Source: Eggerthella lenta DSM 2243 (GTDB lineage Bacteria > Actinomycetota > Coriobacteriia > Coriobacteriales > Eggerthellaceae). From it: 64,000 bases of DNA. The position numbers and the translations under genes were made by a program. The notes under the pieces are model-generated. The model was not told the DNA's origin. It worked only from the letters and a program-made list of their open reading frames with translations, and searched no databases. This document shows, one piece after another, positions 1-64,000 of this stretch. The number at the start of each line of letters is the position of its first letter. Position 1 is the first letter of the stretch. The stretch is taken from contig NC_013204.1 of the NCBI RefSeq assembly GCF_000024265.1, forward strand, positions 2,034,180 through 2,098,179, read 5' to 3'.

Positions 1-264
1 CACCTTGAAGTAGCGGCCCGTCGCGTTCGCCAATCCCATGTTCACCGCCGATCCATGACCGCCGTTTTCCTTATGGATGGCGCGGATCAAACCGGGGTGA
101 CGCTCCTGCCACGCATCGGCCTTGGCGGCCGTGTCGTCCTTCGTGGATCCGTCGTCGACGATGAGTATCTCGATGTCGTCCCCGCATTTCAAAATCGACT
201 CGATGCAGGTATCCATGTAGGCGGCCGAGTTGTAGCACGGCACGGCGAAGGAGATGGTCTTCAT
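1..264 (-). CDS. Family 2 glycosyltransferase (3' end outside window)
   Basis: Only the first 88 codons are in the window; the gene runs off the left edge. The ATG at 264 follows glf by four bases, so the two are co-transcribed. The N-terminus has the GT-A fold hallmarks of GT2 enzymes: a VPCYNSA start around residues 8-14 and the nucleotide-sugar binding Asp-Asp-Gly at residues 37-39, followed by an NGGHGSAVN stretch. Family knowledge says such enzymes transfer a sugar from a nucleotide donor to a cell-surface glycan at the cytoplasmic membrane. With glf beside it, a galactofuranose-containing polymer is plausible, but the acceptor cannot be told. Confidence 0.88.
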   Translation of the reverse strand, partial: MKTISFAVPCYNSAAYMDTCIESILKCGDDIEILIVDDGSTKDDTAAKADAWQERHPGLIRAIHKENGGHGSAVNMGLANATGRYFKV

Positions 265-268
265 GCCG

Positions 269-1483
269 CTACCCCACCAGCTCGTCGGCGAGCGCCAGCG
301 CACGGCCGATGATGACGTCCATGTTGTAGTAGCGGTACTCGGCCAGACGGCCCAGCGGATGGAAGTTCGGAAGCGACGTGGTGAGCGCGCGGTAGCGCTC
401 GTAGTGCGCGGCGTTCTCGTCGTTGATGATGGCGTAGTACGGGATCTGCTTCTTCGGATCGTCGTAGGAGTGGCTGTACTCCTTCATGATGGTGGTCTTG
501 TCGCTTACCTGGCCGGTGAGGTACTTGAACTCGGTGATGCGCGTGTAATCCTCGGTCACCGTGAAGTTCACCGTTCCGCAAGGCAGCACGTGCTCGACGT
601 CGTGCGTCTCGTACACGAAATCGAGGCTGCGGTACGGCAGTCGGCCGAAACGCGACAGGAACAGCTCGTCGAGCGGCCCGGTGTAGACGATGGGCCCCTC
701 GAACGGCGCGCCCTTGATGAGAATGGCGGACAGAGGCGCGTTCTCGTCGTTGCTCTCGAACTCCAGTTCGAACACGTTCTCGGCTTCGGTTTCCAGGCAC
801 ACCATGATGCGCTCGTGGTCGAGCATGCGCTCGAACAGCGGGGTGTAGCCCTCGAGCGGCATGCCCTGGTAGGCGTCTTGGAAGTAGCGGTTGTCGCGCG
901 ACAGGAACACGGGCACGCGCGCCGTCACCGACGGATCCACCTCCTCCGGCGTGAGCCCCCACTGCTTCTGCGTGTAGTAGAGGAACACGTTCTTGTAGAT
1001 GAAGTCCGCCACCTCGGTGAGATCGGGGTCGTCGACGCTCCGCAGCTCGGTGATGGTCACCTTGCGCTCGTCGCCGAACGTGGCGATGAGCTTCTCGATG
1101 AGCTGCGAGGCGCGCTCCTCGCCGAAGGCGATCTCCATCGAGTTCTTGTTGAACGGCACCGGCATGTACGTGCCGTACCAGTCGGCCAGCACCTCGTGCT
1201 GGTAGTCGCGCCACTCGGTGAAGCGGCGGACGTAGTCGAACGCGCGCTTGTCGTTGGTGTGGAAGATGTGCGGCCCATAGCGGTGCACGAGGATGCCCGC
1301 CTCGCCGGCCTCGTCGTACATGTTGCCGGCGATATGGGGCTTCTTCTCGATCACGAGAACACGCTTGCCGCCGCGCTCTGCCAGCTCGCGCGCCATGACG
1401 CTGCCGGCGAACCCGCTGCCCACCACCACGGCGTCGAAATCGCCTCGATCGATGTCATGCAAATCGCAGTAACGCACACCCAT
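269..1483 (-). CDS. glf: UDP-galactopyranose mutase
   Basis: A 404-residue flavoprotein that interconverts UDP-galactopyranose and UDP-galactofuranose for cell-surface glycans. The N-terminus has the dinucleotide-binding pattern VVVGSGFAGSVMA followed by IEKK, and the diagnostic UGM motif YGPHIFHTN lies near residue 70. Length is slightly above the usual 370-390. The ATG at 1483 has an AAGGAAGG ribosome site six bases upstream. It is the first visible gene of a minus-strand pair with the glycosyltransferase. The cytosolic location and the FAD cofactor follow from the family. Confidence 0.93.
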   Translation of the reverse strand: MGVRYCDLHDIDRGDFDAVVVGSGFAGSVMARELAERGGKRVLVIEKKPHIAGNMYDEAGEAGILVHRYGPHIFHTNDKRAFDYVRRFTEWRDYQHEVLADWYGTYMPVPFNKNSMEIAFGEERASQLIEKLIATFGDERKVTITELRSVDDPDLTEVADFIYKNVFLYYTQKQWGLTPEEVDPSVTARVPVFLSRDNRYFQDAYQGMPLEGYTPLFERMLDHERIMVCLETEAENVFELEFESNDENAPLSAILIKGAPFEGPIVYTGPLDELFLSRFGRLPYRSLDFVYETHDVEHVLPCGTVNFTVTEDYTRITEFKYLTGQVSDKTTIMKEYSHSYDDPKKQIPYYAIINDENAAHYERYRALTTSLPNFHPLGRLAEYRYYNMDVIIGRALALADELVG

Positions 1484-1702
1484 GGGGAACCTTCCTTGTC
1501 CGTATTGACCCGCACGAACCGCGCGGTCGCGATATCCTAGAAATAAAGCGCGGTATTTGCCGCGCCATAGATGCCGAACGCTATTTTACCGGGAAGGCTC
1601 CGGGTTGCGTGGATTATCATACAAAGCGGATAAAATGGAAGCGAGCGACGACCCGCCGCTGCAGCATGCGAAGAGGGCGTCGCGCGAATCGAAAGGCCTG
1701 CC
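1484..1702. other. Divergent intergenic region glf/pta
   Basis: About 220 bases between two divergent genes, so it must hold both promoters. A TAAAAT hexamer near 1629-1634 is a candidate -10 for pta. A small GCGCGG/CCGCGC hairpin lies near 1548-1565 with CTTTATTT after it on the minus strand, possibly a weak leader hairpin for glf. No gene is supported here. Confidence 0.4.
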
Positions 1703-2701
1703 ATGAGTTCATTCCTGGAAACGATGCTCGCCCGCGCCAAAGCGGATCGCCAGACGATCGTGCTGCCCGAAGGCGACGACGAGCGCACCCTGGCGGCGGC
1801 CGAGCGCATCTTGGCCGACGACATCGCCGACCTCGTCATCCTCGGCGACGCCCACGCCATCGCGGCCAGCCCCTACAAGCTCAGCGGTGCGCGCATCATC
1901 GACCCGCGCACGTCCGAGCTGCGCGAAGGGTTCGCCGAGGCGCTCTACGAGCTGCGCAAGGCCAAGGGGATGACGCCCGAGCAGGCGATGGGCCTCATGG
2001 ACGACGTGCTGTACTTCGGCGTGATGATGGTGAAGACCGGCGGCGCCGACGGCATGGTGGCCGGCGCATGCCATGCCACGGGCGACGTGCTGCGCCCCTG
2101 CCTGCAGATCCTCAAGACCGCGCCGGGCGTGAAGCTGGTCAGCTCGTTCTTCGTCATGGTGGTGCCCGACTGCGACCTGGGCCAAGAGGGGACGTTCCTG
2201 TTCTCGGACTGCGGCCTGGAAGTGCAGCCCGATGCCGAAAAGCTCGCGCACATCGCCGTGAACTCCGCGAAGTCGTGGAAGACGCTCATGGGCACCGAGC
2301 CCGCCGTGGCGCTGCTGTCGCATTCGACCTACGGCTCGGCCAAGAACGACGACGCGGCCAAAGTGGTCGAAGCAACGGCCATCGCGAAGGAGCTGGCGCC
2401 CGGTCTCGCGCTCGACGGCGAGCTGCAGCTGGACGCGGCCATCGTCGAGTCCGTGGGCTCCTCGAAGGCTCCCGACTCCCCCGTCGCAGGCAAGGCCAAC
2501 GTGCTGATATTCCCCGACCTCGATGCCGGCAACATCGGCTACAAGCTGGTGCAGCGCCTGGCGAAGGCCGAAGCCTACGGTCCGATCACCCAAGGCATCG
2601 CCGCCCCCGTGAACGACCTTTCCCGCGGCTGCACCGCCGACGACATCGTCGGCGTCATCGCCATCACCTGCGTGCAGGCTCAAGCGAAGCAGGCGGAGTA
2701 A
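1703..2701 (+). CDS. pta: Phosphate acetyltransferase
   Basis: A 332-residue single-domain phosphotransacetylase, the usual length for Gram-positive Pta. It converts acetyl-CoA and phosphate to acetyl phosphate, which acetate kinase turns into ATP and acetate. The typical pieces are visible: an N-terminal LPEGDDER segment, the central TGGADGMVAGA stretch near residue 112, and the C-terminal NIGYKLVQRL and GPITQG segments close to the CoA and phosphate sites. It faces ackA tail to tail across a shared terminator rather than lying in one operon with it, so the two are expressed from separate promoters. Confidence 0.95.
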   Translation: MSSFLETMLARAKADRQTIVLPEGDDERTLAAAERILADDIADLVILGDAHAIAASPYKLSGARIIDPRTSELREGFAEALYELRKAKGMTPEQAMGLMDDVLYFGVMMVKTGGADGMVAGACHATGDVLRPCLQILKTAPGVKLVSSFFVMVVPDCDLGQEGTFLFSDCGLEVQPDAEKLAHIAVNSAKSWKTLMGTEPAVALLSHSTYGSAKNDDAAKVVEATAIAKELAPGLALDGELQLDAAIVESVGSSKAPDSPVAGKANVLIFPDLDAGNIGYKLVQRLAKAEAYGPITQGIAAPVNDLSRGCTADDIVGVIAITCVQAQAKQAE

Positions 2702-2722
2702 GGCGGACGCCGCCTGCTTGCC

Positions 2723-2766
2723 AAACGACGAGGCCCCCGCGTTGAACTGCGGGGGCCTCGTCGTTT
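2723..2766. terminator. Bidirectional terminator between pta and ackA
   Basis: A perfect 18-bp stem (2723-2740 with 2749-2766) and an 8-base loop. The stem begins with AAA and ends with TTT, so it gives a T-tract on either strand. It sits between the stop of pta and the stop of ackA, as expected for a terminator shared by convergent genes. Confidence 0.9.
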
Positions 2767-2780
2767 ACAGCTTCGTGCGT

Positions 2781-3995
2781 TTACACCAGCGGGACGTCCA
2801 CTTTCTCATGGAGAATCTCGTAAGTGTCGCGAGCGATCATGTACTCCTCGTTCGTGGGGATGATGATGATCTTCACCGGAGAGCTCTCGGTGGATATCTC
2901 GCGCTCGAAGCCGCGTTGGCGGTTCTTCTCCTCGTCGAGGATCATGCCGAGAGGCTGCAAGCCCGCGAAGATCATGCGGCGCATCTTCTCGCAGTTCTCG
3001 CCGACGCCGGCCGTGAGCACGATGGCATCCACGCCGCCCATGACGGCGATGTACTGGCCGATATACTTCTTCACCGAGTTCGAGTACATGTCGTAGGCCA
3101 GCATGGCGCGCTCGTGACCCTGCTCGGAGGCATCCCTCACGCTGCGCAGGTCGTTCGAGATGCCGGATATGCCCAGAAGACCCGATTTCTTGTTCATGAG
3201 GTCGTTCATCTCGCCCGCAGTCAGGCCCTCGTGCTCCATCACGAACGGGACGATGGCCGGGTCGATGGCCCCGCAGCGCGTGCCCATCATAAGGCCGTCG
3301 AGCGGCGTGAGGCCCATGGAGGTGTCCACCGCCACACCATGGTCGATGGCCGATATCGAGCAACCGTTGCCCAGGTGGCACGTGATGAGCTTGAGGTCCT
3401 CGATCGGCTCGTCCAGCACGGCGGCCGCGCGCTCGGAGATGTAGCGGTGCGAGGTGCCGTGGGCGCCGTACTTGCGGATGGCGTACTTCTCGTACAGCTC
3501 GTAGGGCAAGGGGTACATGTAAGCCTTCGGCGGCAGCGTCTGGAAAAACGACGTATCGAACACGGCAACCATCGGCGTGCTCGGCATGTGCTTGAGGCAC
3601 GCGTTGATGCCCATGAGCGCCGCCTTGTTGTGCAGAGGCGCGAGCTCCGCCAGCTCGTCGATCTTCTGGATGACGTCGTCGTCGATAAGCACCGAGCGAT
3701 CGAAGTACTTGCCTCCCTGCACGATGCGATGGCCTACCGCATCGATTTCCTCGAGCGAGTCGATGGCCTTCGTCGGCCCGCTCGTCAGCGATTCGAGGAC
3801 GAGCGCCATCGCATCGTCATGATCGGCCATCTTGGCATCGATGACCTCTTCGTTCTTATCGAGGCCGTGCTTATGGAACGCCTCGGCCGAACCTACCCGC
3901 TCGCAGATGCCCTTCGCAAGCAGCTCCTGCTGCTCCACGTTGACCAGCTGGTACTTCAAGGAAGATGACCCCGCATTGATGACTAGTACGTTCAA
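2781..3995 (-). CDS. ackA: Acetate kinase
   Basis: A 404-residue ASKHA-fold kinase that makes ATP and acetate from acetyl phosphate and ADP. Recognisable motifs are NAGSSS at residues 7-12, VGHRIVQGG near residue 87, the VFDTSFFQTLP active-site stretch, GAHGTSHRY, HLGNG and the C-terminal TNEEYMIARDT. Length is standard. The ATG at 3995 is the natural start since NAGSSS normally lies within the first dozen residues. It stands alone on the minus strand, convergent with pta. Confidence 0.96.
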   Translation of the reverse strand: MNVLVINAGSSSLKYQLVNVEQQELLAKGICERVGSAEAFHKHGLDKNEEVIDAKMADHDDAMALVLESLTSGPTKAIDSLEEIDAVGHRIVQGGKYFDRSVLIDDDVIQKIDELAELAPLHNKAALMGINACLKHMPSTPMVAVFDTSFFQTLPPKAYMYPLPYELYEKYAIRKYGAHGTSHRYISERAAAVLDEPIEDLKLITCHLGNGCSISAIDHGVAVDTSMGLTPLDGLMMGTRCGAIDPAIVPFVMEHEGLTAGEMNDLMNKKSGLLGISGISNDLRSVRDASEQGHERAMLAYDMYSNSVKKYIGQYIAVMGGVDAIVLTAGVGENCEKMRRMIFAGLQPLGMILDEEKNRQRGFEREISTESSPVKIIIIPTNEEYMIARDTYEILHEKVDVPLV

Positions 3996-4100
3996 CGACC
4001 TGCCTCCTTCGGTATTCCTAAAGCATATATTCTAAGGTGGCGGCGGAAAGCTCCGCGGGCAAACGGAGGCCTGTATCGGCCAGCGGCGCGCCGCTCACCG

Positions 4101-4147
4101 AAAACAAGCGTCGAGGCCGTCTGCCGGACAACGGCAAGACGACCTCG
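4101..4147 (-). terminator. Terminator of the HIT/exonuclease VII operon
   Basis: A near-perfect stem-loop (about 15 bp with one mismatch and one bulge, arms at 4112-4126 and 4132-4147). Read on the minus strand it is followed by CGCTTGTTTT. It lies just beyond the stop of the HIT gene. The rest of 3996-4174 shows nothing else. Confidence 0.7.
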
Positions 4148-4174
4148 ATCGAAGCGTATTCGCAGGTCAGAATA

Positions 4175-4528
4175 TTACTTCGCCGAAGGATCGCCCGAGT
4201 TCATGGGAGCGCCGCCCAGCACGTGCACGTGGATATGATGCACGGACTGCTGCGCATCGTCGTTCGTGTTGACGATCACGCGGTAACCGCTCTCGGCGAT
4301 GCCCTTGAGCTCGGCGATCTTCTTCACCGTGTTGAACAGATAACCCATCTCGTCGTCGGGGATGCCGTCTCCGATGTTGTCGTAGTGATTCTTCGGCACG
4401 ATGAGGGTGTGCACGGGCATCTGCGGGTTCACGTCCTCGAACGCGAGCACGCGGTCGTCCTCGTACACCTTCGCCGAGGGGATCTCCCCCGCCACGATCT
4501 TGCAGAACAGGCAGTCTTCCTTGCGCAT
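4175..4528 (-). CDS. HIT-family nucleotide hydrolase (HinT-like)
   Basis: 117 residues with the histidine-triad signature H98-I-H100-V-H102 in HHIHVHVLGG and an N-terminal CLFCKIVAGEIPS, matching the HinT branch. Family members hydrolyse nucleoside phosphoramidates such as aminoacyl-AMP in the cytosol. It is the last gene of a minus-strand operon (zinc protease, xseA, xseB, HIT), 33 bases after xseB, with an AAGGAGAAGGA ribosome site. The physiological substrate is not inferable. Confidence 0.92.
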   Translation of the reverse strand: MRKEDCLFCKIVAGEIPSAKVYEDDRVLAFEDVNPQMPVHTLIVPKNHYDNIGDGIPDDEMGYLFNTVKKIAELKGIAESGYRVIVNTNDDAQQSVHHIHVHVLGGAPMNSGDPSAK

Positions 4529-4561
4529 ATCCTTCTCCTTCTCGAAAGCCGGTTTTCCCCG

Positions 4562-4819
4562 CTAGGACAAGCTGGTGTCGCGCGCACCGTCGTCGGCGTC
4601 GGCCACGAGCTCGCCCATGAGCACGTCCACTTTCTGCTGAGCCTCAGCCAGACGGCCTTGCAGCGCCGCGAGCAGGGCCACGCCGCGCTCGTAGCTTCTC
4701 AGGCTGTCTTCCAGCTCCAGCGAATTGCTTTCCAGCACTCCGACGATGCCGTCCAGCTCGGCCATGGCCTCGCGAAACGTCAGCTCCTCGATGGGCCTGA
4801 GTTCGGTGTTCTCCGTCAT
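4562..4819 (-). CDS. xseB: Exodeoxyribonuclease VII small subunit
   Basis: 85 residues, the usual size for XseB. It contains the conserved pattern TFREAMAELDGIVGVLES followed by a second amphipathic helix ending in a coiled-coil (RLAEAQQKVDVL), which wraps round the large subunit. The ATG overlaps the TGA of xseA by four bases (ATGA), giving translational coupling. A longer reading frame extends upstream through xseA, but the XseB homology and the ATGA junction set the start at 4819. Confidence 0.93.
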   Translation of the reverse strand: MTENTELRPIEELTFREAMAELDGIVGVLESNSLELEDSLRSYERGVALLAALQGRLAEAQQKVDVLMGELVADADDGARDTSLS

Positions 4820-6258
4820 GATGCATCCTCCCAATCGATGATTTCGGTGTCCACGCGCCTGGCTTGCTCCACCCGGCAGGCGAGCACGCCGTCCGCGACG
4901 GCGACGTCCACGGCCGTGCCAGGCGGCGCGGCCTCCACGCTCTTGACCACGGCGCCGTCTTCCGTGCGCGCGATGGCGTAGCCGCGCCCCAGCACGGCAA
5001 GCGGCGACAGGTCGTGCAGACGCGCGGCGGCAAGCGCCGCCTGTTGCCCGAAGCGCGGCACGAGAGCGCCGCCGCACGACGCCAGGCGCTCGCGCTCGTG
5101 CTCGAGACGCGTGCGGCTGCGATCGAGGCTGGCTGGCAACGCGCAGGCCAAGCGCTCGCGCTGGCGCGCGACCGAAGCCTCGTCGCGCGCCAGGTTCGCG
5201 GGCAGCGCCCGGAACAGACGATCGGAGGCCAGGTCGAGCATCTGAGCCTCGGTGGCGTACAGAAGCTGCGCGTCGCAGAACAGCGGACGCGTAGCGCAGC
5301 GCCGCACCTCGGCCCCGGCGCGGTCGAGCGCCCGGGACATGCTGGCGCGCAGCGACGACGAACGCGCCTCGAACAAGCGGCCGAGACTCTCGCGGGCGGG
5401 GCTTACGGCTTCGGCGGCGGCCGTGGGCGTAGAGGCGCGCAGGTCGGCCACCATGTCGGCGATGGACGTGTCGGGCTCGTGGCCGATGCCGGTGACCACC
5501 GGCACGGGGCACTTCGCGATCATGCGCGCCAGCCCCTCGTCGTTGAAGGGCATGAGATCCTCGAACGACCCGCCGCCGCGCACCACGAGCACCACCTCGG
5601 CCCCGGCGCGCACGACCGCGCGCATGCCCTCAACGATGCCGGCGGGCGCGTTCGAGCCCTCGACCGCCACGCCCGCGACGAGCACGCGAGCCAGCGGGAA
5701 CCGGCGGCGCAGTGTGCGCAGCACGTCGTGAACGGCCGCGCCCCGCGGCGAGGTGACCAGTCCGACGAGCGCCGGATACGCAGGCACCGGCCGTTTGCGA
5801 GCCGGCGCCATAAGGCCCTCGGCTTCCAGCTTGCGCGCGAGGTTCGCCACCTGCATGCGCAGGTTACCCTCTCCGGCCAGCGCGATGGAAAACACGTCGA
5901 AATTCATGCGGCCCTTCGGTGCGTACAGCGTGAAACGCCCGGTCAGTTCCACGAGCTGGCCCACGGCCAACCGCACGCCGGACGCTTGGAAACGGTTGTT
6001 CCACATCATGCACGGCAACGCAGCGCGCTGGTCCTTCACGGTGAAGTACACGGCTTTGTAGCCGGGCTTGTTCGAGACCTCGGACACTTCGCCCACGAGC
6101 CTCACGGTCACGCCCTCGAGCGCTCCCTTCGCCAACGCCATCGCGCCCGACACCGACAGCGCATCCGGCGACCCCCCGCCCTCGGAGCGCGTCGCCGCGC
6201 GAGCCCGCTCGAGCGCGGCGCCGAGGCCGTCTTGGCGCGCCATCTCCCCGTACCCCAT
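4816..6258 (-). CDS. xseA: Exodeoxyribonuclease VII large subunit
   Basis: 480 residues. An N-terminal OB-fold (LVGEVSEVSNKPGYKAVYFTVKD) is followed by the catalytic core with GLVTSPRGAAVHDVL, the VVRGGGSFEDLMPFNDE motif and GIGHEPDTSIADMVAD, which match XseA. It degrades single-stranded DNA to acid-soluble fragments together with XseB. It starts nine bases after the zinc protease gene, so all four genes form one operon. The N-terminal 40 residues are longer than typical; the ATG at 6258 is accepted for its spacing to the upstream gene. Confidence 0.93.
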   Translation of the reverse strand: MGYGEMARQDGLGAALERARAATRSEGGGSPDALSVSGAMALAKGALEGVTVRLVGEVSEVSNKPGYKAVYFTVKDQRAALPCMMWNNRFQASGVRLAVGQLVELTGRFTLYAPKGRMNFDVFSIALAGEGNLRMQVANLARKLEAEGLMAPARKRPVPAYPALVGLVTSPRGAAVHDVLRTLRRRFPLARVLVAGVAVEGSNAPAGIVEGMRAVVRAGAEVVLVVRGGGSFEDLMPFNDEGLARMIAKCPVPVVTGIGHEPDTSIADMVADLRASTPTAAAEAVSPARESLGRLFEARSSSLRASMSRALDRAGAEVRRCATRPLFCDAQLLYATEAQMLDLASDRLFRALPANLARDEASVARQRERLACALPASLDRSRTRLEHERERLASCGGALVPRFGQQAALAAARLHDLSPLAVLGRGYAIARTEDGAVVKSVEAAPPGTAVDVAVADGVLACRVEQARRVDTEIIDWEDAS

Positions 6259-6267
6259 GGCTCGCCG

Positions 6268-6939
6268 CTAGTCCCGGCGCTGGCCGAGCAGCCACAGCAG
6301 CTGCAGGATGGAGGTGAGGGCGGCCGCCACGTAGGTGAGGGCGCAGGCGCGCAGCACGTTGAACGAGCCCGCCTGCTCGGCCTGGGGCAGGCCCGTCGTG
6401 TTCATGTAGGCCATCGCGCGCTGCGAGGCGTTGAACTCCACCGGCAACGTGACCAGCTGGAAGATGACCACCGCGGCGTACATGACGATGGCGGCCGTGG
6501 TGAGGCCGGCGATGTTCAGGAAGATGCCCATCATCAACAGGAAGATCCACGCGTTCGACGCCAGGTTCACCACAGGCACCAGCGCGCCGCGGATCTTCAT
6601 GGGAGCGTAGCCTTGCGCGTACTGGCAGGCGTGGCCCACCTCGTGGCACGCCGTGGCCGTGGCCGTGATGGAGCGGCCGGCGTAGGCGTCGGGCGACAGC
6701 GTGACGGAGTTCGTCCGCGGGTCGAAGAAGTCCTGGCCGGGACCGCCGCGATGCACCTCGACGTCGCCGATGCCGTAATACATGAGCATGCGGCGCGCAG
6801 CCTCGGCGCCGGTGAGGCCCGTGGATATGGGCACGTGCGTGTATTTCTTAAGCTGGGAGTTCACGTACCAGGTTGCAAGGCCGCCGATGGCCAGCGTGAC
6901 GACGATCAGCAGCAGGTATCCGTTGCTCAATCCGAACAT
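6268..6939 (-). CDS. Membrane zinc metallopeptidase (YugP/PF04298-like)
   Basis: 223 residues with an N-terminal membrane segment (residues 9-25) and three more hydrophobic helices in the C-terminal half. Zinc site H99-E100-V-G-H103 lies in CHEVGHACQYAQGYAP, and the preceding FFDPRTNSVTLSP stretch is characteristic of the YugP-type neutral zinc peptidases. Substrates of this family are generally unknown. It leads the xseA-xseB-HIT operon. An AT-rich block near 7003-7022 (minus-strand TATAGAAT) is a candidate promoter. Confidence 0.88.
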   Translation of the reverse strand: MFGLSNGYLLLIVVTLAIGGLATWYVNSQLKKYTHVPISTGLTGAEAARRMLMYYGIGDVEVHRGGPGQDFFDPRTNSVTLSPDAYAGRSITATATACHEVGHACQYAQGYAPMKIRGALVPVVNLASNAWIFLLMMGIFLNIAGLTTAAIVMYAAVVIFQLVTLPVEFNASQRAMAYMNTTGLPQAEQAGSFNVLRACALTYVAAALTSILQLLWLLGQRRD

Positions 6940-7097
6940 GGGTGTAACACTCCTTCAGAAGGTTGCATGCGCGAACGCTCTCGTCCGCATCGTTTTCGTT
7001 CCCCGCTATTCTATAATGAAACAGATGATCGCCTCGAAACCGTCATGGATTCAGCGCGAAAGATTCGTAACTGACGGCGCCGAGACGCCGGAGGCGC

Positions 7098-8243
7098 TCA
7101 ACTCCGATGCTCCACGCGCAGCTCGGAGCCGTCGATGCTGAGCGCGAGCCTGCCTTCCAGAAGCTCCAGCAGCTCCTCTCCCACGAGCGCACGACGCCAA
7201 CCGCGCAGAAGATCGACGCCCTCGCGGTACCCGCGCGCGACGCGCGCCAGGTCGTCATGGCTGGCCAGCGTGGGGAACGCCACGCCGTTCTGCTTCGCGC
7301 GCAGCCGCACGAGCGCGCACATGAGATCCAGCTCCGCGTCGACGTTCGGCTCGTTCTTGCCGCAGCGATCAGGCTCTGGCCAGGTGTCGGGAGACGCGTC
7401 CAACGCGGACGCGATCAGCGACACCACGGTGCGCGCGTCCTTCGTGGAGAGGCGGTCGGACAGCCCGCGCACCATGAACAGGTCGTCGATGGAACGGGGC
7501 TCGCGCTTGCAGGCCTCCACGATCTGCTCGTCGGTGACCACCCACTTGCGGGGCACGTCGCGTCGCTGCGCTTCAAGCTCGCGCCAGGCCGCTACCTCGC
7601 GCGCGGCCGACAGCTGACGGCGCGACAGCTGGGACACGCGCTTGAGCCGCTTGTAGCGCTCGCGCTCGTTGGCGGCGTAGCGCGCCGGATCCGCCAAATC
7701 CTCGAAGTCGCGATCGAGCCATGACAGTCGTCCCAGCTCCACGAGCTGCGCCCGCATGCGCTCGTACATGCGCGGCAGATACACCACGTCGTCGGCCGCG
7801 TACTCCAACTGCGAATCGGACAGCGGACGACGCGACCAATCGGTGAACGAGTCGATTTTCTTCAACGTCACGCCGCACTCGGCATGCACGAGCGCCGCGT
7901 AGCCGATCTGCTGCGTATGGCCCAGGAGCGCGGCGGCCACCTGCGTGTCGAACAGGGGATGCGGCAGCACGCCCACCTCTCGCAGCAGGATCTCCAGATC
8001 CTGGTTGCCTGCATGGAACAGCTTCATGACGTTCTCGTTGCGCAGCACGGGCGCGAGCACCTTCAGATCGTCGACGGCGAACGGATCGACGATGGCCGTC
8101 TCATCGTCGGTCGCGAGCTGGATCAGGCATAGCTTCGCATAGTAGGTCTTCTCGCGCAGAAACTCCGTATCGATGGCCAGCACGCTGGAATGCATGGCGC
8201 GCTCCGCGAACGCCGCGAGGTTTTCTTGGTTTGCTATGTACAC
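7098..8243 (-). CDS. rnd: Ribonuclease D-like 3'-5' exonuclease
   Basis: 381 residues from the chosen GTG at 8243, close to the 375 of E. coli RNase D. The DEDD exonuclease domain shows IDTEFLREKTYY (Asp25, Glu27), FHAGNQDLEIL and the Y-x3-D motif in YAADDVVYLP, followed by an HRDC-type helical domain. It trims tRNA and other RNA 3' ends. GTG 8243 has AAGGA seven bases upstream and aligns with the normal N-terminus. An ATG at 8276 is in frame but lacks a ribosome site. A frame continuing upstream to 8747 is only a shadow of the divergent neighbour. Confidence 0.9.
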   Translation of the reverse strand: MYIANQENLAAFAERAMHSSVLAIDTEFLREKTYYAKLCLIQLATDDETAIVDPFAVDDLKVLAPVLRNENVMKLFHAGNQDLEILLREVGVLPHPLFDTQVAAALLGHTQQIGYAALVHAECGVTLKKIDSFTDWSRRPLSDSQLEYAADDVVYLPRMYERMRAQLVELGRLSWLDRDFEDLADPARYAANERERYKRLKRVSQLSRRQLSAAREVAAWRELEAQRRDVPRKWVVTDEQIVEACKREPRSIDDLFMVRGLSDRLSTKDARTVVSLIASALDASPDTWPEPDRCGKNEPNVDAELDLMCALVRLRAKQNGVAFPTLASHDDLARVARGYREGVDLLRGWRRALVGEELLELLEGRLALSIDGSELRVEHRS

Positions 8244-8318
8244 CCGGTGTTCCTTACCTTGTGTTTCTCGGTTCATGTTGTACCATGCCATCATAGCAAA
8301 CGATCGGAAAGGGAACCG

Positions 8319-9230
8319 GTGAAACTGCTCGTCATCAACAACCTCTCCTCCGGCTTCGGCGAAGGAGCCGTGTACGACTTCGTACGCTCGTTCATGCAGG
8401 ACGGCGACGAGGCGTGCTTGCGCTCGACGGACGGAACCACCGGAGTGAGCACCCTTCTGGACGACGCCGCGTCGTTCGACGCCGTCATCGCAAGCGGCGG
8501 TGACGGCACCGTGGCCACGGTCAGCTACATGCTCGCCGACTCGGGCATCCCCGTCCTGCCCTTCCCAGCCGGCACCGCGAACCTGCTTGCGCTCAACTTG
8601 GCCTCCCCCATGGAGCCCCACGCGCTGGCGAAGATGGTGCGCGAGGGCCGCACGCTCGACTTCGACCTCGGCGAGATCGAAGTCGAAGACCGCAAGTTCG
8701 GCTTCGGCATCATGGCGGGTGCGGGCTACGACGCGGCCATCATGCACGGCGCCGAAGCGGGCAAGCGCCTGTTCGGTCCCATGGCCTACCTATCGGCGGC
8801 CATCGCGAACCCCATGCCGCAGAAATCGCATTTCATCCTCGACCTCGATGGCGAGCGCCTGGAGAGCGACGGGCTTGGCATCTTGCTCGTGAATTTCTCG
8901 AAGATCCAGTTCGACATCACGGTAACGCACGACAACGAGCCGCGAGACGGCGAGTTCAACGTGGTGGTGCTCAAGGCGAAAACCGCCTTCGAGCTGATTC
9001 CGGCGGTGCTGGCCGGCCTCCTCGACCGCGGCGGCGACTTTCCCGACCGCACGGGCGCGCTGGAAATCCACCGGGCACGCACGGTGCGCGTGGAAGCCGA
9101 CCCGCCCATGGAGGTGCAGTACGACGGCGAGGCGACGCGCCTCATGACCCCGTTCTCGGCGCGCATCCTGCCGCGCGCAGCGCGCTTCTTCGTGAGCGAG
9201 GAAGGCTACGACCTGTTCGCCGTCGAATAG
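8319..9230 (+). CDS. Diacylglycerol/lipid kinase-like protein (YegS/DgkB type)
   Basis: 303 residues from a GTG preceded by GGAAAGGGA. The catalytic nucleotide-binding motif SGGDGTVATV and the following PFPAGTANLLALNL are diagnostic of the DAGK_cat domain, and the C-terminal half has the beta-sandwich typical of YegS/DgkB. Family members phosphorylate diacylglycerol or related lipids at the membrane surface. No neighbour points to a particular lipid. It is divergent from rnd with about 75 bases between them. Confidence 0.9.
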   Translation: MKLLVINNLSSGFGEGAVYDFVRSFMQDGDEACLRSTDGTTGVSTLLDDAASFDAVIASGGDGTVATVSYMLADSGIPVLPFPAGTANLLALNLASPMEPHALAKMVREGRTLDFDLGEIEVEDRKFGFGIMAGAGYDAAIMHGAEAGKRLFGPMAYLSAAIANPMPQKSHFILDLDGERLESDGLGILLVNFSKIQFDITVTHDNEPRDGEFNVVVLKAKTAFELIPAVLAGLLDRGGDFPDRTGALEIHRARTVRVEADPPMEVQYDGEATRLMTPFSARILPRAARFFVSEEGYDLFAVE

Positions 9231-9289
9231 GGAACTGTCCGACGAGGATCGCCTTCGTCCGACATCGACGAACAGGCGTCAAACCGAAC

Positions 9290-9315
9290 GGAAAGGGGCC
9301 TGCAGGCCCCTTTCC
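9290..9315. terminator. Bidirectional terminator
   Basis: A perfect 26-base palindrome whose arms begin GGAAAGGGGCC and close through TGCA. It lies between the stop of the plus-strand lipid-kinase gene and the stop of the minus-strand TerC gene. The T-runs are short, so efficiency is uncertain. Confidence 0.7.
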
Positions 9316-9323
9316 GACAAGCG

Positions 9324-10442
9324 CTACTTCCCTTCCGGGACCTCGTAGGACGGATCTTCCGATGCGGGGACGTCTTCCACCTGCGCGCCGATCTCGAGCG
9401 GTTGGCCGAACGCAGCGTTCGCCGTGTCGGAAGTCGCCATCAGCTCCTTGAACGACGCGGCGTCCTCTCCCGCCATGGGCATCATGACGTACACGTTGTT
9501 TCCGATGATGACCGGCGTGATGCGCTCGGAACGAGCGTCCGAAACGCCGGACGCGTCCGCATCTTGCGGCCGGGCGTCCTCGCGCTTCATCTGCTCCATC
9601 ATCTCGGCGCGCACGCTGTCGATCTGCGCGGCAGTCTCGTTCTTCCAACGATCCTTGCGCCACGCGAGGAAGTTGGCGTTGTAGCGCATCTGGATGAGCT
9701 CGAGCACGATGCAGAACACCATGGCGAAGTACACGATCAGCTTCTCGAGCGGCATATGCAGAAGCTCGATGCCGGTATGGAAGCCTGCGCTGTCGATGAC
9801 CAGCAGGCCGCCGATGGCCACGATGAACGTGAGCGCGAGCATCTTCATCTCGGGGTGGCCGTTGATGAAGTTCGAGATGGGGTCGATGAAGATCATCATG
9901 AGGAACACGGCCAGCATGACGGCGATGATCATGATGATGAGGTGGTCGGCCATGCCCACGGCCGTGATGACCGAGTCGATGGAAAAGACGAGATCCATGA
10001 CCATGATGGTGCCCACGGCCTGCGGCAGCGCGATACGGTGCAGCGCCTTGTGCTCCTCGCAGTGCTCGGCTTTGAGCTCGGTCAGCTTGAGCGTGTCGCG
10101 CAGCTCGGCGATACCCTTGTATATAAGGTAGCCGCCGCCGACGAGCAGCACGAGGTCGCGCACCGAGAATCCGTGCGCGTAAGGCCCGAGGTCGATGGTG
10201 AACAGCGGCGTGGTCATATGCACGAGGAACGACGCGAAACATAGGAAGATGATTCGCATGACCAGGGCGCCGGCCAGGCCGAGCTTACGGCCTATGTGCT
10301 GCTTGTCCTCGGGCAGGCGGTTCGTCGTGATCGATATGAACACCAGGTTGTCCACGCCGAGCACGATTTCCAGGAAGATGAGGCTGACCAGGCTGATCCA
10401 TGCCTCGGGTGACGCGAAGATTGATAGGTCCACGGGTTGCAA
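9324..10442 (-). CDS. TerC-family integral membrane protein
   Basis: 372 residues. The first 255 form the TerC core of about seven membrane helices with the conserved acidic motifs GVDNLVFIS (near residue 28) and VMDLVFSIDSV. The last 110 residues are a soluble tail that is unusual and acidic near its end. TerC proteins are linked to tellurite resistance and, more recently, to metal efflux such as manganese. That link fits the probable Mn-sensing yybP-ykoY riboswitch just upstream. The ATG at 10442 is preceded by AAGGAG. Confidence 0.92.
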   Translation of the reverse strand: MQPVDLSIFASPEAWISLVSLIFLEIVLGVDNLVFISITTNRLPEDKQHIGRKLGLAGALVMRIIFLCFASFLVHMTTPLFTIDLGPYAHGFSVRDLVLLVGGGYLIYKGIAELRDTLKLTELKAEHCEEHKALHRIALPQAVGTIMVMDLVFSIDSVITAVGMADHLIIMIIAVMLAVFLMMIFIDPISNFINGHPEMKMLALTFIVAIGGLLVIDSAGFHTGIELLHMPLEKLIVYFAMVFCIVLELIQMRYNANFLAWRKDRWKNETAAQIDSVRAEMMEQMKREDARPQDADASGVSDARSERITPVIIGNNVYVMMPMAGEDAASFKELMATSDTANAAFGQPLEIGAQVEDVPASEDPSYEVPEGK

Positions 10443-10487
10443 GCTCCTTCTTCGAGTTCCTCGTCCGTTCCGCGCGGGGGACGTCCA

Positions 10488-10540
10488 TAAAAAAAAGACT
10501 CATGGCGCGGCCGCATGAGAGCGAACCGCGCCATGAGTCT
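10488..10540 (-). terminator. Intrinsic terminator in the TerC leader
   Basis: A perfect 15-bp stem (10526-10540 with 10496-10510 as read on the minus strand) followed by eight T residues. It lies between the riboswitch aptamer and the TerC start codon, so it is well placed to be the expression platform. Confidence 0.9.
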
Positions 10541-10546
10541 CGTTAT

Positions 10547-10634
10547 TTAAGACACGCCAGGCCTTTCGGCCATGATGTTGATCGTGCCGCTTGCGCTTTC
10601 GAAACGCAAGCCAACTACTCCCCCACGGGCGTCT
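10547..10634 (-). promoter_or_regulatory. Probable yybP-ykoY manganese riboswitch
   Basis: On the minus strand the conserved GGGGAGTAG (10617-10625) is followed by a strong hairpin (CTTGCG...CGCAAG), then CAACATCATGGCC-GAAA-GGCC-TGGC and closure by ACGCC with GGCGT. This is the order expected for the yybP-ykoY aptamer: the 5' loop motif GGGGAGUAG and a second conserved internal loop near the 3' end. A strong terminator follows, then a TerC gene, which is the classical target of this Mn2+ riboswitch. A TAGGAT -10-like hexamer at 10638-10643 sets a transcription start near 10632. I have no covariance score. Confidence 0.8.
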
Positions 10635-10745
10635 GGTATCCTACCACGACGCAGGAACTCCATAATGACCGAAACCGTAATTCAACACAACGCGTACATA
10701 TCGCGTTGTCGCAGGCGCTTGCACGCGGGGCGCGGCGGGCAATGC

Positions 10746-10751
10746 TATAAT
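10746..10751 (+). promoter_or_regulatory. -10 element (TATAAT)
   Basis: A perfect TATAAT about 57 bases upstream of the ATG at 10808. A TTGCAC lies upstream, but at 21 bases it is wider than ideal for a -35. Confidence 0.5.
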
Positions 10752-10807
10752 GCGCAGAGCGCAACGTGGGTTGCGCGCCGATCATGCACATCGTCGCAGG
10801 AGACGCA

Positions 10808-11590
10808 ATGCTATTCAAATCACGCAGAAACGAATACGCGGACACGGACGGCCCCGTGCGCTATCTGGATGACAGCGGCCTTCGTCGCCCGCTCGACATG
10901 CCGAGGCCGCAAATCGCCATCATGTTCGCCTTCGTCCTGGTCGCAGCCCTTATCGGCGGCTACCTGCTGTTCAACGTCCTAGACGCGGTGAGGGGCGGCA
11001 CGGCTCGCGCGCAAGCCAGCGTCGAGGAGAACCTGTCGCGCGAGGTGTCCTACGACCTGCCGGCGCTCACATCCTACATCACGCTGAACGACGACGAGAT
11101 CAAGCAGGCCGTCGCCGATGCAGGCCTTACCGTCATCGACAAGGGAGGCATGTCGGACGATCCGGAAGCCGCCCTCGAGCTGATCAAGCTTCCGTCCGAC
11201 GTGAGCGAGCTCGACGCGGGACTGATGTACAACAAAGGCGTGTCCAAGCTTTCCGCAAGCGAGGCGGCCTTGCTGCTCAACGGTTCGTGGACGCTCGACG
11301 CCGACCGCAGCGACGGCACGTCCATGCGACTGCGCTACGCCGATTTCTCTTCGGGCAGCCTCGATGCCGCCATTGACGCCGCCATCGCCGCCGAGGGCTT
11401 CGATCCGGCCACCATCGCCGAGGACGGCATGGGCGTGGACGAAGTGGGCAACACGTTCAAGCAGGGCACGGTCGACGTCGACGGAACCGCGTACACATGG
11501 AAGGTCTCGGCTCTCCCTCTGTCCGAGATGTACGACATCTCGGGCCTGCCCGAAACCGCCGTGTACGTCGGCGTTCGCTTGAGCTCCTAG
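10808..11590 (+). CDS. Membrane-anchored extracytoplasmic protein of unknown function
   Basis: 260 residues that I do not recognise. A basic N-terminus is followed by one membrane helix (about residues 37-58), after which the protein is acidic and presumably outside the cell. There is no catalytic motif and only the N-terminal hydrophobic segment. The ATG has AGGAG five bases upstream (10798-10802). It is a single-gene unit with a promoter-like TATAAT upstream and a terminator downstream. The ending ETAVYVGVRLSS suggests a beta-rich domain. Confidence 0.78.
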   Translation: MLFKSRRNEYADTDGPVRYLDDSGLRRPLDMPRPQIAIMFAFVLVAALIGGYLLFNVLDAVRGGTARAQASVEENLSREVSYDLPALTSYITLNDDEIKQAVADAGLTVIDKGGMSDDPEAALELIKLPSDVSELDAGLMYNKGVSKLSASEAALLLNGSWTLDADRSDGTSMRLRYADFSSGSLDAAIDAAIAAEGFDPATIAEDGMGVDEVGNTFKQGTVDVDGTAYTWKVSALPLSEMYDISGLPETAVYVGVRLSS

Positions 11591-11622
11591 CCGCACGCTT
11601 CTATCCTCGCATTCGAGCATTC

Positions 11623-11662
11623 GCGCCCCGCATCGCTTTCGACGATGCGGGGCGCTTTGTTT
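11623..11662 (+). terminator. Intrinsic terminator
   Basis: Stem GCGCCCCGCATCG with CGATGCGGGGCGC (13 bp, 7-base loop) followed by TTTGTTT, directly downstream of the membrane-anchored protein. Confidence 0.88.
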
Positions 11663-11741
11663 CTCCACCTCAATATTATTCTTTTCTAAAAACAGTATAA
11701 AACCCTTGCCCCGCGTCGGGTTTATCCTCACGCGCCCTCGG

Positions 11742-11761
11742 ATATACCCCGATAGGCATAT
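11742..11761 (+). promoter_or_regulatory. Candidate operator upstream of the nap operon
   Basis: An inverted repeat ATATACC-N6-GGCATAT (6 of 7 positions symmetrical), 45 bases before the napG start. AT-rich sequence with TATAAA lies further upstream near 11696. Dyads of this size are typical of NarL/FixJ-type regulators, and one is encoded just beyond the nap operon. Binding is inference only. Confidence 0.35.
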
Positions 11762-11805
11762 GACCTGCTCGAGCGCATGATACGGAGCAAGGAAGAGGAG
11801 ATTTC

Positions 11806-12420
11806 ATGAAAGTATCGAGCGTCATAGCGGGTGCATCGGCAGCCTTGGTGGCATTCCAGGCGGCGCTCTACGCCTCCCATGGCGAAGCCGATCTGCTGCG
11901 GCCCCCCGGAGCGCATGGCGAGAAAGACTTCGCTTCGCGCTGCGTCAAGTGCGGGAAATGCATGGAGGCCTGCCCCTATATCGCTATCAAGCCGGCACGC
12001 GACGACGCAGGAGCCGCCGTGGGAACGCCGATGATCGATGCGCGCGCCCAGGCCTGCCGCCTATGCGAGGATTTTCCCTGCGTCGAGGCCTGTCCCACGA
12101 ACGCGCTGCGCGACATCGAAACCCGCTCCGACGTGAAGATGGGCATCGCCGTCATCGACGAGGATCTATGCATCGCATTCCAGGGCATGCGCTGCGAAGT
12201 ATGCTACCGCACCTGCCCTCTCATCGACGAAGCTATCGTCATCGACTACCGCCTGCGCGAAGGCGATGCCATCCACTCCGTGTTCGCCCCCGTCATCGAC
12301 GAGGACAAGTGCGTGGGATGCGGCCTATGCGTGGAACGTTGCGTGGTCAGCGAGCCCCGCGTGGCCATCCGCATCGCAAGCGACGAGGAGCGGGCGGGCG
12401 GCATCGAGCCCTCGGCATGA
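11806..12420 (+). CDS. napG: Ferredoxin-type protein NapG
   Basis: 204 residues with an N-terminal signal/anchor and four 4Fe-4S Cys clusters: CVKCGKCMEACP, CRLCEDFPCVEACP, CEVCYRTCP and CVGCGLCVERCV. The layout matches NapG, which passes electrons from quinol via membrane NapH towards NapA/NapB. It leads an operon napG-A-B-D-H and has AGGAGA as ribosome site. No NapC is present, so electron input is presumably through NapGH, as in other NapC-lacking bacteria. Confidence 0.88.
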   Translation: MKVSSVIAGASAALVAFQAALYASHGEADLLRPPGAHGEKDFASRCVKCGKCMEACPYIAIKPARDDAGAAVGTPMIDARAQACRLCEDFPCVEACPTNALRDIETRSDVKMGIAVIDEDLCIAFQGMRCEVCYRTCPLIDEAIVIDYRLREGDAIHSVFAPVIDEDKCVGCGLCVERCVVSEPRVAIRIASDEERAGGIEPSA

Positions 12421-12520
12421 CGAGCTCGGCGCAGCTGCGCCGAGCTCCCCTGAACAAGCTGCCAAACCGTTGGAGGTTTAGGACATAGCAATGGGTAACG
12501 GGAGGAAAAGGAGGGATGTC

Positions 12521-15085
12521 ATGGACATCTCAAGACGAGGATTCGTCAAGGCCACGGCAGTAGCGCTGGCGAGCGCGGCGGCGGCAGGCACCATGTCGTC
12601 GCTCGTGGGATGCGCAAGCGGCGAAGGCCAATCGACGACCGCCGCTTCGGGCGACGGACAGAAGTACACGTCGGTGTGCCGCTTCTGCGGCTGCGGTTGC
12701 GGCGTCATCTGCGAGGTCAAGGACAACAAGCTGATCAGCGTGACAGGCGACCCGGACAACGAGTCCAACAAGGGCCTCAACTGCGTCAAAGGCTACTACT
12801 TGGCGAAGATCATGTACGGCGACGACCGCCTGACCACGCCGATGATCCGCGAGGACAAGTCCACGAAGGGCACCGGCGAAGGTTTGCGCGAGGCGAGCTG
12901 GGACGAAGCTCTCGACCTCGTGTCCTCCAAGCTCAAAGAGACGTGGAAGAGCGACAAGTCGCGCCTGGCCTTCTGGCTGAGCGGCCAGCAGCCCATCACC
13001 GAAGGCTACGCCTGCGCCAAGTTCATCAAAGCCGGTCTTCTCTCGAACAACGTCGACCCGAACGCGCGCCTGTGCATGGCCAGCGCCGTGGTGGCGTTCA
13101 TGAACGTGTTCCAAACCGACGAGCCCGCCGGATCATACAGCGACCTCGACGAAGCCGACGTGTTCGTCACCTGGGGCGCCAACATGGCCGAAGCGCACCC
13201 CATGCTATACTCGCGCCTGACGGCCCGCAAGCTCTCGGGCGAGGGCGTGAAGCACTACGACCTCGGCACCATCAGAACGCGCACGAGCGCGAGCGCCGAC
13301 AAGACGATGATCTTCCATCCGAACACCGACCTCGCCATCGCGAACTGCATCGCGAACTACCTCGTGTCGGAGAAGAAGTACGACGAGGCCTTCGTGAATG
13401 ACCACCTGCAGTTCAAGCAGGGCACCGAGGACATCGGCAACTCCTTCGAGGACGGCTACGACAAGAGCGAGATCGGCTCGAAGGTGGACGCGGTGAGCCC
13501 TATCACCTTCGAGGAGTACGCCGCACGCCTGGAACCCTACACCTTCGAGTACACCTCTCAGCTCTCCGGCGTGGCCGTCGAGGACCTCAAGGAGCTGGCC
13601 GAGGTGTTCGCGGACCCGAACAAGAAGGTCATGTCGCTGTGGACCATGGGCGTGAACCAGCACAACCGCGGCACGTGGATGAACCACTGCATCTACAACG
13701 TCCACCTGCTGTCCGGCAAGATCGCCCAGCCCGGCTGCGGCCCCTTCTCGCTGACCGGCCAGCCCACCGCCTGCGGCACCGCGCGCGAGGTGGGCACGTT
13801 CAGCCACCGCCTGCCGGCCGACCTCTTGGTGGCCAACGAGCAGCACCGCCGCTACACCGAGGCCATCTGGGACCTTCCGGAAGGCTACCTCGACGAGATC
13901 AAGGCCCCCGGCATGCACACGGTGAAGATGTTCCGCGAGCTTTCCAAGGGCAACATCGACTTCATGTGGTCCGCCCATAACAACTGGGCGCAGTCCATGC
14001 CGAACCTCACCCGTTTCCTTGGCGAAGGCGCTGACAACAAGGGCATCTTCGACACGTTCATCGTGGTCAACGAGGTGTACCCCACCCTGTCCACGCAGTA
14101 CGCCGACGTCGTGTTCCCCGTGGCGCTGTGGGTGGAGCGAGAGGGGCAGTTCGGCAACGCCGAGCGCCGCACCGCCGTCTTCGAGAAGGCCGTGGACGCT
14201 CCGGGCGAGGCCAAGTGGGATCTCTGGACGTTCATGGAAGTGGCGCATCGCGTGCTCGACGGCGAGAAGATCGGCAGCGAGGATGCCTTCGACCACCTGT
14301 TCGGCTTCATCTACGACAAGAACGCCCGCGATTTCAAGAACGACGACCGCGAGACGAACCGCCTGCTGTGGGAGGAGTACCGCATCTTCTCTAACCCCGA
14401 GATGAACGACAAGGCCAAGGCTATCAACGACGATGCCGACGGCACGTTCGGCGCCAAGCTCAAAATGGAGGCAAAGCAGCTGGCCCCCTACGAGGAGTAC
14501 CTCGCCAACCACGGCATGACGTGGCCGGTGCGCAACGTGAACGGCACCTGGAAGTCCACGAAGTGGCGCTTCGCCGAGGGCTCGCAGGACGAGGGCTTCG
14601 ACGAGGTCGGCGTGAAGCAGTACGGCAAGCCCGGACAGGCCGGCGGCGTGAGCTTCTACAAGTCCGCCAACCTGAAGCCGTCCGTGGTGTTCCGCCCCTA
14701 CGAGCCGCCCGCGCAGACCCCCAGCGACGAGTACCCGTTCTACTTCGTCACGGGTCGCTTGCTGGAGCACTGGCACACCGGCACGATGACCCGTCGCGTG
14801 CCCGAGCTCGACCGCGCGCTGCCCGAGGCGCTGCTGAACATGAACCCGGACGATTGCAAGAAGCTGGGCATCCAGGACGGAGACATGGTGAAGGTGAAGT
14901 CGACGTACGGCGAGTTCGACATCAAGGTGTCCACGGCGGGCCGCACCGAGCCCCCGGCCGGCGTGACGTTCGCTCCGTTCTTCGCCGAGGAGACCCTGGT
15001 GAACCTGGCGGTGCAGGACGTGTACTGCCCGCTGTCCAAGGAACCCGACTACAAGAAGACCTGCGTATCCATTACGAAGCTCTAA
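12521..15085 (+). CDS. napA: Periplasmic-type nitrate reductase catalytic subunit NapA
   Basis: 854 residues. A Tat signal (SRRGFVK at 4-10, then a hydrophobic stretch) is followed by the 4Fe-4S site Cys53, Cys56, Cys60 and Cys88 and by the NapA-specific molybdenum-ligand stretch LCMASAVVAFMNVF with Cys185. Later GQPTACGTAREVG and the C-terminal HTGTMTRRVPEL match bis-MGD binding in NapA. It reduces nitrate to nitrite outside the membrane. ATG 12521 is chosen over the in-frame ATG at 12491 because AAGGAGG lies seven bases before it and the Tat motif then sits at the N-terminus. Confidence 0.93.
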   Translation: MDISRRGFVKATAVALASAAAAGTMSSLVGCASGEGQSTTAASGDGQKYTSVCRFCGCGCGVICEVKDNKLISVTGDPDNESNKGLNCVKGYYLAKIMYGDDRLTTPMIREDKSTKGTGEGLREASWDEALDLVSSKLKETWKSDKSRLAFWLSGQQPITEGYACAKFIKAGLLSNNVDPNARLCMASAVVAFMNVFQTDEPAGSYSDLDEADVFVTWGANMAEAHPMLYSRLTARKLSGEGVKHYDLGTIRTRTSASADKTMIFHPNTDLAIANCIANYLVSEKKYDEAFVNDHLQFKQGTEDIGNSFEDGYDKSEIGSKVDAVSPITFEEYAARLEPYTFEYTSQLSGVAVEDLKELAEVFADPNKKVMSLWTMGVNQHNRGTWMNHCIYNVHLLSGKIAQPGCGPFSLTGQPTACGTAREVGTFSHRLPADLLVANEQHRRYTEAIWDLPEGYLDEIKAPGMHTVKMFRELSKGNIDFMWSAHNNWAQSMPNLTRFLGEGADNKGIFDTFIVVNEVYPTLSTQYADVVFPVALWVEREGQFGNAERRTAVFEKAVDAPGEAKWDLWTFMEVAHRVLDGEKIGSEDAFDHLFGFIYDKNARDFKNDDRETNRLLWEEYRIFSNPEMNDKAKAINDDADGTFGAKLKMEAKQLAPYEEYLANHGMTWPVRNVNGTWKSTKWRFAEGSQDEGFDEVGVKQYGKPGQAGGVSFYKSANLKPSVVFRPYEPPAQTPSDEYPFYFVTGRLLEHWHTGTMTRRVPELDRALPEALLNMNPDDCKKLGIQDGDMVKVKSTYGEFDIKVSTAGRTEPPAGVTFAPFFAEETLVNLAVQDVYCPLSKEPDYKKTCVSITKL

Positions 15086-15095
15086 GGGGAAGACG

Positions 15096-15428
15096 ATGAA
15101 GAAGCACATGATAACCGCCGCCCTCGTGGCCGTGATGGCGCTGGGCTTGGGCACGGTTGCAGGCTGCAGCCAGGAAGCCCCCAGGGAAGACGTGAACGCG
15201 AACGTGCCCGCCGGCGCCCCGCCTTTGATGCCGACGAGCCACGACGGGCGCTTCGAAAACCTCGGCGCGGCGGGCTGCTACGGCTGCCACGGCGCGAACG
15301 ACCAGGCCAACCCCATGCTGGCCGACGCAACCGCCCTGCCCGCCGACCACTACGCGGGCGGCGACGCGGGTTCCCTGGAAATGGACCCGACGCACGAGCA
15401 GTGCATCACCTGCCACGCGCAGGCGTAA
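15096..15428 (+). CDS. napB: Diheme cytochrome subunit, NapB-like lipoprotein
   Basis: 110 residues with a lipoprotein signal ending VAGC at residue 24 and two heme c sites, CYGCH and CITCH. NapB accepts electrons from the quinol dehydrogenase and passes them to NapA. This version is shorter than proteobacterial NapB (about 150) and is lipid-anchored, which makes sense in a cell with no outer membrane. It starts ten bases after napA. Confidence 0.85.
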   Translation: MKKHMITAALVAVMALGLGTVAGCSQEAPREDVNANVPAGAPPLMPTSHDGRFENLGAAGCYGCHGANDQANPMLADATALPADHYAGGDAGSLEMDPTHEQCITCHAQA

Positions 15429-15549
15429 GAGATACGTGCCTACCCGGCGGACGGAGCGTCGCGCGTCCGCCCTCCCTCCTCGCCCCGCCCCCTCCTTCCA
15501 AGGGGGCGGGCCCTCGGAGGATAAGAAGAACGAACGTGAGGAACCCATC

Positions 15550-15807
15550 ATGGTTATTTCGAGTTTGGTCGTGGAAACGATGCCCGATCGCACCGACGAC
15601 GTGGCCCGGGAGCTGGCGCTGCGCGAAGGCGTCGAGGTGCACGAGACGAACGGGCACAAGATCGTCGTCACCATCGAGGCCGACACCGTAGACGACTCGC
15701 ACGACATCGCGAGCGGCTTCATCGGCATCGAAGGCGTGACCGGCATCAACCTCGTGTACGCTAACTTCGAGGACGATCCCACGCTGGCCGAGGCCGGTAC
15801 GCGATGA
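15550..15807 (+). CDS. napD: NapD chaperone
   Basis: 85 residues starting MVISSLVVET, with the two beta-alpha-beta halves expected of NapD, which binds the NapA Tat signal and aids cofactor loading. The ATG at 15550 has GAGGA seven bases upstream. A longer upstream frame is low-complexity and rejected. The TGA overlaps the napH ATG (ATGA). The gap of about 120 bases after napB is GC-rich and holds a small hairpin around 15483-15512. Confidence 0.85.
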   Translation: MVISSLVVETMPDRTDDVARELALREGVEVHETNGHKIVVTIEADTVDDSHDIASGFIGIEGVTGINLVYANFEDDPTLAEAGTR

Positions 15808-16700
15808 GCGAAGCTTCGGACACGCGGCGCGCGTTTCGCTGGTCCTGGCTGCGCCATGCCGTGCAGGCGGCGGCTCTCGTGCTGTTCGCCGCCCCGGTGC
15901 TTGCGGCCGGATGGAGCCTGTTCGGAACGTCCGTCGGCGGCGGCGACGCCGCGGCGACCCCCGCCCAGCTTCCCTTCTTCGGCAGCCTGTCCTCCTCATC
16001 CATCGGGGGCCTCGACATCCTCGACCCCTTCGGCGCTCTGCAGGTCATCGCCGCCTCCAAAACGTTCGAGCTCGATTGGCTGCTGGCCGCGCTGCCGGTG
16101 CTCATCGTGTACGGGCTGATCCGAGGCCGGGCGTTCTGCGGATGGGTGTGCCCGGTGAACCTGCTCCTCGAGATCGTGGACTTCGCTCGCCGCAAGCTGC
16201 GCATCGACGTGCGTGAGATGCCGGTGCCGCGCCATGCGAAGCTGTGGATAGCCCTTGCCGTGCTGGGCCTGTCAGCGCTGACCGGCGTGCCGGTGTTCGA
16301 GGCGTTCTCGCCCATAAGCGCCGTCAACAAGGGCATCCTCTTCGGTGCCGTGACAGGCGTTTGGGTGCTGCTGGCCATCGTGCTGACGGAACTGTTCTGG
16401 GGCCATCGCGTGTGGTGCCGCTCGCTGTGCCCGCTGGGCGGCTTCTACGAGGCGCTTGGCCGATTCGGCCAGGTAAACGTGAAGATCGATCCCGCAGCCT
16501 GCATTCACTGCGACGCGTGCAAGCATGCATGCCTGTCCGATCCCGCGATCCTCGAGCCAGCGCTCGACGGATGCGACGCGATCGTGCGGGCCGGCGACTG
16601 CATGGCCTGCGGTTCGTGCATCGACGCCTGCCCCACGCGCGCCCTGTCGTTCACCCTGGGACGCGCCTCCAAGCCGGCCGCCCCGAATGGCGAGGAATGA
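15804..16700 (+). CDS. napH: Quinol dehydrogenase membrane subunit NapH
   Basis: 298 residues with four to five membrane helices, the paired motifs CGWVCPVNLL and CRSLCPLGGFYE that define NapH/NosR-type quinol dehydrogenases, and two C-terminal 4Fe-4S clusters (CIHCDACKHAC and CMACGSCIDACP). With NapG it oxidises the quinol pool. Translationally coupled to napD by a four-base overlap, it is the last gene of the operon. Confidence 0.92.
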   Translation: MSEASDTRRAFRWSWLRHAVQAAALVLFAAPVLAAGWSLFGTSVGGGDAAATPAQLPFFGSLSSSSIGGLDILDPFGALQVIAASKTFELDWLLAALPVLIVYGLIRGRAFCGWVCPVNLLLEIVDFARRKLRIDVREMPVPRHAKLWIALAVLGLSALTGVPVFEAFSPISAVNKGILFGAVTGVWVLLAIVLTELFWGHRVWCRSLCPLGGFYEALGRFGQVNVKIDPAACIHCDACKHACLSDPAILEPALDGCDAIVRAGDCMACGSCIDACPTRALSFTLGRASKPAAPNGEE

Positions 16701-16703
16701 TCC

Positions 16704-16755
16704 GGTGCGGCCTCTGGTGCATCGCGCGGCTTCGCGATGCACCAGAGGCCGCACC
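16704..16755. terminator. Bidirectional terminator between napH and the response regulator
   Basis: A perfect 23-bp stem (16704-16726 with 16733-16755) and a 6-base loop, followed by TTT on the plus strand. It separates convergent genes. Confidence 0.85.
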
Positions 16756-16778
16756 TTTCGCGCGCGCCGCCTTCCCCT

Positions 16779-17423
16779 TTACACGTTCAGCAGCTTGTGC
16801 CTGAGGGCGTAGTCCACCAAATCGGCGCGGGTCTTCAGGCCCAGCTTCTGGTATATCTTCGAACGGTGGGCCTCCACCGTCTTGACCGAGAGGAATATCT
16901 GCTCGGATATCTCCTTGTTCGTGAAGCCCTTGGCCAGAAGCTGGAGGATCTCCAGCTCGCGGTTCGAGAGCTGCTGGTAGGAGCGATCCTCTTCCTCTCC
17001 TCCGGCCACAAGCTGCTTGGTGAGCATGGCCGTCATCTTCGGATGGATGTAGCTGCCGCCCTCGGCCACCGCATGAACGGCGGCGATCAGCTCTTCCGAC
17101 GTCGAGTTCTTCAGCACGTAGCCCGCCGCTCCCCCGCGTAGCGTGTAGAAGAGGTACTCCGGTTCGGCGAACATCGTGAGGATGACCACCTTCGTGCCGG
17201 GGAAGTCCTTCGCGATCTTCTCGCAGGCCACCAGCCCGCTCTGCCCCGGGGGCATGGAGATGTCCATGAGCAGGATGTCCGGTTTCTCGCGCGCCACGAT
17301 GGCGTAAGCCTGCGCGCCGTCGGCTGCCTCGGCCACCACCCGCACGTCGGGGTCCTGCTCGAGTATCATCCTGAAACCCGCGCGTACCACTTCGTGGTCG
17401 TCCGCCAGCATTACTCTGATCAT
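16779..17423 (-). CDS. NarL/LuxR-family response regulator
   Basis: 214 residues: a receiver domain with acidic pocket Asp8-Asp9, phospho-acceptor Asp54 (LLMDISMPP) and conserved Lys near 104, then a LuxR-type helix-turn-helix (LSNRELEILQLLAKGFTNKEISEQIFLSVKTVEAHRS). The start overlaps the stop of the kinase gene by four bases. The closest functional class is NarL/NreC. Being next to nap, a role in nitrate-responsive control is likely but inferred. Confidence 0.92.
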   Translation of the reverse strand: MIRVMLADDHEVVRAGFRMILEQDPDVRVVAEAADGAQAYAIVAREKPDILLMDISMPPGQSGLVACEKIAKDFPGTKVVILTMFAEPEYLFYTLRGGAAGYVLKNSTSEELIAAVHAVAEGGSYIHPKMTAMLTKQLVAGGEEEDRSYQQLSNRELEILQLLAKGFTNKEISEQIFLSVKTVEAHRSKIYQKLGLKTRADLVDYALRHKLLNV

Positions 17424-18619
17424 GCGCCCGCCTCCTTGCCTTCCGCCACGTGCATCGGCGCAACCAGCGTCATCTTCGTGCCATGCTCGTCGGATTCCAT
17501 CGCGAGCCGGGCGCCGATGACGCTCGCGCGCTCCTGCATGCCTACGAGACCGCAGCCGCTCCCCTTGATCTCCGGCTGCTCGGTGTCGAAGCCGCATCCG
17601 TGGTCGATCACGCTCACATGCAGCCATCCGGCCGAATCCTCGAGCCGGACGATCACCTTCTCGGAACCCGAGTACTTGCAGGCGTTGAGGATGGCCTCCT
17701 GGCAGATGCGGTACGCCTGCGTCTCGAGAGCCTGATCGAAGCGATCGCACGACAGGCTGCCCTCGAACACGATCTCGTTGCCGTACGTGCGCTCGAACAC
17801 GGCAGCCTGCGAGCGCAGAGCCGCAACGAAACCAAGATGGTCGAGAGCCGAGGGTCGCAGCTTCACCGACAGGTTGTGCAGCTCGTCAAGCACGTTGGCA
17901 AGATCGTTGTTCGCTTCCGCCAGCAGCTCGTAGCCCTCTTCGTCAACATACGCGACAAGGCGCTTGAACACGAACGACAGCGTCAGCAGCTCCTGCGCTA
18001 TGCCGTCGTGCAGCTCGCGCGAGATGCGCTTGCGCTCGTCCTCCTGAGCGGCGATGACGCGCGCAAGCTCCGAACGGATGAAGATAGGGTTCTTCTGATC
18101 GTCGGCGCGTTTCTCCACCGCGATTCTTTCGAAATCCATGAAGTCGTCGGAAACGACGTCCAAATCGCACAAGGTGCCGTCCAGATCGTCGATGACCTGG
18201 CGGTACGCCGCTTCGTGCCGATCGCTCACCGTGCGGAACGCGCACAGCAGCACGGCGACCACGCGCCCGTCGCGCGTGAGCGGCAACGCGCAGAAGCTAT
18301 GCAGATCCTCGGCGAACACGATAGGGTACGACGAGTACTCGCGCGGGTCGATCTCCTCGTCGATGTTCGTGAACATCATGGGCTTGCCCGCCTTGATGGT
18401 GATGCCGCCGATGCCGTGCCCCGGCGCCAGCACGATGCGGCGATGGCGCTCGCCGGTAGCGCCTGCGCTGTATATCCACTTGAGCGGCGCGCCGATGAAC
18501 GCCGTCAACCCGATGGACACGAAATCGAACCCGTACCGATCTTTGATGTCGTTCACCGCACGCGCGTACTTCTCGCACGCGCCCGCCAGCTCCCGCTCGC
18601 TGAAATTGGACGCTCCCAC
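17420..18619 (-). CDS. GAF-domain sensor histidine kinase (NarX/NreB-type)
   Basis: 399 residues from a GTG with GGAG five bases upstream. Residues 10-165 look like a GAF sensor domain. The HisKA_3 dimerisation helix carries the phospho-acceptor His204 in RELHDGIAQE, and the C-terminal ATPase has EAILNACKYSG, DHGCGFD and GLVGMQERA. No membrane segment is visible, so it senses a cytoplasmic signal, possibly nitrate or redox state given the nap operon. It forms an operon with the response regulator. Confidence 0.9.
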   Translation of the reverse strand: MGASNFSERELAGACEKYARAVNDIKDRYGFDFVSIGLTAFIGAPLKWIYSAGATGERHRRIVLAPGHGIGGITIKAGKPMMFTNIDEEIDPREYSSYPIVFAEDLHSFCALPLTRDGRVVAVLLCAFRTVSDRHEAAYRQVIDDLDGTLCDLDVVSDDFMDFERIAVEKRADDQKNPIFIRSELARVIAAQEDERKRISRELHDGIAQELLTLSFVFKRLVAYVDEEGYELLAEANNDLANVLDELHNLSVKLRPSALDHLGFVAALRSQAAVFERTYGNEIVFEGSLSCDRFDQALETQAYRICQEAILNACKYSGSEKVIVRLEDSAGWLHVSVIDHGCGFDTEQPEIKGSGCGLVGMQERASVIGARLAMESDEHGTKMTLVAPMHVAEGKEAGA

Positions 18620-18672
18620 CGCGTCTCCCCCGTTCCCGTTGCCGATCCGCTCGTTCGCTCGTCGACGGTCTA

Positions 18673-19308
18673 TTATCCCCTACTTCGCTCGTATTTGCAC
18701 GGGGCGGCTTGCCGAACGCCTCGACGACGCGCATAATCCGCCATGCGGCACGCTCCCGCGGTCCCTGCTTCCCTGATCAGACGCTCGTTCTCGTCGGTGA
18801 TGCCGCCGAGCGCGAACACGGGCGCATGCGCGCGATCCAGCACGGCGCGCAGGAAGGGCAACCCTCGCGCCGTGGACGCCGGCTTACACGAAGGCGCGAA
18901 CACGGGGCTCGCGACGAGAACGTCGGCTCCCAGAACCTCGGCCTCGGCCACCTCGTCGGCCTCGTGGACGTTCGTACCCACCCACGCGAACCCGTCGGGA
19001 CGGCCCTGCGCGCGCAGCAGCGGCAGCGGCAGGTGCACGGCGGCGCAACCGAGGCGGCGCGCCGCCTCCACGTGCGCGTGCGCGACGAAGGCGATGCCGC
19101 AGCGCGCGCAGACGGCGGCCATCTCCGCTGCGAGAAGTTCGTAGGCGGCATCGTCGAGGTCCTTCTCGCGCAGGATGACCGCGTCGATGGCGCCCGACTC
19201 CGCGAGGAACGCCGTCTGCTGCGGCAACGGGAGAGCGCAGCCGAGGCGGTCGGTGACGAACACGCGCCGAAACGTCGGGGCCGCCGCCGAGGGCTCACAG
19301 GCGAACAT
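18673..19308 (-). CDS. thiE: Thiamine phosphate synthase/TenI-like protein
   Basis: 211 residues of a TIM-barrel in the ThiE/TenI family: ILREKDLD, AVHLPL, VGTNVHEADEV, the phosphate-binding SPVFAPSCKPASTARG and ALGGITDEN. ThiE couples the thiazole and pyrimidine halves of thiamine. TenI is a thiazole tautomerase with the same fold, and the two cannot be cleanly told apart here; the place at the end of thiSFGH fits either. The start overlaps the thiH end by 14 bases. The C-terminus is basic and unlike the family. Confidence 0.78.
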   Translation of the reverse strand: MFACEPSAAAPTFRRVFVTDRLGCALPLPQQTAFLAESGAIDAVILREKDLDDAAYELLAAEMAAVCARCGIAFVAHAHVEAARRLGCAAVHLPLPLLRAQGRPDGFAWVGTNVHEADEVAEAEVLGADVLVASPVFAPSCKPASTARGLPFLRAVLDRAHAPVFALGGITDENERLIREAGTAGACRMADYARRRGVRQAAPCKYERSRG

Positions 19309-20536
19309 AGTCGTTCATCACCGGCTCGAGACCGACGCCGCGCAGCGCGGCGCGCACCTGCGCCACGTCGCGGCCGTCGGCGATCTCGAACTGGTCGTCG
19401 CCCGCAGGCGATCCGTCCGCATGCTCGCCGACGCCCGTGGACACGCCGGCCGATATCTTCGTGGCGGCGATGCCCATGGCCCGGTCGCGGAAGCCCGCGC
19501 GCTCGCGCGACGAGATGGTGATGCCCGCCTGCGGCAGCAGAAGACGGTAAGCGCACATCACCTGCAGAAGCTGTCGCTCGCCCACGCCGCGCGGCCCCAG
19601 CGACCCGTTCCCGGCGATGGGACGCAGACGGGGGCACGACAGCGACAGCTCGGCGTGCGGGTAAGCGCGCTGCACGAGCCATGCGTGCAGCCCGCATGCG
19701 TACGCGTCGCGCCGGAAGTCGCCGAGACCCAAGAGGGCGCCGAACGCCGCGCCCCGCATGCCGCCTCTCATCGCGCGCTCCTGAGCGTTCGCACGGTACG
19801 GGAACACCCGCTTGCGCCCCGCCAGGTGCAGCTTGCCGTAAAGCGCGGGGTCGTACGTCTCCTGGAACACCGTGACGTAATCGACGCCGCATCCGTGCAG
19901 GTAGGCGTATTCGTCCTCGTTCATGGGGTACACTTCCACGCCCACCATGCGGAAGCGCTCGGCGGCCAGCTTGCACGCCTCGCCGATGTAGGCGGGGTCG
20001 GTGCGCTCGCGATCCTCGCCCGTGAGCAGCAGGATCTCCTCGAGCCCCGTCGCCGCGATGGCGTCGAGCTCGGCGGCGATGCCCGCGCGGTCGAGACGGG
20101 CGCGACATATGTCGTTGTCGCGGTTGAAGCCGCAGTACACGCAGTGGTTGTCGCAGTAGTTCGCAAGGTACAGCGGCGTGAACAGGTACGCGGTGCTGCC
20201 GAACCAACGCCGCCGCGCGCGGCGGGCGGCGGCGGCCAGCTCCTCCAGCAACGGCTCGGCGGCAGGCGACAGCAGCGCGCCGAAGCCCTCGGGGGAAAGG
20301 CGGTCGGCCGCGAGCGCGGCGCGCACGTCGGCCTCGGTCGCCGCGTCGAAGTCGAACGCCGCCGCGCGTGCCAACAGTTCGTCGAGCACGGGCGAGTCGG
20401 TGACGTCCATATCCGGAAGGTAGGCCATAGGGTCGATGCCGCGATCGCGCGCCACGTCGGCGGGGTCCACCGCCTCGAGGCGCGTGAAGTGCGGAACCGC
20501 CGAGGGCGTTGCGGAGCGGGTGCCTGCTTGCGTCAT
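19295..20536 (-). CDS. thiH: 2-iminoacetate synthase ThiH
   Basis: 413 residues. The radical-SAM site Cys128-x3-Cys132-x2-Cys135 lies in YCDNHCVYCGF, and the later TVFQETYDP and GIAATKISAGVSTGVG are typical of ThiH. It cleaves tyrosine to dehydroglycine for thiazole assembly, which suits an anaerobe (aerobes use ThiO). The ATG 20536 has AGGAGGGG directly upstream. It starts eight bases after thiG. Confidence 0.92.
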   Translation of the reverse strand: MTQAGTRSATPSAVPHFTRLEAVDPADVARDRGIDPMAYLPDMDVTDSPVLDELLARAAAFDFDAATEADVRAALAADRLSPEGFGALLSPAAEPLLEELAAAARRARRRWFGSTAYLFTPLYLANYCDNHCVYCGFNRDNDICRARLDRAGIAAELDAIAATGLEEILLLTGEDRERTDPAYIGEACKLAAERFRMVGVEVYPMNEDEYAYLHGCGVDYVTVFQETYDPALYGKLHLAGRKRVFPYRANAQERAMRGGMRGAAFGALLGLGDFRRDAYACGLHAWLVQRAYPHAELSLSCPRLRPIAGNGSLGPRGVGERQLLQVMCAYRLLLPQAGITISSRERAGFRDRAMGIAATKISAGVSTGVGEHADGSPAGDDQFEIADGRDVAQVRAALRGVGLEPVMNDYVRL

Positions 20537-20544
20537 GGCCCCTC

Positions 20545-21318
20545 CTAATCCGCGAGGAACCCGGTGAGGGGCGACGAGGCCTCGGCGCGGTCGAGCACGC
20601 GCCCCATGCCGGCTCGGTATCCCGCGCGCCCCGCCTCCACGGCGCGTTTGAACGCGGCCGCCATGAGGGGGACGTCGCCCGCCGTGGCCACCGCGGTGTT
20701 CGCCATGACCGCGGCCGCGCCCAGCTCCATGGCCTCGCACGCCTGGGAGGGCCGGCCGATGCCCGCGTCCACGATGACGGGCACGTCCACCTCGTCGACG
20801 ATGATCTTGATGAAGTCGCGGGCGGCCAACCCCTTGTTCGACCCGATGGGCGCCGCCAGCGGCATGACGGCCGCCGCGCCCGCGCGTACCAGGTCGCGCG
20901 CGCAGACGAGGTCGGGGAACATGTAGGGCAGCACGACGAAGCCCTCCTCGGCCAGTTGCGCCGTTGCGCGCACCGTCTCGGCGTTGTCGGGCATGAGATA
21001 GGCCGCATCGCGGATGACCTCCACCTTCACGAAGTCGCCGCATCCCATCGCCCGCGCCAGCCGCGCGATGCGCACCGCCTCGTCGGCCGTGCGCGCCCCC
21101 GATGTGTTCGGCAGCAGCGTCACGCCCTCGGGAATGGCGTCGAGGATGCTTCCGTCCTGCCCCGTGTTCGCGCGACGCACAGCCAAGGTGACGATCTCGG
21201 CGCCCGCATCGCGCACGGCCGCCTCCACGAGGTCGAGGTTGAACTTCCCCGACCCCAGGATGAAGCGCGAGGTGAACGTCCGGTCGCCCAGCGACCAAGT
21301 ATCCGGTTCGTATGCCAT
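20545..21318 (-). CDS. thiG: Thiazole synthase ThiG
   Basis: 257 residues, standard length. Schiff-base Lys98 lies in DFVKVEVI. The phosphate-binding [12 protein letters not shown] and [11 protein letters not shown] are typical. It joins deoxyxylulose phosphate, dehydroglycine and ThiS-thiocarboxylate sulfur to give the thiazole. It is part of the thiS-F-G-H-E operon, 42 bases after thiF. Confidence 0.95.
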
Positions 21319-21360
21319 GGATATCCCTTCCCGACCGCCCTCTGCGGCCCGTTGCTTCCG

Positions 21361-21969
21361 TCAGTTTCCTTCGAGTCCCAGCACGAGGCGCACGACGACG
21401 AGCGCCTGCTGCGCCGCGCACAGGGCCACCCGCGGGGCGAACAGCGCCTCGTCGGCCACGTCGGCCTCGCCGTCGCCGCACACGAACAGCCGCCGCCCCA
21501 CGCGCCGCGTGACCAGCGCGTCGGCCGGTCCCGCACCCGCCATGCCGCTGCCCGCCACCACCACGGTATTCGACGCCTCCGTCAGCAGCGCGTTCACGAG
21601 GTCGGCTTTGCAGCGGGGGTCGTCGAAGGCCTCGCACACGATGCGCTCGCCCGCGAACAGCGCCGCCACGTTGCCGGCATCCACCCGCACGCGGTCGAGC
21701 GTAAGCTCGATGCCCGGGTCGATGCGCCGCAGCTGCTCGGCCAGCGCCTCGGTCTTCGGCCGGCCGAGATGCTCGCGGAAGTAGTGCTGGCGGTTGAGGT
21801 TGGACTCGTCCACGAGGTCGAAGTCCACGAGGTGCAGCGCGCCCACCCCCGAGCGCGCCAGCATCACGGCGATGTGCGACCCCAGGCCGCCCAGCCCCGC
21901 CACGCCCACGCGCGCCGCCGCCAGCCTCGCGCGCGCCTCTTCTCCGATGCGGCTCGAAAGCGCGTCCAT
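21361..21969 (-). CDS. thiF: ThiS adenylyltransferase ThiF
   Basis: 202 residues with the E1-like Rossmann motif GVAGLGGLGSHIA, DFDLVDESNLNRQHYF and a Cys in EAFDDPRCKADLV. It is shorter than E. coli ThiF (about 250) and lacks the CxxC zinc pairs, so it resembles the short Gram-positive ThiF. It adenylates the C-terminal glycine of ThiS. The ATG overlaps the thiS TGA by one base. Confidence 0.9.
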   Translation of the reverse strand: MDALSSRIGEEARARLAAARVGVAGLGGLGSHIAVMLARSGVGALHLVDFDLVDESNLNRQHYFREHLGRPKTEALAEQLRRIDPGIELTLDRVRVDAGNVAALFAGERIVCEAFDDPRCKADLVNALLTEASNTVVVAGSGMAGAGPADALVTRRVGRRLFVCGDGEADVADEALFAPRVALCAAQQALVVVRLVLGLEGN

Positions 21970-22166
21970 CAGCCGCCTCCCACGAAGCGGACCACTTCCA
22001 GCACGTCGCCTGCCCGCAGCACCGTGGCCGCGTACGCGTCGCGCGGCACGATGGCCCCGTTCAGCTCGCACGCCACGCGCGCGGCGTCGAAGCCGTCGCG
22101 CTCCAGCAGCTGCGCGAGCGTCGAACCGTCCGCCTCGGGCCGCGCCCGTCCGTTCACCTGCGCCAC
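21969..22166 (-). CDS. thiS: Sulfur carrier protein ThiS
   Basis: 65 residues of ubiquitin-like fold ending in GGG, the C-terminus that is adenylated by ThiF and thiocarboxylated. The start has AAGGAGGGTGAG upstream. It is the first gene of the operon. No thiC or thiD lies in the window. Confidence 0.9.
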   Translation of the reverse strand: MAQVNGRARPEADGSTLAQLLERDGFDAARVACELNGAIVPRDAYAATVLRAGDVLEVVRFVGGG

Positions 22167-22218
22167 GTCTCACCCTCCTTTCCGCCCCCGCCGGCGCAGC
22201 CGCCGGCCTCCGGGCACG

Positions 22219-22301
22219 AAAAAAGCGCGCACGAAGCAGATCGCACCCGAGGTGGTGCGCCCCTTCGTACGCGCTTGCGTACTCTCACGACGGCTAGGAT
22301 A
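22219..22301 (-). promoter_or_regulatory. Leader of the thi operon: promoter, antiterminator-like hairpin and terminator
   Basis: On the minus strand a TATCCT -10-like hexamer (22296-22301) is followed by hairpin GTACGC-loop-GCGTAC (22267-22282). Next comes a larger stem GCGCGTACGAAG/CTTCGTGCGCGC (22263-22274 with 22225-22236) with a nested GCACC stem and six T residues (22219-22224). The small hairpin uses the same bases as the 5' arm of the terminator, so the two exclude each other. This is an attenuator layout. The hallmark CUGAGA and ACCUGA boxes of the TPP riboswitch are not present. Confidence 0.6.
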
Positions 22302-22388
22302 TCCGAAGTCGCCCGTCCCCGCAACGCCCCGCCGGTAAGCGGCGGGCGCAAGATGCAGCGGGATCGGGCGCAAAGCGGCTGCCCGATG

Positions 22389-22452
22389 GCGCATCATCGC
22401 CCGAAAAACACGCTTTCGCGCTCGATTCCGTGTTTTTCGGGCGATGATGCGC
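22389..22452. repeat. 24-bp perfect inverted repeat
   Basis: Arms 22389-22412 and 22429-22452 are perfectly complementary over 24 bp with a 16-base loop. The T-run lies inside the stem, so it is not a normal terminator. It sits between the divergent thi operon and the zinc-ribbon gene. The surrounding 22302-22592 shows no gene. Confidence 0.85.
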
Positions 22453-22592
22453 ATGCGCGCTGTCAGCAACACAGCCGCCATGCCGCGCAAACGAGCGGAT
22501 AGAGAACCGTTGCGCCGCCGCAACCGACCGGCCGACGCCCTGCGGTACGCTGAACGGACCAAGGCAACCGACGATCAGATAAGGAGACGTCC

Positions 22593-22739
22593 ATGAAGTA
22601 CAAGACAGGCGACAAGCCGGGCGCGGGACGCTACCGCTGCGACAACTGCGGCTACGTCGTTCGCATCACGAGCGATGCCGAAGCCCTTCCCGCATGCCCC
22701 AACTGCGGACACCACGAGTTCACCAAACTGGAAGACTGA
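22593..22739 (+). CDS. Small zinc-ribbon protein
   Basis: 48 residues, too short for most gene finders, with AAGGAG (22581-22586) seven bases before the ATG. Two Cys pairs, CDNCGY and CPNCGHH, form a rubredoxin-like zinc ribbon. Similar tiny proteins are annotated as zinc ribbon-containing proteins with no known role. It is monocistronic as far as can be seen. Confidence 0.82.
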   Translation: MKYKTGDKPGAGRYRCDNCGYVVRITSDAEALPACPNCGHHEFTKLED

Positions 22740-23063
22740 CCGAACGCCAGGGCCGGCAGCAAGTCCGGCGCGCTGCCGGCTCCGCAGGGGCCGCGATGAC
22801 GACGAAAACTTCTGCGTACGGCAGGAATCAAAGGGTTTGGTAACCGGTGCCGCCGCCTCCGACATGCCGAGAACATCCGACCTGCACAAACGCACGCGCA
22901 TCGCCCCCTCCCCGCATCAAACGAGAGAATAGAGCGGCTCCAAGATTACCAAACCGCCCCACTTGCGCCAGCAGACCCGCTTTCGCCGTCATTTCCCAGA
23001 TCGTTCGCACGTTTGCACTTTTCCGGGTCACTTTGACGAGAGAGGCCTCGGGGCCGGAGCAAC
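22740..23063. other. Intergenic region, no gene seen
   Basis: About 320 bases with a GCCGGCAGC/GCTGCCGGC hairpin at 22752-22780 directly after the zinc-ribbon gene. It has no T-tract, so it could be a weak terminator. Nothing else is supported. Confidence 0.5.
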
Positions 23064-23095
23064 AAAAAAGAGCCTTCGCAGATCGAAGGCTCTTT
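23064..23095 (-). terminator. Terminator of tRNA-Val
   Basis: Stem AAAGAGCCTTCG/CGAAGGCTCTTT (12 bp, 5-base loop) followed by T residues on the minus strand, nine bases beyond the tRNA 3' end. Confidence 0.88.
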
Positions 23096-23103
23096 CGAAT
23101 TCA

Positions 23104-23178
<75 letters not shown>

Positions 23179-23340
23179 ATGAATGCTTGCTGCTTTGGAA
23201 GTTTTCCGCGTCAGCAAGCAGATAGTCTACCAGAAGTTCGCCGACCATCAAAGACAAATTTCGAAAATATTTTTGCGAACTTTTCTGAAATCGGGGGTTG
23301 CGCGCTACGGACACTTCCAGTATTATATTTCCTCGCCGAT

Positions 23341-23416
<76 letters not shown>

Positions 23417-23427
23417 TCGTCGCTAAC

Positions 23428-23464
23428 AGGCCGGTCATTATCAAAAGTTTTGACCGGCCTTTTC
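23428..23464 (+). terminator. Terminator after tRNA-Gly copy 1
   Basis: Stem AGGCCGGTCA/TGACCGGCCT with a 13-base loop, followed by TTTT. Confidence 0.85.
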
Positions 23465-23483
23465 ATGACGGTGTCGACGAGAT

Positions 23484-23557
23484 GGCGACGTGGCCAAGTG
23501 GTAAGGCAGAGGCCTGCAAAGCCTTCACCCCCGGTTCGAATCCGGGCGTCGCCTCCA
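23484..23557 (+). tRNA. tRNA-Cys (GCA)
   Basis: Acceptor GGCGACG/CGTCGCC, anticodon stem GAGGC/GCCTT with loop CTGCAAA (anticodon GCA), T-arm CCGGTTCGAATCCGG and encoded CCA. Confidence 0.95.
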
Positions 23558-23608
23558 TTCGCTCCCCTTGCGGGGCGGACGGTTTGAGAATTGAAAAGCG
23601 TTACCCAT

Positions 23609-23684
<76 letters not shown>

Positions 23685-23693
23685 TGATCGTAC

Positions 23694-23723
23694 AAGCCCG
23701 TCGGTTCGCCGACGGGCTTTTTT
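23694..23723. terminator. Terminator after tRNA-Gly copy 2
   Basis: Stem AAGCCCGTCGG/CCGACGGGCTT with tetraloop TTCG and T-tract. It may also serve the convergent HAD gene. Confidence 0.92.
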
Positions 23724-23748
23724 CATGCCTCGCTCCGAACGACGAAGG

Positions 23749-24441
23749 TTAGAGCAGCTCTAAGAGGTCGGTGAGCGCCGTCACGCGCTCGTAGCCACAA
23801 TCTTTCTCGGCATCGTGCCTGTCGACGATCACCGCGCGGATGCCGGCAGCGGTCGCCCCGTCCCCGTCGGCATCGGGACGATCGCCCACATGCACGCTCG
23901 CTTCGGCGCGCACGCCCATCTGCTCGCAAGCCAGGTTGAAGATGACCGGGTTCGGCTTGCGGTAGCCCACCACCGCCGAAGATACTACCGTGTCGAAGTA
24001 CGGCAGCAGCCTGAGGTCGCGCAGGAGCCCTTCCAAGCCCGCATCCCAGTTCGATACCACTCCCAGCGCGTATCCACGCTCCTTGAGCGCTCTCAGGCAC
24101 GCTGTGACGTCGGCGTACGTCTCCCAGCATTCCGCGCGCCGATAGGCCTCGTGCACCGTCTGCGCCACGCCTTCCGCATCGTGACCGATGCCCGCGAGAT
24201 GGCACACGTAGCGGTACTGGTCCAGCCAAATGGCCGTCGACCCCTCGTGCGAGCACCAGAAGTCGCCGTCGCGCAGATACTCCGCCTCGTAGTACGCGTC
24301 CATGGCCGGCATGTGCGGCTCGACGTCGCGCACGGTCAAGTCGTGGCCGCGCTCGGCCGCAACGCGCGCGAACGTCTCGGCCACCGACGGGCACGGCCGG
24401 ATGAGCGTCGAGCCCACGTCGAAGAACACCGCCTCGATCAT
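23749..24441 (-). CDS. HAD-superfamily hydrolase
   Basis: 230 residues. Motif I FFDVGSTL carries the nucleophile Asp8, but the usual second Asp is Gly (DVG), as in the HDHD3/REG-2-like branch. VVSNWD supplies motif II, and HVGDRPDADGDGATAAG carries motif IV. Probably a small-molecule phosphatase of unknown substrate. It starts six bases after the stop of the cation efflux gene and is likely co-transcribed with it. Confidence 0.88.
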   Translation of the reverse strand: MIEAVFFDVGSTLIRPCPSVAETFARVAAERGHDLTVRDVEPHMPAMDAYYEAEYLRDGDFWCSHEGSTAIWLDQYRYVCHLAGIGHDAEGVAQTVHEAYRRAECWETYADVTACLRALKERGYALGVVSNWDAGLEGLLRDLRLLPYFDTVVSSAVVGYRKPNPVIFNLACEQMGVRAEASVHVGDRPDADGDGATAAGIRAVIVDRHDAEKDCGYERVTALTDLLELL

Positions 24442-24447
24442 GCGCCC

Positions 24448-25353
24448 TCAGTCCTCATGACCGTCGTTCGGCTCGATATGGACGAGCACCTCGATCACGT
24501 TCGGGAACCGCTGCATGATGGCGCGCTCCACCCGCTCGGACAGCTCGTGGGCCTCCCCCACGGTCATCCCGGGCGCCACGAGCACGTGCAGGTCGGCGTA
24601 CACCTCTCCCTCGGTGCCGCGCGTGCGGATGTGATGGGCATCCTGCACGCCCGGCACGCCCATCGCCACGGCCTGCACGTCCTTGTCGGGAATGCGCGCA
24701 TGATCGGACAGGGTGGCTAGCGCGTGCTTGAATACGTCGTAGGCCGTGGCCAGGATGGCGACGGTCACCACGAGCGCCATGATGGGGTCGGCCATGGGAA
24801 AGCCCAGCGCCACGGCCGCCAGACCGACGATGACCCCGATGGACACGAGCGCGTCGGACAGCGTATGGTTCGCATCCGCCGCAAGCACCTCGCTTTTGAG
24901 CCGCTTCGCGCACCGGCGCTCGTAGGTGGTCACCCCGATGTTGACGGCGAGGGTGCCCACCATGACGATGAACGACACGGGAGTTACTTCGGCCGTGTAC
25001 ACGCCGGACACGAGCTTGCCCACCGCGCTCGAACCCACCTCGAAGGCCGCCAGAAGCAGCAGCACGCCGATCACGAGGCTTGCGTACGTCTCGAACTTCG
25101 CATGGCCGTAAGGATGGCTGTCGTCGGCCGGACGCGCCGCCAACGCGATGCCGACGAGGCCCACCACGTTGCCGGCCGAATCGAACACCGAGTGGATGCC
25201 GTCGGCTTGCATGGACGCCGATCCGCTCATCAGGCCGTAGACGTACTTCGCAGCGGCCACCGCCAGGTTCAACACGAGGATGACCCACAGCACGCGCCGG
25301 ATGGAGCGCATGCGCTCCGATACCGGGTTCTTCGTTGCAAGCGCCTTCGCCAC
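24448..25353 (-). CDS. Cation diffusion facilitator family transporter
   Basis: 301 residues from a GTG that has AAGGAG five bases upstream; an ATG at 25395 is in frame but lacks a ribosome site. There are six membrane helices with metal sites ADGIHSVFD in helix II, HAKFE after it and ADANHTLSD in helix V, then a cytosolic C-terminal domain. CDF proteins export Zn, Fe or Mn by proton antiport. Which metal is used cannot be told. Confidence 0.92.
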   Translation of the reverse strand: MAKALATKNPVSERMRSIRRVLWVILVLNLAVAAAKYVYGLMSGSASMQADGIHSVFDSAGNVVGLVGIALAARPADDSHPYGHAKFETYASLVIGVLLLLAAFEVGSSAVGKLVSGVYTAEVTPVSFIVMVGTLAVNIGVTTYERRCAKRLKSEVLAADANHTLSDALVSIGVIVGLAAVALGFPMADPIMALVVTVAILATAYDVFKHALATLSDHARIPDKDVQAVAMGVPGVQDAHHIRTRGTEGEVYADLHVLVAPGMTVGEAHELSERVERAIMQRFPNVIEVLVHIEPNDGHED

Positions 25354-25404
25354 GCCCGCTCCTTTCGCCGAAAGCGGCTCCGTCCGCATATGCAATGCGG
25401 AGAT

Positions 25405-25433
25405 ATAAGAAAAGAGAGCCCGAAGGCTCTCTT
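25405..25433 (-). terminator. Terminator of tRNA-Leu
   Basis: Stem AGAGAGCC/GGCTCTCT with CGAA tetraloop, followed on the minus strand by TTTCTTAT. Confidence 0.8.
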
Positions 25434-25442
25434 CATTCTCTC

Positions 25443-25530
25443 TGGTGTCGGAGGCGGGATTTGAACCCGCACACCCTTAAACGGGCACTAGCACCTCAAG
25501 CTAGCGTGTCTGCCGTTCCACCACTCCGAC
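25443..25530 (-). tRNA. tRNA-Leu (GAG)
   Basis: 88 nt type II tRNA. Acceptor GTCGGAG/CTCCGAC, anticodon stem CTAGC/GCTAG with loop TTGAGGT (anticodon GAG), long variable arm TGCCCGTTTAAGGGTG, T-arm and encoded CCA. Confidence 0.94.
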
Positions 25531-25598
25531 GTGTTGCTCGAAACGCAACGCAGGTTATTCTACCCGAACCCTTCTGCGTTGTGAAGGGGCAATTTTCG

Positions 25599-25853
25599 CT
25601 ATTTTGCAATCGTCCCGTGGGGGTAGATGATCATAAGGACGATAAGCGAAAGCATGAAGATGATCGCGAACGCGATGGTGATGCGGTCGAGGTTCTTCTC
25701 GACGATGCTCGTACCGGTTTGAGTGGAGTACACCGAGCTGGCGATCATGTCGGAGATGCCCGTGCCCTTGCCGGAGTGCAGCAGGATGAACACGATGAGG
25801 CCGATGCCCGAAACGACGAGCAGGATGAGCGTGATGATGAGGAGCGGATTCAA
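25599..25853 (-). CDS. secG: Preprotein translocase subunit SecG
   Basis: 84 residues with two membrane helices. The loop between them, LLHSGKGTGISD, is the conserved SecG motif. It supports SecYEG-mediated export. It is monocistronic, followed by tRNA-Leu on the same strand. Confidence 0.92.
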   Translation of the reverse strand: MNPLLIITLILLVVSGIGLIVFILLHSGKGTGISDMIASSVYSTQTGTSIVEKNLDRITIAFAIIFMLSLIVLMIIYPHGTIAK

Positions 25854-25956
25854 GGTTCGTCTCTCTTCTTTCGATCAAAGGTATATCGGTACGCAAGTTG
25901 CTAAGTATAGCGAAAGGCGCATTCGAGGGCAAGAGCATATCGCCTGCGCAACAGCG

Positions 25957-26844
25957 CTATAAATTCATGCCGCTGAAGGACTCGACCAGGGTGAGGACCG
26001 CGGGAGCCATGACGATCAGCATCAGCGAAGGCATGATGAACATGCTCATGGGGAAGATCATCTTCGTGGGCAGCTTTTCCACCTTCTCCTCAAGGGCGGT
26101 GAATTGCCGATTTCGCGCGACCGATGCCTGCATCTTCAACACGCGGGAGATCGAGGATCCCGACTTGGCCGATACGATCACCGACGAAACGAACATGGAG
26201 ACGCCCTCCGTCTGGCAGCGATCGGCCAAACGCCTCAGCGCATCTTCGCGCGAATAGCCCAAGAGGTTGATGTCTCGCTCGCAAAGCGCGATCTCCTTGC
26301 AGAGGGTGCCGTCCAAGCGCTCGCTGACATGCCGCATAGCCCGTTCCATGGTCAAACCCGCTTCCACCGAAATGGAGAGAAGGTCTATGACGCTTGCCAA
26401 CTCCCGGTTGATCGCCTCTTGGCGCTCGTTGCGCTTGAGGATCAGAAAGCCACGGGGCCCCAGAATACCCGCGGCGACGACCACCGCGTTGAACAGGAGC
26501 AGGCTCGTGGTGTCCGATCCGACGATATAGGGCGAGAACACGAGCAGCGCGATCATCCCGAGAAGCGAGAGGATGACCGAAAGCCCGTAAAACGTCGAAG
26601 GCTTCATATTGAGTCCAGCGGCGGCGATTTGATTGCGCAGATTGCGCTCTTGAGCGCGAGAGAGCGGGAGCATGTTCGAAACGAAGCTGGCGGCAGCCGC
26701 CATCCTATCGGACACGTTCGCATCGACCGAGGAGTCGGGCGGCTTCTCGATTTTACGATACGAAGGGAAGAGGCGGGACGCGAACAACAGGTACACCGCG
26801 AACCCCGCCGAGCATCCGATGAGCAATGCAACCATCATCTCCAC
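25957..26844 (-). CDS. tadC: Tad pilus inner-membrane protein TadC
   Basis: 295 residues from GTG 26844, which has GGGAG seven bases upstream and lies 11 bases after the tadB stop; ATGs at 26838 and 26835 are alternatives. N-terminal anchor, paired membrane helices, the T2SF domain with IDLLSISVEAGLTMERAM, and a C-terminal helix pair. TadB and TadC form the platform of the Tad secretion machine. It is the last gene of the Tad operon. Confidence 0.9.
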   Translation of the reverse strand: MEMMVALLIGCSAGFAVYLLFASRLFPSYRKIEKPPDSSVDANVSDRMAAAASFVSNMLPLSRAQERNLRNQIAAAGLNMKPSTFYGLSVILSLLGMIALLVFSPYIVGSDTTSLLLFNAVVVAAGILGPRGFLILKRNERQEAINRELASVIDLLSISVEAGLTMERAMRHVSERLDGTLCKEIALCERDINLLGYSREDALRRLADRCQTEGVSMFVSSVIVSAKSGSSISRVLKMQASVARNRQFTALEEKVEKLPTKMIFPMSMFIMPSLMLIVMAPAVLTLVESFSGMNL

Positions 26845-26855
26845 AATAGGGCTCC

Positions 26856-27776
26856 CTACTCTGCTTTGAACTTGTACATACGGCTGATGAGAAACAGTCC
26901 TATGCCATCGAGCACTGCGGCGGCGATGATCACGGCGGGCCAAAAAGGCCATGCGTAGAAATTATCCATATAGCCGGGAGAGCCGTACGTGAAGAACGCG
27001 AGCACCGCGAAAGGCACGGCGGCCACGAACACGGCGGAGAAGCGCGCGTTGGCGGTCGAAGAACGCACTTTGTTCTTCAGCTCGATTCTGCGCGCGATGG
27101 TTTCGGCTATCGTGTCGACAACGGAAGCCAGGTTCCCGCCTCCTTCTTTCTGGATCATGACGGCGGTCGCAAGCAGGTGCGCCTCGGAACTTTGGATGCG
27201 GATCGCAAGCCGCTCGAAAGCATCGGGGAGCGAGATGGACGCATTGGAAACGTCCTCGATGACGCGCTGCAGCTCGGAATGTATGGGCTCCGGCATGAAC
27301 TGGGCGACTGCGGATATGGACATTTCGAAGCTCGACCCGCCACGCAGGTTCTCGGAGATCATCGGAAGCGCCGAAGCCAGTTGTGTTTCGAACTGCATCG
27401 AGCGCTTTTTCGCAGCCGTCAGCAGGAGCGCCCATGCCGCGGCCGCAGCCCCGGCAACGCCGACAAGCAAGCCGAAGCCTCCGAGGGGCCCATGCAAGAA
27501 GGCGCCGAGGAGCGCGCCGGCGATCACGACTCCCACCAAGAACATCGCCGGCGAGATCGCCATCCCGGCCGACAGGAGCATCGCCTCGAGCCTGCTTCCG
27601 GATTTGGTTTGCGCTCTTTGAAGCTGCCGTCTCCGCTGCCTCCCCCCTCTGTATATCTCCACTTGCTCGAACGTGCGGTCGCGCTCCATCACCGACAAGC
27701 GACGGGCCGACACGAAACCGGCCATCCCGCACACAAGCGCCAGGATCACGATCACGTATCCGATCAAATCGTTCAT
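26856..27776 (-). CDS. tadB: Tad pilus inner-membrane protein TadB
   Basis: 306 residues with an N-terminal anchor, two central helices and a T2SF domain (SENLRGGSSFEMSI, IQKEGGGNLASVVDTIAETIARR). It is the platform partner of TadC. Its ribosome site is formed by a run of nine G residues shared with the tadA stop codon, seven bases before the ATG, which is unusual. Confidence 0.92.
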   Translation of the reverse strand: MNDLIGYVIVILALVCGMAGFVSARRLSVMERDRTFEQVEIYRGGRQRRRQLQRAQTKSGSRLEAMLLSAGMAISPAMFLVGVVIAGALLGAFLHGPLGGFGLLVGVAGAAAAAWALLLTAAKKRSMQFETQLASALPMISENLRGGSSFEMSISAVAQFMPEPIHSELQRVIEDVSNASISLPDAFERLAIRIQSSEAHLLATAVMIQKEGGGNLASVVDTIAETIARRIELKNKVRSSTANARFSAVFVAAVPFAVLAFFTYGSPGYMDNFYAWPFWPAVIIAAAVLDGIGLFLISRMYKFKAE

Positions 27777-27783
27777 AGCTGTT

Positions 27784-27792
27784 CCCCCCCCC
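27784..27792 (-). repeat. Poly-G(9) tract acting as tadB ribosome site
   Basis: Nine C on the plus strand, nine G on the minus strand, running from the last base of the tadA TAG into the tadB leader. Homopolymers of this length are prone to slippage, and a length change would alter the spacing to the tadB ATG. Confidence 0.85.
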
Positions 27793-29084
27793 TATGCGCG
27801 AAAGCGGTCGAAGAACCATTCGGGGTCGTAGTACACACCCATGTTCTCCAGCTGCATCTTCACTTTGCTGGGCTGAAAGCCGTCTCCGACGAACTCTCCC
27901 GTCAAATTGCCCCCCTCGCCGAAACCCTGGGGTTCGAAATGGAAAAGCCGCTCAGTCGATATCGTATCGCCTTCCATGCCGGCGATATGGTAGATGGAAT
28001 CTATCTTGCGCGTACCGTCCACCATGCGCTTGATGATGACGATCAAGCTCACCGCTTGGGCGATGAGGCGCTTCGCGTCTTCCGCGGTGTACGTCGCCAT
28101 GCCCGTCATGATCATGGTTTCCAAGCGCGAGAACGTCGTGGCTATGTCATTGGCGTGGACGGTCGTGAGCGATCCGTCGTGTCCGGTGGTCATGGCGTTG
28201 ATCATTTCGATGGCCTCGTCCCCACGGCACTCTCCCACTATTATCCTGTCGGGGCGCATACGCAGAGCGTTGATCACGAGCTGGTGGATGGATACCTCTC
28301 CTCGGCCTTCCATGTTGGGAGGGCGGCTTTCTAAACGTACGAGGTTGCTTTGCTTGAGCTGGAGCTCGGCCGCATCCTCTATCGTCACGAGACGCTCGTG
28401 ATCGGGTATGAACGCTGAAAGGACGTTAAGCAGCGTGGTTTTGCCGGATCCGGTTCCCCCGGCGACGATGCAGCTGCATCGCCCCGCGATCGCCGCAGCA
28501 AGAAACGACATCATCGTCGGAGAAGCGGTCCTGGAAGATATGAAATCCGTCGCCGTCATGCGCTCTTTTGCGAACTTCCTGATGGTGAGCGAGCTGCCGT
28601 CTATGGCGAGCGGGGGGATCACCGCGTTCACGCGGGAACCGTCCACCAGGCGCGCGTCCATCATCGGGCTGGAGTCGTCGCAGCGCCTTCCCACCTGCTG
28701 GCCGATGCGGTCGATGATCCTGCGCAAATGGGCATCGTCGTCGAACTTCAAACCCTCGACCCTGTGCATCCTCCCGCCCTTCTCCGCGAAGATGCGGGAG
28801 GGGCCGTTGGCAACGATCTCGGTGATGGAATCGTCATCCAGCAAAGGCTGGAGCGGCCCGTAATGCAAGAAGTCGTTCACGATATCCATGCTGAATCGCT
28901 CGCGTGCATCTTGCGTGAGGAAAAGGCCGTGCGGAAGATCCATCGACGAGAGAACGTTCTCGATGATGCGCGTGAGCTCGATCTCGCCGACCTCGCGGCC
29001 AAGGTCCGAAACCCGGTTGGACAGCTCCGTCTGCACCGCGCTTTTCACGAGCGATATGTTGGGGAGCCCTATCTCATCGAGCAT
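27792..29084 (-). CDS. tadA: Tad pilus assembly ATPase TadA/CpaF
   Basis: 430 residues. Walker A GGTGSGKTT at 209-217, Asp box VTIEDAAELQL, Walker B region RPDRIIVGECRGDEA and His box TGHDGSLTTVHAND identify the CpaF branch of secretion ATPases. It powers pilin extrusion from the cytosolic face of TadB/TadC. It starts three bases after cpaB. The coding sequence is intact. Confidence 0.95.
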   Translation of the reverse strand: MLDEIGLPNISLVKSAVQTELSNRVSDLGREVGEIELTRIIENVLSSMDLPHGLFLTQDARERFSMDIVNDFLHYGPLQPLLDDDSITEIVANGPSRIFAEKGGRMHRVEGLKFDDDAHLRRIIDRIGQQVGRRCDDSSPMMDARLVDGSRVNAVIPPLAIDGSSLTIRKFAKERMTATDFISSRTASPTMMSFLAAAIAGRCSCIVAGGTGSGKTTLLNVLSAFIPDHERLVTIEDAAELQLKQSNLVRLESRPPNMEGRGEVSIHQLVINALRMRPDRIIVGECRGDEAIEMINAMTTGHDGSLTTVHANDIATTFSRLETMIMTGMATYTAEDAKRLIAQAVSLIVIIKRMVDGTRKIDSIYHIAGMEGDTISTERLFHFEPQGFGEGGNLTGEFVGDGFQPSKVKMQLENMGVYYDPEWFFDRFRA

Positions 29085-29087
29085 CGC

Positions 29088-29819
29088 CTACACCCCCGGC
29101 GCGGTGCGTTCGACCGCGGGCCTCAAAACGAACCGAAGGGGATTCTCGGACTGGGCTTCTTGGATCGCCGTCGCCTGCGTGGGGGCGACCTCCAACGTGA
29201 CGGTTGCGTATTGCGACACCGAGCCGCTCAGATTGCTGTCCAAAGCGGCGACGCGCACATTCTGCACGATCACTTCGCCGTTGCCGAGAATGTCGACATA
29301 ATCGTTTTGCTTGATCAAGCCGGACAAACCGCTTTCGGAATCCACCGCGATGCTTATCGCGACGTTTCCCGCTTGAAGCGAGGAGGCCAAAGTGGCGGCA
29401 TTGTCCATGGCGGAGAGCATGCCCGACGTAACCTGGCTGTTGGCGGCTATATTGTACAAGGCGATTTTCCCGACCAGATCCTGCGTGTCGGCGATTGCCT
29501 CCGAGTTCAAGAACGAAGCAGGTATGTCGACGACCTTGAGCATATCCGGGGAGATGGTCGTCCCTTGGGAGATCGCCGTCGTGGTGATGACGGTGGACGA
29601 GGTGTTCTCGCGCAAGGTGGCGATCTCGCTCTGCACGTTACTCGAAGTGAGGAACGCGTACACGACCGCGATCACGGCGATGGCCACCGAAGCGGCGGTG
29701 ACCAAAGAGAGCTTGCGCGCGCTCGAGCCCGACTCCTCCCCTTCTCCCGCCTCTCGAAAGTGTCCCGGCTGCGCTTTCGAAGCCTGGTTGTCTGACGAGC
29801 TCTTTCTCTTGTTGAACAT
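29088..29819 (-). CDS. cpaB: CpaB/RcpC-like pilus assembly protein
   Basis: 243 residues from ATG 29819 with AGGAG seven bases upstream. A basic N-terminus, one membrane helix (about 38-58), then an extracytoplasmic SAF-like domain (ISQGTTISPDMLKVVDIPASF) and an RcpC domain (NDYVDILGNGEVIVQNVRVAAL). It belongs to the Tad operon. Confidence 0.85.
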   Translation of the reverse strand: MFNKRKSSSDNQASKAQPGHFREAGEGEESGSSARKLSLVTAASVAIAVIAVVYAFLTSSNVQSEIATLRENTSSTVITTTAISQGTTISPDMLKVVDIPASFLNSEAIADTQDLVGKIALYNIAANSQVTSGMLSAMDNAATLASSLQAGNVAISIAVDSESGLSGLIKQNDYVDILGNGEVIVQNVRVAALDSNLSGSVSQYATVTLEVAPTQATAIQEAQSENPLRFVLRPAVERTAPGV

Positions 29820-29878
29820 GAAACGTATCTCCTCTTTGCTTTTTGCTTGCAGCGAACGATTCCTCCTCGAGGAAAACG

Positions 29879-30520
29879 TCATGGATTCGCGCTTTGAGAG
29901 CTGATCGCATCCCTCAATTCCTCCGGCATCGAAGCCAGGCTGACGGTTTGGAACCCAAGGCTCGCCGGGGGTGCGTTGGCAGCCAGATGCCATTTTGTGC
30001 TTCTGGAGAAAGCGGGGCGCCATACCTTGTATTCAGAGTAGGGGTTCGACACGGCCACCACGGTGCTTTTCAACGGTATGTCGTAAACTCCGAAGATGCT
30101 GGCGAACACGGTTTTGACCTGTTCGGTCAAAACCACTTGATACGCGTAGACACGCTCGGTATCGCGTTTTGAGGGAGGCAACTGCGCTTCGGGCACTTCG
30201 TAGAAGTAGACGTCGATATCGCCCTGATAGTTCGCATCGCGCAACGTGCCGGCAACGCTACGGGCGATGACCGCATCCGGCTCTTGGGAGTTCTTCGCGA
30301 CCAACGTCACCGAAGGAGCCATGCGCTCTTCGCGCGCGAGGTTGAGCGTGTTCTCCAAGAGGGTTTTCTTCGTCAAGAACTGCGATGCATCGACGGCAAA
30401 GGCTAAAAACCCGAGCACGAGGAAGAACAGCATGAGAAACGTGAGGTTGAGATCGCCCCGCTCGCGGCGGCAGGAGAACCACGCCCGCGCTTTTCGCGCA
30501 TTCCAGATAGCGAGCTTCAT
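29879..30520 (-). CDS. TadG-like pseudopilin
   Basis: 213 residues. A short basic leader ends in RERGDLNLTFLML and is followed by a hydrophobic helix and AVDASQFLTKKTLLENTL, the classic TadG/TadE N-terminus with a prepilin-peptidase site after the Gly. The rest is an extracytoplasmic domain of unknown fold. It starts one base after the upstream TadE-like gene, so the two are coupled. Confidence 0.75.
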   Translation of the reverse strand: MKLAIWNARKARAWFSCRRERGDLNLTFLMLFFLVLGFLAFAVDASQFLTKKTLLENTLNLAREERMAPSVTLVAKNSQEPDAVIARSVAGTLRDANYQGDIDVYFYEVPEAQLPPSKRDTERVYAYQVVLTEQVKTVFASIFGVYDIPLKSTVVAVSNPYSEYKVWRPAFSRSTKWHLAANAPPASLGFQTVSLASMPEELRDAISSQSANP

Positions 30521-30521
30521 G

Positions 30522-31043
30522 TCAACTCACCTCGAACACGGAGTTGACGAGGAGGACGCTATCGAGAGCCTTGACGAGGGTGATCTCGGAAAAACCCGGA
30601 AGCGGCAGGAGCAGGCCAATATGATAGGTCACAGTTCCGGATAGATGCGCGTAGGTTGCCTCGCGCGAAACGCGCTCGATCTTGTACAGCGTTTTATCAT
30701 CGCGGCCGCCCGTCTCCTTCTCGTCGTGCTTGACGTCGACGTTCAGATTCGCATGGGAAACGGTGAGCTGAGCGGCATCGAGCGGAGCCTGCGTCTGGAC
30801 GATGCCGTCCGCCACAAAGGCATCGAGGTCGGGGGCCTCCGTCGCTCGATCGGGATCCAGGTTCAACACCATAGTCCTCGTCGCATAATCGAACGTGGCC
30901 GACTGAAAGCCCACCCAAGAGAGCTGGATGAGGAACAGGACGAGCACCACCACCAAGGGGAAGAATATCGCGTATTCGACGGCGACGCTTCCCTGCTCGA
31001 CGACCGCATGGATGCGAGAGCGAATAGACCGCATGCTCACCAA
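30522..31043 (-). CDS. TadE-like pseudopilin
   Basis: 173 residues. QGSVAVEYAIFFPLVVV carries the textbook prepilin processing site (Gly, then Glu at +5) and hydrophobic helix. The C-terminal part is beta-rich. It overlaps the end of the upstream TadE-like gene by seven bases. Confidence 0.82.
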   Translation of the reverse strand: MVSMRSIRSRIHAVVEQGSVAVEYAIFFPLVVVLVLFLIQLSWVGFQSATFDYATRTMVLNLDPDRATEAPDLDAFVADGIVQTQAPLDAAQLTVSHANLNVDVKHDEKETGGRDDKTLYKIERVSREATYAHLSGTVTYHIGLLLPLPGFSEITLVKALDSVLLVNSVFEVS

Positions 31044-31582
31044 CTCCCGCTACTGACGGTATCGTCGATGCAGGCGCTTCCCCCTGCTTCGATATGATAC
31101 GAATCGCCCAGTCCCGTGCCCGTGATCGCAAGGATGATCGAGCTCAACGGCGTGACCCACGGACGATCGATGGACACTTCGACGTCGACTTCACGGCTCG
31201 TCGTCTTCGAAGGACGGACGTTCCATGTGCCGTCGGCGCTGGGTAGGTGATGCTGGTACTCCTCCGATCGCGGAAAGCCTATCGTCACCTCAACATTGGC
31301 CCCGGCGAGATTAGGATAGGCGCGATTGAAAAAATCCATGCGCTCCCCCTCGCTCATCGAGGGGTTTTCCGCAACGGCACGCGCCACGTCGTTGGATGCC
31401 GACGCAACGGACACCGCATCGCTCGTGTACCGGATAATCTCCACGAGAGGAGCCGAGAGGGCGAACACGAAGAGGAATATGAAGACAAACGACACGAGCG
31501 TGGACTGGCCTCCCCGCGTTTCGAACAAAGGCATCCAAACGAACGTTTTGTGTGCGAGAGCTTCTGAAACAATCTTAAGCAC
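31037..31582 (-). CDS. Second TadE-like pseudopilin
   Basis: 181 residues from GTG 31582, which has GGGAGG six bases upstream; a frame to 31657 lacks a ribosome site. TRGGQSTLVSFVFIFLF resembles a prepilin N-terminus but lacks Glu at +5. The body includes a domain ending in the conserved SSIILAITGTGLGD. Processing by TadV is inferred. Confidence 0.75.
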   Translation of the reverse strand: MLKIVSEALAHKTFVWMPLFETRGGQSTLVSFVFIFLFVFALSAPLVEIIRYTSDAVSVASASNDVARAVAENPSMSEGERMDFFNRAYPNLAGANVEVTIGFPRSEEYQHHLPSADGTWNVRPSKTTSREVDVEVSIDRPWVTPLSSIILAITGTGLGDSYHIEAGGSACIDDTVSSGSW

Positions 31583-31653
31583 AGTGCACCTCCCGTCGAA
31601 CACCAAGCACGCCAAATCATCCCGCAAGCGTGTTGTCAACCAGGAAGCTTCAA

Positions 31654-31884
31654 TCACGGTTGCGTGCCAGCCTGCATAAGTTGCCTAATGCTGTCAATAG
31701 CATCGCTCCATATCCGCATCATTTCGAAAAACACATTACCCCCTGCGGCACCACCACTCAGCAGCAACGCGCCGATGACCGCCGCGAACACGATGAACAC
31801 GACGACCTCCACGGTGTGGGACTGGCCTCCGCGCAGCTCGCCCGCCAGGGCGCCCGCGCGGGCCTTCTCGATGATGCTCGACAT
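31654..31884 (-). CDS. Small Flp-like pilin
   Basis: 76 residues with a leader ending RGG, then QSHTVEVVVFIVFAAVIG. The size and single helix fit a Flp major pilin, though Glu lies at +6 rather than +5 after the Gly-Gly and there is no EY pair. It is the only Flp-sized protein in the locus. AAGGAAAGAGAGA serves as ribosome site. Confidence 0.7.
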   Translation of the reverse strand: MSSIIEKARAGALAGELRGGQSHTVEVVVFIVFAAVIGALLLSGGAAGGNVFFEMMRIWSDAIDSIRQLMQAGTQP

Positions 31885-31936
31885 CTCTCTCTTCCTTTCT
31901 TCTCTACCGGATACTCTCTATCGACACGCCTTATCC

Positions 31937-32857
31937 TCACGGCGATATCGCCCAAACGGTGATCAAGGGGCCGGCGATCGCGCAAGCCGCCAGAACCGGC
32001 CCGAAGGGGACGCGTTCCATAATCCTCAAGCCCAACACAACCCTTCTTGTCACCAGCACGATAGCCCCCAGCGCAAACCCCAGGACCAGTCCGTACGCCG
32101 CGCCGGGCAATCCCGCGCAGAGCACCACGGCCGGCATGGTGAGCACATCTCCCATGCCCACCGCCTGGCTTTTGCGAACGAACGATCCGACGAGGGACGT
32201 CACCAGCAATGCCGCGCCGAACACCAGGGCCAGGACAACCGCAGCCCCGAGCTTCTCCAACCCGAAGCTCGCCCACTGAAAAGCCGCGCCGAGCACGACG
32301 AGCACGAGCGGCATAACGAACGGGATCGTGCGGCTCCGCACATCACAGAGGGCAAGGACGACGCTCGAGAAGACGATTCCACCATAGAGCGCGACGCTAA
32401 TCGGGCCCAGGCTCGAAGACGAGCACACGGCACCGCAAAGGGCCATGATCACCGCACAAGGCACGATGACGCGCGGTGCCGATCGAACCGAGAACTCTTC
32501 ACGCAGCTCCTCGTCAGTCGGCAACGATGAAACGTCGAGCGAATCGAAAGGGGAATCCTCGCCGAGCGCCATGATCGCCGCGCTCGCCTGGCTTTGGGAG
32601 ATGGAGCGATCCGCCGCCATTTGGCGCAGGCTCTCCGCCCATATGCCGAGAGCCCCCTCATGACCCGCAGCGCGGCTTGCAGGGACCTGCCCGTTTTTGA
32701 GACGGAACGCGAGCGTGTCGGAGGCCGAGCTGTCGAACCATTCCTCATAGGCTTTCCTGCGCCAAGACAGGAGAGCCTTGGAGACCAGAGGAGCGCACAG
32801 TCCGAGGATCCCGAACGCCAAGCCGAGCACGAGCGTATATGTCATCGAAGCGTCCAT
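31937..32857 (-). CDS. tadV: Prepilin peptidase TadV/CpaA (A24 family)
   Basis: 306 residues. The aspartyl protease pair is Asp172 in CDVRSRTIP and Asp237 in GMGD. There are about six membrane helices in the C-terminal half. An N-terminal extension of some 120 residues with one helix precedes the peptidase core and is longer than usual for TadV. It processes the pilin and TadE/G proteins of the operon. It starts six bases after the disrupted secreted-protein gene. Confidence 0.88.
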   Translation of the reverse strand: MDASMTYTLVLGLAFGILGLCAPLVSKALLSWRRKAYEEWFDSSASDTLAFRLKNGQVPASRAAGHEGALGIWAESLRQMAADRSISQSQASAAIMALGEDSPFDSLDVSSLPTDEELREEFSVRSAPRVIVPCAVIMALCGAVCSSSSLGPISVALYGGIVFSSVVLALCDVRSRTIPFVMPLVLVVLGAAFQWASFGLEKLGAAVVLALVFGAALLVTSLVGSFVRKSQAVGMGDVLTMPAVVLCAGLPGAAYGLVLGFALGAIVLVTRRVVLGLRIMERVPFGPVLAACAIAGPLITVWAISP

Positions 32858-32863
32858 CGTCTC

Positions 32864-34233
32864 CTACTTGTCGTACACGCCGTCGTACACGGAGCGCGTC
32901 CAGTCGTCGTACACCGTCGCATCGCCTTCAACGAGTAGGGAGGCGAATGCGGGATCCGTGCCGCCGGCGTCGAGATGCCATCCGTCGTCAGAGCGGCGCA
33001 TCGTCCTCCATCGTTCCTGATCTTTGAAATAGAGCGCGGTATAGCCATCGACCGGACCGGGAAGCGGAACCGTCTCCCCCATGAAGCGGTCTTGTCAGAG
33101 GGAAGCAACCTGCTCCACTTCTTCAGGATCGGAGCTGTGCCGTCCCGCCTCGCGTACAATGCGACCTCCGGCCGGCCGGGGGTGTTCGGCCCTATCGGGC
33201 TGCCGTGCTCGAACGTGATCGTGGCGCGGTTCTTGTTGTAGAGCTTCAAATCCTCAAGCAAGGGGGATCCGTCGGCGTAGGCGGCCCCGGAGCCATCCCG
33301 CCAGAGACCCAGTCCAGGGGTGCAGTTCGGTTTGCGGGCCGCATCCGTCACCTGCTCCGGCACCCAGTACCGCAAGCCCGTCGGCCAGTGGTCCACGAAC
33401 ACGGGAACCGAGGTGTCTCCATCGACGTAGTATTCGACCGAGGCGGCCCAGCGCACCGAAAAGCTCTTCGCCACCTCGGACGTGACGCTGACCCTATAGG
33501 CGAAAGGGGCGTCGATCGTCGGCGAGCCTGCATGCTCTTCGAACGGCCAGGGGGCCTCCACACGCGCATCGATGTCGTGGTAATAACCCATCGAGGCCGT
33601 CCCCGAACCGTGCATGACGCCGGATTCGCCCCCCGCGAGGAGAGGATCAGAGGTGATGAAGTAAAACGACTGGCCGGCTCTCACGTGAACGACCTCACCC
33701 GCTTGAAAGCTTTTCCCATCGACGATGTGCAGCGAGCATCCTTGCGGGACGACAATCTCCCACCAAGCGCTCGTGTTCGTCGCATCGAAGCGTATGACTT
33801 GGGAGCTTGATGTATTGGAGCGGCTATCCCAATGCGCGACGCCGTCCCCGCCAGTGACCCAAACCCCCTGGCCGGGCACCAAGGTCGACGAGCTTCGATA
33901 CGATGCGGGGAAGAGGCCGTCCGCAAGCGGCTGGTTTTGGGCGTCCTGCTTGAACGAGAATCGAACAGCTCCATGGTCTTTGTCGGTGAGCAGATCGTAC
34001 GTGAGGGACCTTCCATCCTCAGAAACCTCGCTTGAGAGCACCTGGATCGAGCCGTCGGTCCTCTCGGTCCCCTCGTCGATCTCCGCAAACGCCTTGAGCG
34101 ACTGCACGAGGCAAAGCGATGCCGACATCATCAGAACAAGAAGGGCGGCTGCGCCATTGCGGAACACCGAAGAGCGAACATCCTGCCCGCCATTCGGACG
34201 AGGCGTCGCCGAACTCGCAAACTGAACTAGCAC
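32864..34233 (-). pseudogene. Secreted protein of the Tad operon, frameshifted
   Basis: The N-terminal frame begins at GTG 34233 (AAAGGAGGTG upstream) with a signal peptide. It runs to about 33085, where its natural continuation is in another frame: that frame opens after a TGA just upstream and continues from the ATG at 33082 to the TAG at 32864 (SVYDGVYDK). The switch coincides with a run of five G on the minus strand (33076-33080). Six G would give KTASWGETVPLPGPVDGY and one protein of about 456 residues. As given, translation leaves frame and ends at 32842 inside tadV. Function unknown; position suggests a pilus-associated surface protein. Confidence 0.75.
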
Positions 34234-34472
34234 GACAACCCACCTCCTTTCGTCCGACCTTGTCCCACGTTTTCCCAAATAAACGGCCATCCACAGCTGA
34301 GGGCATGTCCGCAACGCGCATTGCGCTCCTTAATACAATCAATACGCTATCATTTAACAGAGGGGAGGTGAATATAGGCCGGTGATTTACTTGCAATTCT
34401 GGTCCTGTGTTCATACCCCTGTGCCCGTCCGGGCTTCGAAACGCCCCGATCCCCCCTGCTCCCGCAACCGAA
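34234..34472. other. Intergenic region with the Tad operon promoter
   Basis: AT-rich compared with its neighbours (34320-34385), so it probably holds the promoter of the minus-strand Tad operon. An AAGGAGCGCAATG near 34322-34334 (minus strand) looks like a start but opens a frame that is only a shadow. No other gene is supported. Confidence 0.45.
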
Positions 34473-34505
34473 AACGGCTCCTCGAACGCTGTTCGGGGAG
34501 CCGTT
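34473..34505 (-). terminator. Terminator after the giant protease
   Basis: Stem AACGGCTCC-CGAAC/GTTCG-GGAGCCGTT (one mismatch, 3-base loop) followed on the minus strand by TTCGG. It separates the protease operon from the Tad operon. Confidence 0.75.
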
Positions 34506-34536
34506 GGAGCCACGTGCGCGACGATGATCTCTCGGG

Positions 34537-37500
34537 TTATTGGCGCATCGCCACCGTGAAGGTCGGAGTCACCGTGAAGGTTGCCCGATCCTCCCAGCCC
34601 GCATCTCCCAGCCTACCGAACAAGCCGACGGAGGGGCTTGAGGAGTTCCCCTCGATGACCCCTTGTCCCGCCGCGTTGAAAGGGTAGTACACGATATCGG
34701 TCGCAGGGGCGCCTTGCGACACCGCTGGCAACCAACCTGCGAACGCCCCACCCGCGACATCGCCCATGCCCAGCATGAGCGAGCGGTTCGCCGTCAGATC
34801 CTCTTGGCGACTCACCAAACTCGCATCGGCGACCGACACGCTCGAAACGAACGCTCGAACAGCGGTGGAGGAGTTGTTGCGTATGGCGAACGTCGCCGAC
34901 CCGTTCCCGTCGGTCGCGGGAAGCGGGGCGTTCGCGTCCGCAGCGCCCTTATCGATGGAGAATTGCACCGACGACGGCATGGTCACGGAGATGATCGATC
35001 GACCTGGAAGCAGGGCATGCGACACGAACACGGCCCGACTGCTTCCCTCGTTGACGGCGCCCAGATAGAGGCGGCCGTCCTTCACGGCGGTGACGATCTT
35101 AGAAGTTGGACTGTACGCCGTCTGCCCAAGCTGCTCCCACTGGTCGAGGGACGACAGGTCTTGCCCTCCCACGACCTTCGCCAACGGCACGGAGTAGACG
35201 TCCACAACGTTGACGGGACCCCGCCCCATCACCGCGGATACATAGAGGTTGTCGCCGCTCACCTCCAGGGCGCTGTATTTGCGCAACCCGTAGGTCAGCC
35301 ATGAAAGCTCTTTGTAGATTTCCACCTGGCCCTCTGGGGAGATGACGTACAGGCGAGGAGCAGGGGCTCCTGCAGCCTGATTGCCGAACGCCGCAAGCAG
35401 GTACAGCTTGCCGGCGTGCACGACGGCATCGACGGAGCCTGCAGCCTCCGAAGCATGGGGTAGGTCGAGCTTCGACCATGAGCCCTCCGGCATCAAGCGA
35501 ATCAGATGGGTCGAGCTCTGACCCGTTCCATCGTTGTCGCCGCACGCGATAGCGGGCGCTCCGTCGAACTCGAATAGCTGCGGGGCCAGGATGTAGTCGA
35601 CCGGCAAAGGATCCTCCACCTTCTCGAAGGTCGATCCTCCTGCCCCCTCGGCGAGACGGTACACCTGCGGCCCCTCGCCGTTCCTGCCCAAGGTTGCCAC
35701 CAGCACGTAGAGCGAGTCCGCCACCGAAGCCATAGCGCAGGGGCTTTGGATATAGGTCCTCGTTGACACCTGGGCGACGTCGACCCATGCGTTCGAGGCC
35801 TTGTCGAAACGCTTGAGAAGCGCCTGGTTCATGTCGTCGCCGTTGGTCGCCAGGAAGTAGAGCGAACCTTGGTGGATCGCCAAACTGGCGTTGGTCATGT
35901 ACGTTCCCGAGATCTGGTTCCCCAGCGGAACGAGCCGGTCGCCCTGGTCGCCTTCGCGCGTCTCCATCACGAGAAAGGAGGAATTGCGTCCGCTCCCCTG
36001 TTGGACGAGGGTGTACAATCCTCCGTCGCCGCTGACGGTGCTCACGTCCTGCACATCGCTGCCGAACTGCGTGCTTCCGCTCTCGTCTCCGATCAACGGC
36101 CAGAGATCGTCCTCGGAAGTGACGGGCAGCGACAGATCGATGGTGACTGAATCGGCACCCTCTTCCACGGCGCTCACCACGATGCCGGTGTTGCGCCCGT
36201 CGGAAAGCACGATCGCCCCGTCGGTGATGCCTTGGGTCATGTCGCTTGAGCCGACCGAGGAGCGGAACGTGCCCCCGGCAAGCGATATCTGAGCATCCCT
36301 GATATCCCCCTTGGCATCGCGCACGCCCGTCTCGCCCGGGCGGAAGACGTAGATGTAGTCGTCTTTGCCCCAGTTTCCCCAGTCGCGGTACGCGGGATTC
36401 ACGCGGTACACGATGACGCCCGAACCAGTGATGTTCGAGTCGATTTGACCGTAGTCGCCCTTCTTTCGATATTCCGCGACGAAGTACTCGTTATCCGAAA
36501 AGGGGGATTTAAACATGATGGCCTGCTGCCCGCCCGAACCCAATTCGCTCAGCGTGAACCGGCCTGATTGGCTCTCCTGCTGAATCGTCGTCCATCCGAG
36601 ATCCTGGCGGGTGATGGCCAAGGGTTGGAACAAACCCGTATCGCTCATGATGTCCCAATACCCGACCGGCTTCGATCCGCTAACCTGCTCGTCTTTGCGA
36701 TAATAGTCGTATATGCCCAGCGAGTGTATGAACTCGTGAGTGATCACCTTCGACGAGGTCCCCGCTACGGTCAGCGTGTCGTTGACGTTGACGTTCGCCA
36801 CCTGCTTCGCGGAAGCCCCGCTGCCGACGGACAGGCCATGCCCTCCCAGGTTGAATTTGTGAGGGGACAGCGCGTTTCCGCGGATCGGCGCTTGGGTGCC
36901 TACGTCCGGAATGATCGTCACGTTCTCTATGATCCCGTCACCCGACGGATCGAGATACTTCGGATCGAAGTCCGGGTACTGCTGAGCGAATTTCTCAAGC
37001 GTGTCGTTGAAAAGATTGAAATCGCCGTTGAACACGTCATAGTAGCTTCGGGGGCGGTCGAGCGTGATGCAGGCGACCTTGCCGTTGCCAAGCGATTGGG
37101 GGAAGTAGCTCAGCGTGTCCACCGCCCCTTGCGAGGAAGCGTAGAGGAACCCGCGCATGCTGATGCCGAAGTAGTTCTTGGCGGGAGTGAACTTCGGCTC
37201 AGGGTTGTTGTAGAATTCCTGCAACGCTTGCCACTTCGTCTCCGGCCGATAGGATGCATACGGCGCGTTGAGGCCCGTGTCGCCGTCTCCCGAGGTATCG
37301 CCTTGGAAGCGCACCACCAGGACCAGGTTCGACAGGTTGGGGGTTATCTCGAACGTGGCGCTGCGCGAACCGGTGTAGGCGCCCCTTCCCGCGATGGTGA
37401 CGCTCGCCGTGCCCGCCCGCACGTTGTTCTCGTAGGAAAGCGCGTAGTCTTGCCCGTTCACGAGCGTCCGCGCGCCATCAGCGGTACGCAAAACGACATC

Positions 37501-38607
37501 CGGCTCCAAGGCCTGGTTCGCGTACCGCTGGTCGGGAATAGGGTCGAGCTGCAAGTCGTTCACGTCCACGACCGCCGCCGGGAGAACGCTGTCGATAGCC
37601 TTGGACGCGTTCACCGCGCCCGCGCTTCCCGAAAGCGCTCTCCTGCCGTTATCGGGGTCTTGGATCTCGTCCGCCGTGCCCTCGAGCACCCGTTCGGCTT
37701 CGTCGACCGTCAAATCGGGGCTGGCGGTCATCAGGAGCGCGGCGACGCCTGCCACGATGGGGCTTGCGCCGGACGTTCCCGAAAACCTTCCGTAGGCATC
37801 GGGCGCGTCCGCCAACGTCGTGGCGAGGTCGACGGCGGGAGCGGACAGGTCCTTCTTGTCGTTGTAGTCGGACCACGGCGCGTTTCGACCCGTTTGCTCC
37901 AAGGCCGTCACGCCCACGACCTCGGGGAAGTCGGACGGATACCCGTACTCCGTCTTCGCGTTCCCCGACCCGTCGCCGTCGCCTCCGGCGGCCACCGTCA
38001 TCACACCCTCGGCGCGCAAGTCCTGAATGGCCCGATGCAGGGCGGGATCGCCCTCCTCCCCTGCTCCCGGATAGGAGATGAAGGACATGTTCGCAACGCG
38101 AAGGTTGAAGTCGTTGCCCTTGGGCCGCTCGGTTCTGACGAGGTTCGCGACATAGGAGATGCCCTTGAGCACGGTGGCGGTGTCGGGACTCCCGATGAGC
38201 GGGTTGTGCACCTTGACGGGAAGCAGGCGGGCGTTGAAACCCGTTCCGGCTATGCCTTTGCCGTTACCCGACTGAGCGCCCACCAAACCCGCGACCGCCG
38301 TGCCGTGCCCGTTCGCATCCTGATCTTTCGCCTCGAAGTCCTTCAAAGGCTTTCGGCTAGCCGCATCGTAGGCAAGGTCCGTGAGCAGCGTGCCCGCCAG
38401 GTCCTCGTGATCGAGCCGGCATCCGCTGTCGAACACCGCGACCGTCACGTCGGAGCCGCCCGCAACGCGATTCCAGGCGTTCAGGACGTCCGCGCCCTTC
38501 ATGGTTCCGAACTCGCCGCCATACAAGTAATACTGCTCTTCCTGAGAAGCGCGGGGGTCGTCGGGAACGTCGACCCCCGCGGCAAGGTCGCCCGCGTACC
38601 GGTACAC
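34537..38607 (-). CDS. Giant subtilisin-metalloprotease protein, body (cut from its prepro region by a stop codon)
   Basis: 1356 codons in the same frame as the prepro fragment upstream, separated only by TAG 38617-38619. Residues 50-310 form an S8 domain: Asp60 (VAVFDSGC), His101 (DANGHGTAVAG) and Ser279 (GTSGASP). The usual oxyanion Asn after AAG is Gly209. An Ig-like domain follows (about 345-425). Residues 430-800 form an M6-like metalloprotease with H624-E-F-I-H628-S-L-G-I-Y-D634 and Met-turn WDIMS. Then comes a repeat-rich region resembling a propeller, and a C-terminal domain shared with the small secreted protein at 39274. As it stands it lacks a signal peptide; the only nearby start is GTG 38607. 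Confidence 0.82.
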   Translation of the reverse strand: MYRYAGDLAAGVDVPDDPRASQEEQYYLYGGEFGTMKGADVLNAWNRVAGGSDVTVAVFDSGCRLDHEDLAGTLLTDLAYDAASRKPLKDFEAKDQDANGHGTAVAGLVGAQSGNGKGIAGTGFNARLLPVKVHNPLIGSPDTATVLKGISYVANLVRTERPKGNDFNLRVANMSFISYPGAGEEGDPALHRAIQDLRAEGVMTVAAGGDGDGSGNAKTEYGYPSDFPEVVGVTALEQTGRNAPWSDYNDKKDLSAPAVDLATTLADAPDAYGRFSGTSGASPIVAGVAALLMTASPDLTVDEAERVLEGTADEIQDPDNGRRALSGSAGAVNASKAIDSVLPAAVVDVNDLQLDPIPDQRYANQALEPDVVLRTADGARTLVNGQDYALSYENNVRAGTASVTIAGRGAYTGSRSATFEITPNLSNLVLVVRFQGDTSGDGDTGLNAPYASYRPETKWQALQEFYNNPEPKFTPAKNYFGISMRGFLYASSQGAVDTLSYFPQSLGNGKVACITLDRPRSYYDVFNGDFNLFNDTLEKFAQQYPDFDPKYLDPSGDGIIENVTIIPDVGTQAPIRGNALSPHKFNLGGHGLSVGSGASAKQVANVNVNDTLTVAGTSSKVITHEFIHSLGIYDYYRKDEQVSGSKPVGYWDIMSDTGLFQPLAITRQDLGWTTIQQESQSGRFTLSELGSGGQQAIMFKSPFSDNEYFVAEYRKKGDYGQIDSNITGSGVIVYRVNPAYRDWGNWGKDDYIYVFRPGETGVRDAKGDIRDAQISLAGGTFRSSVGSSDMTQGITDGAIVLSDGRNTGIVVSAVEEGADSVTIDLSLPVTSEDDLWPLIGDESGSTQFGSDVQDVSTVSGDGGLYTLVQQGSGRNSSFLVMETREGDQGDRLVPLGNQISGTYMTNASLAIHQGSLYFLATNGDDMNQALLKRFDKASNAWVDVAQVSTRTYIQSPCAMASVADSLYVLVATLGRNGEGPQVYRLAEGAGGSTFEKVEDPLPVDYILAPQLFEFDGAPAIACGDNDGTGQSSTHLIRLMPEGSWSKLDLPHASEAAGSVDAVVHAGKLYLLAAFGNQAAGAPAPRLYVISPEGQVEIYKELSWLTYGLRKYSALEVSGDNLYVSAVMGRGPVNVVDVYSVPLAKVVGGQDLSSLDQWEQLGQTAYSPTSKIVTAVKDGRLYLGAVNEGSSRAVFVSHALLPGRSIISVTMPSSVQFSIDKGAADANAPLPATDGNGSATFAIRNNSSTAVRAFVSSVSVADASLVSRQEDLTANRSLMLGMGDVAGGAFAGWLPAVSQGAPATDIVYYPFNAAGQGVIEGNSSSPSVGLFGRLGDAGWEDRATFTVTPTFTVAMRQ

Positions 38608-38616
38608 GTGATTCGG

Positions 38617-39192
38617 CTACACGGCGATAATGCCGGGCTGGTCGCGCAACGTTTCGGAGACCGCTTGCGGCGTTTTACCGACCGGTATGGCGGCGCGCAC
38701 GATCGTTCCCGTGGTCCCCGAAGCTTCCACGATGATTTCCTGGGGGACGACCCCTTGCGCGCGCAAAGTAGCCGACGTCGCATCGGGCAGATCGGAAAGA
38801 GAGGCCGCCGATGCCGCGACATCGGCGCATTCGACGAGGATGTTCTGAGCGGGGTCGTCCTGCACGGCAGGCGCGGGGGCATCTTCCTGCGCCGCCGGTT
38901 CGGAAGGCTCGGATGGGACCGCGTCCTGCGACGCGCTCTGGGACGACCCGGATCCGTCGAGGGCCGCGTCGGGACCCGTTTCCGTTGCCTCCGCAGCGTC
39001 GGTCGATGCGAGCCGATCCGCCGACGCCGATCCTTCGGCATCGACCTGGGCTGCGCTCGCCTCGGCGGAAGACGCGGCCTGGCTCGCCGATGCGGGCAAT
39101 CCCGACACCGCCATAAGCAGCGCCAGAGCCACAGCGAATGCGAACCGCAACGTGCGCACGCCCTTTTTATCCATTCTTCTCGAACCGTTCAT
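38617..39192 (-). CDS. Signal peptide and propeptide fragment of the giant protease
   Basis: 191 residues: a basic N-terminus, a signal helix (about 15-37), a long Ala/Ser/Glu/Asp-rich linker and an I9-like propeptide ending DQPGIIAV, then TAG. In intact subtilases the propeptide ends with a pattern like V-E/Q-P-N; here the stop replaces the E/Q codon and PNHVYRYA follows in frame. One substitution from CAG or GAG would therefore explain it. Alone this fragment would be exported without a protease. Confidence 0.8.
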   Translation of the reverse strand: MNGSRRMDKKGVRTLRFAFAVALALLMAVSGLPASASQAASSAEASAAQVDAEGSASADRLASTDAAEATETGPDAALDGSGSSQSASQDAVPSEPSEPAAQEDAPAPAVQDDPAQNILVECADVAASAASLSDLPDATSATLRAQGVVPQEIIVEASGTTGTIVRAAIPVGKTPQAVSETLRDQPGIIAV

Positions 39193-39273
39193 CTCGCACC
39201 TCTGCCTGCCGCGCCGTCATAGACGCGCAGCCCCGTCGTCCGAGGCTGCGCCGCGATCCTCCTTGCACACCTG

Positions 39274-39807
39274 TTATGCGGTCGCCCCGCTCGTCAGCGT
39301 GATGGTGGGCGTGACCGTGTAGTCGCCCGGCGTGATCGGGCCGTTGTCCACGAACGCGTCCAGCGTAAGCCCCAGCGTGCCGTTCGGCTGCGCCACGCCC
39401 AAGCTCGCGTCCATGGCACCCGTCACAAGCGTGGTTCCGTTCAGCGTGATGGACATCTTCGCGAGCAGATCGCTCGGATCGACGACCTTGGTGATTTTGG
39501 CGCCCACGGTTTTCGTGCCATCGAGGTTCCTGATCTCGTATTTCACGCCCTGGGGCAACTCGACCGTTCCGCCCATGCCTCCGGCATCGAGCTGGAACGC
39601 CCAGGTGAGGGAGGAGGGCATGGTCACGCTCACCACGTCCTTCGGAGCCTTCACGGTGCCCACCAACGCCATATCGGAGCTCACGGGCGACTCGCCCTCT
39701 ACGGAATGATCCGCTGCGAACGCCGGCACCGCGCCGAACGCGAGGGCGAGCGTCAGCCCCGCCGCCGCGACCGTCCCCTTCTTCAATGATCCTGCTTGCT
39801 TCCTCAT
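39274..39807 (-). CDS. Small secreted beta-rich protein
   Basis: 177 residues with a clear signal peptide (AVPAFAA, residues 26-32). The mature part starts with VVSVTMPSSLTWAF and ends GDYTVTPTITLTSG. Both motifs recur in the C-terminal domain of the giant protease (ISVTMPSSVQFSI and ATFTVTPTFTV), so the two share a domain. There are no Cys residues and no enzyme motif. A structural or adhesin-like surface protein is plausible but not proven. Confidence 0.8.
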   Translation of the reverse strand: MRKQAGSLKKGTVAAAGLTLALAFGAVPAFAADHSVEGESPVSSDMALVGTVKAPKDVVSVTMPSSLTWAFQLDAGGMGGTVELPQGVKYEIRNLDGTKTVGAKITKVVDPSDLLAKMSITLNGTTLVTGAMDASLGVAQPNGTLGLTLDAFVDNGPITPGDYTVTPTITLTSGATA

Positions 39808-39932
39808 GTCTCCACCTTTCTATTCGCTTCTATTCGTTTCGTTGAACTGCGGCACGCGAAAGCAGAACCACCCACCCCGCGAACACCCGCAGAAAAACCC
39901 ATCCTCGATGCCTTGAGCGCGTAGAACGCGCC

Positions 39933-40367
39933 TCAGCGTCTCATGCACATGCCCGTCTTGCGGGCTTGGAGGACTCTCTTGCATCCGGCGAGCGCCAGGG
40001 CAGCGAGGGCGCACAGCACGGCCGATAGCAGCGCGACCGCAGCCGACACGGGAAAGCTATCACCGGTCTTGGTCAGCGGCTTGGCTTGCACGCCCCACTT
40101 CCCCACGGTCTCGCCCATCGGCTTCGACACAACCCCTTGCTCCTGCGGAGGATCAAAAGAGGGGGGGGGTGGAGGAGGATCAGGGTATGGGGGCGGAGGA
40201 GAAGGCGCTACCAGCACGCGCAGCGGCATGTCCAGGTCCGTTCCGCCCCCTTCGGCGGCCTCGGCAACCGAAGGGCACGCAACCGCCATTGTCAGCAGGC
40301 CGACGATGAGGCATGGCGCGAACCATGCGCGATGCCCCCATCGACCGTCCTCTGTTACTCGCATCAT
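39933..40367 (-). CDS. Proline-rich surface protein with LTKTG-type sorting signal
   Basis: 144 residues from ATG 40367 (GGGGTGAG upstream, four bases after the preceding stop). Signal peptide, a short proline-rich stalk, then PLTKTGDS, a hydrophobic helix and a basic tail, the layout of a sortase substrate with Thr in place of the usual Pro of LPxTG. The proline stretch is encoded by nine consecutive C on the minus strand. No sortase gene lies in the window. Confidence 0.75.
   Translation of the reverse strand: MMRVTEDGRWGHRAWFAPCLIVGLLTMAVACPSVAEAAEGGGTDLDMPLRVLVAPSPPPPYPDPPPPPPSFDPPQEQGVVSKPMGETVGKWGVQAKPLTKTGDSFPVSAAVALLSAVLCALAALALAGCKRVLQARKTGMCMRR
40161..40169 (-). repeat. Poly-C(9) tract inside the proline-rich protein
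   Basis: Nine G on the plus strand encode consecutive Pro codons on the minus strand. At this length the gene is in frame. A one-base change would remove the sorting signal. Confidence 0.85.
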
Positions 40368-40371
40368 CTTC

Positions 40372-41016
40372 TCACCCCTTAACATGAAGCACCAACTCGG
40401 CCGCGACACGCCCGATAGGGGTGTTGTCCGAGAGCCTGAACGTCTCTATCGTCGCCACGGCGGGATAGTCTCCCGGCGGCAGATCCTCGCTCAACGGAGC
40501 GGACTCTATGTACTGGCCGGGGTCGAGGTACCCGGATCGATACACCTCGCGTCCGTCCTCCTCGAGATTGATCGCGACCGTGAACCGGTTGTTGTTGATC
40601 TCAAGATTCTCTATGGTGAGGTTCCCCGGCGCGGTGCCCGTCTCGAACTCCGGAGCCGCGTTGATCGAAAAGCTCACCTGCGCCTCCTCCGCGATCTTGT
40701 CAAGATCGGCGCTTGCTCCGGTGAGGGTTCCCACCTTCACGTTCGGATCCGGCTGAAGCGCCCCCTCGTCCTTGTGGAAGAATGCCACATAGGCGAGGAA
40801 ACACGCGCACGCGACCAAAACGATGCATACGCCCGCCACGAAGAACCGAATCGGCTTGATCTTTTTCGGGCCGCCGCCTTGATCCGAACCGACGGGATGA
40901 GCCTGAGGATGAGCCTGATCCCGATCCGGCGCGCACAGGGCGGCATCATCCCCGAAATGGAACCTCGTGGGCGCTTCGGGAGGCTGCACCAGGCTATAGC
41001 GTTTCTTGTCGTCCAT
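40372..41016 (-). CDS. Single-pass membrane protein of the protease operon
   Basis: 214 residues. A cytosolic N-terminus of about 55 residues is followed by one membrane helix (about 55-77) and an extracytoplasmic beta-sandwich-like domain (NLTIENLEINNNRFTVAINL). I do not recognise a family. It lies six bases after the regulator gene and four before the sorting-signal gene, so all are co-transcribed. Confidence 0.75.
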   Translation of the reverse strand: MDDKKRYSLVQPPEAPTRFHFGDDAALCAPDRDQAHPQAHPVGSDQGGGPKKIKPIRFFVAGVCIVLVACACFLAYVAFFHKDEGALQPDPNVKVGTLTGASADLDKIAEEAQVSFSINAAPEFETGTAPGNLTIENLEINNNRFTVAINLEEDGREVYRSGYLDPGQYIESAPLSEDLPPGDYPAVATIETFRLSDNTPIGRVAAELVLHVKG

Positions 41017-41022
41017 ATCCGC

Positions 41023-41443
41023 TCACATGTAACGGGGGTCTTCATCGTGGACAAGCGATTCCTTGCCCACTTCGAATCGATATAAGAGATTGATGGCATC
41101 GCGCACCGCTTGGCTTTGGTTATGGGTGAAGCTGCTCTTCATAAGATCCGAATAACAGTTGCGCGCCTGGCATATCTCATCAAGGCAGGCGATAGCCTCG
41201 GGATCGAGCATGAAGGTCTTTCTCACACTGAGGCGCCGCGCTTTATGCCCGTTGCAGTGAGACGCCCCCCCCCCGATCGACATCCTTCTGCGAGGCGCAT
41301 CCGGACGCGAGAGCCTGAAGGGATGCGGCGCCCTCGTCGGAATAGGCCCTTTCGGCGCGTTTCAGATCGGAAAAGGAAACGACATGCACGGAAGCAGAAG
41401 ATGTTCCAAGCTGATCGGGGATCCTTCTTTGTGAGTCTCGCAT
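41023..41443 (-). pseudogene. Ribbon-helix-helix-type regulator, out of frame at a G(10) tract (probably phase-variable)
   Basis: ATG 41443 has a near-perfect ribosome site (GAGAGGAGG, seven bases upstream). Its frame reads to the G-tract at 41265-41274 and then hits TAA 19 bases after the tract. The frame continuing past the tract encodes SVRKTFMLDPEAIACLDEI and NQSQAVRDAINLLYRF, like a CopG/Arc-type fold. With nine (or twelve) G the halves join into a 139-residue protein. With ten, only an internal ATG at 41283 could express the C-terminal half (86 codons), and its AGAAGG is too close to work well. It leads the protease operon and faces the repeat-protein operon. Confidence 0.75.
41265..41274 (-). 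repeat. Poly-G(10) slippage tract in the regulator gene
   Basis: Ten C on the plus strand, within the coding region. It is the exact point where the two open frames of the regulator fall out of register by one base. Confidence 0.9.
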
Positions 41444-41594
41444 CCTGTATCCTCCTCTCTCCGATAGTCTGCGTTGCGCATTCGCCACCGATAGGTTTCC
41501 CCCTTCGCAAGGAAAAACATCGGTGCTGAGCTAAAACGATAGCGCATGATCGCCCGCCGCAAAAGACACGCCCGCCATATACTACCAATTTACT

Positions 41595-41643
41595 GTCAAA
41601 TTGACCCAAAAGTATGAACACTCCGCTTTCGAGTATGAACACT
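41595..41643. promoter_or_regulatory. Candidate operator in the divergent region
   Basis: Two exact copies of AGTATGAACACT (41611-41622 and 41632-41643) start 21 bp apart, about two helical turns. They are preceded by the near-palindrome GTCAAATTGAC (41595-41605). The whole 341-base region 41444-41784 is AT-rich and holds both divergent promoters. Direct repeats at this spacing suit a ribbon-helix-helix regulator such as the adjacent one. Confidence 0.55.
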
Positions 41644-41784
41644 AACAAAGAATGGGACTAATCTAGTCACTTTATCTAGAAGTCGCATTGCCTTTCAATC
41701 AGAATATATCGAGCCCGGTCTCAAACGGGAACGACGTGCTGCGACCGACCGCGGGAATAGGGAAGAAAGGAGCGCACCGATTAG

Positions 41785-43350
41785 ATGGAATCGTTCAACA
41801 TCCATAAGGAACGCCAGGTGCGCGAAGGCATCGCCCATGGTTTGATGTCCGATCGGGTGATGCTGTACGCTTCACCCGACTTCGATCATCTCCAGATGCA
41901 GGAAATCAGATGGGCGCTCGAGGAGGGGCTGGATAGCGAGCTCGTCTCCCTTTTCGCCGACCCCCGCATAGCTTGGGTTTCAATGCACTCGATCCGCTCT
42001 GCGGCTGCGCAAGGTCTTTCTTCGGAGCAGGTGAGACTTTTATCGCAACCCGCATTGTCCCTCATGCAAATCCAGGAGATCGTCCAGGGTTTTGAAAAAG
42101 GGCTCTCCCTCGAGCAGGCTGCCGTGTATGCGAGACCGGAAATCGACTGGGAAACAATGCGGCGGATCCGCGAGGCGTTCGAGTCCGGCTTCGATGAGGA
42201 TCAAGCCCGCCTGTACGCCAGCCCCTCTTTCAACGAGGCCCAAGCCGAACAAATACACAAGGGTTTTTCCGCCGGCCTTGCTCTTGGCCAAGTGAATTCA
42301 TACGCCCATCCAAAATACCCTGCCTCCCAGATGGAACAGATACGGTTGGGGCTGGAGCACGGATTGCCCGAAGCGAGCGTGAACGCATACGCGCAGAACT
42401 CTTTTTCCGCCGATCAAATGGAGCAGATCAGGCTGGGGATGGAACATGGGCTGTCCCTTGCCCAGATTTCCGCATACGCGCAAGCCGCCTACCCCTGGAG
42501 CCAGATGGCGCTTATGCGATCGGGGTTGGAAAAGGGTTTCAACGCGGATCAATTGAGCTTGCTTTCCTCGCCGGATTTCGATTTCTGGCAGCTGGGGACG
42601 ATATTGAGGGGGTTGGAGTCGGGCTTGTCTGTCGAACAGGTCAAAACGTATGCTCGCCCTACCTTCGATGCGGGCCAGATGGATCAAATTCTCCTCGGAT
42701 TGCAGGAGGGCCTTGCGAACGACGAGCTGTCCCTGTACGCTTCAAGCTCGTTCGACGCCGCCCAAATGGCGCAAATTCGAAAAGGGCTGGGCGAGAACAT
42801 CCCCCTCGACCATATCCGGGTTTTTGCAAACCCTCATTTCGAAACCAAGCAAATGGAGCAGATACTCCGGGGCTTCGAGCAGAGATTGTCCCTCGACGAA
42901 GTCCTCACCTATGCCCTTCCCGATTTGACCTGGTACGAAATGAAAAAGCAACGAAGGAGCCTGGGCAACGGCAAGGCGCGCAAAGGCGCGCACGCGCCAA
43001 ACGAAACCGACGACCAACCCGACGAAAGAATGTTCGCCTTCTCCTACACTAAAACGTATTCGAAGCGCTTCTACGTATACGCGGACAGCAGAGAGGCAGC
43101 CCAGAAGTTCATCGAGGACAGGATCGAATCCGCTGGGGGGATTCCCGTGGAGGATCTCGAGCTCGCCGAGGCTGCGGTCACCTACGATCAGAGCCTTACC
43201 GAGAATCTTTACGAGCATCCAACCGCCATCATGGAGAAGGACATCTACAGACTGCCTTCGAGCAATGCGCTCGCAAGCGCCAGGCAAGCAGGCGGAGCGG
43301 GCATTGCCAGCAAGCTGTTTAAGAGATCGGGCCAGCAAAATCGAGCATGA
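41785..43350 (+). CDS. Protein with thirteen 29-residue helical repeats
   Basis: 521 residues without signal or membrane segments. Residues 10-386 are thirteen tandem units of 29 residues with consensus near EQIRxGLExGLSxEQVxxYAxPxFDxxQM, probably an alpha-solenoid. A C-terminal domain (FSYTKTYSKRFYVYADSREAAQKFIEDRIES) faintly resembles the DpnD/PcfM family. Such repeats are known in mobile and accessory genes of gut bacteria, without assigned function. It is the first gene of the plus-strand operon, and its stop overlaps the next ATG by four bases. Confidence 0.82.
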   Translation: MESFNIHKERQVREGIAHGLMSDRVMLYASPDFDHLQMQEIRWALEEGLDSELVSLFADPRIAWVSMHSIRSAAAQGLSSEQVRLLSQPALSLMQIQEIVQGFEKGLSLEQAAVYARPEIDWETMRRIREAFESGFDEDQARLYASPSFNEAQAEQIHKGFSAGLALGQVNSYAHPKYPASQMEQIRLGLEHGLPEASVNAYAQNSFSADQMEQIRLGMEHGLSLAQISAYAQAAYPWSQMALMRSGLEKGFNADQLSLLSSPDFDFWQLGTILRGLESGLSVEQVKTYARPTFDAGQMDQILLGLQEGLANDELSLYASSSFDAAQMAQIRKGLGENIPLDHIRVFANPHFETKQMEQILRGFEQRLSLDEVLTYALPDLTWYEMKKQRRSLGNGKARKGAHAPNETDDQPDERMFAFSYTKTYSKRFYVYADSREAAQKFIEDRIESAGGIPVEDLELAEAAVTYDQSLTENLYEHPTAIMEKDIYRLPSSNALASARQAGGAGIASKLFKRSGQQNRA

Positions 43351-43919
43351 GACGACGAGAAGACAACAGCCGCTTTGAAGGGGAAGGCAGAACGCCTCGC
43401 CCGCATTCGACCCGCCGTGCGCGCACGATAGGGCGGGTGCTGCTCGCAGCACTCCTTCTGGCGGCGATCGCGTACGCCAGCAACGTCCTGCTCGCCCCTC
43501 GCGGCAATGAGGCGCCCTCCACCAAGAATCGAGAAAAACCATCCGCCGAGCAGGCGGAACAGGCGACGGAAAAGCAGCTGGGCGTCGTGTTCGAGAAACA
43601 GGAAGGCGACAGCACCGATGAGACCATCGGATTGTCGGACACGGAAGCCCTCAGCGCGCTCACCGATCCGCAATGGGGTTCAGGGCCGTTTTCAACAGCG
43701 GTCATCGCCCGCGCGATAGCGGAAGGCTATCAGATCGACGCGGGGAAGAGCGGTGTCGTTCGTAGCAGCATCCAAGAAGATCAGGGAGGAAATCTTGTAT
43801 ATGGAGACATACGCGTTGTCGAGCAAGGAGGAAACAAGCTGGGCACGCTGTACTTTTCGTTTGACAAGGAGGCGTCTGACTTGCTCTTCACGAACAATCC
43901 TCCAAACGACATGCACTGA
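43347..43919 (+). CDS. Membrane-anchored protein of unknown function
   Basis: 190 residues: an Arg-rich N-terminus, one membrane helix (about 28-47), an acidic linker and a C-terminal extracytoplasmic domain with no motif I recognise. It is coupled to the repeat-protein gene (ATGA) and followed by a 13-C tract. Confidence 0.72.
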   Translation: MRRREDNSRFEGEGRTPRPHSTRRARTIGRVLLAALLLAAIAYASNVLLAPRGNEAPSTKNREKPSAEQAEQATEKQLGVVFEKQEGDSTDETIGLSDTEALSALTDPQWGSGPFSTAVIARAIAEGYQIDAGKSGVVRSSIQEDQGGNLVYGDIRVVEQGGNKLGTLYFSFDKEASDLLFTNNPPNDMH

Positions 43920-43924
43920 CGACG

Positions 43925-43937
43925 CCCCCCCCCCCCC
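43925..43937 (+). repeat. Poly-C(13) tract upstream of the CpaE-like gene
   Basis: Thirteen C, starting five bases after the stop of the membrane protein and ending 30 bases before the ATG of the CpaE-like gene. It is the longest homopolymer I noticed in the window and intergenic, so length changes would alter spacing rather than reading frame. Confidence 0.92.
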
Positions 43938-43967
43938 GGACCAAGCCATTTCGAAAGGAACACATCC

Positions 43968-44990
43968 ATGTTTCGAGCGCGCATAGGTATCATAACCACC
44001 CCGAATCGGGCACGCAACTTCAGTTCTTGCCTTACGGAGTACGAGGTGCTGCCCAGCACGGAATGGTACACCGATCCTTGCGTCGACATACGGAGCGTGC
44101 TGGAGGAATGGCGGGACGCTCGGATAGCCGCCGCGGTCATCGACGAGGGAACGCTCGTGTTCTCGCCTGACTCCCTCGACGAACTCGCGCAGTGGTGTCT
44201 CGAGCCCTCGTCTCCCCCGTTCCCGATCGTGTTCATCGGACTGGAGGACGACATGCTCGACCCGCGCATGCAACGAACCATCAAAGAGATCGCGTACGGC
44301 GGGATCGTGTACCCCAGCCGCGAGCCGAGCGTTTGGCAAGCTGTCGGTAAACGACTCGATGCGATCGTTTCCACGGAAGTCACCGCAACGCACAACCTCG
44401 ACAGCCGCATCGGCTCCATGCTCGAAGAGGGCATCTGCCAGCAAGAAGACAGCATCGTCGCCCAAAAGGAGGATCGAGCAATGTTCATCAATCGCAAAAA
44501 ACACGCTCAAGACGTCGAAAAGGAGATCTTCGAATCCCTGGGAGGGAACAACGGGCGCGCCGAGCGAGCTGCCTCCGAGGACTTCTTCGCCTCGACGCCC
44601 ACGCCACCCTATCCTCAAAGCAACGGCATCGAAAACGCGGCGGGAGCGAGAGCCGTGCATTCGGGAGGCGAAACCGATGCGCGCCCATCCTTCCGCATCG
44701 ATACGAGAGCGGAGAAGACGATGCCTCCGCTGTTCGATGCGGAAGGGAGCATAGTCAACGCTCCGAAAGGGGCGGACGATGCGCCGATGAGACCGGCGCA
44801 TCCGTCTCGCCCCTTAGAAGAGAAAGAGCCCCTTCATCAACATCCCGAATCGTTTTCCCCGCGTCAGGCTTCATCGAACGGGGCAAAGCGCGCATCCGAC
44901 GAGCGTGACGCGTTAAGCGGCGCAGAAGTGCAAGTATCAGTACCGAACACAGGTGAGGTTTTGGAAAAGCTCAACGAATTGCTCGATTAA
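43968..44990 (+). CDS. CpaE/TadZ-like protein, N-terminal part (ends at an in-frame stop)
   Basis: 340 residues with AAGGAA upstream. Residues 1-125 resemble the degenerate receiver domain of CpaE/TadZ (AAVIDEGTLVFSPDSLDEL, FIGLEDD, YGGIVYP). The rest is a hydrophilic linker. The frame ends ELLD-TAA, but the same frame stays open for the next 98 codons without a start codon and leads into an ATPase-like domain. One full-length protein of about 644 residues was therefore interrupted by a nonsense change, or the stop is read through. CpaE/TadZ proteins position the Tad machine. Confidence 0.7.
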   Translation: MFRARIGIITTPNRARNFSSCLTEYEVLPSTEWYTDPCVDIRSVLEEWRDARIAAAVIDEGTLVFSPDSLDELAQWCLEPSSPPFPIVFIGLEDDMLDPRMQRTIKEIAYGGIVYPSREPSVWQAVGKRLDAIVSTEVTATHNLDSRIGSMLEEGICQQEDSIVAQKEDRAMFINRKKHAQDVEKEIFESLGGNNGRAERAASEDFFASTPTPPYPQSNGIENAAGARAVHSGGETDARPSFRIDTRAEKTMPPLFDAEGSIVNAPKGADDAPMRPAHPSRPLEEKEPLHQHPESFSPRQASSNGAKRASDERDALSGAEVQVSVPNTGEVLEKLNELLD

Positions 44991-45902
44991 TTCAAGCTGC
45001 TCGAGCGCATTGAGAGATCGGGCAGCTCGACGATTGGCGCAGAGTCGAGGCCGGGCGCCGAGATTCCGTTCTCCTCTGCGGGATCGTCGGAGGCCGAGCC
45101 CGATCGCCGTCAGAGGCACGAGTCCGATGAGGGCACGACGTTCTCAAGACCGACGGAACCCTTTTACGATAAAACGGCACACATCGACTCGCACAAATCG
45201 CGGAGCGCCAAAGAAAACAACCTGGAATATCCGGAAGGCAACTGCCTCATTTCCATTGCAGGGCTTCCGAACAATTGTAGTCAAGTGCATCTTGGGATGG
45301 CTGCGAGCTTATGGCTCGCGAGCCTCGGATACAAGACGTGTTTCGTGTTCTCGGACAAAATGCAATTCACATCGATGCGCGCCGCGTTGGACGTGAGCGA
45401 TCTGACGAACGGATCGTACCGATTCGAGCGGTGCGATTTCTACTATTGGAGCAAAGAATCCTCCTATATCGGGCTGTACGACTATGTGATCATAGATTGC
45501 GGGACCCTCATGTTCTCGAACCATTCGAAATCCTACATGAAGGAACAGTTCTGCAAGGCCGACGTATCCATCATGTGCGCCTCCGGGGCGCCTTGGAACG
45601 TCTACCTCATTGCCGAGACGCTCAAAATGATTCAAGCCAAAGAACTCATTCGGTGGAGATGGTTCTTCACGGATGCGACAGCGGGTTTCATTCGGGAAAT
45701 AAAGCCCGCTTTCGACAACCTGAAGAAACGCCTCTCCCACACAACCGAATTCAAACACCTCTACCTGCTCGACAACACGAGCGCCCTTGACTCATCGGAT
45801 GAGGTTCCCTCGCTTGAACAGGCTCTTTATAACGTGTTGCCCACCGGCTTGCGCAACACGATCCGCAAGCAAAATTATGGAAACGACCCCGAGCGCGAGT
45901 AG
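44991..45902 (+). pseudogene. CpaE/TadZ-like protein, ATPase part (no start of its own)
   Basis: Open in the frame of the preceding gene from the codon after TAA 44988-44990. The first usable start is GTG 45285, which would cut into the first strand of the domain (ISIAGLPNNCSQ). MinD/ParA-like features: a degenerate P-loop lacking the Lys and Thr, and YDYVIIDCGTL as Walker B. The degenerate P-loop suggests little or no ATPase activity even when intact. From GTG 45285 only 205 residues would be made. Confidence 0.7.
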
Positions 45903-45966
45903 CGAACAACCAAACTAGGAGGTAAAACCGTGATCAGCAAACACACCAAACGAACCAGCGATCAAC

Positions 45967-46953
45967 ATGAAGAAAACCTTCAACCTGAACGAAACCGCGC
46001 CGGACGAGCCCATGGGCGCGCACGATCCGTTGAGAACGACAGAGGGGTGGAAAAGCCCCCTCGATCTTGAGGCGTTCTCCTCAAGCCCTCTTTACGAGGA
46101 AGCGCCTCGTCCCGCCGAAGCCGACGGCGATGCGAGGCGCGGCAACCACGCGCGTGAAACGATCGATCGCCGAGCGTGCGCAGACGGAGCTGCGCTGAGA
46201 GGATCCCACGCCGAGCCGATGGCGGCACCAGACGAACCGGCTTCCGTGCGCACCGCGTTCCAGGCGGTTCCAGGATCGCTTCCGAGCAAGACGCCCCGGG
46301 AACCGAACGACGGCATGACGAAATCCTCTTTGAGGTCCACCGTCGAGCGAGCCGAGGAGATGAGCTCGGTCTTGGCCGAGGCGATGATGGAGCTTTCCCG
46401 CAAAACCGAATCGGCGCACGCCATCGCCCAGAACATAGACCACGTGGCAAACGAGGCGATCGAGCGCATAGAATCGACCATCAGGAAGTCTTTCGACGCC
46501 AACCCCCTTCGCGAATCAGGCGGTGCCCTCGGCCCGGACGATCTGGAAAAGCTCGAAGCAAGCTTGGCAGACATGCTCGAGGACGAATACAAGCGCCATG
46601 CTCGTTCGCTCGCCTCGGCTGCGGCCTCGCAAGCGAACGACGGCAATCTCAAAGACTCGGAGCTGTGGGATTCTCTGACCTTGTACATTTCGGAGAAGAT
46701 GAGCCTTCTTGAATCGGAGTTGGAAAAAAAGATGATGCAATCAGGGCAGGCCTCGAATGCGCCCGCCCCCGTCGGCGAAGGCGAAAGGTCTCTCGAGGAG
46801 CGGTTCCTTCTTCTGGAGCAGCAATGCAAGAAGAGCCGGAAGTCGACCATCCTCATGGGCTCGTGCTTTTTCGCATCCCTGGCGGCTATCGCGATTTCGC
46901 TCGGATCGGGCATGAGCTTCCAGCAGATCTTCTCCGTACTGCTTGGAGGCTGA
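45967..46953 (+). CDS. Coiled-coil, C-terminally anchored membrane protein
   Basis: 328 residues that I do not recognise: a disordered acidic N-terminal half, coiled-coil segments (about 115-165 and 195-250) and one membrane helix near the C-terminus (about 295-318). The best ribosome site (AGGAGGT, 45917-45923) belongs to a GTG at 45930 in another frame that closes after about 46 codons, so the start is uncertain. It is part of the plus-strand accessory operon. Confidence 0.68.
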   Translation: MKKTFNLNETAPDEPMGAHDPLRTTEGWKSPLDLEAFSSSPLYEEAPRPAEADGDARRGNHARETIDRRACADGAALRGSHAEPMAAPDEPASVRTAFQAVPGSLPSKTPREPNDGMTKSSLRSTVERAEEMSSVLAEAMMELSRKTESAHAIAQNIDHVANEAIERIESTIRKSFDANPLRESGGALGPDDLEKLEASLADMLEDEYKRHARSLASAAASQANDGNLKDSELWDSLTLYISEKMSLLESELEKKMMQSGQASNAPAPVGEGERSLEERFLLLEQQCKKSRKSTILMGSCFFASLAAIAISLGSGMSFQQIFSVLLGG

Positions 46954-46956
46954 GCG

Positions 46957-47364
46957 ATGGGCCTGTCAGCACTGCAGAAGCTACGATTCGAATTCGACAT
47001 GCGCCGACGCTACGTCGCGATCCGCACAAGAGGCCAAACGGTTGCGACGGATGTTCTTTGGGCCCGGAGCTTTCTCGCGCGAGGACGCGGGCTTCTCGGC
47101 ACTCACGGGCTCACACCCGGACGTGACGGATGTCTGCTTGATCCCTGCCGCCGGATTCATTGCCATGGAATGAAATACCCGATCGATACGATCCACCTGA
47201 GCAGGGAGTTCTATATCGTTGGGCTGGAGCGTGTCGATATCGGCAAAACGGGAGCGCGGTTCAAAGGATCGCGTTGCGTACTGGAGCTCGCCTCGGGCGA
47301 AATCGAGCGCTGCGGTTTGAAGGCGGGCGACAGGCTGTCCATAGACCCCAGCCGCGTCGGTTAG
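46957..47364 (+). CDS. DUF192-family protein
   Basis: 135 residues. The C-terminal two thirds contain the DUF192 core (MKYPIDTIHLSREFYIVGLE, VLELASGEIERCGLKAGD). No signal peptide is visible, although many DUF192 proteins are exported. It starts three bases after the preceding stop and ends the operon. Function of the family is unknown. Confidence 0.8.
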   Translation: MGLSALQKLRFEFDMRRRYVAIRTRGQTVATDVLWARSFLARGRGLLGTHGLTPGRDGCLLDPCRRIHCHGMKYPIDTIHLSREFYIVGLERVDIGKTGARFKGSRCVLELASGEIERCGLKAGDRLSIDPSRVG

Positions 47365-47385
47365 CGCGGGCGGTCGAGAGCGCAT

Positions 47386-48957
47386 CTACGCCAGCAGGCT
47401 CTTTCCCGTCATGACGGCGGGAGCTTCGAGGCCGACGAGCTCGAGCAGCGTGGGAGCGATGTCGCAGAGCGCTCCCTGACGGGCGTCCAACGTGCGTCCT
47501 GTTCCCGCGAAGTCGACGAGCGCGAACGGCACAGGCGCCGTGGTATGGGCCGTGAAGGGGCTGCCGTCCTCGGCGAGCATCTTGTCGGCGTTGCCGTGGT
47601 CGGCCGTGATGAGCGCCGTGCCTCCCTTGCGCTCGAGAGCGGCCAGCACCTGGGACACGCCCGCATCCACCGCCTCGATGGCGGCCACGGCGGCCGGGAT
47701 GACGCCCGTATGCCCCACCATGTCGGGGTTCGCGAAGTTCACGATGTACACGTCGGCCTCGTCCGCGTCGATGGCCGCGGCCAGCGTGGCGGCCACGTCA
47801 GGCTCGCTCATCTCAGGTTTCAGGTCGTAGGTGGCAACCTTGGGGCTGGGGATGAGCGCGCGCTCCTCCCCCGCTTTCGGCTCCTCGCGCCCGCCGTTCA
47901 GAAAGAACGTCACGTGGGCGTACTTCTCGGTCTCGGCGATGTGGTACTGCGCAAGGCCCGCCTCGGCCAGCACGTCGGCCAGCACCTCCTCGGGGAACTC
48001 CTTGGGATAGGCCACCGGAGCGGGTATCTCGGGGTCGTACTCGGTCAGGCACACGAAGCTCACCTGCGGGCGCGCGCCGCGCTCGAAACCCGCGAAGGCA
48101 GGGTCCACCAGCGCGCGCGTGATCTCGCGGGCGCGGTCGGGGCGGAAGTTGAAGAACACGACCGCGTCGCCGTCGCGCACGCCGCGCCCGGTCAGCGCCG
48201 TGGGCACGACGAACTCGTCGGTGACGTCCACGGCGTAGGAAGCGGCCATGACCTCGGCGGCCGTCGCGTCCGCGCGCGGCTCGGCGGCCACAACGGCGCG
48301 CCACGCCTGCTCGACGCGCTCCCACCGGTTGTCGCGGTCCATGGCGTAGTAGCGTCCCGAGATGCTGCCGATTTCGGCCGTGCAGCCCTCATCCGTCAGC
48401 TCGGCGAGCACGCCTTCCAGCTCGTCCAGATAGCCCGCACCGCTCTTCGGCGGCACGTCTCGGCCGTCCATGAAGCAGTGCACCACGATATGCGATGCCC
48501 CGGCCTCCTTCGCAGCGCGCGCGAGCGCGTAGAGGTGCTCGTTGGAGGAATGGACGCCGCCGTCAGACACGAGCCCCATGAGGTGCAGCGCCGCCCCCGG
48601 CCGTGCGGCCGCCGCGAACGCCTCGTTCAGCACGGGGTTCGCCGCCAGCGAACCGTCGGCGCAGGCACGGTTGATGCGGGTGAGCTCCTGGAACACCACG
48701 CGCCCGGCGCCGATGTTGAGGTGTCCCACCTCGGAGTTGCCCATCTGCCCCGCGGGCAGGCCCACGGCCTCGCCCGATGCCTCGAGCTTGGTCCACGGAC
48801 GGGTGGCGAACACCTCGTCGAGGCACGGCGTGCGCGCCTGAGAGATGGCGTTTCCCGGGCCCGGCTCGGCCAGGCCGAAGCCGTCCATGATGATAAGGCA
48901 TGCGGGAAGGGTAAGGTTTTCGGCTGATGCCGCACGGGATTCTTCGACTGCGCTCAC
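47386..48957 (-). CDS. gpmI: 2,3-bisphosphoglycerate-independent phosphoglycerate mutase
   Basis: 523 residues of iPGM. Metal site IIMDGFG and catalytic Ser75 in QMGNSEVGHLNIGAGR, later HCFMDGRDVPP, FFNFRPDRARE and TADHGNAD with a second metal site. It interconverts 3- and 2-phosphoglycerate. The only in-frame start upstream of the conserved region is GTG 48957, which lies inside a repeat-like element that also supplies the first residues. It is the last gene of gap-pgk-tpiA-gpmI. Confidence 0.93.
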   Translation of the reverse strand: MSAVEESRAASAENLTLPACLIIMDGFGLAEPGPGNAISQARTPCLDEVFATRPWTKLEASGEAVGLPAGQMGNSEVGHLNIGAGRVVFQELTRINRACADGSLAANPVLNEAFAAAARPGAALHLMGLVSDGGVHSSNEHLYALARAAKEAGASHIVVHCFMDGRDVPPKSGAGYLDELEGVLAELTDEGCTAEIGSISGRYYAMDRDNRWERVEQAWRAVVAAEPRADATAAEVMAASYAVDVTDEFVVPTALTGRGVRDGDAVVFFNFRPDRAREITRALVDPAFAGFERGARPQVSFVCLTEYDPEIPAPVAYPKEFPEEVLADVLAEAGLAQYHIAETEKYAHVTFFLNGGREEPKAGEERALIPSPKVATYDLKPEMSEPDVAATLAAAIDADEADVYIVNFANPDMVGHTGVIPAAVAAIEAVDAGVSQVLAALERKGGTALITADHGNADKMLAEDGSPFTAHTTAPVPFALVDFAGTGRTLDARQGALCDIAPTLLELVGLEAPAVMTGKSLLA

Positions 48958-49116
48958 TTCGCTCGCTCCGCTCGGTATGACGGGAGGCGGCGCGGAGTGC
49001 GCGCCGCCGGGACAACAGGTTCTCAGATCCGCCGTCCGAAGCGAAGCTTCGACGAAGAACCTCCGTTGACGAGAAGGCCCTTCGACCCGCTTCGCTCGCC
49101 CGGGACGGCGACAGGG
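48936..49116. repeat. Extragenic repeat-like sequence between tpiA and gpmI
   Basis: Positions 48936-48981 carry GGATTCTTCGACTGCG followed by CTTCGCTCGCTCCGCTCGGTATGAC, a form of the widespread TTCGACT...CGCTC...GTATGAC extragenic element. Fragments of similar wording (CTTCGACCCGCTTCGCTCG, 49080-49098) occur further along. The region holds no gene and looks like degraded repeat copies. Confidence 0.55.
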
Positions 49117-49890
49117 CTACAGGCAGGCGTTGATCAGCTGCACGAAAGACGCCGCCTTCAGGCTGGCGCCTCCGATGAGGCCGCCGTCGATGTTCGGCTG
49201 GGCCATGAGGCCCTCGACGTTGCCCGGGTTCATGGAGCCGCCGTACAGCACGCGCATCTCCTCGGCGACCTCCGCGCCGTACAGGTCGGCGAGCGTCGCG
49301 CGGATGGCGGCGCAGACGGCCTCGGCCTGCTCGGGCGTGGCCGTGCGCCCCGTGCCGATGGCCCAGATGGGCTCGTAGGCCACCACGCAGCGCTGCGCGT
49401 CGGCGGCGTCCACGCCGGCGAACGCGGCGCGCACCTGGGCGCACACGAACTCCTCGGTGGTGCCCTCGTCGCGCACGGCCAGCGACTCGCCCACGCACAC
49501 GATGGCGTACAGGCCCGCCTCGACGAGCGCCTTCACCTTGCGGTTCACGTCCTCGTTCGTCTCGCCGAACAGCTCGCGGCGCTCGGAGTGGCCAACGATG
49601 CTGCCCGCGCAGCCGATCTCCTTGATCATGGGCACCGAGATCTCTCCGGTGTAGGCGCCGGAGGGCTCCCAGTACACGTTCTGGGCGTTCACGGCCACCT
49701 TCGTCTTGTCGAAGTCGAGCACGGTCTTGGCCGGCTTGAGGTCGACGTAGGGCGGGCAGATGACGATGTCGACGTCCTCGCCCCAGGTCTCCTTGTCGTA
49801 CTGGTTGGAGATCTCCTGCGTCAGCACCACGGCCTCGGCGATGGTGTTGTTCATCTTCCAGTTGCCTGCCATCATGGGTTTGCGCGCCAT
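49117..49890 (-). CDS. tpiA: Triosephosphate isomerase
   Basis: 257 residues. AGNWKMN near the N-terminus, catalytic His in VGHSERRE, Glu in AYEPIWAIGTG and the phosphate loop LYGGSMNP. It interconverts dihydroxyacetone phosphate and glyceraldehyde 3-phosphate. AAGGAAG precedes the ATG. Confidence 0.96.
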   Translation of the reverse strand: MARKPMMAGNWKMNNTIAEAVVLTQEISNQYDKETWGEDVDIVICPPYVDLKPAKTVLDFDKTKVAVNAQNVYWEPSGAYTGEISVPMIKEIGCAGSIVGHSERRELFGETNEDVNRKVKALVEAGLYAIVCVGESLAVRDEGTTEEFVCAQVRAAFAGVDAADAQRCVVAYEPIWAIGTGRTATPEQAEAVCAAIRATLADLYGAEVAEEMRVLYGGSMNPGNVEGLMAQPNIDGGLIGGASLKAASFVQLINACL

Positions 49891-49910
49891 GCGAACTTCC
49901 TTTCCATCGA

Positions 49911-49945
49911 AACGCCCCGGACGGGAACCGTCCCCGTCCGGGGCA
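49911..49945 (-). terminator. Hairpin between pgk and tpiA
   Basis: Stem GCCCCGGACGG/CCGTCCGGGGC with a short loop. It lacks a convincing T-tract and may be an attenuator or mRNA processing signal within the glycolytic operon. Confidence 0.55.
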
Positions 49946-49957
49946 ATCGCCTGCTTG

Positions 49958-51142
<1,185 letters not shown>

Positions 51143-51163
51143 GGGGCCCTCCTGTCTAAACGA

Positions 51164-51193
51164 GAAACGAGCCTGCCAAGGCAGGCTCGTTTC
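51164..51193 (-). terminator. Hairpin between gap and pgk
   Basis: Perfect 14-bp stem GAAACGAGCCTGCC/GGCAGGCTCGTTTC with a two-base gap, so the true loop is larger. On the minus strand it is followed by TCGTTTAG. It could partially terminate transcription so that gap mRNA exceeds pgk mRNA. Confidence 0.65.
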
Positions 51194-51204
51194 GGGGAAT
51201 GCTG

Positions 51205-52218
<1,014 letters not shown>

Positions 52219-52254
52219 TCAGATACTCGCACTAAGAATTGCAGGAACGCCCCG

Positions 52255-52284
52255 ATCATAGCGGTAGCCGCCCAGATGCTGCAA
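52255..52284 (-). promoter_or_regulatory. Promoter of the glycolytic operon
   Basis: On the minus strand TTGCAG (-35, 52279-52284) and TATGAT (-10, 52255-52260) with an 18-bp spacer, about 50 bases upstream of gap. Confidence 0.6.
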
Positions 52285-52491
52285 GCCTTATCTGGCAGCC
52301 GTATAAAAAAAGCAACCGAACAGGCCATTCACAGAAGTTTCACACCGCTCGCCGAGGGGCTCCGCACCCGGTGCGCGCCGTACAGCAGCGCGCTTCTCCC
52401 AGCATCGGCCAGTTCGCCCGATCCGTCCGTGTCGCACAGCCGACGGCTGCGGTAAGGTGCCCGTAGACGCACGTCCGACCGAAGGAGCAGC

Positions 52492-52905
52492 ATGGAAGCA
52501 GTACCGCAGGAAACCGTGGAGAAGCTGATGGGCAACGTGCCGGCGCAAAAGGAGCTCGAGGGCATCCGCATCCTCGCCTCTTCGCCGGGCAGCGTGCGCT
52601 ACGAGATCGACGTGCCGGACAACGTGCTGAACTACCACGGCTGCATCCACGGCGGCTTCGTGTCCACCATGCTGGAAATCGCCGCCGGCATGGCGACGTA
52701 CGCCTACGGCGAGAGCAACGTGGCCGTCTCCTGCGCGACGAACTTCGTCCGCGCCGTACGCCCGCAGCGCCTCACCGTGAGCGCCGACACCTCGCACAAG
52801 GGCCGCAGCACGTCGGTGGCGCACTGCGCCATCGTCGACGAGCGCGGCAGGCTCGTGGCCGAGTCCACGTTCACGATGTTCTTCCTGGGGCCGCTCGAGA
52901 GCTAG
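52492..52905 (+). CDS. PaaI-type hotdog thioesterase
   Basis: 137 residues of hotdog fold with YHGCIHGGFVSTMLEIAAGMAT, the conserved active-site loop and helix of the PaaI family. It likely hydrolyses an acyl- or aryl-CoA. AAGGAGCAGC precedes the ATG. It is a single gene, convergent with whiA across 42 bases. Confidence 0.88.
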   Translation: MEAVPQETVEKLMGNVPAQKELEGIRILASSPGSVRYEIDVPDNVLNYHGCIHGGFVSTMLEIAAGMATYAYGESNVAVSCATNFVRAVRPQRLTVSADTSHKGRSTSVAHCAIVDERGRLVAESTFTMFFLGPLES

Positions 52906-52947
52906 CGCATCCTGCGCCGAGCGTCTCCGTCTTCCGGCTGAAGCCTC

Positions 52948-53880
52948 CTAGCCTTGCGCCTCCTTCGCCATCTGCTCGATGCGGCGTACGCGGTGGTACA
53001 CGGCGGACTTCGACAAGGGCGGGTTCGCGCGCTCGCCCAGCTCCTTGAGCGTGGCGTCGGGGTAGGTCACGCGCAGCTTGATGAAGTCCTGCAGCGCCGG
53101 CGGCAGGTTCTCCATGCCGTGCGCCTCGAGCACCACGCGGATGGCGTACAGCTGGTCGACCGAGGCGTTCGCGGCCTTGGCCTGGTTCGCGATCTCGGCG
53201 TTCGTCATGCGGTTCACGTCGTTGCGCACGCTCTTGATGACGCGCGCGTTCTCCATGGCGAGCGCGCTCTGGTGCGCGCCGGCGAACGCGAGGAACTCCA
53301 GGATGGCGCTGCCGCTTTTAAGGTACACCATGTAGGAGCTGCGTCGCTGCATGACGCGCGCGCGGATGCCTTTGCGGTCGAGCAGGTCGACCAGGCCTCC
53401 GGCCAGGTCCTCGCTCTCCACGGTGATCTCGAAGTGGAAGTCGCCGCGCGGGTCGGACACGAAGCCGCTGCCTAGGAACGCGCCGCGCAGGTAGGCCGCC
53501 GTGCAGCACTGCTTCTCCACGAGGTCGGGCTTGAGGCCAAGCTCCAAGCCTCCATCGGGCGAGAGAACCCCCATGTCGACGAGAGCCGGCGCGAGGCGGG
53601 GCTGCGAAGGAGCCTCGATGAGGTAGTTCGGGGTCTTGTGCAGCACGCTGCGGCGCACCGTGAGGTTCGTCTCGAGATGGTACAGCTCGTGCAGCAGCTT
53701 GATGATGAGGCGCGCCACGGACGGCACGTCGGTTGCTATCTCGATGCGGTACTTTCCCTGGCCGCTGAAGAACAGCGTTCCTTCGATGCGCACGAGCGCG
53801 GCCAGCGTCGCCTTCTCGCAGTGCGAGCACGTGGGAGGGACGCGAGCCAGCTCGTCCTTTACCTCCGCCGTGAACGACAT
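52948..53880 (-). CDS. whiA: WhiA-type DNA-binding protein
   Basis: 310 residues from ATG 53880: two LAGLIDADG-like halves (LRGAFLGSGFVSDPRGDFHFEI) and a C-terminal helix-turn-helix (TLKELGERANPPLSKSAVYHRVRRI). WhiA links growth, division and sporulation in actinobacteria and division in Bacillus. It overlaps yvcK by 22 bases. The order uvrC-rapZ-yvcK-whiA is conserved in many Gram-positives. Confidence 0.94.
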   Translation of the reverse strand: MSFTAEVKDELARVPPTCSHCEKATLAALVRIEGTLFFSGQGKYRIEIATDVPSVARLIIKLLHELYHLETNLTVRRSVLHKTPNYLIEAPSQPRLAPALVDMGVLSPDGGLELGLKPDLVEKQCCTAAYLRGAFLGSGFVSDPRGDFHFEITVESEDLAGGLVDLLDRKGIRARVMQRRSSYMVYLKSGSAILEFLAFAGAHQSALAMENARVIKSVRNDVNRMTNAEIANQAKAANASVDQLYAIRVVLEAHGMENLPPALQDFIKLRVTYPDATLKELGERANPPLSKSAVYHRVRRIEQMAKEAQG

Positions 53881-54983
53881 AGCTTCAACACCCCCGCAAA
53901 CGCATCGCGCAAGGCAGCAGGATCGTGCCAGGTTGGATGAATGGGATCGACGAGGTTGCGCGCAATGACCACCGGCCCCTGCGCCTGGATGGCCTGCACG
54001 TCCTGGTAGCATACGCGCACGGGGCGGATGCGTCCGGACAGCACGAGATCGTCGAGGTCGGCAGTGGAGGCGTGCTCCGAGTCGGCACCCGTCACAGCGG
54101 TGAACACGCCCGTGGCCGGGCTGTCGGGGCGCAGCGAGACCGGGGTATGCACCAGCACGTAATCCAGCAGCCCGCGCGTGCCGTGGTCCATGAGCGCCTC
54201 CACGTGCTCGCGCGCGGTGAGACCCCAGGTCTCCCCCTGCATGTCGGCAAGCGAGCACACGAACAGCGTGGAACCCTTCGACGCGCGGATCGCATCCACC
54301 ACGCCGGGCACGAGCAGGTTCGGGATGATGGACGTGAACAGCGAGCCCGGGCCCAGAACGATGAGGTCGGCCTCGCGGATAGCCTCGAGCGCCGGCTGGT
54401 AGGGCACCACCTCGTGCGCGGCGCGCAGGCTCACCCGCTCGAGCGCCGTGCGCGAATGGCAGGCCACGGCCTGCCCCTCGAGGGAGCGGCCGTCGCGCGT
54501 GCGAGCCGTGAGCGTCACGCGATCGAGCGTGGAGGGATACACGTGCCCCCGCGCATCCAGCAGCCGCTCGCAGATGGAGATGGCCTCGGGAAACGACCCG
54601 GCCGCATCCTCGAGCGCAGACAGCATGAGGTTGCCCAGCGTGTGGTTGCGAGCGAACGAGAAGCGGTACTTGAACGCCTTGGTCAAAGGGTCGTTCGGGT
54701 CCGCAGCCATTGCGGCGATGCACTTGCGCACGTCGCCCGGCGGCGTGACGTCGGCTTCCTCGCGCAGGATGCCGGTGGAGCCGCCGTCGTCGGCCATGGC
54801 GACGACGGCGCTCGTATCCAGTCCCATGGACAAAAGCGTGCGTATGGACACGGGCGCGCCGGTGCCGCCGCCGATGACGACGACGCGCAAGCGCTCGTCG
54901 CGCGCGACGACGGGCTGCGATTCGCGCAGTGCGGCGAACGCCGCCGTAGCCGAGGGGTCGTGGGAGAACGGACGGGCAACCAT
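53859..54983 (-). CDS. yvcK: YvcK/CofD-like gluconeogenesis factor
   Basis: 374 residues. VVVIGGGTGAPVSIRTL at the nucleotide-binding site, MADDGGSTGILREE, the GNLMLSALEDAAG stretch and VLGPGSLFTSIIPNLLVPG. YvcK binds UDP-sugars and is needed for growth on gluconeogenic carbon and for cell-wall homeostasis in Bacillus. It lies ten bases after rapZ. Confidence 0.93.
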   Translation of the reverse strand: MVARPFSHDPSATAAFAALRESQPVVARDERLRVVVIGGGTGAPVSIRTLLSMGLDTSAVVAMADDGGSTGILREEADVTPPGDVRKCIAAMAADPNDPLTKAFKYRFSFARNHTLGNLMLSALEDAAGSFPEAISICERLLDARGHVYPSTLDRVTLTARTRDGRSLEGQAVACHSRTALERVSLRAAHEVVPYQPALEAIREADLIVLGPGSLFTSIIPNLLVPGVVDAIRASKGSTLFVCSLADMQGETWGLTAREHVEALMDHGTRGLLDYVLVHTPVSLRPDSPATGVFTAVTGADSEHASTADLDDLVLSGRIRPVRVCYQDVQAIQAQGPVVIARNLVDPIHPTWHDPAALRDAFAGVLKLCRSRRR

Positions 54984-54993
54984 GGTCGCTCCC

Positions 54994-55962
54994 CTACCGG
55001 CCTGCAGCAGCGCCGGAGCGCGCCGAGGCGTCGGCGCCCTCGGCCAGCGACAGGTCGCGGTGCGCGATGCTCACGCGGTAGCCCTTCGCCTTGAGGTAGT
55101 CCGCCGTGGACTCGGCCAGCGCGACGCTGCGGTGCTGGCCGCCCGTGCATCCCACGGCGATGGCCAGCTGCTGTTTGCCCTCGGCCACGTAGCCGGGCAT
55201 GACGCAATCCAGAAGCGCGCGCCACTTCTCCTGGAACTCTTCGGTCTCGGGGCGGTACAGCACGAAGTCGCTGACCGGCTTATCGAGGCCCGTGAGGCTG
55301 CGCAGCTGCGGTTCGTAGTAGGGGTTCGGCAGGAAGCGCACGTCCATGACCAGGTCGGCGTCAAGCGGCGCTCCGTGCTTGAAGCCGAACGAGTACACGG
55401 TGACGGACAGGCCCGCGCGCTCCTCGCCCGGCGCGAACAGCGCGCGGATGGTCGAGCGCAGCTGCGGCGGCAGCATGGACGTGGTGTCGATGACGTGATG
55501 GGCGTTCTCCCGCACCTCGAACAGAAGGTCGCGCTCGCGCTCGATGCCCTGCGCGATGGATGCGCCGTCGGCGCACAGCGGATGGCGGCGTCGGCTGGAC
55601 TTGTAGCGCGCGACGAGCTTCTCGTCGGCGGCGTCCAAGAACAGGATGCGGTAGTCGATGCCCAGGCCCTTCAACTTCTTGAGCTCGCCGGCAAGGCTCG
55701 CGAAGAAGTCGCGGTTGCGCGCGTCGCACACCACGGCGAGGCGGCGCTTCTCGTCGGGCTGGCCGGGCATGCCGGTCAGCTCCAAAAGATTGCCGATCAG
55801 GCTGGACGGCAGGTTGTCCACGCAGAAGTAGCCGAGATCCTCGAACGAGTGCATGGCCTCGGTGCGCCCGGCGCCGCTCATGCCGGTGACGATGACCAGC
55901 TCGGGCATATGCTGCAGATCGACGGACTGGTCTGCCGTCTTGCCTGCGGTTTCTTCGCTCAT
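54994..55962 (-). CDS. rapZ: RapZ/YvcJ nucleotide-binding protein
   Basis: 322 residues. P-loop TGMSGAGRT at 26-34, VDNLPSSL and the C-terminal GCTGGQHRSVALAE, which is the RapZ signature. It is a GTP/ATP-binding regulator; the RNA-adaptor role is from enterobacteria and may not apply here. It starts four bases after uvrC. Confidence 0.93.
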   Translation of the reverse strand: MSEETAGKTADQSVDLQHMPELVIVTGMSGAGRTEAMHSFEDLGYFCVDNLPSSLIGNLLELTGMPGQPDEKRRLAVVCDARNRDFFASLAGELKKLKGLGIDYRILFLDAADEKLVARYKSSRRRHPLCADGASIAQGIERERDLLFEVRENAHHVIDTTSMLPPQLRSTIRALFAPGEERAGLSVTVYSFGFKHGAPLDADLVMDVRFLPNPYYEPQLRSLTGLDKPVSDFVLYRPETEEFQEKWRALLDCVMPGYVAEGKQQLAIAVGCTGGQHRSVALAESTADYLKAKGYRVSIAHRDLSLAEGADASARSGAAAGR

Positions 55963-55966
55963 AGCG

Positions 55967-58333
55967 CTATCCTTCCGTATCCGTGCGCGTGCGTTCGCCC
56001 TGCACGGCAGCCTCGACCGCCGCGTCCACCGCGGCGGATTCGACCGCCGCCGGGCCCTCGCCTGCGGGCGGGCAGACGGCCTCTCCGGCCTCGCCGCCCA
56101 CCACGCGCTCGTCTTTCCGCTCCCTATTATACTGCTGCAGCACCCGGTACAGCTCCTCGGCCACCTCGACGGGGACGACGCGCGCCTCCTTGATCTCTTC
56201 GAGCGTGGCGCTCTTCAGGTTCTTGAACGACTTGAACGCCTTCAGCAGCGCCTTCTTGCGCACCGGCCCCATGCCCGTCACGTCGTCGAGGATGGAGGCC
56301 GTCATGCCCTTGCCGCGCAGCTCGCGGTGGAACGTGATGGCGAAGCGGTGCGCCTCGTCGCGGACCTGCTTCACGAGGTACAGCGACGCCGAGCCGCTGG
56401 GCAGCACCACCGGGCCCGTGTCCTGCCAGGGCACGAACAGCTCCTCGTCGCGCTTGGCCAGACCGCACATAGCGATGTCGTCGATGCCCATCCGCTCGAA
56501 CATCTCGAGCGCCGCCGACAGCTGCGGCTTGCCGCCGTCGAGAATGATGAGGTCGGGCTTGCTGCCGAAGCGCTCGTCGGCCATGCGCTCGGGCGCGTAG
56601 CGGCGGCTCATGACCTCCTGCATGGACAGGAAGTCGTTCGCCTCGTCGAGCGGCGTCTTGATCTTGAAGCGGCGGTACTGGTTCTTGTCGGGCTTGCCGT
56701 TCGTGAACACCACCATCGAGGCCACCGTGTAGGAGCCGTGGATGGTGGAGATGTCGAAGCACTCGATGCGCATGGGCGGCTCGTCCAGGGCCAGTGCGCT
56801 CTCCAGCTGCAGAAGCGCGTTGTTGATGCGCTTGTCGTCGTAGTTCGTGCGCACCTTGTAGCGCATGAGCGTGTGCTTCGCGTTCGTCTCGGCCATGCCC
56901 ACGAGCTCGGCCTTCTCGCCCTTCTGCGGCGCGGTGATGCGCACCTTCGCCCCGTAGGGGCTGGCCAGCTTTTCGGTGAGCCATGCCTCCATGGCAGCCT
57001 TGTCCTCGGGCTCGTCGCGCAGGATGACCTCGTGCGGGATGGACGTGGTGGCATCGTAGTAGCGCAGCAGGAACATGTGCAGGAGGTCGTCGTCGGGCAC
57101 GTCCTTGCCGCGGTCGAGCACGAACTCGTTGGAGTTGATGATGCGCCCTTCGCGCACCATGAACACGTGCACCCCGGCCACCGTCTCCTCGCGGAACAGG
57201 CCCACGACGTCGGCGTCGAGGTTGCGCGTTGACACCGCATGCTGCTTGTCGGTGAGGCTGTTGATGGTGTCGATGCGCGCTTTGATGCGCGCGGCGCGCT
57301 CGAAGTCCAGCTCGGCCGCCGCCTCCTGCATCTCGGCCTGCAGCTCGTCGACGAACTCGCGGTGCTGGCCCGACAGGAAGCGCTCGATGCGCTTGACGTG
57401 GACGCGGTAGTCCTCGGGCGTGATGCCGCCGCAGCAGGCGCCGGGGCCCAGGCCCACGTGCGCGTCGAAGCACGGGCGGGCGTCGTGCGACATGAGCGCG
57501 AGCGGATCCTTCTCCAAACGGCGCTTGAGCTGGCGCCAGTCGGCGCACGACGTGGCGCACAGGGGCACGACGCGCCGGGCGATGTCCACCATGTCGCGGG
57601 CGGCGCGGCTGTCGGTGTAGGGGCCGAAGTACTTGGTGTCCGCGCGGTGCTTCTCGCGCGTGTACTTGATGGCGGGGAACACATCGCCCTTCGTGAGCGC
57701 GATGAACGGGTAGGACTTGTCGTCCTTGAAGTCGGCGTTGAAGAACGGCGCGTGCTGGTTGATGAGGTTCTTCTCCAGCACGAGCGACTCGTGCTCGTTC
57801 TCCACCACGATGTAGTCGAAGCTGTCGATCTGGTCGACCAGCAAAGGGATCTTCGCGCGCTCGTCCTGGAAGTTCACGTACTGGCGCATGCGGGCGCGCA
57901 GCTGCTTGGCCTTGCCCACGTAGATGACCTGGCCTGATTTGTCCTTCCAAAGGTACACTCCCGGCAGCGTGGGCACGCTGTTCAGCTCTTCCTTGATGCG
58001 CTCGAGCTTGGCGCGCTGGCCGGTTTCGGCGCGCGCGGCGTGGGCGTCGTGCTCGCGCGCGGCACGTTCGAGCGATGGCCGGCGGCGACCTTCCCGTTCG
58101 AGGCGCTCGTCGTCGCGAAGCTCCCCCGCATCGAGCGAGGCGTCGCCCGTCAGGCGCTCGACGCCGCCCGCATCGGGCATGCCGAGCGCGGCGCCCGACG
58201 CAGCCGACCCGTCGCCAGGCGCGGGAGCGTCGTCGGATGCGGAAGCGTCAGCGGGCGCAGGAGCCCCGTCGAATGCGAGAAGCCCTTCGTCGAGCGGGCG
58301 CTTGCTTTGAGTGGTTTCGTTGAGATCGTCCAT
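55967..58333 (-). CDS. uvrC: Excinuclease ABC subunit C
   Basis: 788 residues. GIY-YIG nuclease (PGVYLWKDKSGQVIYVGKAKQLRARM from about residue 124), UvrB-interacting UVR motif (AAELDFERAARIKARIDTI), RNase H-like second nuclease (ECFDISTIHG) and a tandem HhH (DDVTGMGPVRKKALLKAF). An extension of about 120 Ala/Asp/Glu-rich residues precedes the nuclease, and a short Ala-rich tail follows the HhH. ATG 58333 lies six bases downstream of a TATACT -10, so the mRNA appears leaderless. Later starts would cut only the extension. Confidence 0.94.
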   Translation of the reverse strand: MDDLNETTQSKRPLDEGLLAFDGAPAPADASASDDAPAPGDGSAASGAALGMPDAGGVERLTGDASLDAGELRDDERLEREGRRRPSLERAAREHDAHAARAETGQRAKLERIKEELNSVPTLPGVYLWKDKSGQVIYVGKAKQLRARMRQYVNFQDERAKIPLLVDQIDSFDYIVVENEHESLVLEKNLINQHAPFFNADFKDDKSYPFIALTKGDVFPAIKYTREKHRADTKYFGPYTDSRAARDMVDIARRVVPLCATSCADWRQLKRRLEKDPLALMSHDARPCFDAHVGLGPGACCGGITPEDYRVHVKRIERFLSGQHREFVDELQAEMQEAAAELDFERAARIKARIDTINSLTDKQHAVSTRNLDADVVGLFREETVAGVHVFMVREGRIINSNEFVLDRGKDVPDDDLLHMFLLRYYDATTSIPHEVILRDEPEDKAAMEAWLTEKLASPYGAKVRITAPQKGEKAELVGMAETNAKHTLMRYKVRTNYDDKRINNALLQLESALALDEPPMRIECFDISTIHGSYTVASMVVFTNGKPDKNQYRRFKIKTPLDEANDFLSMQEVMSRRYAPERMADERFGSKPDLIILDGGKPQLSAALEMFERMGIDDIAMCGLAKRDEELFVPWQDTGPVVLPSGSASLYLVKQVRDEAHRFAITFHRELRGKGMTASILDDVTGMGPVRKKALLKAFKSFKNLKSATLEEIKEARVVPVEVAEELYRVLQQYNRERKDERVVGGEAGEAVCPPAGEGPAAVESAAVDAAVEAAVQGERTRTDTEG

Positions 58334-58339
58334 GCGGCC

Positions 58340-58364
58340 AGTATAGCAAACCGCACAAGCGTTC
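58340..58364 (-). promoter_or_regulatory. uvrC promoter with SOS-like box
   Basis: Minus-strand TATACT (-10, 58340-58345) with GAAC-GCTT-GTGC (58353-58364) seven bases upstream. That box matches 7 of 8 fixed positions of the Gram-positive LexA box GAAC-N4-GTTC. Confidence 0.6.
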
Positions 58365-58518
58365 CCCTGAGCGCACGTTCGCTCCACGCGGTTTGCAGAA
58401 GAGAGACGGATCGCGGAAGGCGTTTCGCCGAGCGCACCGCCGACGAATCCGGTCGGGAACGGCACGGCATTCCCCTATCGGCAATCCGATGCGGCAACAT
58501 GCCATGCACACGAATGGA

Positions 58519-58534
58519 TGCTTCACATGAAACA
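58519..58534. other. Degenerate parS-like palindrome
   Basis: TGCTTCACATGAAACA agrees with parS (TGTTTCACGTGAAACA) at 14 of 16 positions. It lies in the gap between the lipoprotein stop and uvrC. Confidence 0.4.
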
Positions 58535-58549
58535 TCCTCGGCAGTGCTA

Positions 58550-58978
58550 CTACTTCACGGCGACGTAGCGGGCGTAGACGGCTACGCGGTCGGGAGCGTC
58601 GATCGGGAAGATCGGCTGCGACACGTACACGTGCGCTGCGGGCCATGCAGAAGGAGCGCCTTTGTCCACCGTGAGATGAAAGCCAGGATCCGGACCGTAC
58701 GAAGACGTGGCGCACAGCACGTACCAGAGCGGCTCTTCCGTGCCCTCGTCGCACACGGAAACGCAGAACCCGATGCCCTCCCCCGTGTCCCCATCCAAAC
58801 GGTACGAGTCGTCATAATCGACCGCGAACGACGTAAAGCACGACGTCGGCAGCATGACGTCGTAGTACGGCGTGTCGACCGTGGTGTACAGAGGCTCCTG
58901 GGACGACCCCGCCGCGCACCCGGCGAGCAGCACCGAGACCGTCGCCAGAGCAAACCCGATCATGGCGATCCGCTGCAT
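58550..58978 (-). CDS. Small lipoprotein of unknown function, probably SOS-regulated
   Basis: 142 residues from ATG 58978 (AAAGGAGGAG upstream). A lipoprotein signal ends in VLLAGC with the lipidated Cys at about residue 21. The mature part has four further Cys and no recognised domain; YDVMLPTSCFTSFAVDYDD and ending VAVYARYVAVK are its best-defined stretches. Its promoter carries a perfect GAAC-N4-GTTC box. Confidence 0.75.
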   Translation of the reverse strand: MQRIAMIGFALATVSVLLAGCAAGSSQEPLYTTVDTPYYDVMLPTSCFTSFAVDYDDSYRLDGDTGEGIGFCVSVCDEGTEEPLWYVLCATSSYGPDPGFHLTVDKGAPSAWPAAHVYVSQPIFPIDAPDRVAVYARYVAVK

Positions 58979-59000
58979 GCCTCCTCCTTTCGACGCTGAC

Positions 59001-59047
59001 AGTATAGCATGCGAACGAATGTTCCGACTCCCCATTTAACGTATAAT
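59001..59047. promoter_or_regulatory. Divergent promoter region with perfect SOS-type box
   Basis: GAAC-GAAT-GTTC (59013-59024) is palindromic. To its left lies a minus-strand TATACT (59001-59006, six bases away) driving the lipoprotein. To its right lies a plus-strand TATAAT (59042-59047). Confidence 0.65.
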
Positions 59048-59169
59048 CCCCGATCATGTCGCGCCCCCTTCCCTCCGGCCGGAGGCGACGGGCTGCGGCG
59101 GCGTCCGAGGTAGTTTTGACCGGATCGCACGGGAGCGAAGGCTGCGGAAGCGGGAAACAGGGCCGCCCG

Positions 59170-59330
59170 TGCAAGTTTTTCGACTTCGTGGCAAAGGACG
59201 TCATTCGCGACCAGGGGTTTAGCCTCGGCGCCTCTCGATGCCCGGTCGCTCCTTCCCGATGTAGACGCAAAACGCCCGGTGAATAAGCCGGTCCTCGGAA
59301 GCTGCTTGCCACGAAGTCGAAAAACTTGCA
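59170..59330. repeat. 25-bp perfect inverted repeat spaced by 111 bases
   Basis: Arms 59170-59194 and 59306-59330 are exact reverse complements, containing CTTGCCACGAAGTCGAAAAA on one side. The flanks are also partly similar (GGGCCG motifs). There is no coding sequence between them. It lies in the 683-base intergenic region 58979-59661, which otherwise holds only the regulatory sites listed and no gene I can support. Confidence 0.85.
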
Positions 59331-59457
59331 GAACCGGCCCGAAAACCAGCGCTGGCGGAGCGCTCGCAGCCGCGCGGGGCGCGGACAGCCCGCGGCAGGC
59401 GCCACCCTGCCCCGCAGTACCTCGTCCGCGCCCCCGCCTGGGCTATGAGCGAACGAA

Positions 59458-59473
59458 TGTTTCACGTGAAACA
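59458..59473. other. Perfect parS-like ParB binding site
   Basis: TGTTTCACGTGAAACA, a perfect 16-base palindrome identical to the consensus chromosomal parS. It overlaps a GAAC-GAAT-GTTT box (59451-59462). Confidence 0.8.
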
Positions 59474-59661
59474 TCTTGCAGAAGAGCGAATGGCTGCAGC
59501 GAAACGGATGATGGCACCAGGCGTACGATGCGGACCGCCGAGCAGGATTCGGGGCTCGGGTGCAGAAGCAGGCCCTCGACGAGGCAGCGCAGGACGCGAA
59601 CCGCGTATGTCGCGAGCGCTTGGGCGCCGAGCGCGAAGGAGCTCGGAGCGGAAGAGGTTCG

Positions 59662-61863
59662 TCAGGCTTGCTCGAGCTTGGCTTTGAACGAGATGGTGCG
59701 CGGCGTGTCCAGATCGTCGAACGCCACCTCGTAGGCGCGCTTCTGGGAATCGACCGCCAGCACGCGCCCGGAGCCGAACGCCGCATGCGTCACGCGGTCG
59801 CCCACCGCGAAGCGCGCGTCGCGGACGAGGTCGGCGATCCACCGGTCGGCGAGCGCGTAGGCTGCGCGCGCGTCGTCGAGCTCGCGCTCGGCGGGCTTGT
59901 TCGAGAACTCGAGCGCCGCCGGGTCGATGTCCAGCAGGAAGCGCGAGGGATAGCGCGGCGCGCCCTCGTGGCCGCGCCCTTCCGCCTCGGTGAGGTACAG
60001 CCCGTCGCGCGCACGCGTCATGGCCACGAACGCCAGCCGCCGCTCCTCCTCCATGCCTTGCGGCGTGTCGGTCTTGCGCGACGGGAGCACGCCCTCGGTC
60101 ATCGAGCAGAGGAACACGTGCGCGAACTCGAGGCCCTTGGCCGCATGGACGGTCATGAGCCGCACCTTGTCCTGCGCGTCGTCCATCGCGTCGGCGTTCG
60201 TGAGCAGGGCCGTGTGCGCCAGGTAGTGCTCAAGCGTCACTTCCTCCCCGCACGTCGTCTCGAACTCGTATACGGATTGTTTTAGCTCGGCCAGGTTGTC
60301 GAGCCGCTCCTGGCTGCCCTCGGTGCGCAGCGCGCGCTCGTAGCCGCTTTCCGACAGCACGGCCGCCAGAACCTCGGACACCGGCCGGCCCTCGTACGAC
60401 GAGCGGAAGCGGTCGACCAGCTGCAGCAGCTGGCGCGCCTTCGTGCGCTTGAACAGATCGTCGTCCACGAAGCGCTCGAGCGCCTCGAACAGGCTGCATC
60501 CCAGCTCGTCGGCCTTCTCGCGCAGAAACGCCATGCGCCGGGCACCCAGGTTGCGCTTGGGCGCATTCGCCACGCGCGCGAAGTCGAGGTCGTCCTGGTA
60601 GGCGACGAGGCGCAGGTACGACAGCGCGTCCTTGATCTCGCGGCGGCCGAAGAACGGCACGCCGCTGTACACCGCATGCGGTACCTCCGCGCGCAAAAGC
60701 GCCTCTTCCACGGGCCGCGACGCGTAATGGGCGCGGTAGAGCACCGCCATGTCGCGGTACGCCACGCCCTCGCCGTGCAGCGCAAGGGCGCCCTGGGCGA
60801 TCCACGCGGCCTCGCCGTCCGGGCTCTTGGCATGGCGCCACACCGTGGGGCCGTGAACCGAGCGCATGGCCGCCAGCCGCTTCGGCACGCGCTCGCGGTT
60901 CTTCTCGATCAGCGAGTTCGCGACGGCCACCACGCGCGGCGCCGACCGGTAGTTTTCCAACATCATGACGGTGCGCGTGCCGGGGAACCGCTTGTCGAAG
61001 TCCAGCAGGTAGCGCACGTCAGCCCCGCGCCAGGTGTAGATGGTCTGGTCGGGGTCGCCCACCACGAACAGGTTCTTGTGGTAGCCGGCCAGCACCTCCA
61101 TGAGCTCGTGCTGCAGGCCGTCGATGTCCTGGAACTCGTCCACCATGATGTACTCGAGCCGCTTCTGCCATTTGAGCCGGATGTCGGGGTTCTGCTCGAA
61201 CAGGTACAGCACGAACACGATGAGATCGTTGTAGTCCAGCCCGAAGCACTTCTTCTCCTGGTAGAGGTAGCCGTAGAAGATGATGTCGCGCGCGTCCGTC
61301 GCGTCGAGGTACTTCTGCCTCAGGCCTTCGAGCGGCATGGCCAGCATGTCGCGGTAGTATCCCGGGCGCTCTTTCAGTTTCATGATCTCGATCATGTCGC
61401 GCGCCTTCGAGAACGTCATGTCCCGCAGGGTGAGCCCGCGCTCCTCGTAGATAACCTGCAGCATGGCATCGATGTCGGCGTTGTCCAGCACGAGAAAGCT
61501 CTTCGGGTACTGCAGCGCATGGCCGTCCTCCTGCAGCACCGACACGCAGAAGCCGTGGAACGTGTTGATGTAGCCGGTGTCGTTGTCGCCCGTAAGACGC
61601 CGGATGCGGCGGCGCATCTCGCCTGCCGCCTTGTTCGTGAACGTGGCGCACAGGACGTTGCCGGGCATGATGCCCAGCTCGTTCACCAGGTAGGCGAAGC
61701 GGTGCGCGAGCGCCAGCGTCTTGCCCGTGCCGGCCCCGGCGATCACGCGCACGTACCCCTCGGTAGCCGTGACGGCCTCGCGCTGCGCCGCGTTCAAGCG
61801 CGGCGCATCGTCCCCGAGAAGGCCGTGTCGGTTTTCCGCTTGCATGTCGATCATTTGTTCCAT
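59662..61863 (-). CDS. UvrD/PcrA-family ATP-dependent DNA helicase
   Basis: 733 residues of superfamily 1A helicase. Walker A GAGTGKT at 43-49, motif Ia CATFTNKAAGEM, motif II VDEFQDIDG, motif III VVGDPDQTIYTWRGA, motif IV ENYRSAP, motif V LMTVHAAKGLEF and motif VI FVAMTRARDGLYL. The C-terminal FAVGDRVTHAAFGSGRVLAVD is a PcrA/UvrD-like tail. ATG 61863 lies seven bases after a TATACT -10, pointing to a leaderless mRNA; an ATG at 61854 is also possible. Confidence 0.92.
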   Translation of the reverse strand: MEQMIDMQAENRHGLLGDDAPRLNAAQREAVTATEGYVRVIAGAGTGKTLALAHRFAYLVNELGIMPGNVLCATFTNKAAGEMRRRIRRLTGDNDTGYINTFHGFCVSVLQEDGHALQYPKSFLVLDNADIDAMLQVIYEERGLTLRDMTFSKARDMIEIMKLKERPGYYRDMLAMPLEGLRQKYLDATDARDIIFYGYLYQEKKCFGLDYNDLIVFVLYLFEQNPDIRLKWQKRLEYIMVDEFQDIDGLQHELMEVLAGYHKNLFVVGDPDQTIYTWRGADVRYLLDFDKRFPGTRTVMMLENYRSAPRVVAVANSLIEKNRERVPKRLAAMRSVHGPTVWRHAKSPDGEAAWIAQGALALHGEGVAYRDMAVLYRAHYASRPVEEALLRAEVPHAVYSGVPFFGRREIKDALSYLRLVAYQDDLDFARVANAPKRNLGARRMAFLREKADELGCSLFEALERFVDDDLFKRTKARQLLQLVDRFRSSYEGRPVSEVLAAVLSESGYERALRTEGSQERLDNLAELKQSVYEFETTCGEEVTLEHYLAHTALLTNADAMDDAQDKVRLMTVHAAKGLEFAHVFLCSMTEGVLPSRKTDTPQGMEEERRLAFVAMTRARDGLYLTEAEGRGHEGAPRYPSRFLLDIDPAALEFSNKPAERELDDARAAYALADRWIADLVRDARFAVGDRVTHAAFGSGRVLAVDSQKRAYEVAFDDLDTPRTISFKAKLEQA

Positions 61864-61870
61864 AGGGTTC

Positions 61871-61911
61871 AGTATACCAGAAAACGCACAGATGTTCCCG
61901 AACAAATGTTT
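61871..61911 (-). promoter_or_regulatory. Helicase promoter with one or two SOS-like boxes
   Basis: Minus-strand TATACT (61871-61876); GAAC-ATCT-GTGC (61886-61897, 7 of 8 fixed positions); plus-strand GAAC-AAAT-GTTT (61900-61911, 7 of 8). The same layout as uvrC, with the box nine bases from the -10. Confidence 0.55.
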
Positions 61912-61949
61912 CGCGCGAAGCATTCGGCGCACGAAAAAACCGCCGCTCC

Positions 61950-62909
61950 CTACATGAATTGATGGAACGCCTCGATCAGCACGGGGACCAGCGCGGAGCA
62001 GATGACGCCGTTCAGCACCGAGAGCACGACGGTCTCGCCGTTCGTGCAGCGGATGAGCATGGGCAGCGTGGTGTCCTCGCTTGTGGCGCCGGCCGGCGCG
62101 ATGCACGTGGGATAGTTGAGATGCTTGGCGATCCAGGGGATGCTGAAGAACGACACGAGCTCGCGCAGCAGGTTCGCCAGGAACGTGATGCTGCCTACCT
62201 GCGCTCCGGCGATGTCGGTCATCATGACGCCCGCCAGGCTGTACCATCCCAGGCCCGACGCCACGGCGGCGCCCGTGGGCAGCGACATGCCCGCGAGCGG
62301 CGCGCAGACGAGCCCGCCGAGCACGGATCCGGCCACTATGCCGGCCGGGATGATGAGCACGCGCACATGGTACTGGCGCAGCTTGCCCAAGAGGCCGCGG
62401 CTGCCGCCCACGCTGATGCCCACGAAGAACATGAGCGCGTAGAGGACGGCTTCCGAATGATCGGCCACAAGGTCGACCGGCGCGAGCGAGACGCCCGAGA
62501 GGCCGTACGCCGCTCCCAGCGAGAGAGCTCCCACCGCCACGCCGATCATGACGGTCTCGCCGCGCGCATCCGCGCCGCCCTCGGCATCGTCCTGCGCCGC
62601 AGACACATGCCGGCCCGCCGGACGCCGGGCGATGTCGGACATGAACAGGTTCGTCAGCGCGTACACGGCGATCGTCGAGAACGCCACCGGCACGAGGCAG
62701 AACAGGATGCTGGCCCATCCCACCTGGCCCAGCTCCTCCAGAAACGAATCGCGTCCGGCGAGCAGCACCCCCATCGAGAAAATGAGCAGTCCAGTGGCCG
62801 CGAGCGTCAGCTTCTCGTTCAGCCCTTTGAGCCGTGCAGGAAACACCGTCGCCCCTACGAGCACGCCCGCCGCCATGACCGCCAGTATCTCCACGACTCC
62901 CCTTTCCAT
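61950..62909 (-). CDS. LysO-family lysine exporter-like protein
   Basis: 319 residues, about nine membrane helices, with the DUF340/LysO pattern: a short N-terminal half (GVLVGATVFPARLKGLNEKL) and a core with GLGWYSLAGVMMTDIAG and APAGATSEDTTLP. It probably exports lysine or a related amino acid. An insertion of about 25 polar residues lies between the halves. Single gene as seen. Confidence 0.85.
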   Translation of the reverse strand: MERGVVEILAVMAAGVLVGATVFPARLKGLNEKLTLAATGLLIFSMGVLLAGRDSFLEELGQVGWASILFCLVPVAFSTIAVYALTNLFMSDIARRPAGRHVSAAQDDAEGGADARGETVMIGVAVGALSLGAAYGLSGVSLAPVDLVADHSEAVLYALMFFVGISVGGSRGLLGKLRQYHVRVLIIPAGIVAGSVLGGLVCAPLAGMSLPTGAAVASGLGWYSLAGVMMTDIAGAQVGSITFLANLLRELVSFFSIPWIAKHLNYPTCIAPAGATSEDTTLPMLIRCTNGETVVLSVLNGVICSALVPVLIEAFHQFM

Positions 62910-62959
62910 CGATCAGCGTGCGGGCGCGTCGCGCGCCCGCACGTCGTAGGGGAGCTATC

Positions 62960-64000
62960 TTACCGCATGATCGAAGGCGGCGGCTCGTCGTTTCGAAGCG
63001 TTACGGCCGCCGCCAGCCTCACCGCGCCTGCGACGACGAGCAGCCCCGCGCTCGCCAGAAGCACCGTCGACACGTCGGGGGAGAACGTCAGCAGGTCGCG
63101 CCACGGAACGCCCCAGACGAAAGGAAGCGCCAGGATGCAAGCGGGGAGCGCGACGTGCAGCAAGACGCCTCGCACGAGCAGCATGCGCAGCGACCGGGCG
63201 CGTACGATCGGCGCGACGCCTCCCCTGCACGCTGCGGAAAGCCGGCGCCGCCACCGACCCGTCAGCAGCAACGGCGAGACGGCGAGAAGCAGGGCGCTCG
63301 CGTACAGCACGTCGACGCGTTGGCGCCACGCCCATGTCCACGCATCGTCCATCGGCTGCCCCGTCCCGCCGATGGCGACCGACACCACCCCGCCGACCAG
63401 GTCGAAGAACCGGATGTTGCCGCCCGCGTTGTCGTTGGCGTCGCTCAGCGCCACGATGCCGATGCCGCGCTCGGGCAGCAGGCACATGCTGGCAGTGTAG
63501 TTCTCCACCTGCCCGTCGTGGGACAGCACAAGCTCGCCGTCGTCCCACGAGAACGACGTCCAGCCCATGCCGTAATACGTATCGCCCTCGGGGTCGGGAA
63601 CGCGGTCGAGGAACATGCGCCGCACGCTGTCGGCGGACAGCACGCGCGCGCCGTCGCCGCCCATGCCGCCGTTTAGATACATCCGCAGGTAGGAGGCCAT
63701 ATCCCGCACGCTGGAAGCCACGTAGCCCGACGCGGGACCGCCCCATGCGCCGTCGCCTTGGGCATGCCGGAACCCATCGGCCACAGGCAGCCCGAACCAG
63801 TCGCGATGGCCCGGCACCATGCCGAGCGCCTCCGCTCGCGCCGGATCGGCCGTCGTCGAAGCCATGCCGAGCGGCTCCAGCACGTGCTCATCCAGGTAAC
63901 GAGCGTAGTCCTCGCCCGAGGCTCCTTCCACCACGCGCCCCAGCAGGTCGTAGTTCGCGTTCGCGTACGAGAACGCCCCGAACGTCTCTCCCAGCTCGCC
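62960..64000 (-). CDS. Beta-lactamase-family serine hydrolase with membrane tail (5' end outside window)
   Basis: The gene enters from the right edge and ends at 62960; 346 codons are visible. The class C Tyr-Ala-Asn motif is at the edge (SYANANYDLLG), followed by the core up to SHDGQVENYTASMCLLPE, which supplies the KTG-equivalent region as HDG. About three membrane helices follow in the last 130 residues. The Ser-x-x-Lys motif lies outside. Likely a cell-envelope peptidase or esterase; the substrate is unknown. Confidence 0.85.
   Translation of the reverse strand, partial: GELGETFGAFSYANANYDLLGRVVEGASGEDYARYLDEHVLEPLGMASTTADPARAEALGMVPGHRDWFGLPVADGFRHAQGDGAWGGPASGYVASSVRDMASYLRMYLNGGMGGDGARVLSADSVRRMFLDRVPDPEGDTYYGMGWTSFSWDDGELVLSHDGQVENYTASMCLLPERGIGIVALSDANDNAGGNIRFFDLVGGVVSVAIGGTGQPMDDAWTWAWRQRVDVLYASALLLAVSPLLLTGRWRRRLSAACRGGVAPIVRARSLRMLLVRGVLLHVALPACILALPFVWGVPWRDLLTFSPDVSTVLLASAGLLVVAGAVRLAAAVTLRNDEPPPSIMR

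Follow-up and report, generated by a model that had tools for sequence, protein, structure and literature searches.

A tract of ten guanines at the junction of two reading frames: a candidate slippage site in a small putative regulator gene of Eggerthella lenta

The question raised by this locus is whether a run of ten G residues, lying where two reading frames overlap at the head of a group of surface-type protein genes, is a slippage site that sets the expression of a small regulator. We examined the window, that is, the whole stretch of 64,000 nucleotides (positions 2034180-2098179 of a single contig of 3,632,260 bases), and extended the comparison to other genomes. Our best explanation is that the run serves as a slipped-strand contingency tract within the 5' portion of a small regulator gene at the head of a surface-protein operon, a reading to which we give about an even chance. 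The elements on which it turns are the following:

41265..41274, minus strand: tract of ten G residues, candidate slippage site (sequence and pattern search).
41243..41443, minus strand: upstream frame, with ATG 41443 and 56 codons followed by the tract, out of the domain frame and ending at the stop at 41243 (ORF list and ribosome-site energy; coding statistics weak).
41444..41463, minus strand: ribosome site of ATG 41443, GGAGAGAGGAGGATACAGG (sequence, spacing count and pairing energy).
41023..41283, minus strand: 86-codon frame with a conserved C-terminal domain, ribbon-helix-helix-like, and a start of its own, ATG 41283, whose ribosome site is poor (ORFs and homology searches).
41298..41300, minus strand: third-frame ATG 41300, close upstream of the tract, with a poor ribosome site (pairing energy).

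Both the sequence itself and a pattern search of the window give exactly ten G residues on the minus strand at 41265-41274, within the overlap of the two frames. The preliminary description had placed the meeting of the frames there and had calculated that a change in tract length would fuse them; the placement is borne out and the frame arithmetic is correct, as the joined reading comprises 139 residues without an internal stop. The domain frame beginning at ATG 41283 passes through the ten Gs in frame, the tract forming its codons 4-7. The tract is so placed that its length would alter translation: ATGs precede it in all three frames, 41443 with a strong ribosome site and 41283 and 41300 with weak ones, and each length class brings a different one of them into phase with the domain. 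No -10-like box lies within 18 nt of the tract, which falls in the coding class. Across the window, overlapping matches to G8 number 13, against 2.28 in shuffled sequences. A run of nine Gs (27784-27792) directly follows the stop of the T2SSE (CpaF-like) gene, and a run of 13 Cs (43925-43937) lies between the stop of ORF 43347-43919 and ATG 43968, with no partner tract in the compared Eggerthella loci.

The starts available to the domain differ greatly in predicted strength. ATG 41443 is preceded at 7 nt by AGGAGG, and its predicted pairing to the 16S tail (-11.7 kcal/mol) is equalled by one of 600 sampled ATGs (2021 in the window), so the earlier ranking of its ribosome site above all others nearby stands. 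AGGAGG 4-9 nt before an ATG occurs at nine ATGs in the window, whereas 30 simulated sequences averaged 1.9. GTG 41488 lies in the same frame, with a predicted pairing of -11.0 kcal/mol, and from this codon to the stop at 41243 the frame would encode 81 aa. The predicted pairing is -3.3 kcal/mol at ATG 41283, a value that 37% of ATGs reach and where GAAGG abuts the ATG directly, and -2.5 kcal/mol at ATG 41300. The preliminary description had considered the gene switched off at ten Gs, which is right for the frame of ATG 41443, with its stop at 41243, but is not secure for the domain frame, which has the weak ATG 41283 in frame. 'Switched off' is thus too strong; because 41283 is the sole start in the phase of the domain at ten Gs, the reference state is better described as OFF or LOW, and it may be weakly ON.

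The 56 upstream codons themselves have weak coding statistics. Their score of -0.04 bits per codon is not exceeded by 9.6% of in-frame training segments and is reached by 33% of out-of-frame segments, the training set being 41 long ORFs that were chosen by GC3 and may be impure; one opposite-strand frame outscores the upstream frame by the same measure. A search with the joined reading returned its own two halves, one match at E 0.013 elsewhere in the same genome and one at E 0.28, with internal stops, in genome G002, and gave no convincing Eggerthella homologue of the upstream frame.

From these features we propose a model in which translation would begin mainly at ATG 41443, with its near-perfect ribosome site, and in which one of the three tract-length classes would carry the 41443 frame into the domain to give a 139-residue protein. 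At ten Gs the only way to read the domain, as 86 residues, would be from the weak start at ATG 41283, and replication slippage would generate rare cells with a high level of the regulator. We infer that the tract varies in length and that the product is a DNA-binding protein controlling its own or the divergent operon.

How far the domain deserves the name of a regulator depends on its relatives and its fold. Pfam gave no family for the 86-aa protein at E 0.1, the joined reading matched no ribbon-helix-helix family, and the sole NCBIfam match (aCcr1, E 0.18) was far under the cut-off. An AlphaFold2 model built on a five-sequence alignment (mean pLDDT 58.9) has helices at 28-43 and 58-71 and no strand called. 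The protein resembles ribbon-helix-helix proteins of the CopG/Arc type in its small size, in the helix-helix layout of this low-confidence model and in an SxxVRDAIxLLYRYEV stretch conserved among relatives; it differs from them in having no Pfam match to such a family, although one relative touches PF01402 (RHH) at E 0.022, under the cut-off. The label in the preliminary description is therefore not confirmed, and with the identity weak we regard a ribbon-helix-helix regulator as a likely guess. A designed helical-repeat protein, matched at E 0.0013 in a solved-structure profile search, was judged irrelevant, and a PHROGs search returned nothing useful.

A search of Eggerthellaceae with the domain matched 12 of 138 genomes at E 0.05, its own genome included, and by our reading four of the matches are real relatives (L058, L059, L062 and L063; 25-35% identical), which have an SxxVRDAIxLLYRYEV-like stretch in common with the domain. 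The remaining matches were rejected as partial, as frames with stops or as lying inside long unrelated frames. All four relatives consist of the domain unit of 73-87 residues only and do without the N-terminal 56 residues, so these residues would seem unneeded for the fold. In three of the four, ribosome sites were recognized by eye directly before this unit; in the closest relative, L059 (36% identical), the start shares an alignment column with ATG 41283, a shared lysine following the two ATGs at 21 and 25 residues. The preliminary description had named homologues aligning only to the 86-codon frame, with its own conserved start, as the observation that would speak against it, and this is in part what was found, both in the extent of the relatives and in the start column of L059. 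Beyond these relatives, the domain was not found at E 0.001 in the three other Eggerthella genomes, which thus offer no orthologous tract for comparison, and a class-wide profile search at E 0.01 matched 5 of 396 genomes, of which three had contributed to the profile. A search of viral contigs matched three stretches, none a relative, and a search of genome contigs with a two-row alignment matched 82 stretches, none confirmed as a relative.

The surroundings of the locus include Tad-pilus genes (T2SSF, T2SSE, RcpC and prepilin peptidase) and an operon of small surface-type proteins, the last gene of which encodes an S8 plus M6 protease. For one protein of this genome, the nearest named relatives are from Gordonibacter and Eggerthella sinensis. 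Three features bear on the role of the putative regulator:

40372..41016, minus strand: gene that follows in the operon, encoding 214 aa and judged by eye to belong to a membrane-anchored surface protein family (ORFs and family search).
34537..39192, minus strand: last gene of the operon, encoding an S8 subtilase plus M6 protease and interrupted at 38617-38619 by an in-frame TAG (ORFs and domain search).
41611..41643, minus strand: tandem direct repeat, two copies of AGTGTTCATACT 21 nt apart, possible operator (repeat and pattern searches; the function is inferred).

The gene was earlier said to lead a surface-protease operon. We too place it at the head of a surface-protein operon, but the protease itself is interrupted, its frame 34537-38607 and the upstream 191-aa frame 38617-39192 constituting one frame with the TAG between them; because of this split, this strain may have lost part of the operon's function. 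The putative regulator is linked to the operon by its position only. Relatives of the 214-aa protein were found in 26 of 137 Eggerthellaceae genomes, G014 having 22 matches and G003 having 14; an operon-wide pairing of this protein with the domain was considered and dropped, the domain profile having found only its own locus among 31 loci surrounding relatives of the 214-aa protein. Within the same operon, a run of nine Cs on the coding strand (40161-40169) falls in the proline-rich part of a 158-aa ORF (39933-40409). The AGTGTTCATACT pair lies 170-200 nt upstream of ATG 41443 and, with up to three mismatches allowed, is unique to this locus in four Eggerthella genomes. Such uniqueness would be expected of a local operator and favours the slippage reading, and a local regulator would be the natural candidate to bind the repeat. 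A scan for promoter consensus sequences gave one site against 0.7 expected.

We then placed the tract among those of the genus. In a survey limited to G or C runs of at least ten and to one genome per species, in which shorter orthologous tracts are invisible, the four Eggerthella genomes contain 30 (the genome of the window), 50, 33 and 34 runs. For the genome of the window, about 7 would be expected from the dinucleotides of the window, and the excess is larger for runs of at least 12 (12 against about 0.5); runs of exactly ten, the shortest class counted, are mildly unusual (13 against about 5, or about 2.5-fold). G12 is present in 61 of 137 genomes of the family, at contig ends of fragmented assemblies in some cases. 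Of the 147 tracts, 133 were compared (28/30, 50/50, 21/33 and 34/34). Under a strict rule, by which the alignment spans the tract with an offset of at most 10, there are 18 cross-species pairs in 13 groups, and tract length differs in 12 of the 18; under a loose rule, which admits alignments ending within 150 nt of the tract and offsets of up to 40 nt, length differs in 29 of 39 pairs (15 groups), the pairs under both rules not being independent of one another. L042 was left out of the group L042/L084/L134 owing to its alignment in the opposite orientation. Lengths are equal in 6 of the 18 strict pairs, two of which show 97.6-98.7% identity across 1.8 kb. The blocks around L009/L079 and L050/L114 are 98.7% identical over 1.8 kb, other flanks in the two species being mostly 67-91% identical; either recent transfer or strong conservation would account for such near-identical blocks.

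Some tracts of the genus may act on transcription. A -10-like box directly follows the tract at 21 of 266 strand-sides, against 2.1 expected, with orthologues counted repeatedly, and few of these boxes have a convincing -35 box before them at the usual distance. In L009/L079/L154, L081/L131/L153 and others, the G tract is directly followed by boxes such as TATACT or TATAAT, an arrangement that could make them transcriptional tracts.

Other tracts lie inside genes. A GGDEF/EAL gene has the same N-terminus running into the tract in several genomes: with G14 it is in frame in the genome of the window (L041 1090-1103; G000:C1:301589-301602), with G12 it is out of frame in the sister species G001 and G003 (L077 and L129), and in two Gordonibacter genomes (L209 and L210) G12 and G9 are both in frame. 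Overall, three species carry this gene in frame and two carry it out of frame; a G run of this kind is lacking in the E. sinensis homologue. Three further genes in the genome of the window have a layout like that of the G10 locus, with the domain in another frame. In a GDSL hydrolase (L043 960-970), 45 codons lead into G11, and the hydrophobic N-terminal helix and the catalytic part are in different frames; in a NusG-domain protein (L039 2094-2103) and a bacterial sugar transferase (L045 976-986), open frames of 41 and 6 codons run into G10 and G11, respectively, the true start of each being uncertain. Poly-G slippage in the genus looks real from these comparisons, because of the excess of runs, their shared positions, the differences in length between species and the frame states of the GGDEF/EAL gene, and the G run near the small gene is probably one of many random switches.

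This background has to be set against other accounts of the locus itself. The complete gene could be the 86-codon frame from ATG 41283, in which case the reference would be ON, slippage would turn the gene off, and the upstream frame would be a leader or an accident. The first alignment column shared by ATG 41283 and the ATG of L059, the sites seen by eye before the unit in three of four relatives and the weak coding statistics upstream all agree with this gene model, but it assigns the start to a poor ribosome site and leaves the exceptional one at 41443 without a gene, and we consider it rather unlikely. Slippage also operates in that account, and when it is added to our preferred one, control of the domain by slippage becomes more probable than its absence. 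An ordinary regulator starting at or after the tract, with the tract a chance run of no role in its leader, appears improbable: runs of exactly ten exceed expectation only about 2.5-fold and no orthologous tract was found in the three other Eggerthella genomes, as such a chance run would have it, but starts after the tract cut the presumed first strand and their ribosome sites are poor.

The remaining accounts concern the state of the sequence. A frameshift among several lesions of a dying operon would be in keeping with the in-frame TAG in the protease at the operon end and with the failure to find the domain in all three other Eggerthella genomes. Against such decay, the domain frame is intact, the other operon frames are open, and the lesion would have fallen exactly on the type of tract that varies elsewhere in the genus; we hold it to be distinctly improbable. 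Homopolymers are error-prone in sequencing, so the reference could be miscounted at the tract, but independent genomes vary at many other tracts, though each of them could carry errors, and a sequencing or assembly error is to our mind very improbable as the explanation.

The slipped-strand contingency tract that we prefer may be part of something larger. Tentatively, and as a doubtful rather than a favoured extension, the locus could be a graded switch in a genus-wide poly-G phasome, giving a long form from the strong start, a short form from the weak start or hardly any product; regulators, c-di-GMP enzymes, a NusG-domain antiterminator and a capsule-type sugar transferase would then share slippage, beside capsule inversions. 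Were the tract to switch, cells of one E. lenta clone would differ in their level of a local regulator beside a surface operon. The wider set of poly-G tracts outweighs the single G10 locus in interest. If true, it would mean slippage-based heterogeneity in c-di-GMP signalling, the start of capsule synthesis and antitermination of a drug-metabolising gut species, and such heterogeneity would be relevant to phage work and to strain comparison from single reference genomes.

The slipped-strand mechanism is already known, and for Eggerthella we found no report of it; among the matches listed from the open-licence literature, none described poly-G switching in Eggerthella or Coriobacteriia. Graded expression is known for the lic2A and lic1A genes of Haemophilus influenzae. 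In excerpts of the source, several initiation codons in two frames lie upstream of the repeat in these genes (PMC4019658), and our locus is similar in that starts in more than one frame precede the repeat, so that repeat number could set the level of expression, not just ON or OFF. Going by the same excerpts, it differs from the lic genes in having a G run where they have CAAT tetramers, and here the start codons are read from the sequence, only 41443 being strong. The closest demonstrated precedent is Gardnerella, also an actinobacterium, for which portions of the report describe abundant homopolymer tracts genus-wide, within and upstream of genes, and a tract of 9 versus 10 bp among colonies by Sanger sequencing (PMC11287997); as far as those portions go, variation is demonstrated there among colonies, whereas in Eggerthella it is seen between species and at other tracts. 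A survey of prokaryotic homopolymers describes, in the text available, A and T tracts near the 5' ends of genes (PMC2831843). In E. lenta itself, a preprint, in its available text, describes capsule phase variation by megabase inversions that involves LoaP and LuxR-like regulators (PMC13174815); that text has a single mention of slipped-strand mispairing, in general terms, and its main text does not use the words homopolymer, indel or frameshift. The work draws on 102 E. lenta strain genomes. On the preprint's available account, the capsule inversions resemble the switch proposed here in being stochastic surface switching in the same species, and differ from it in proceeding by recombination.
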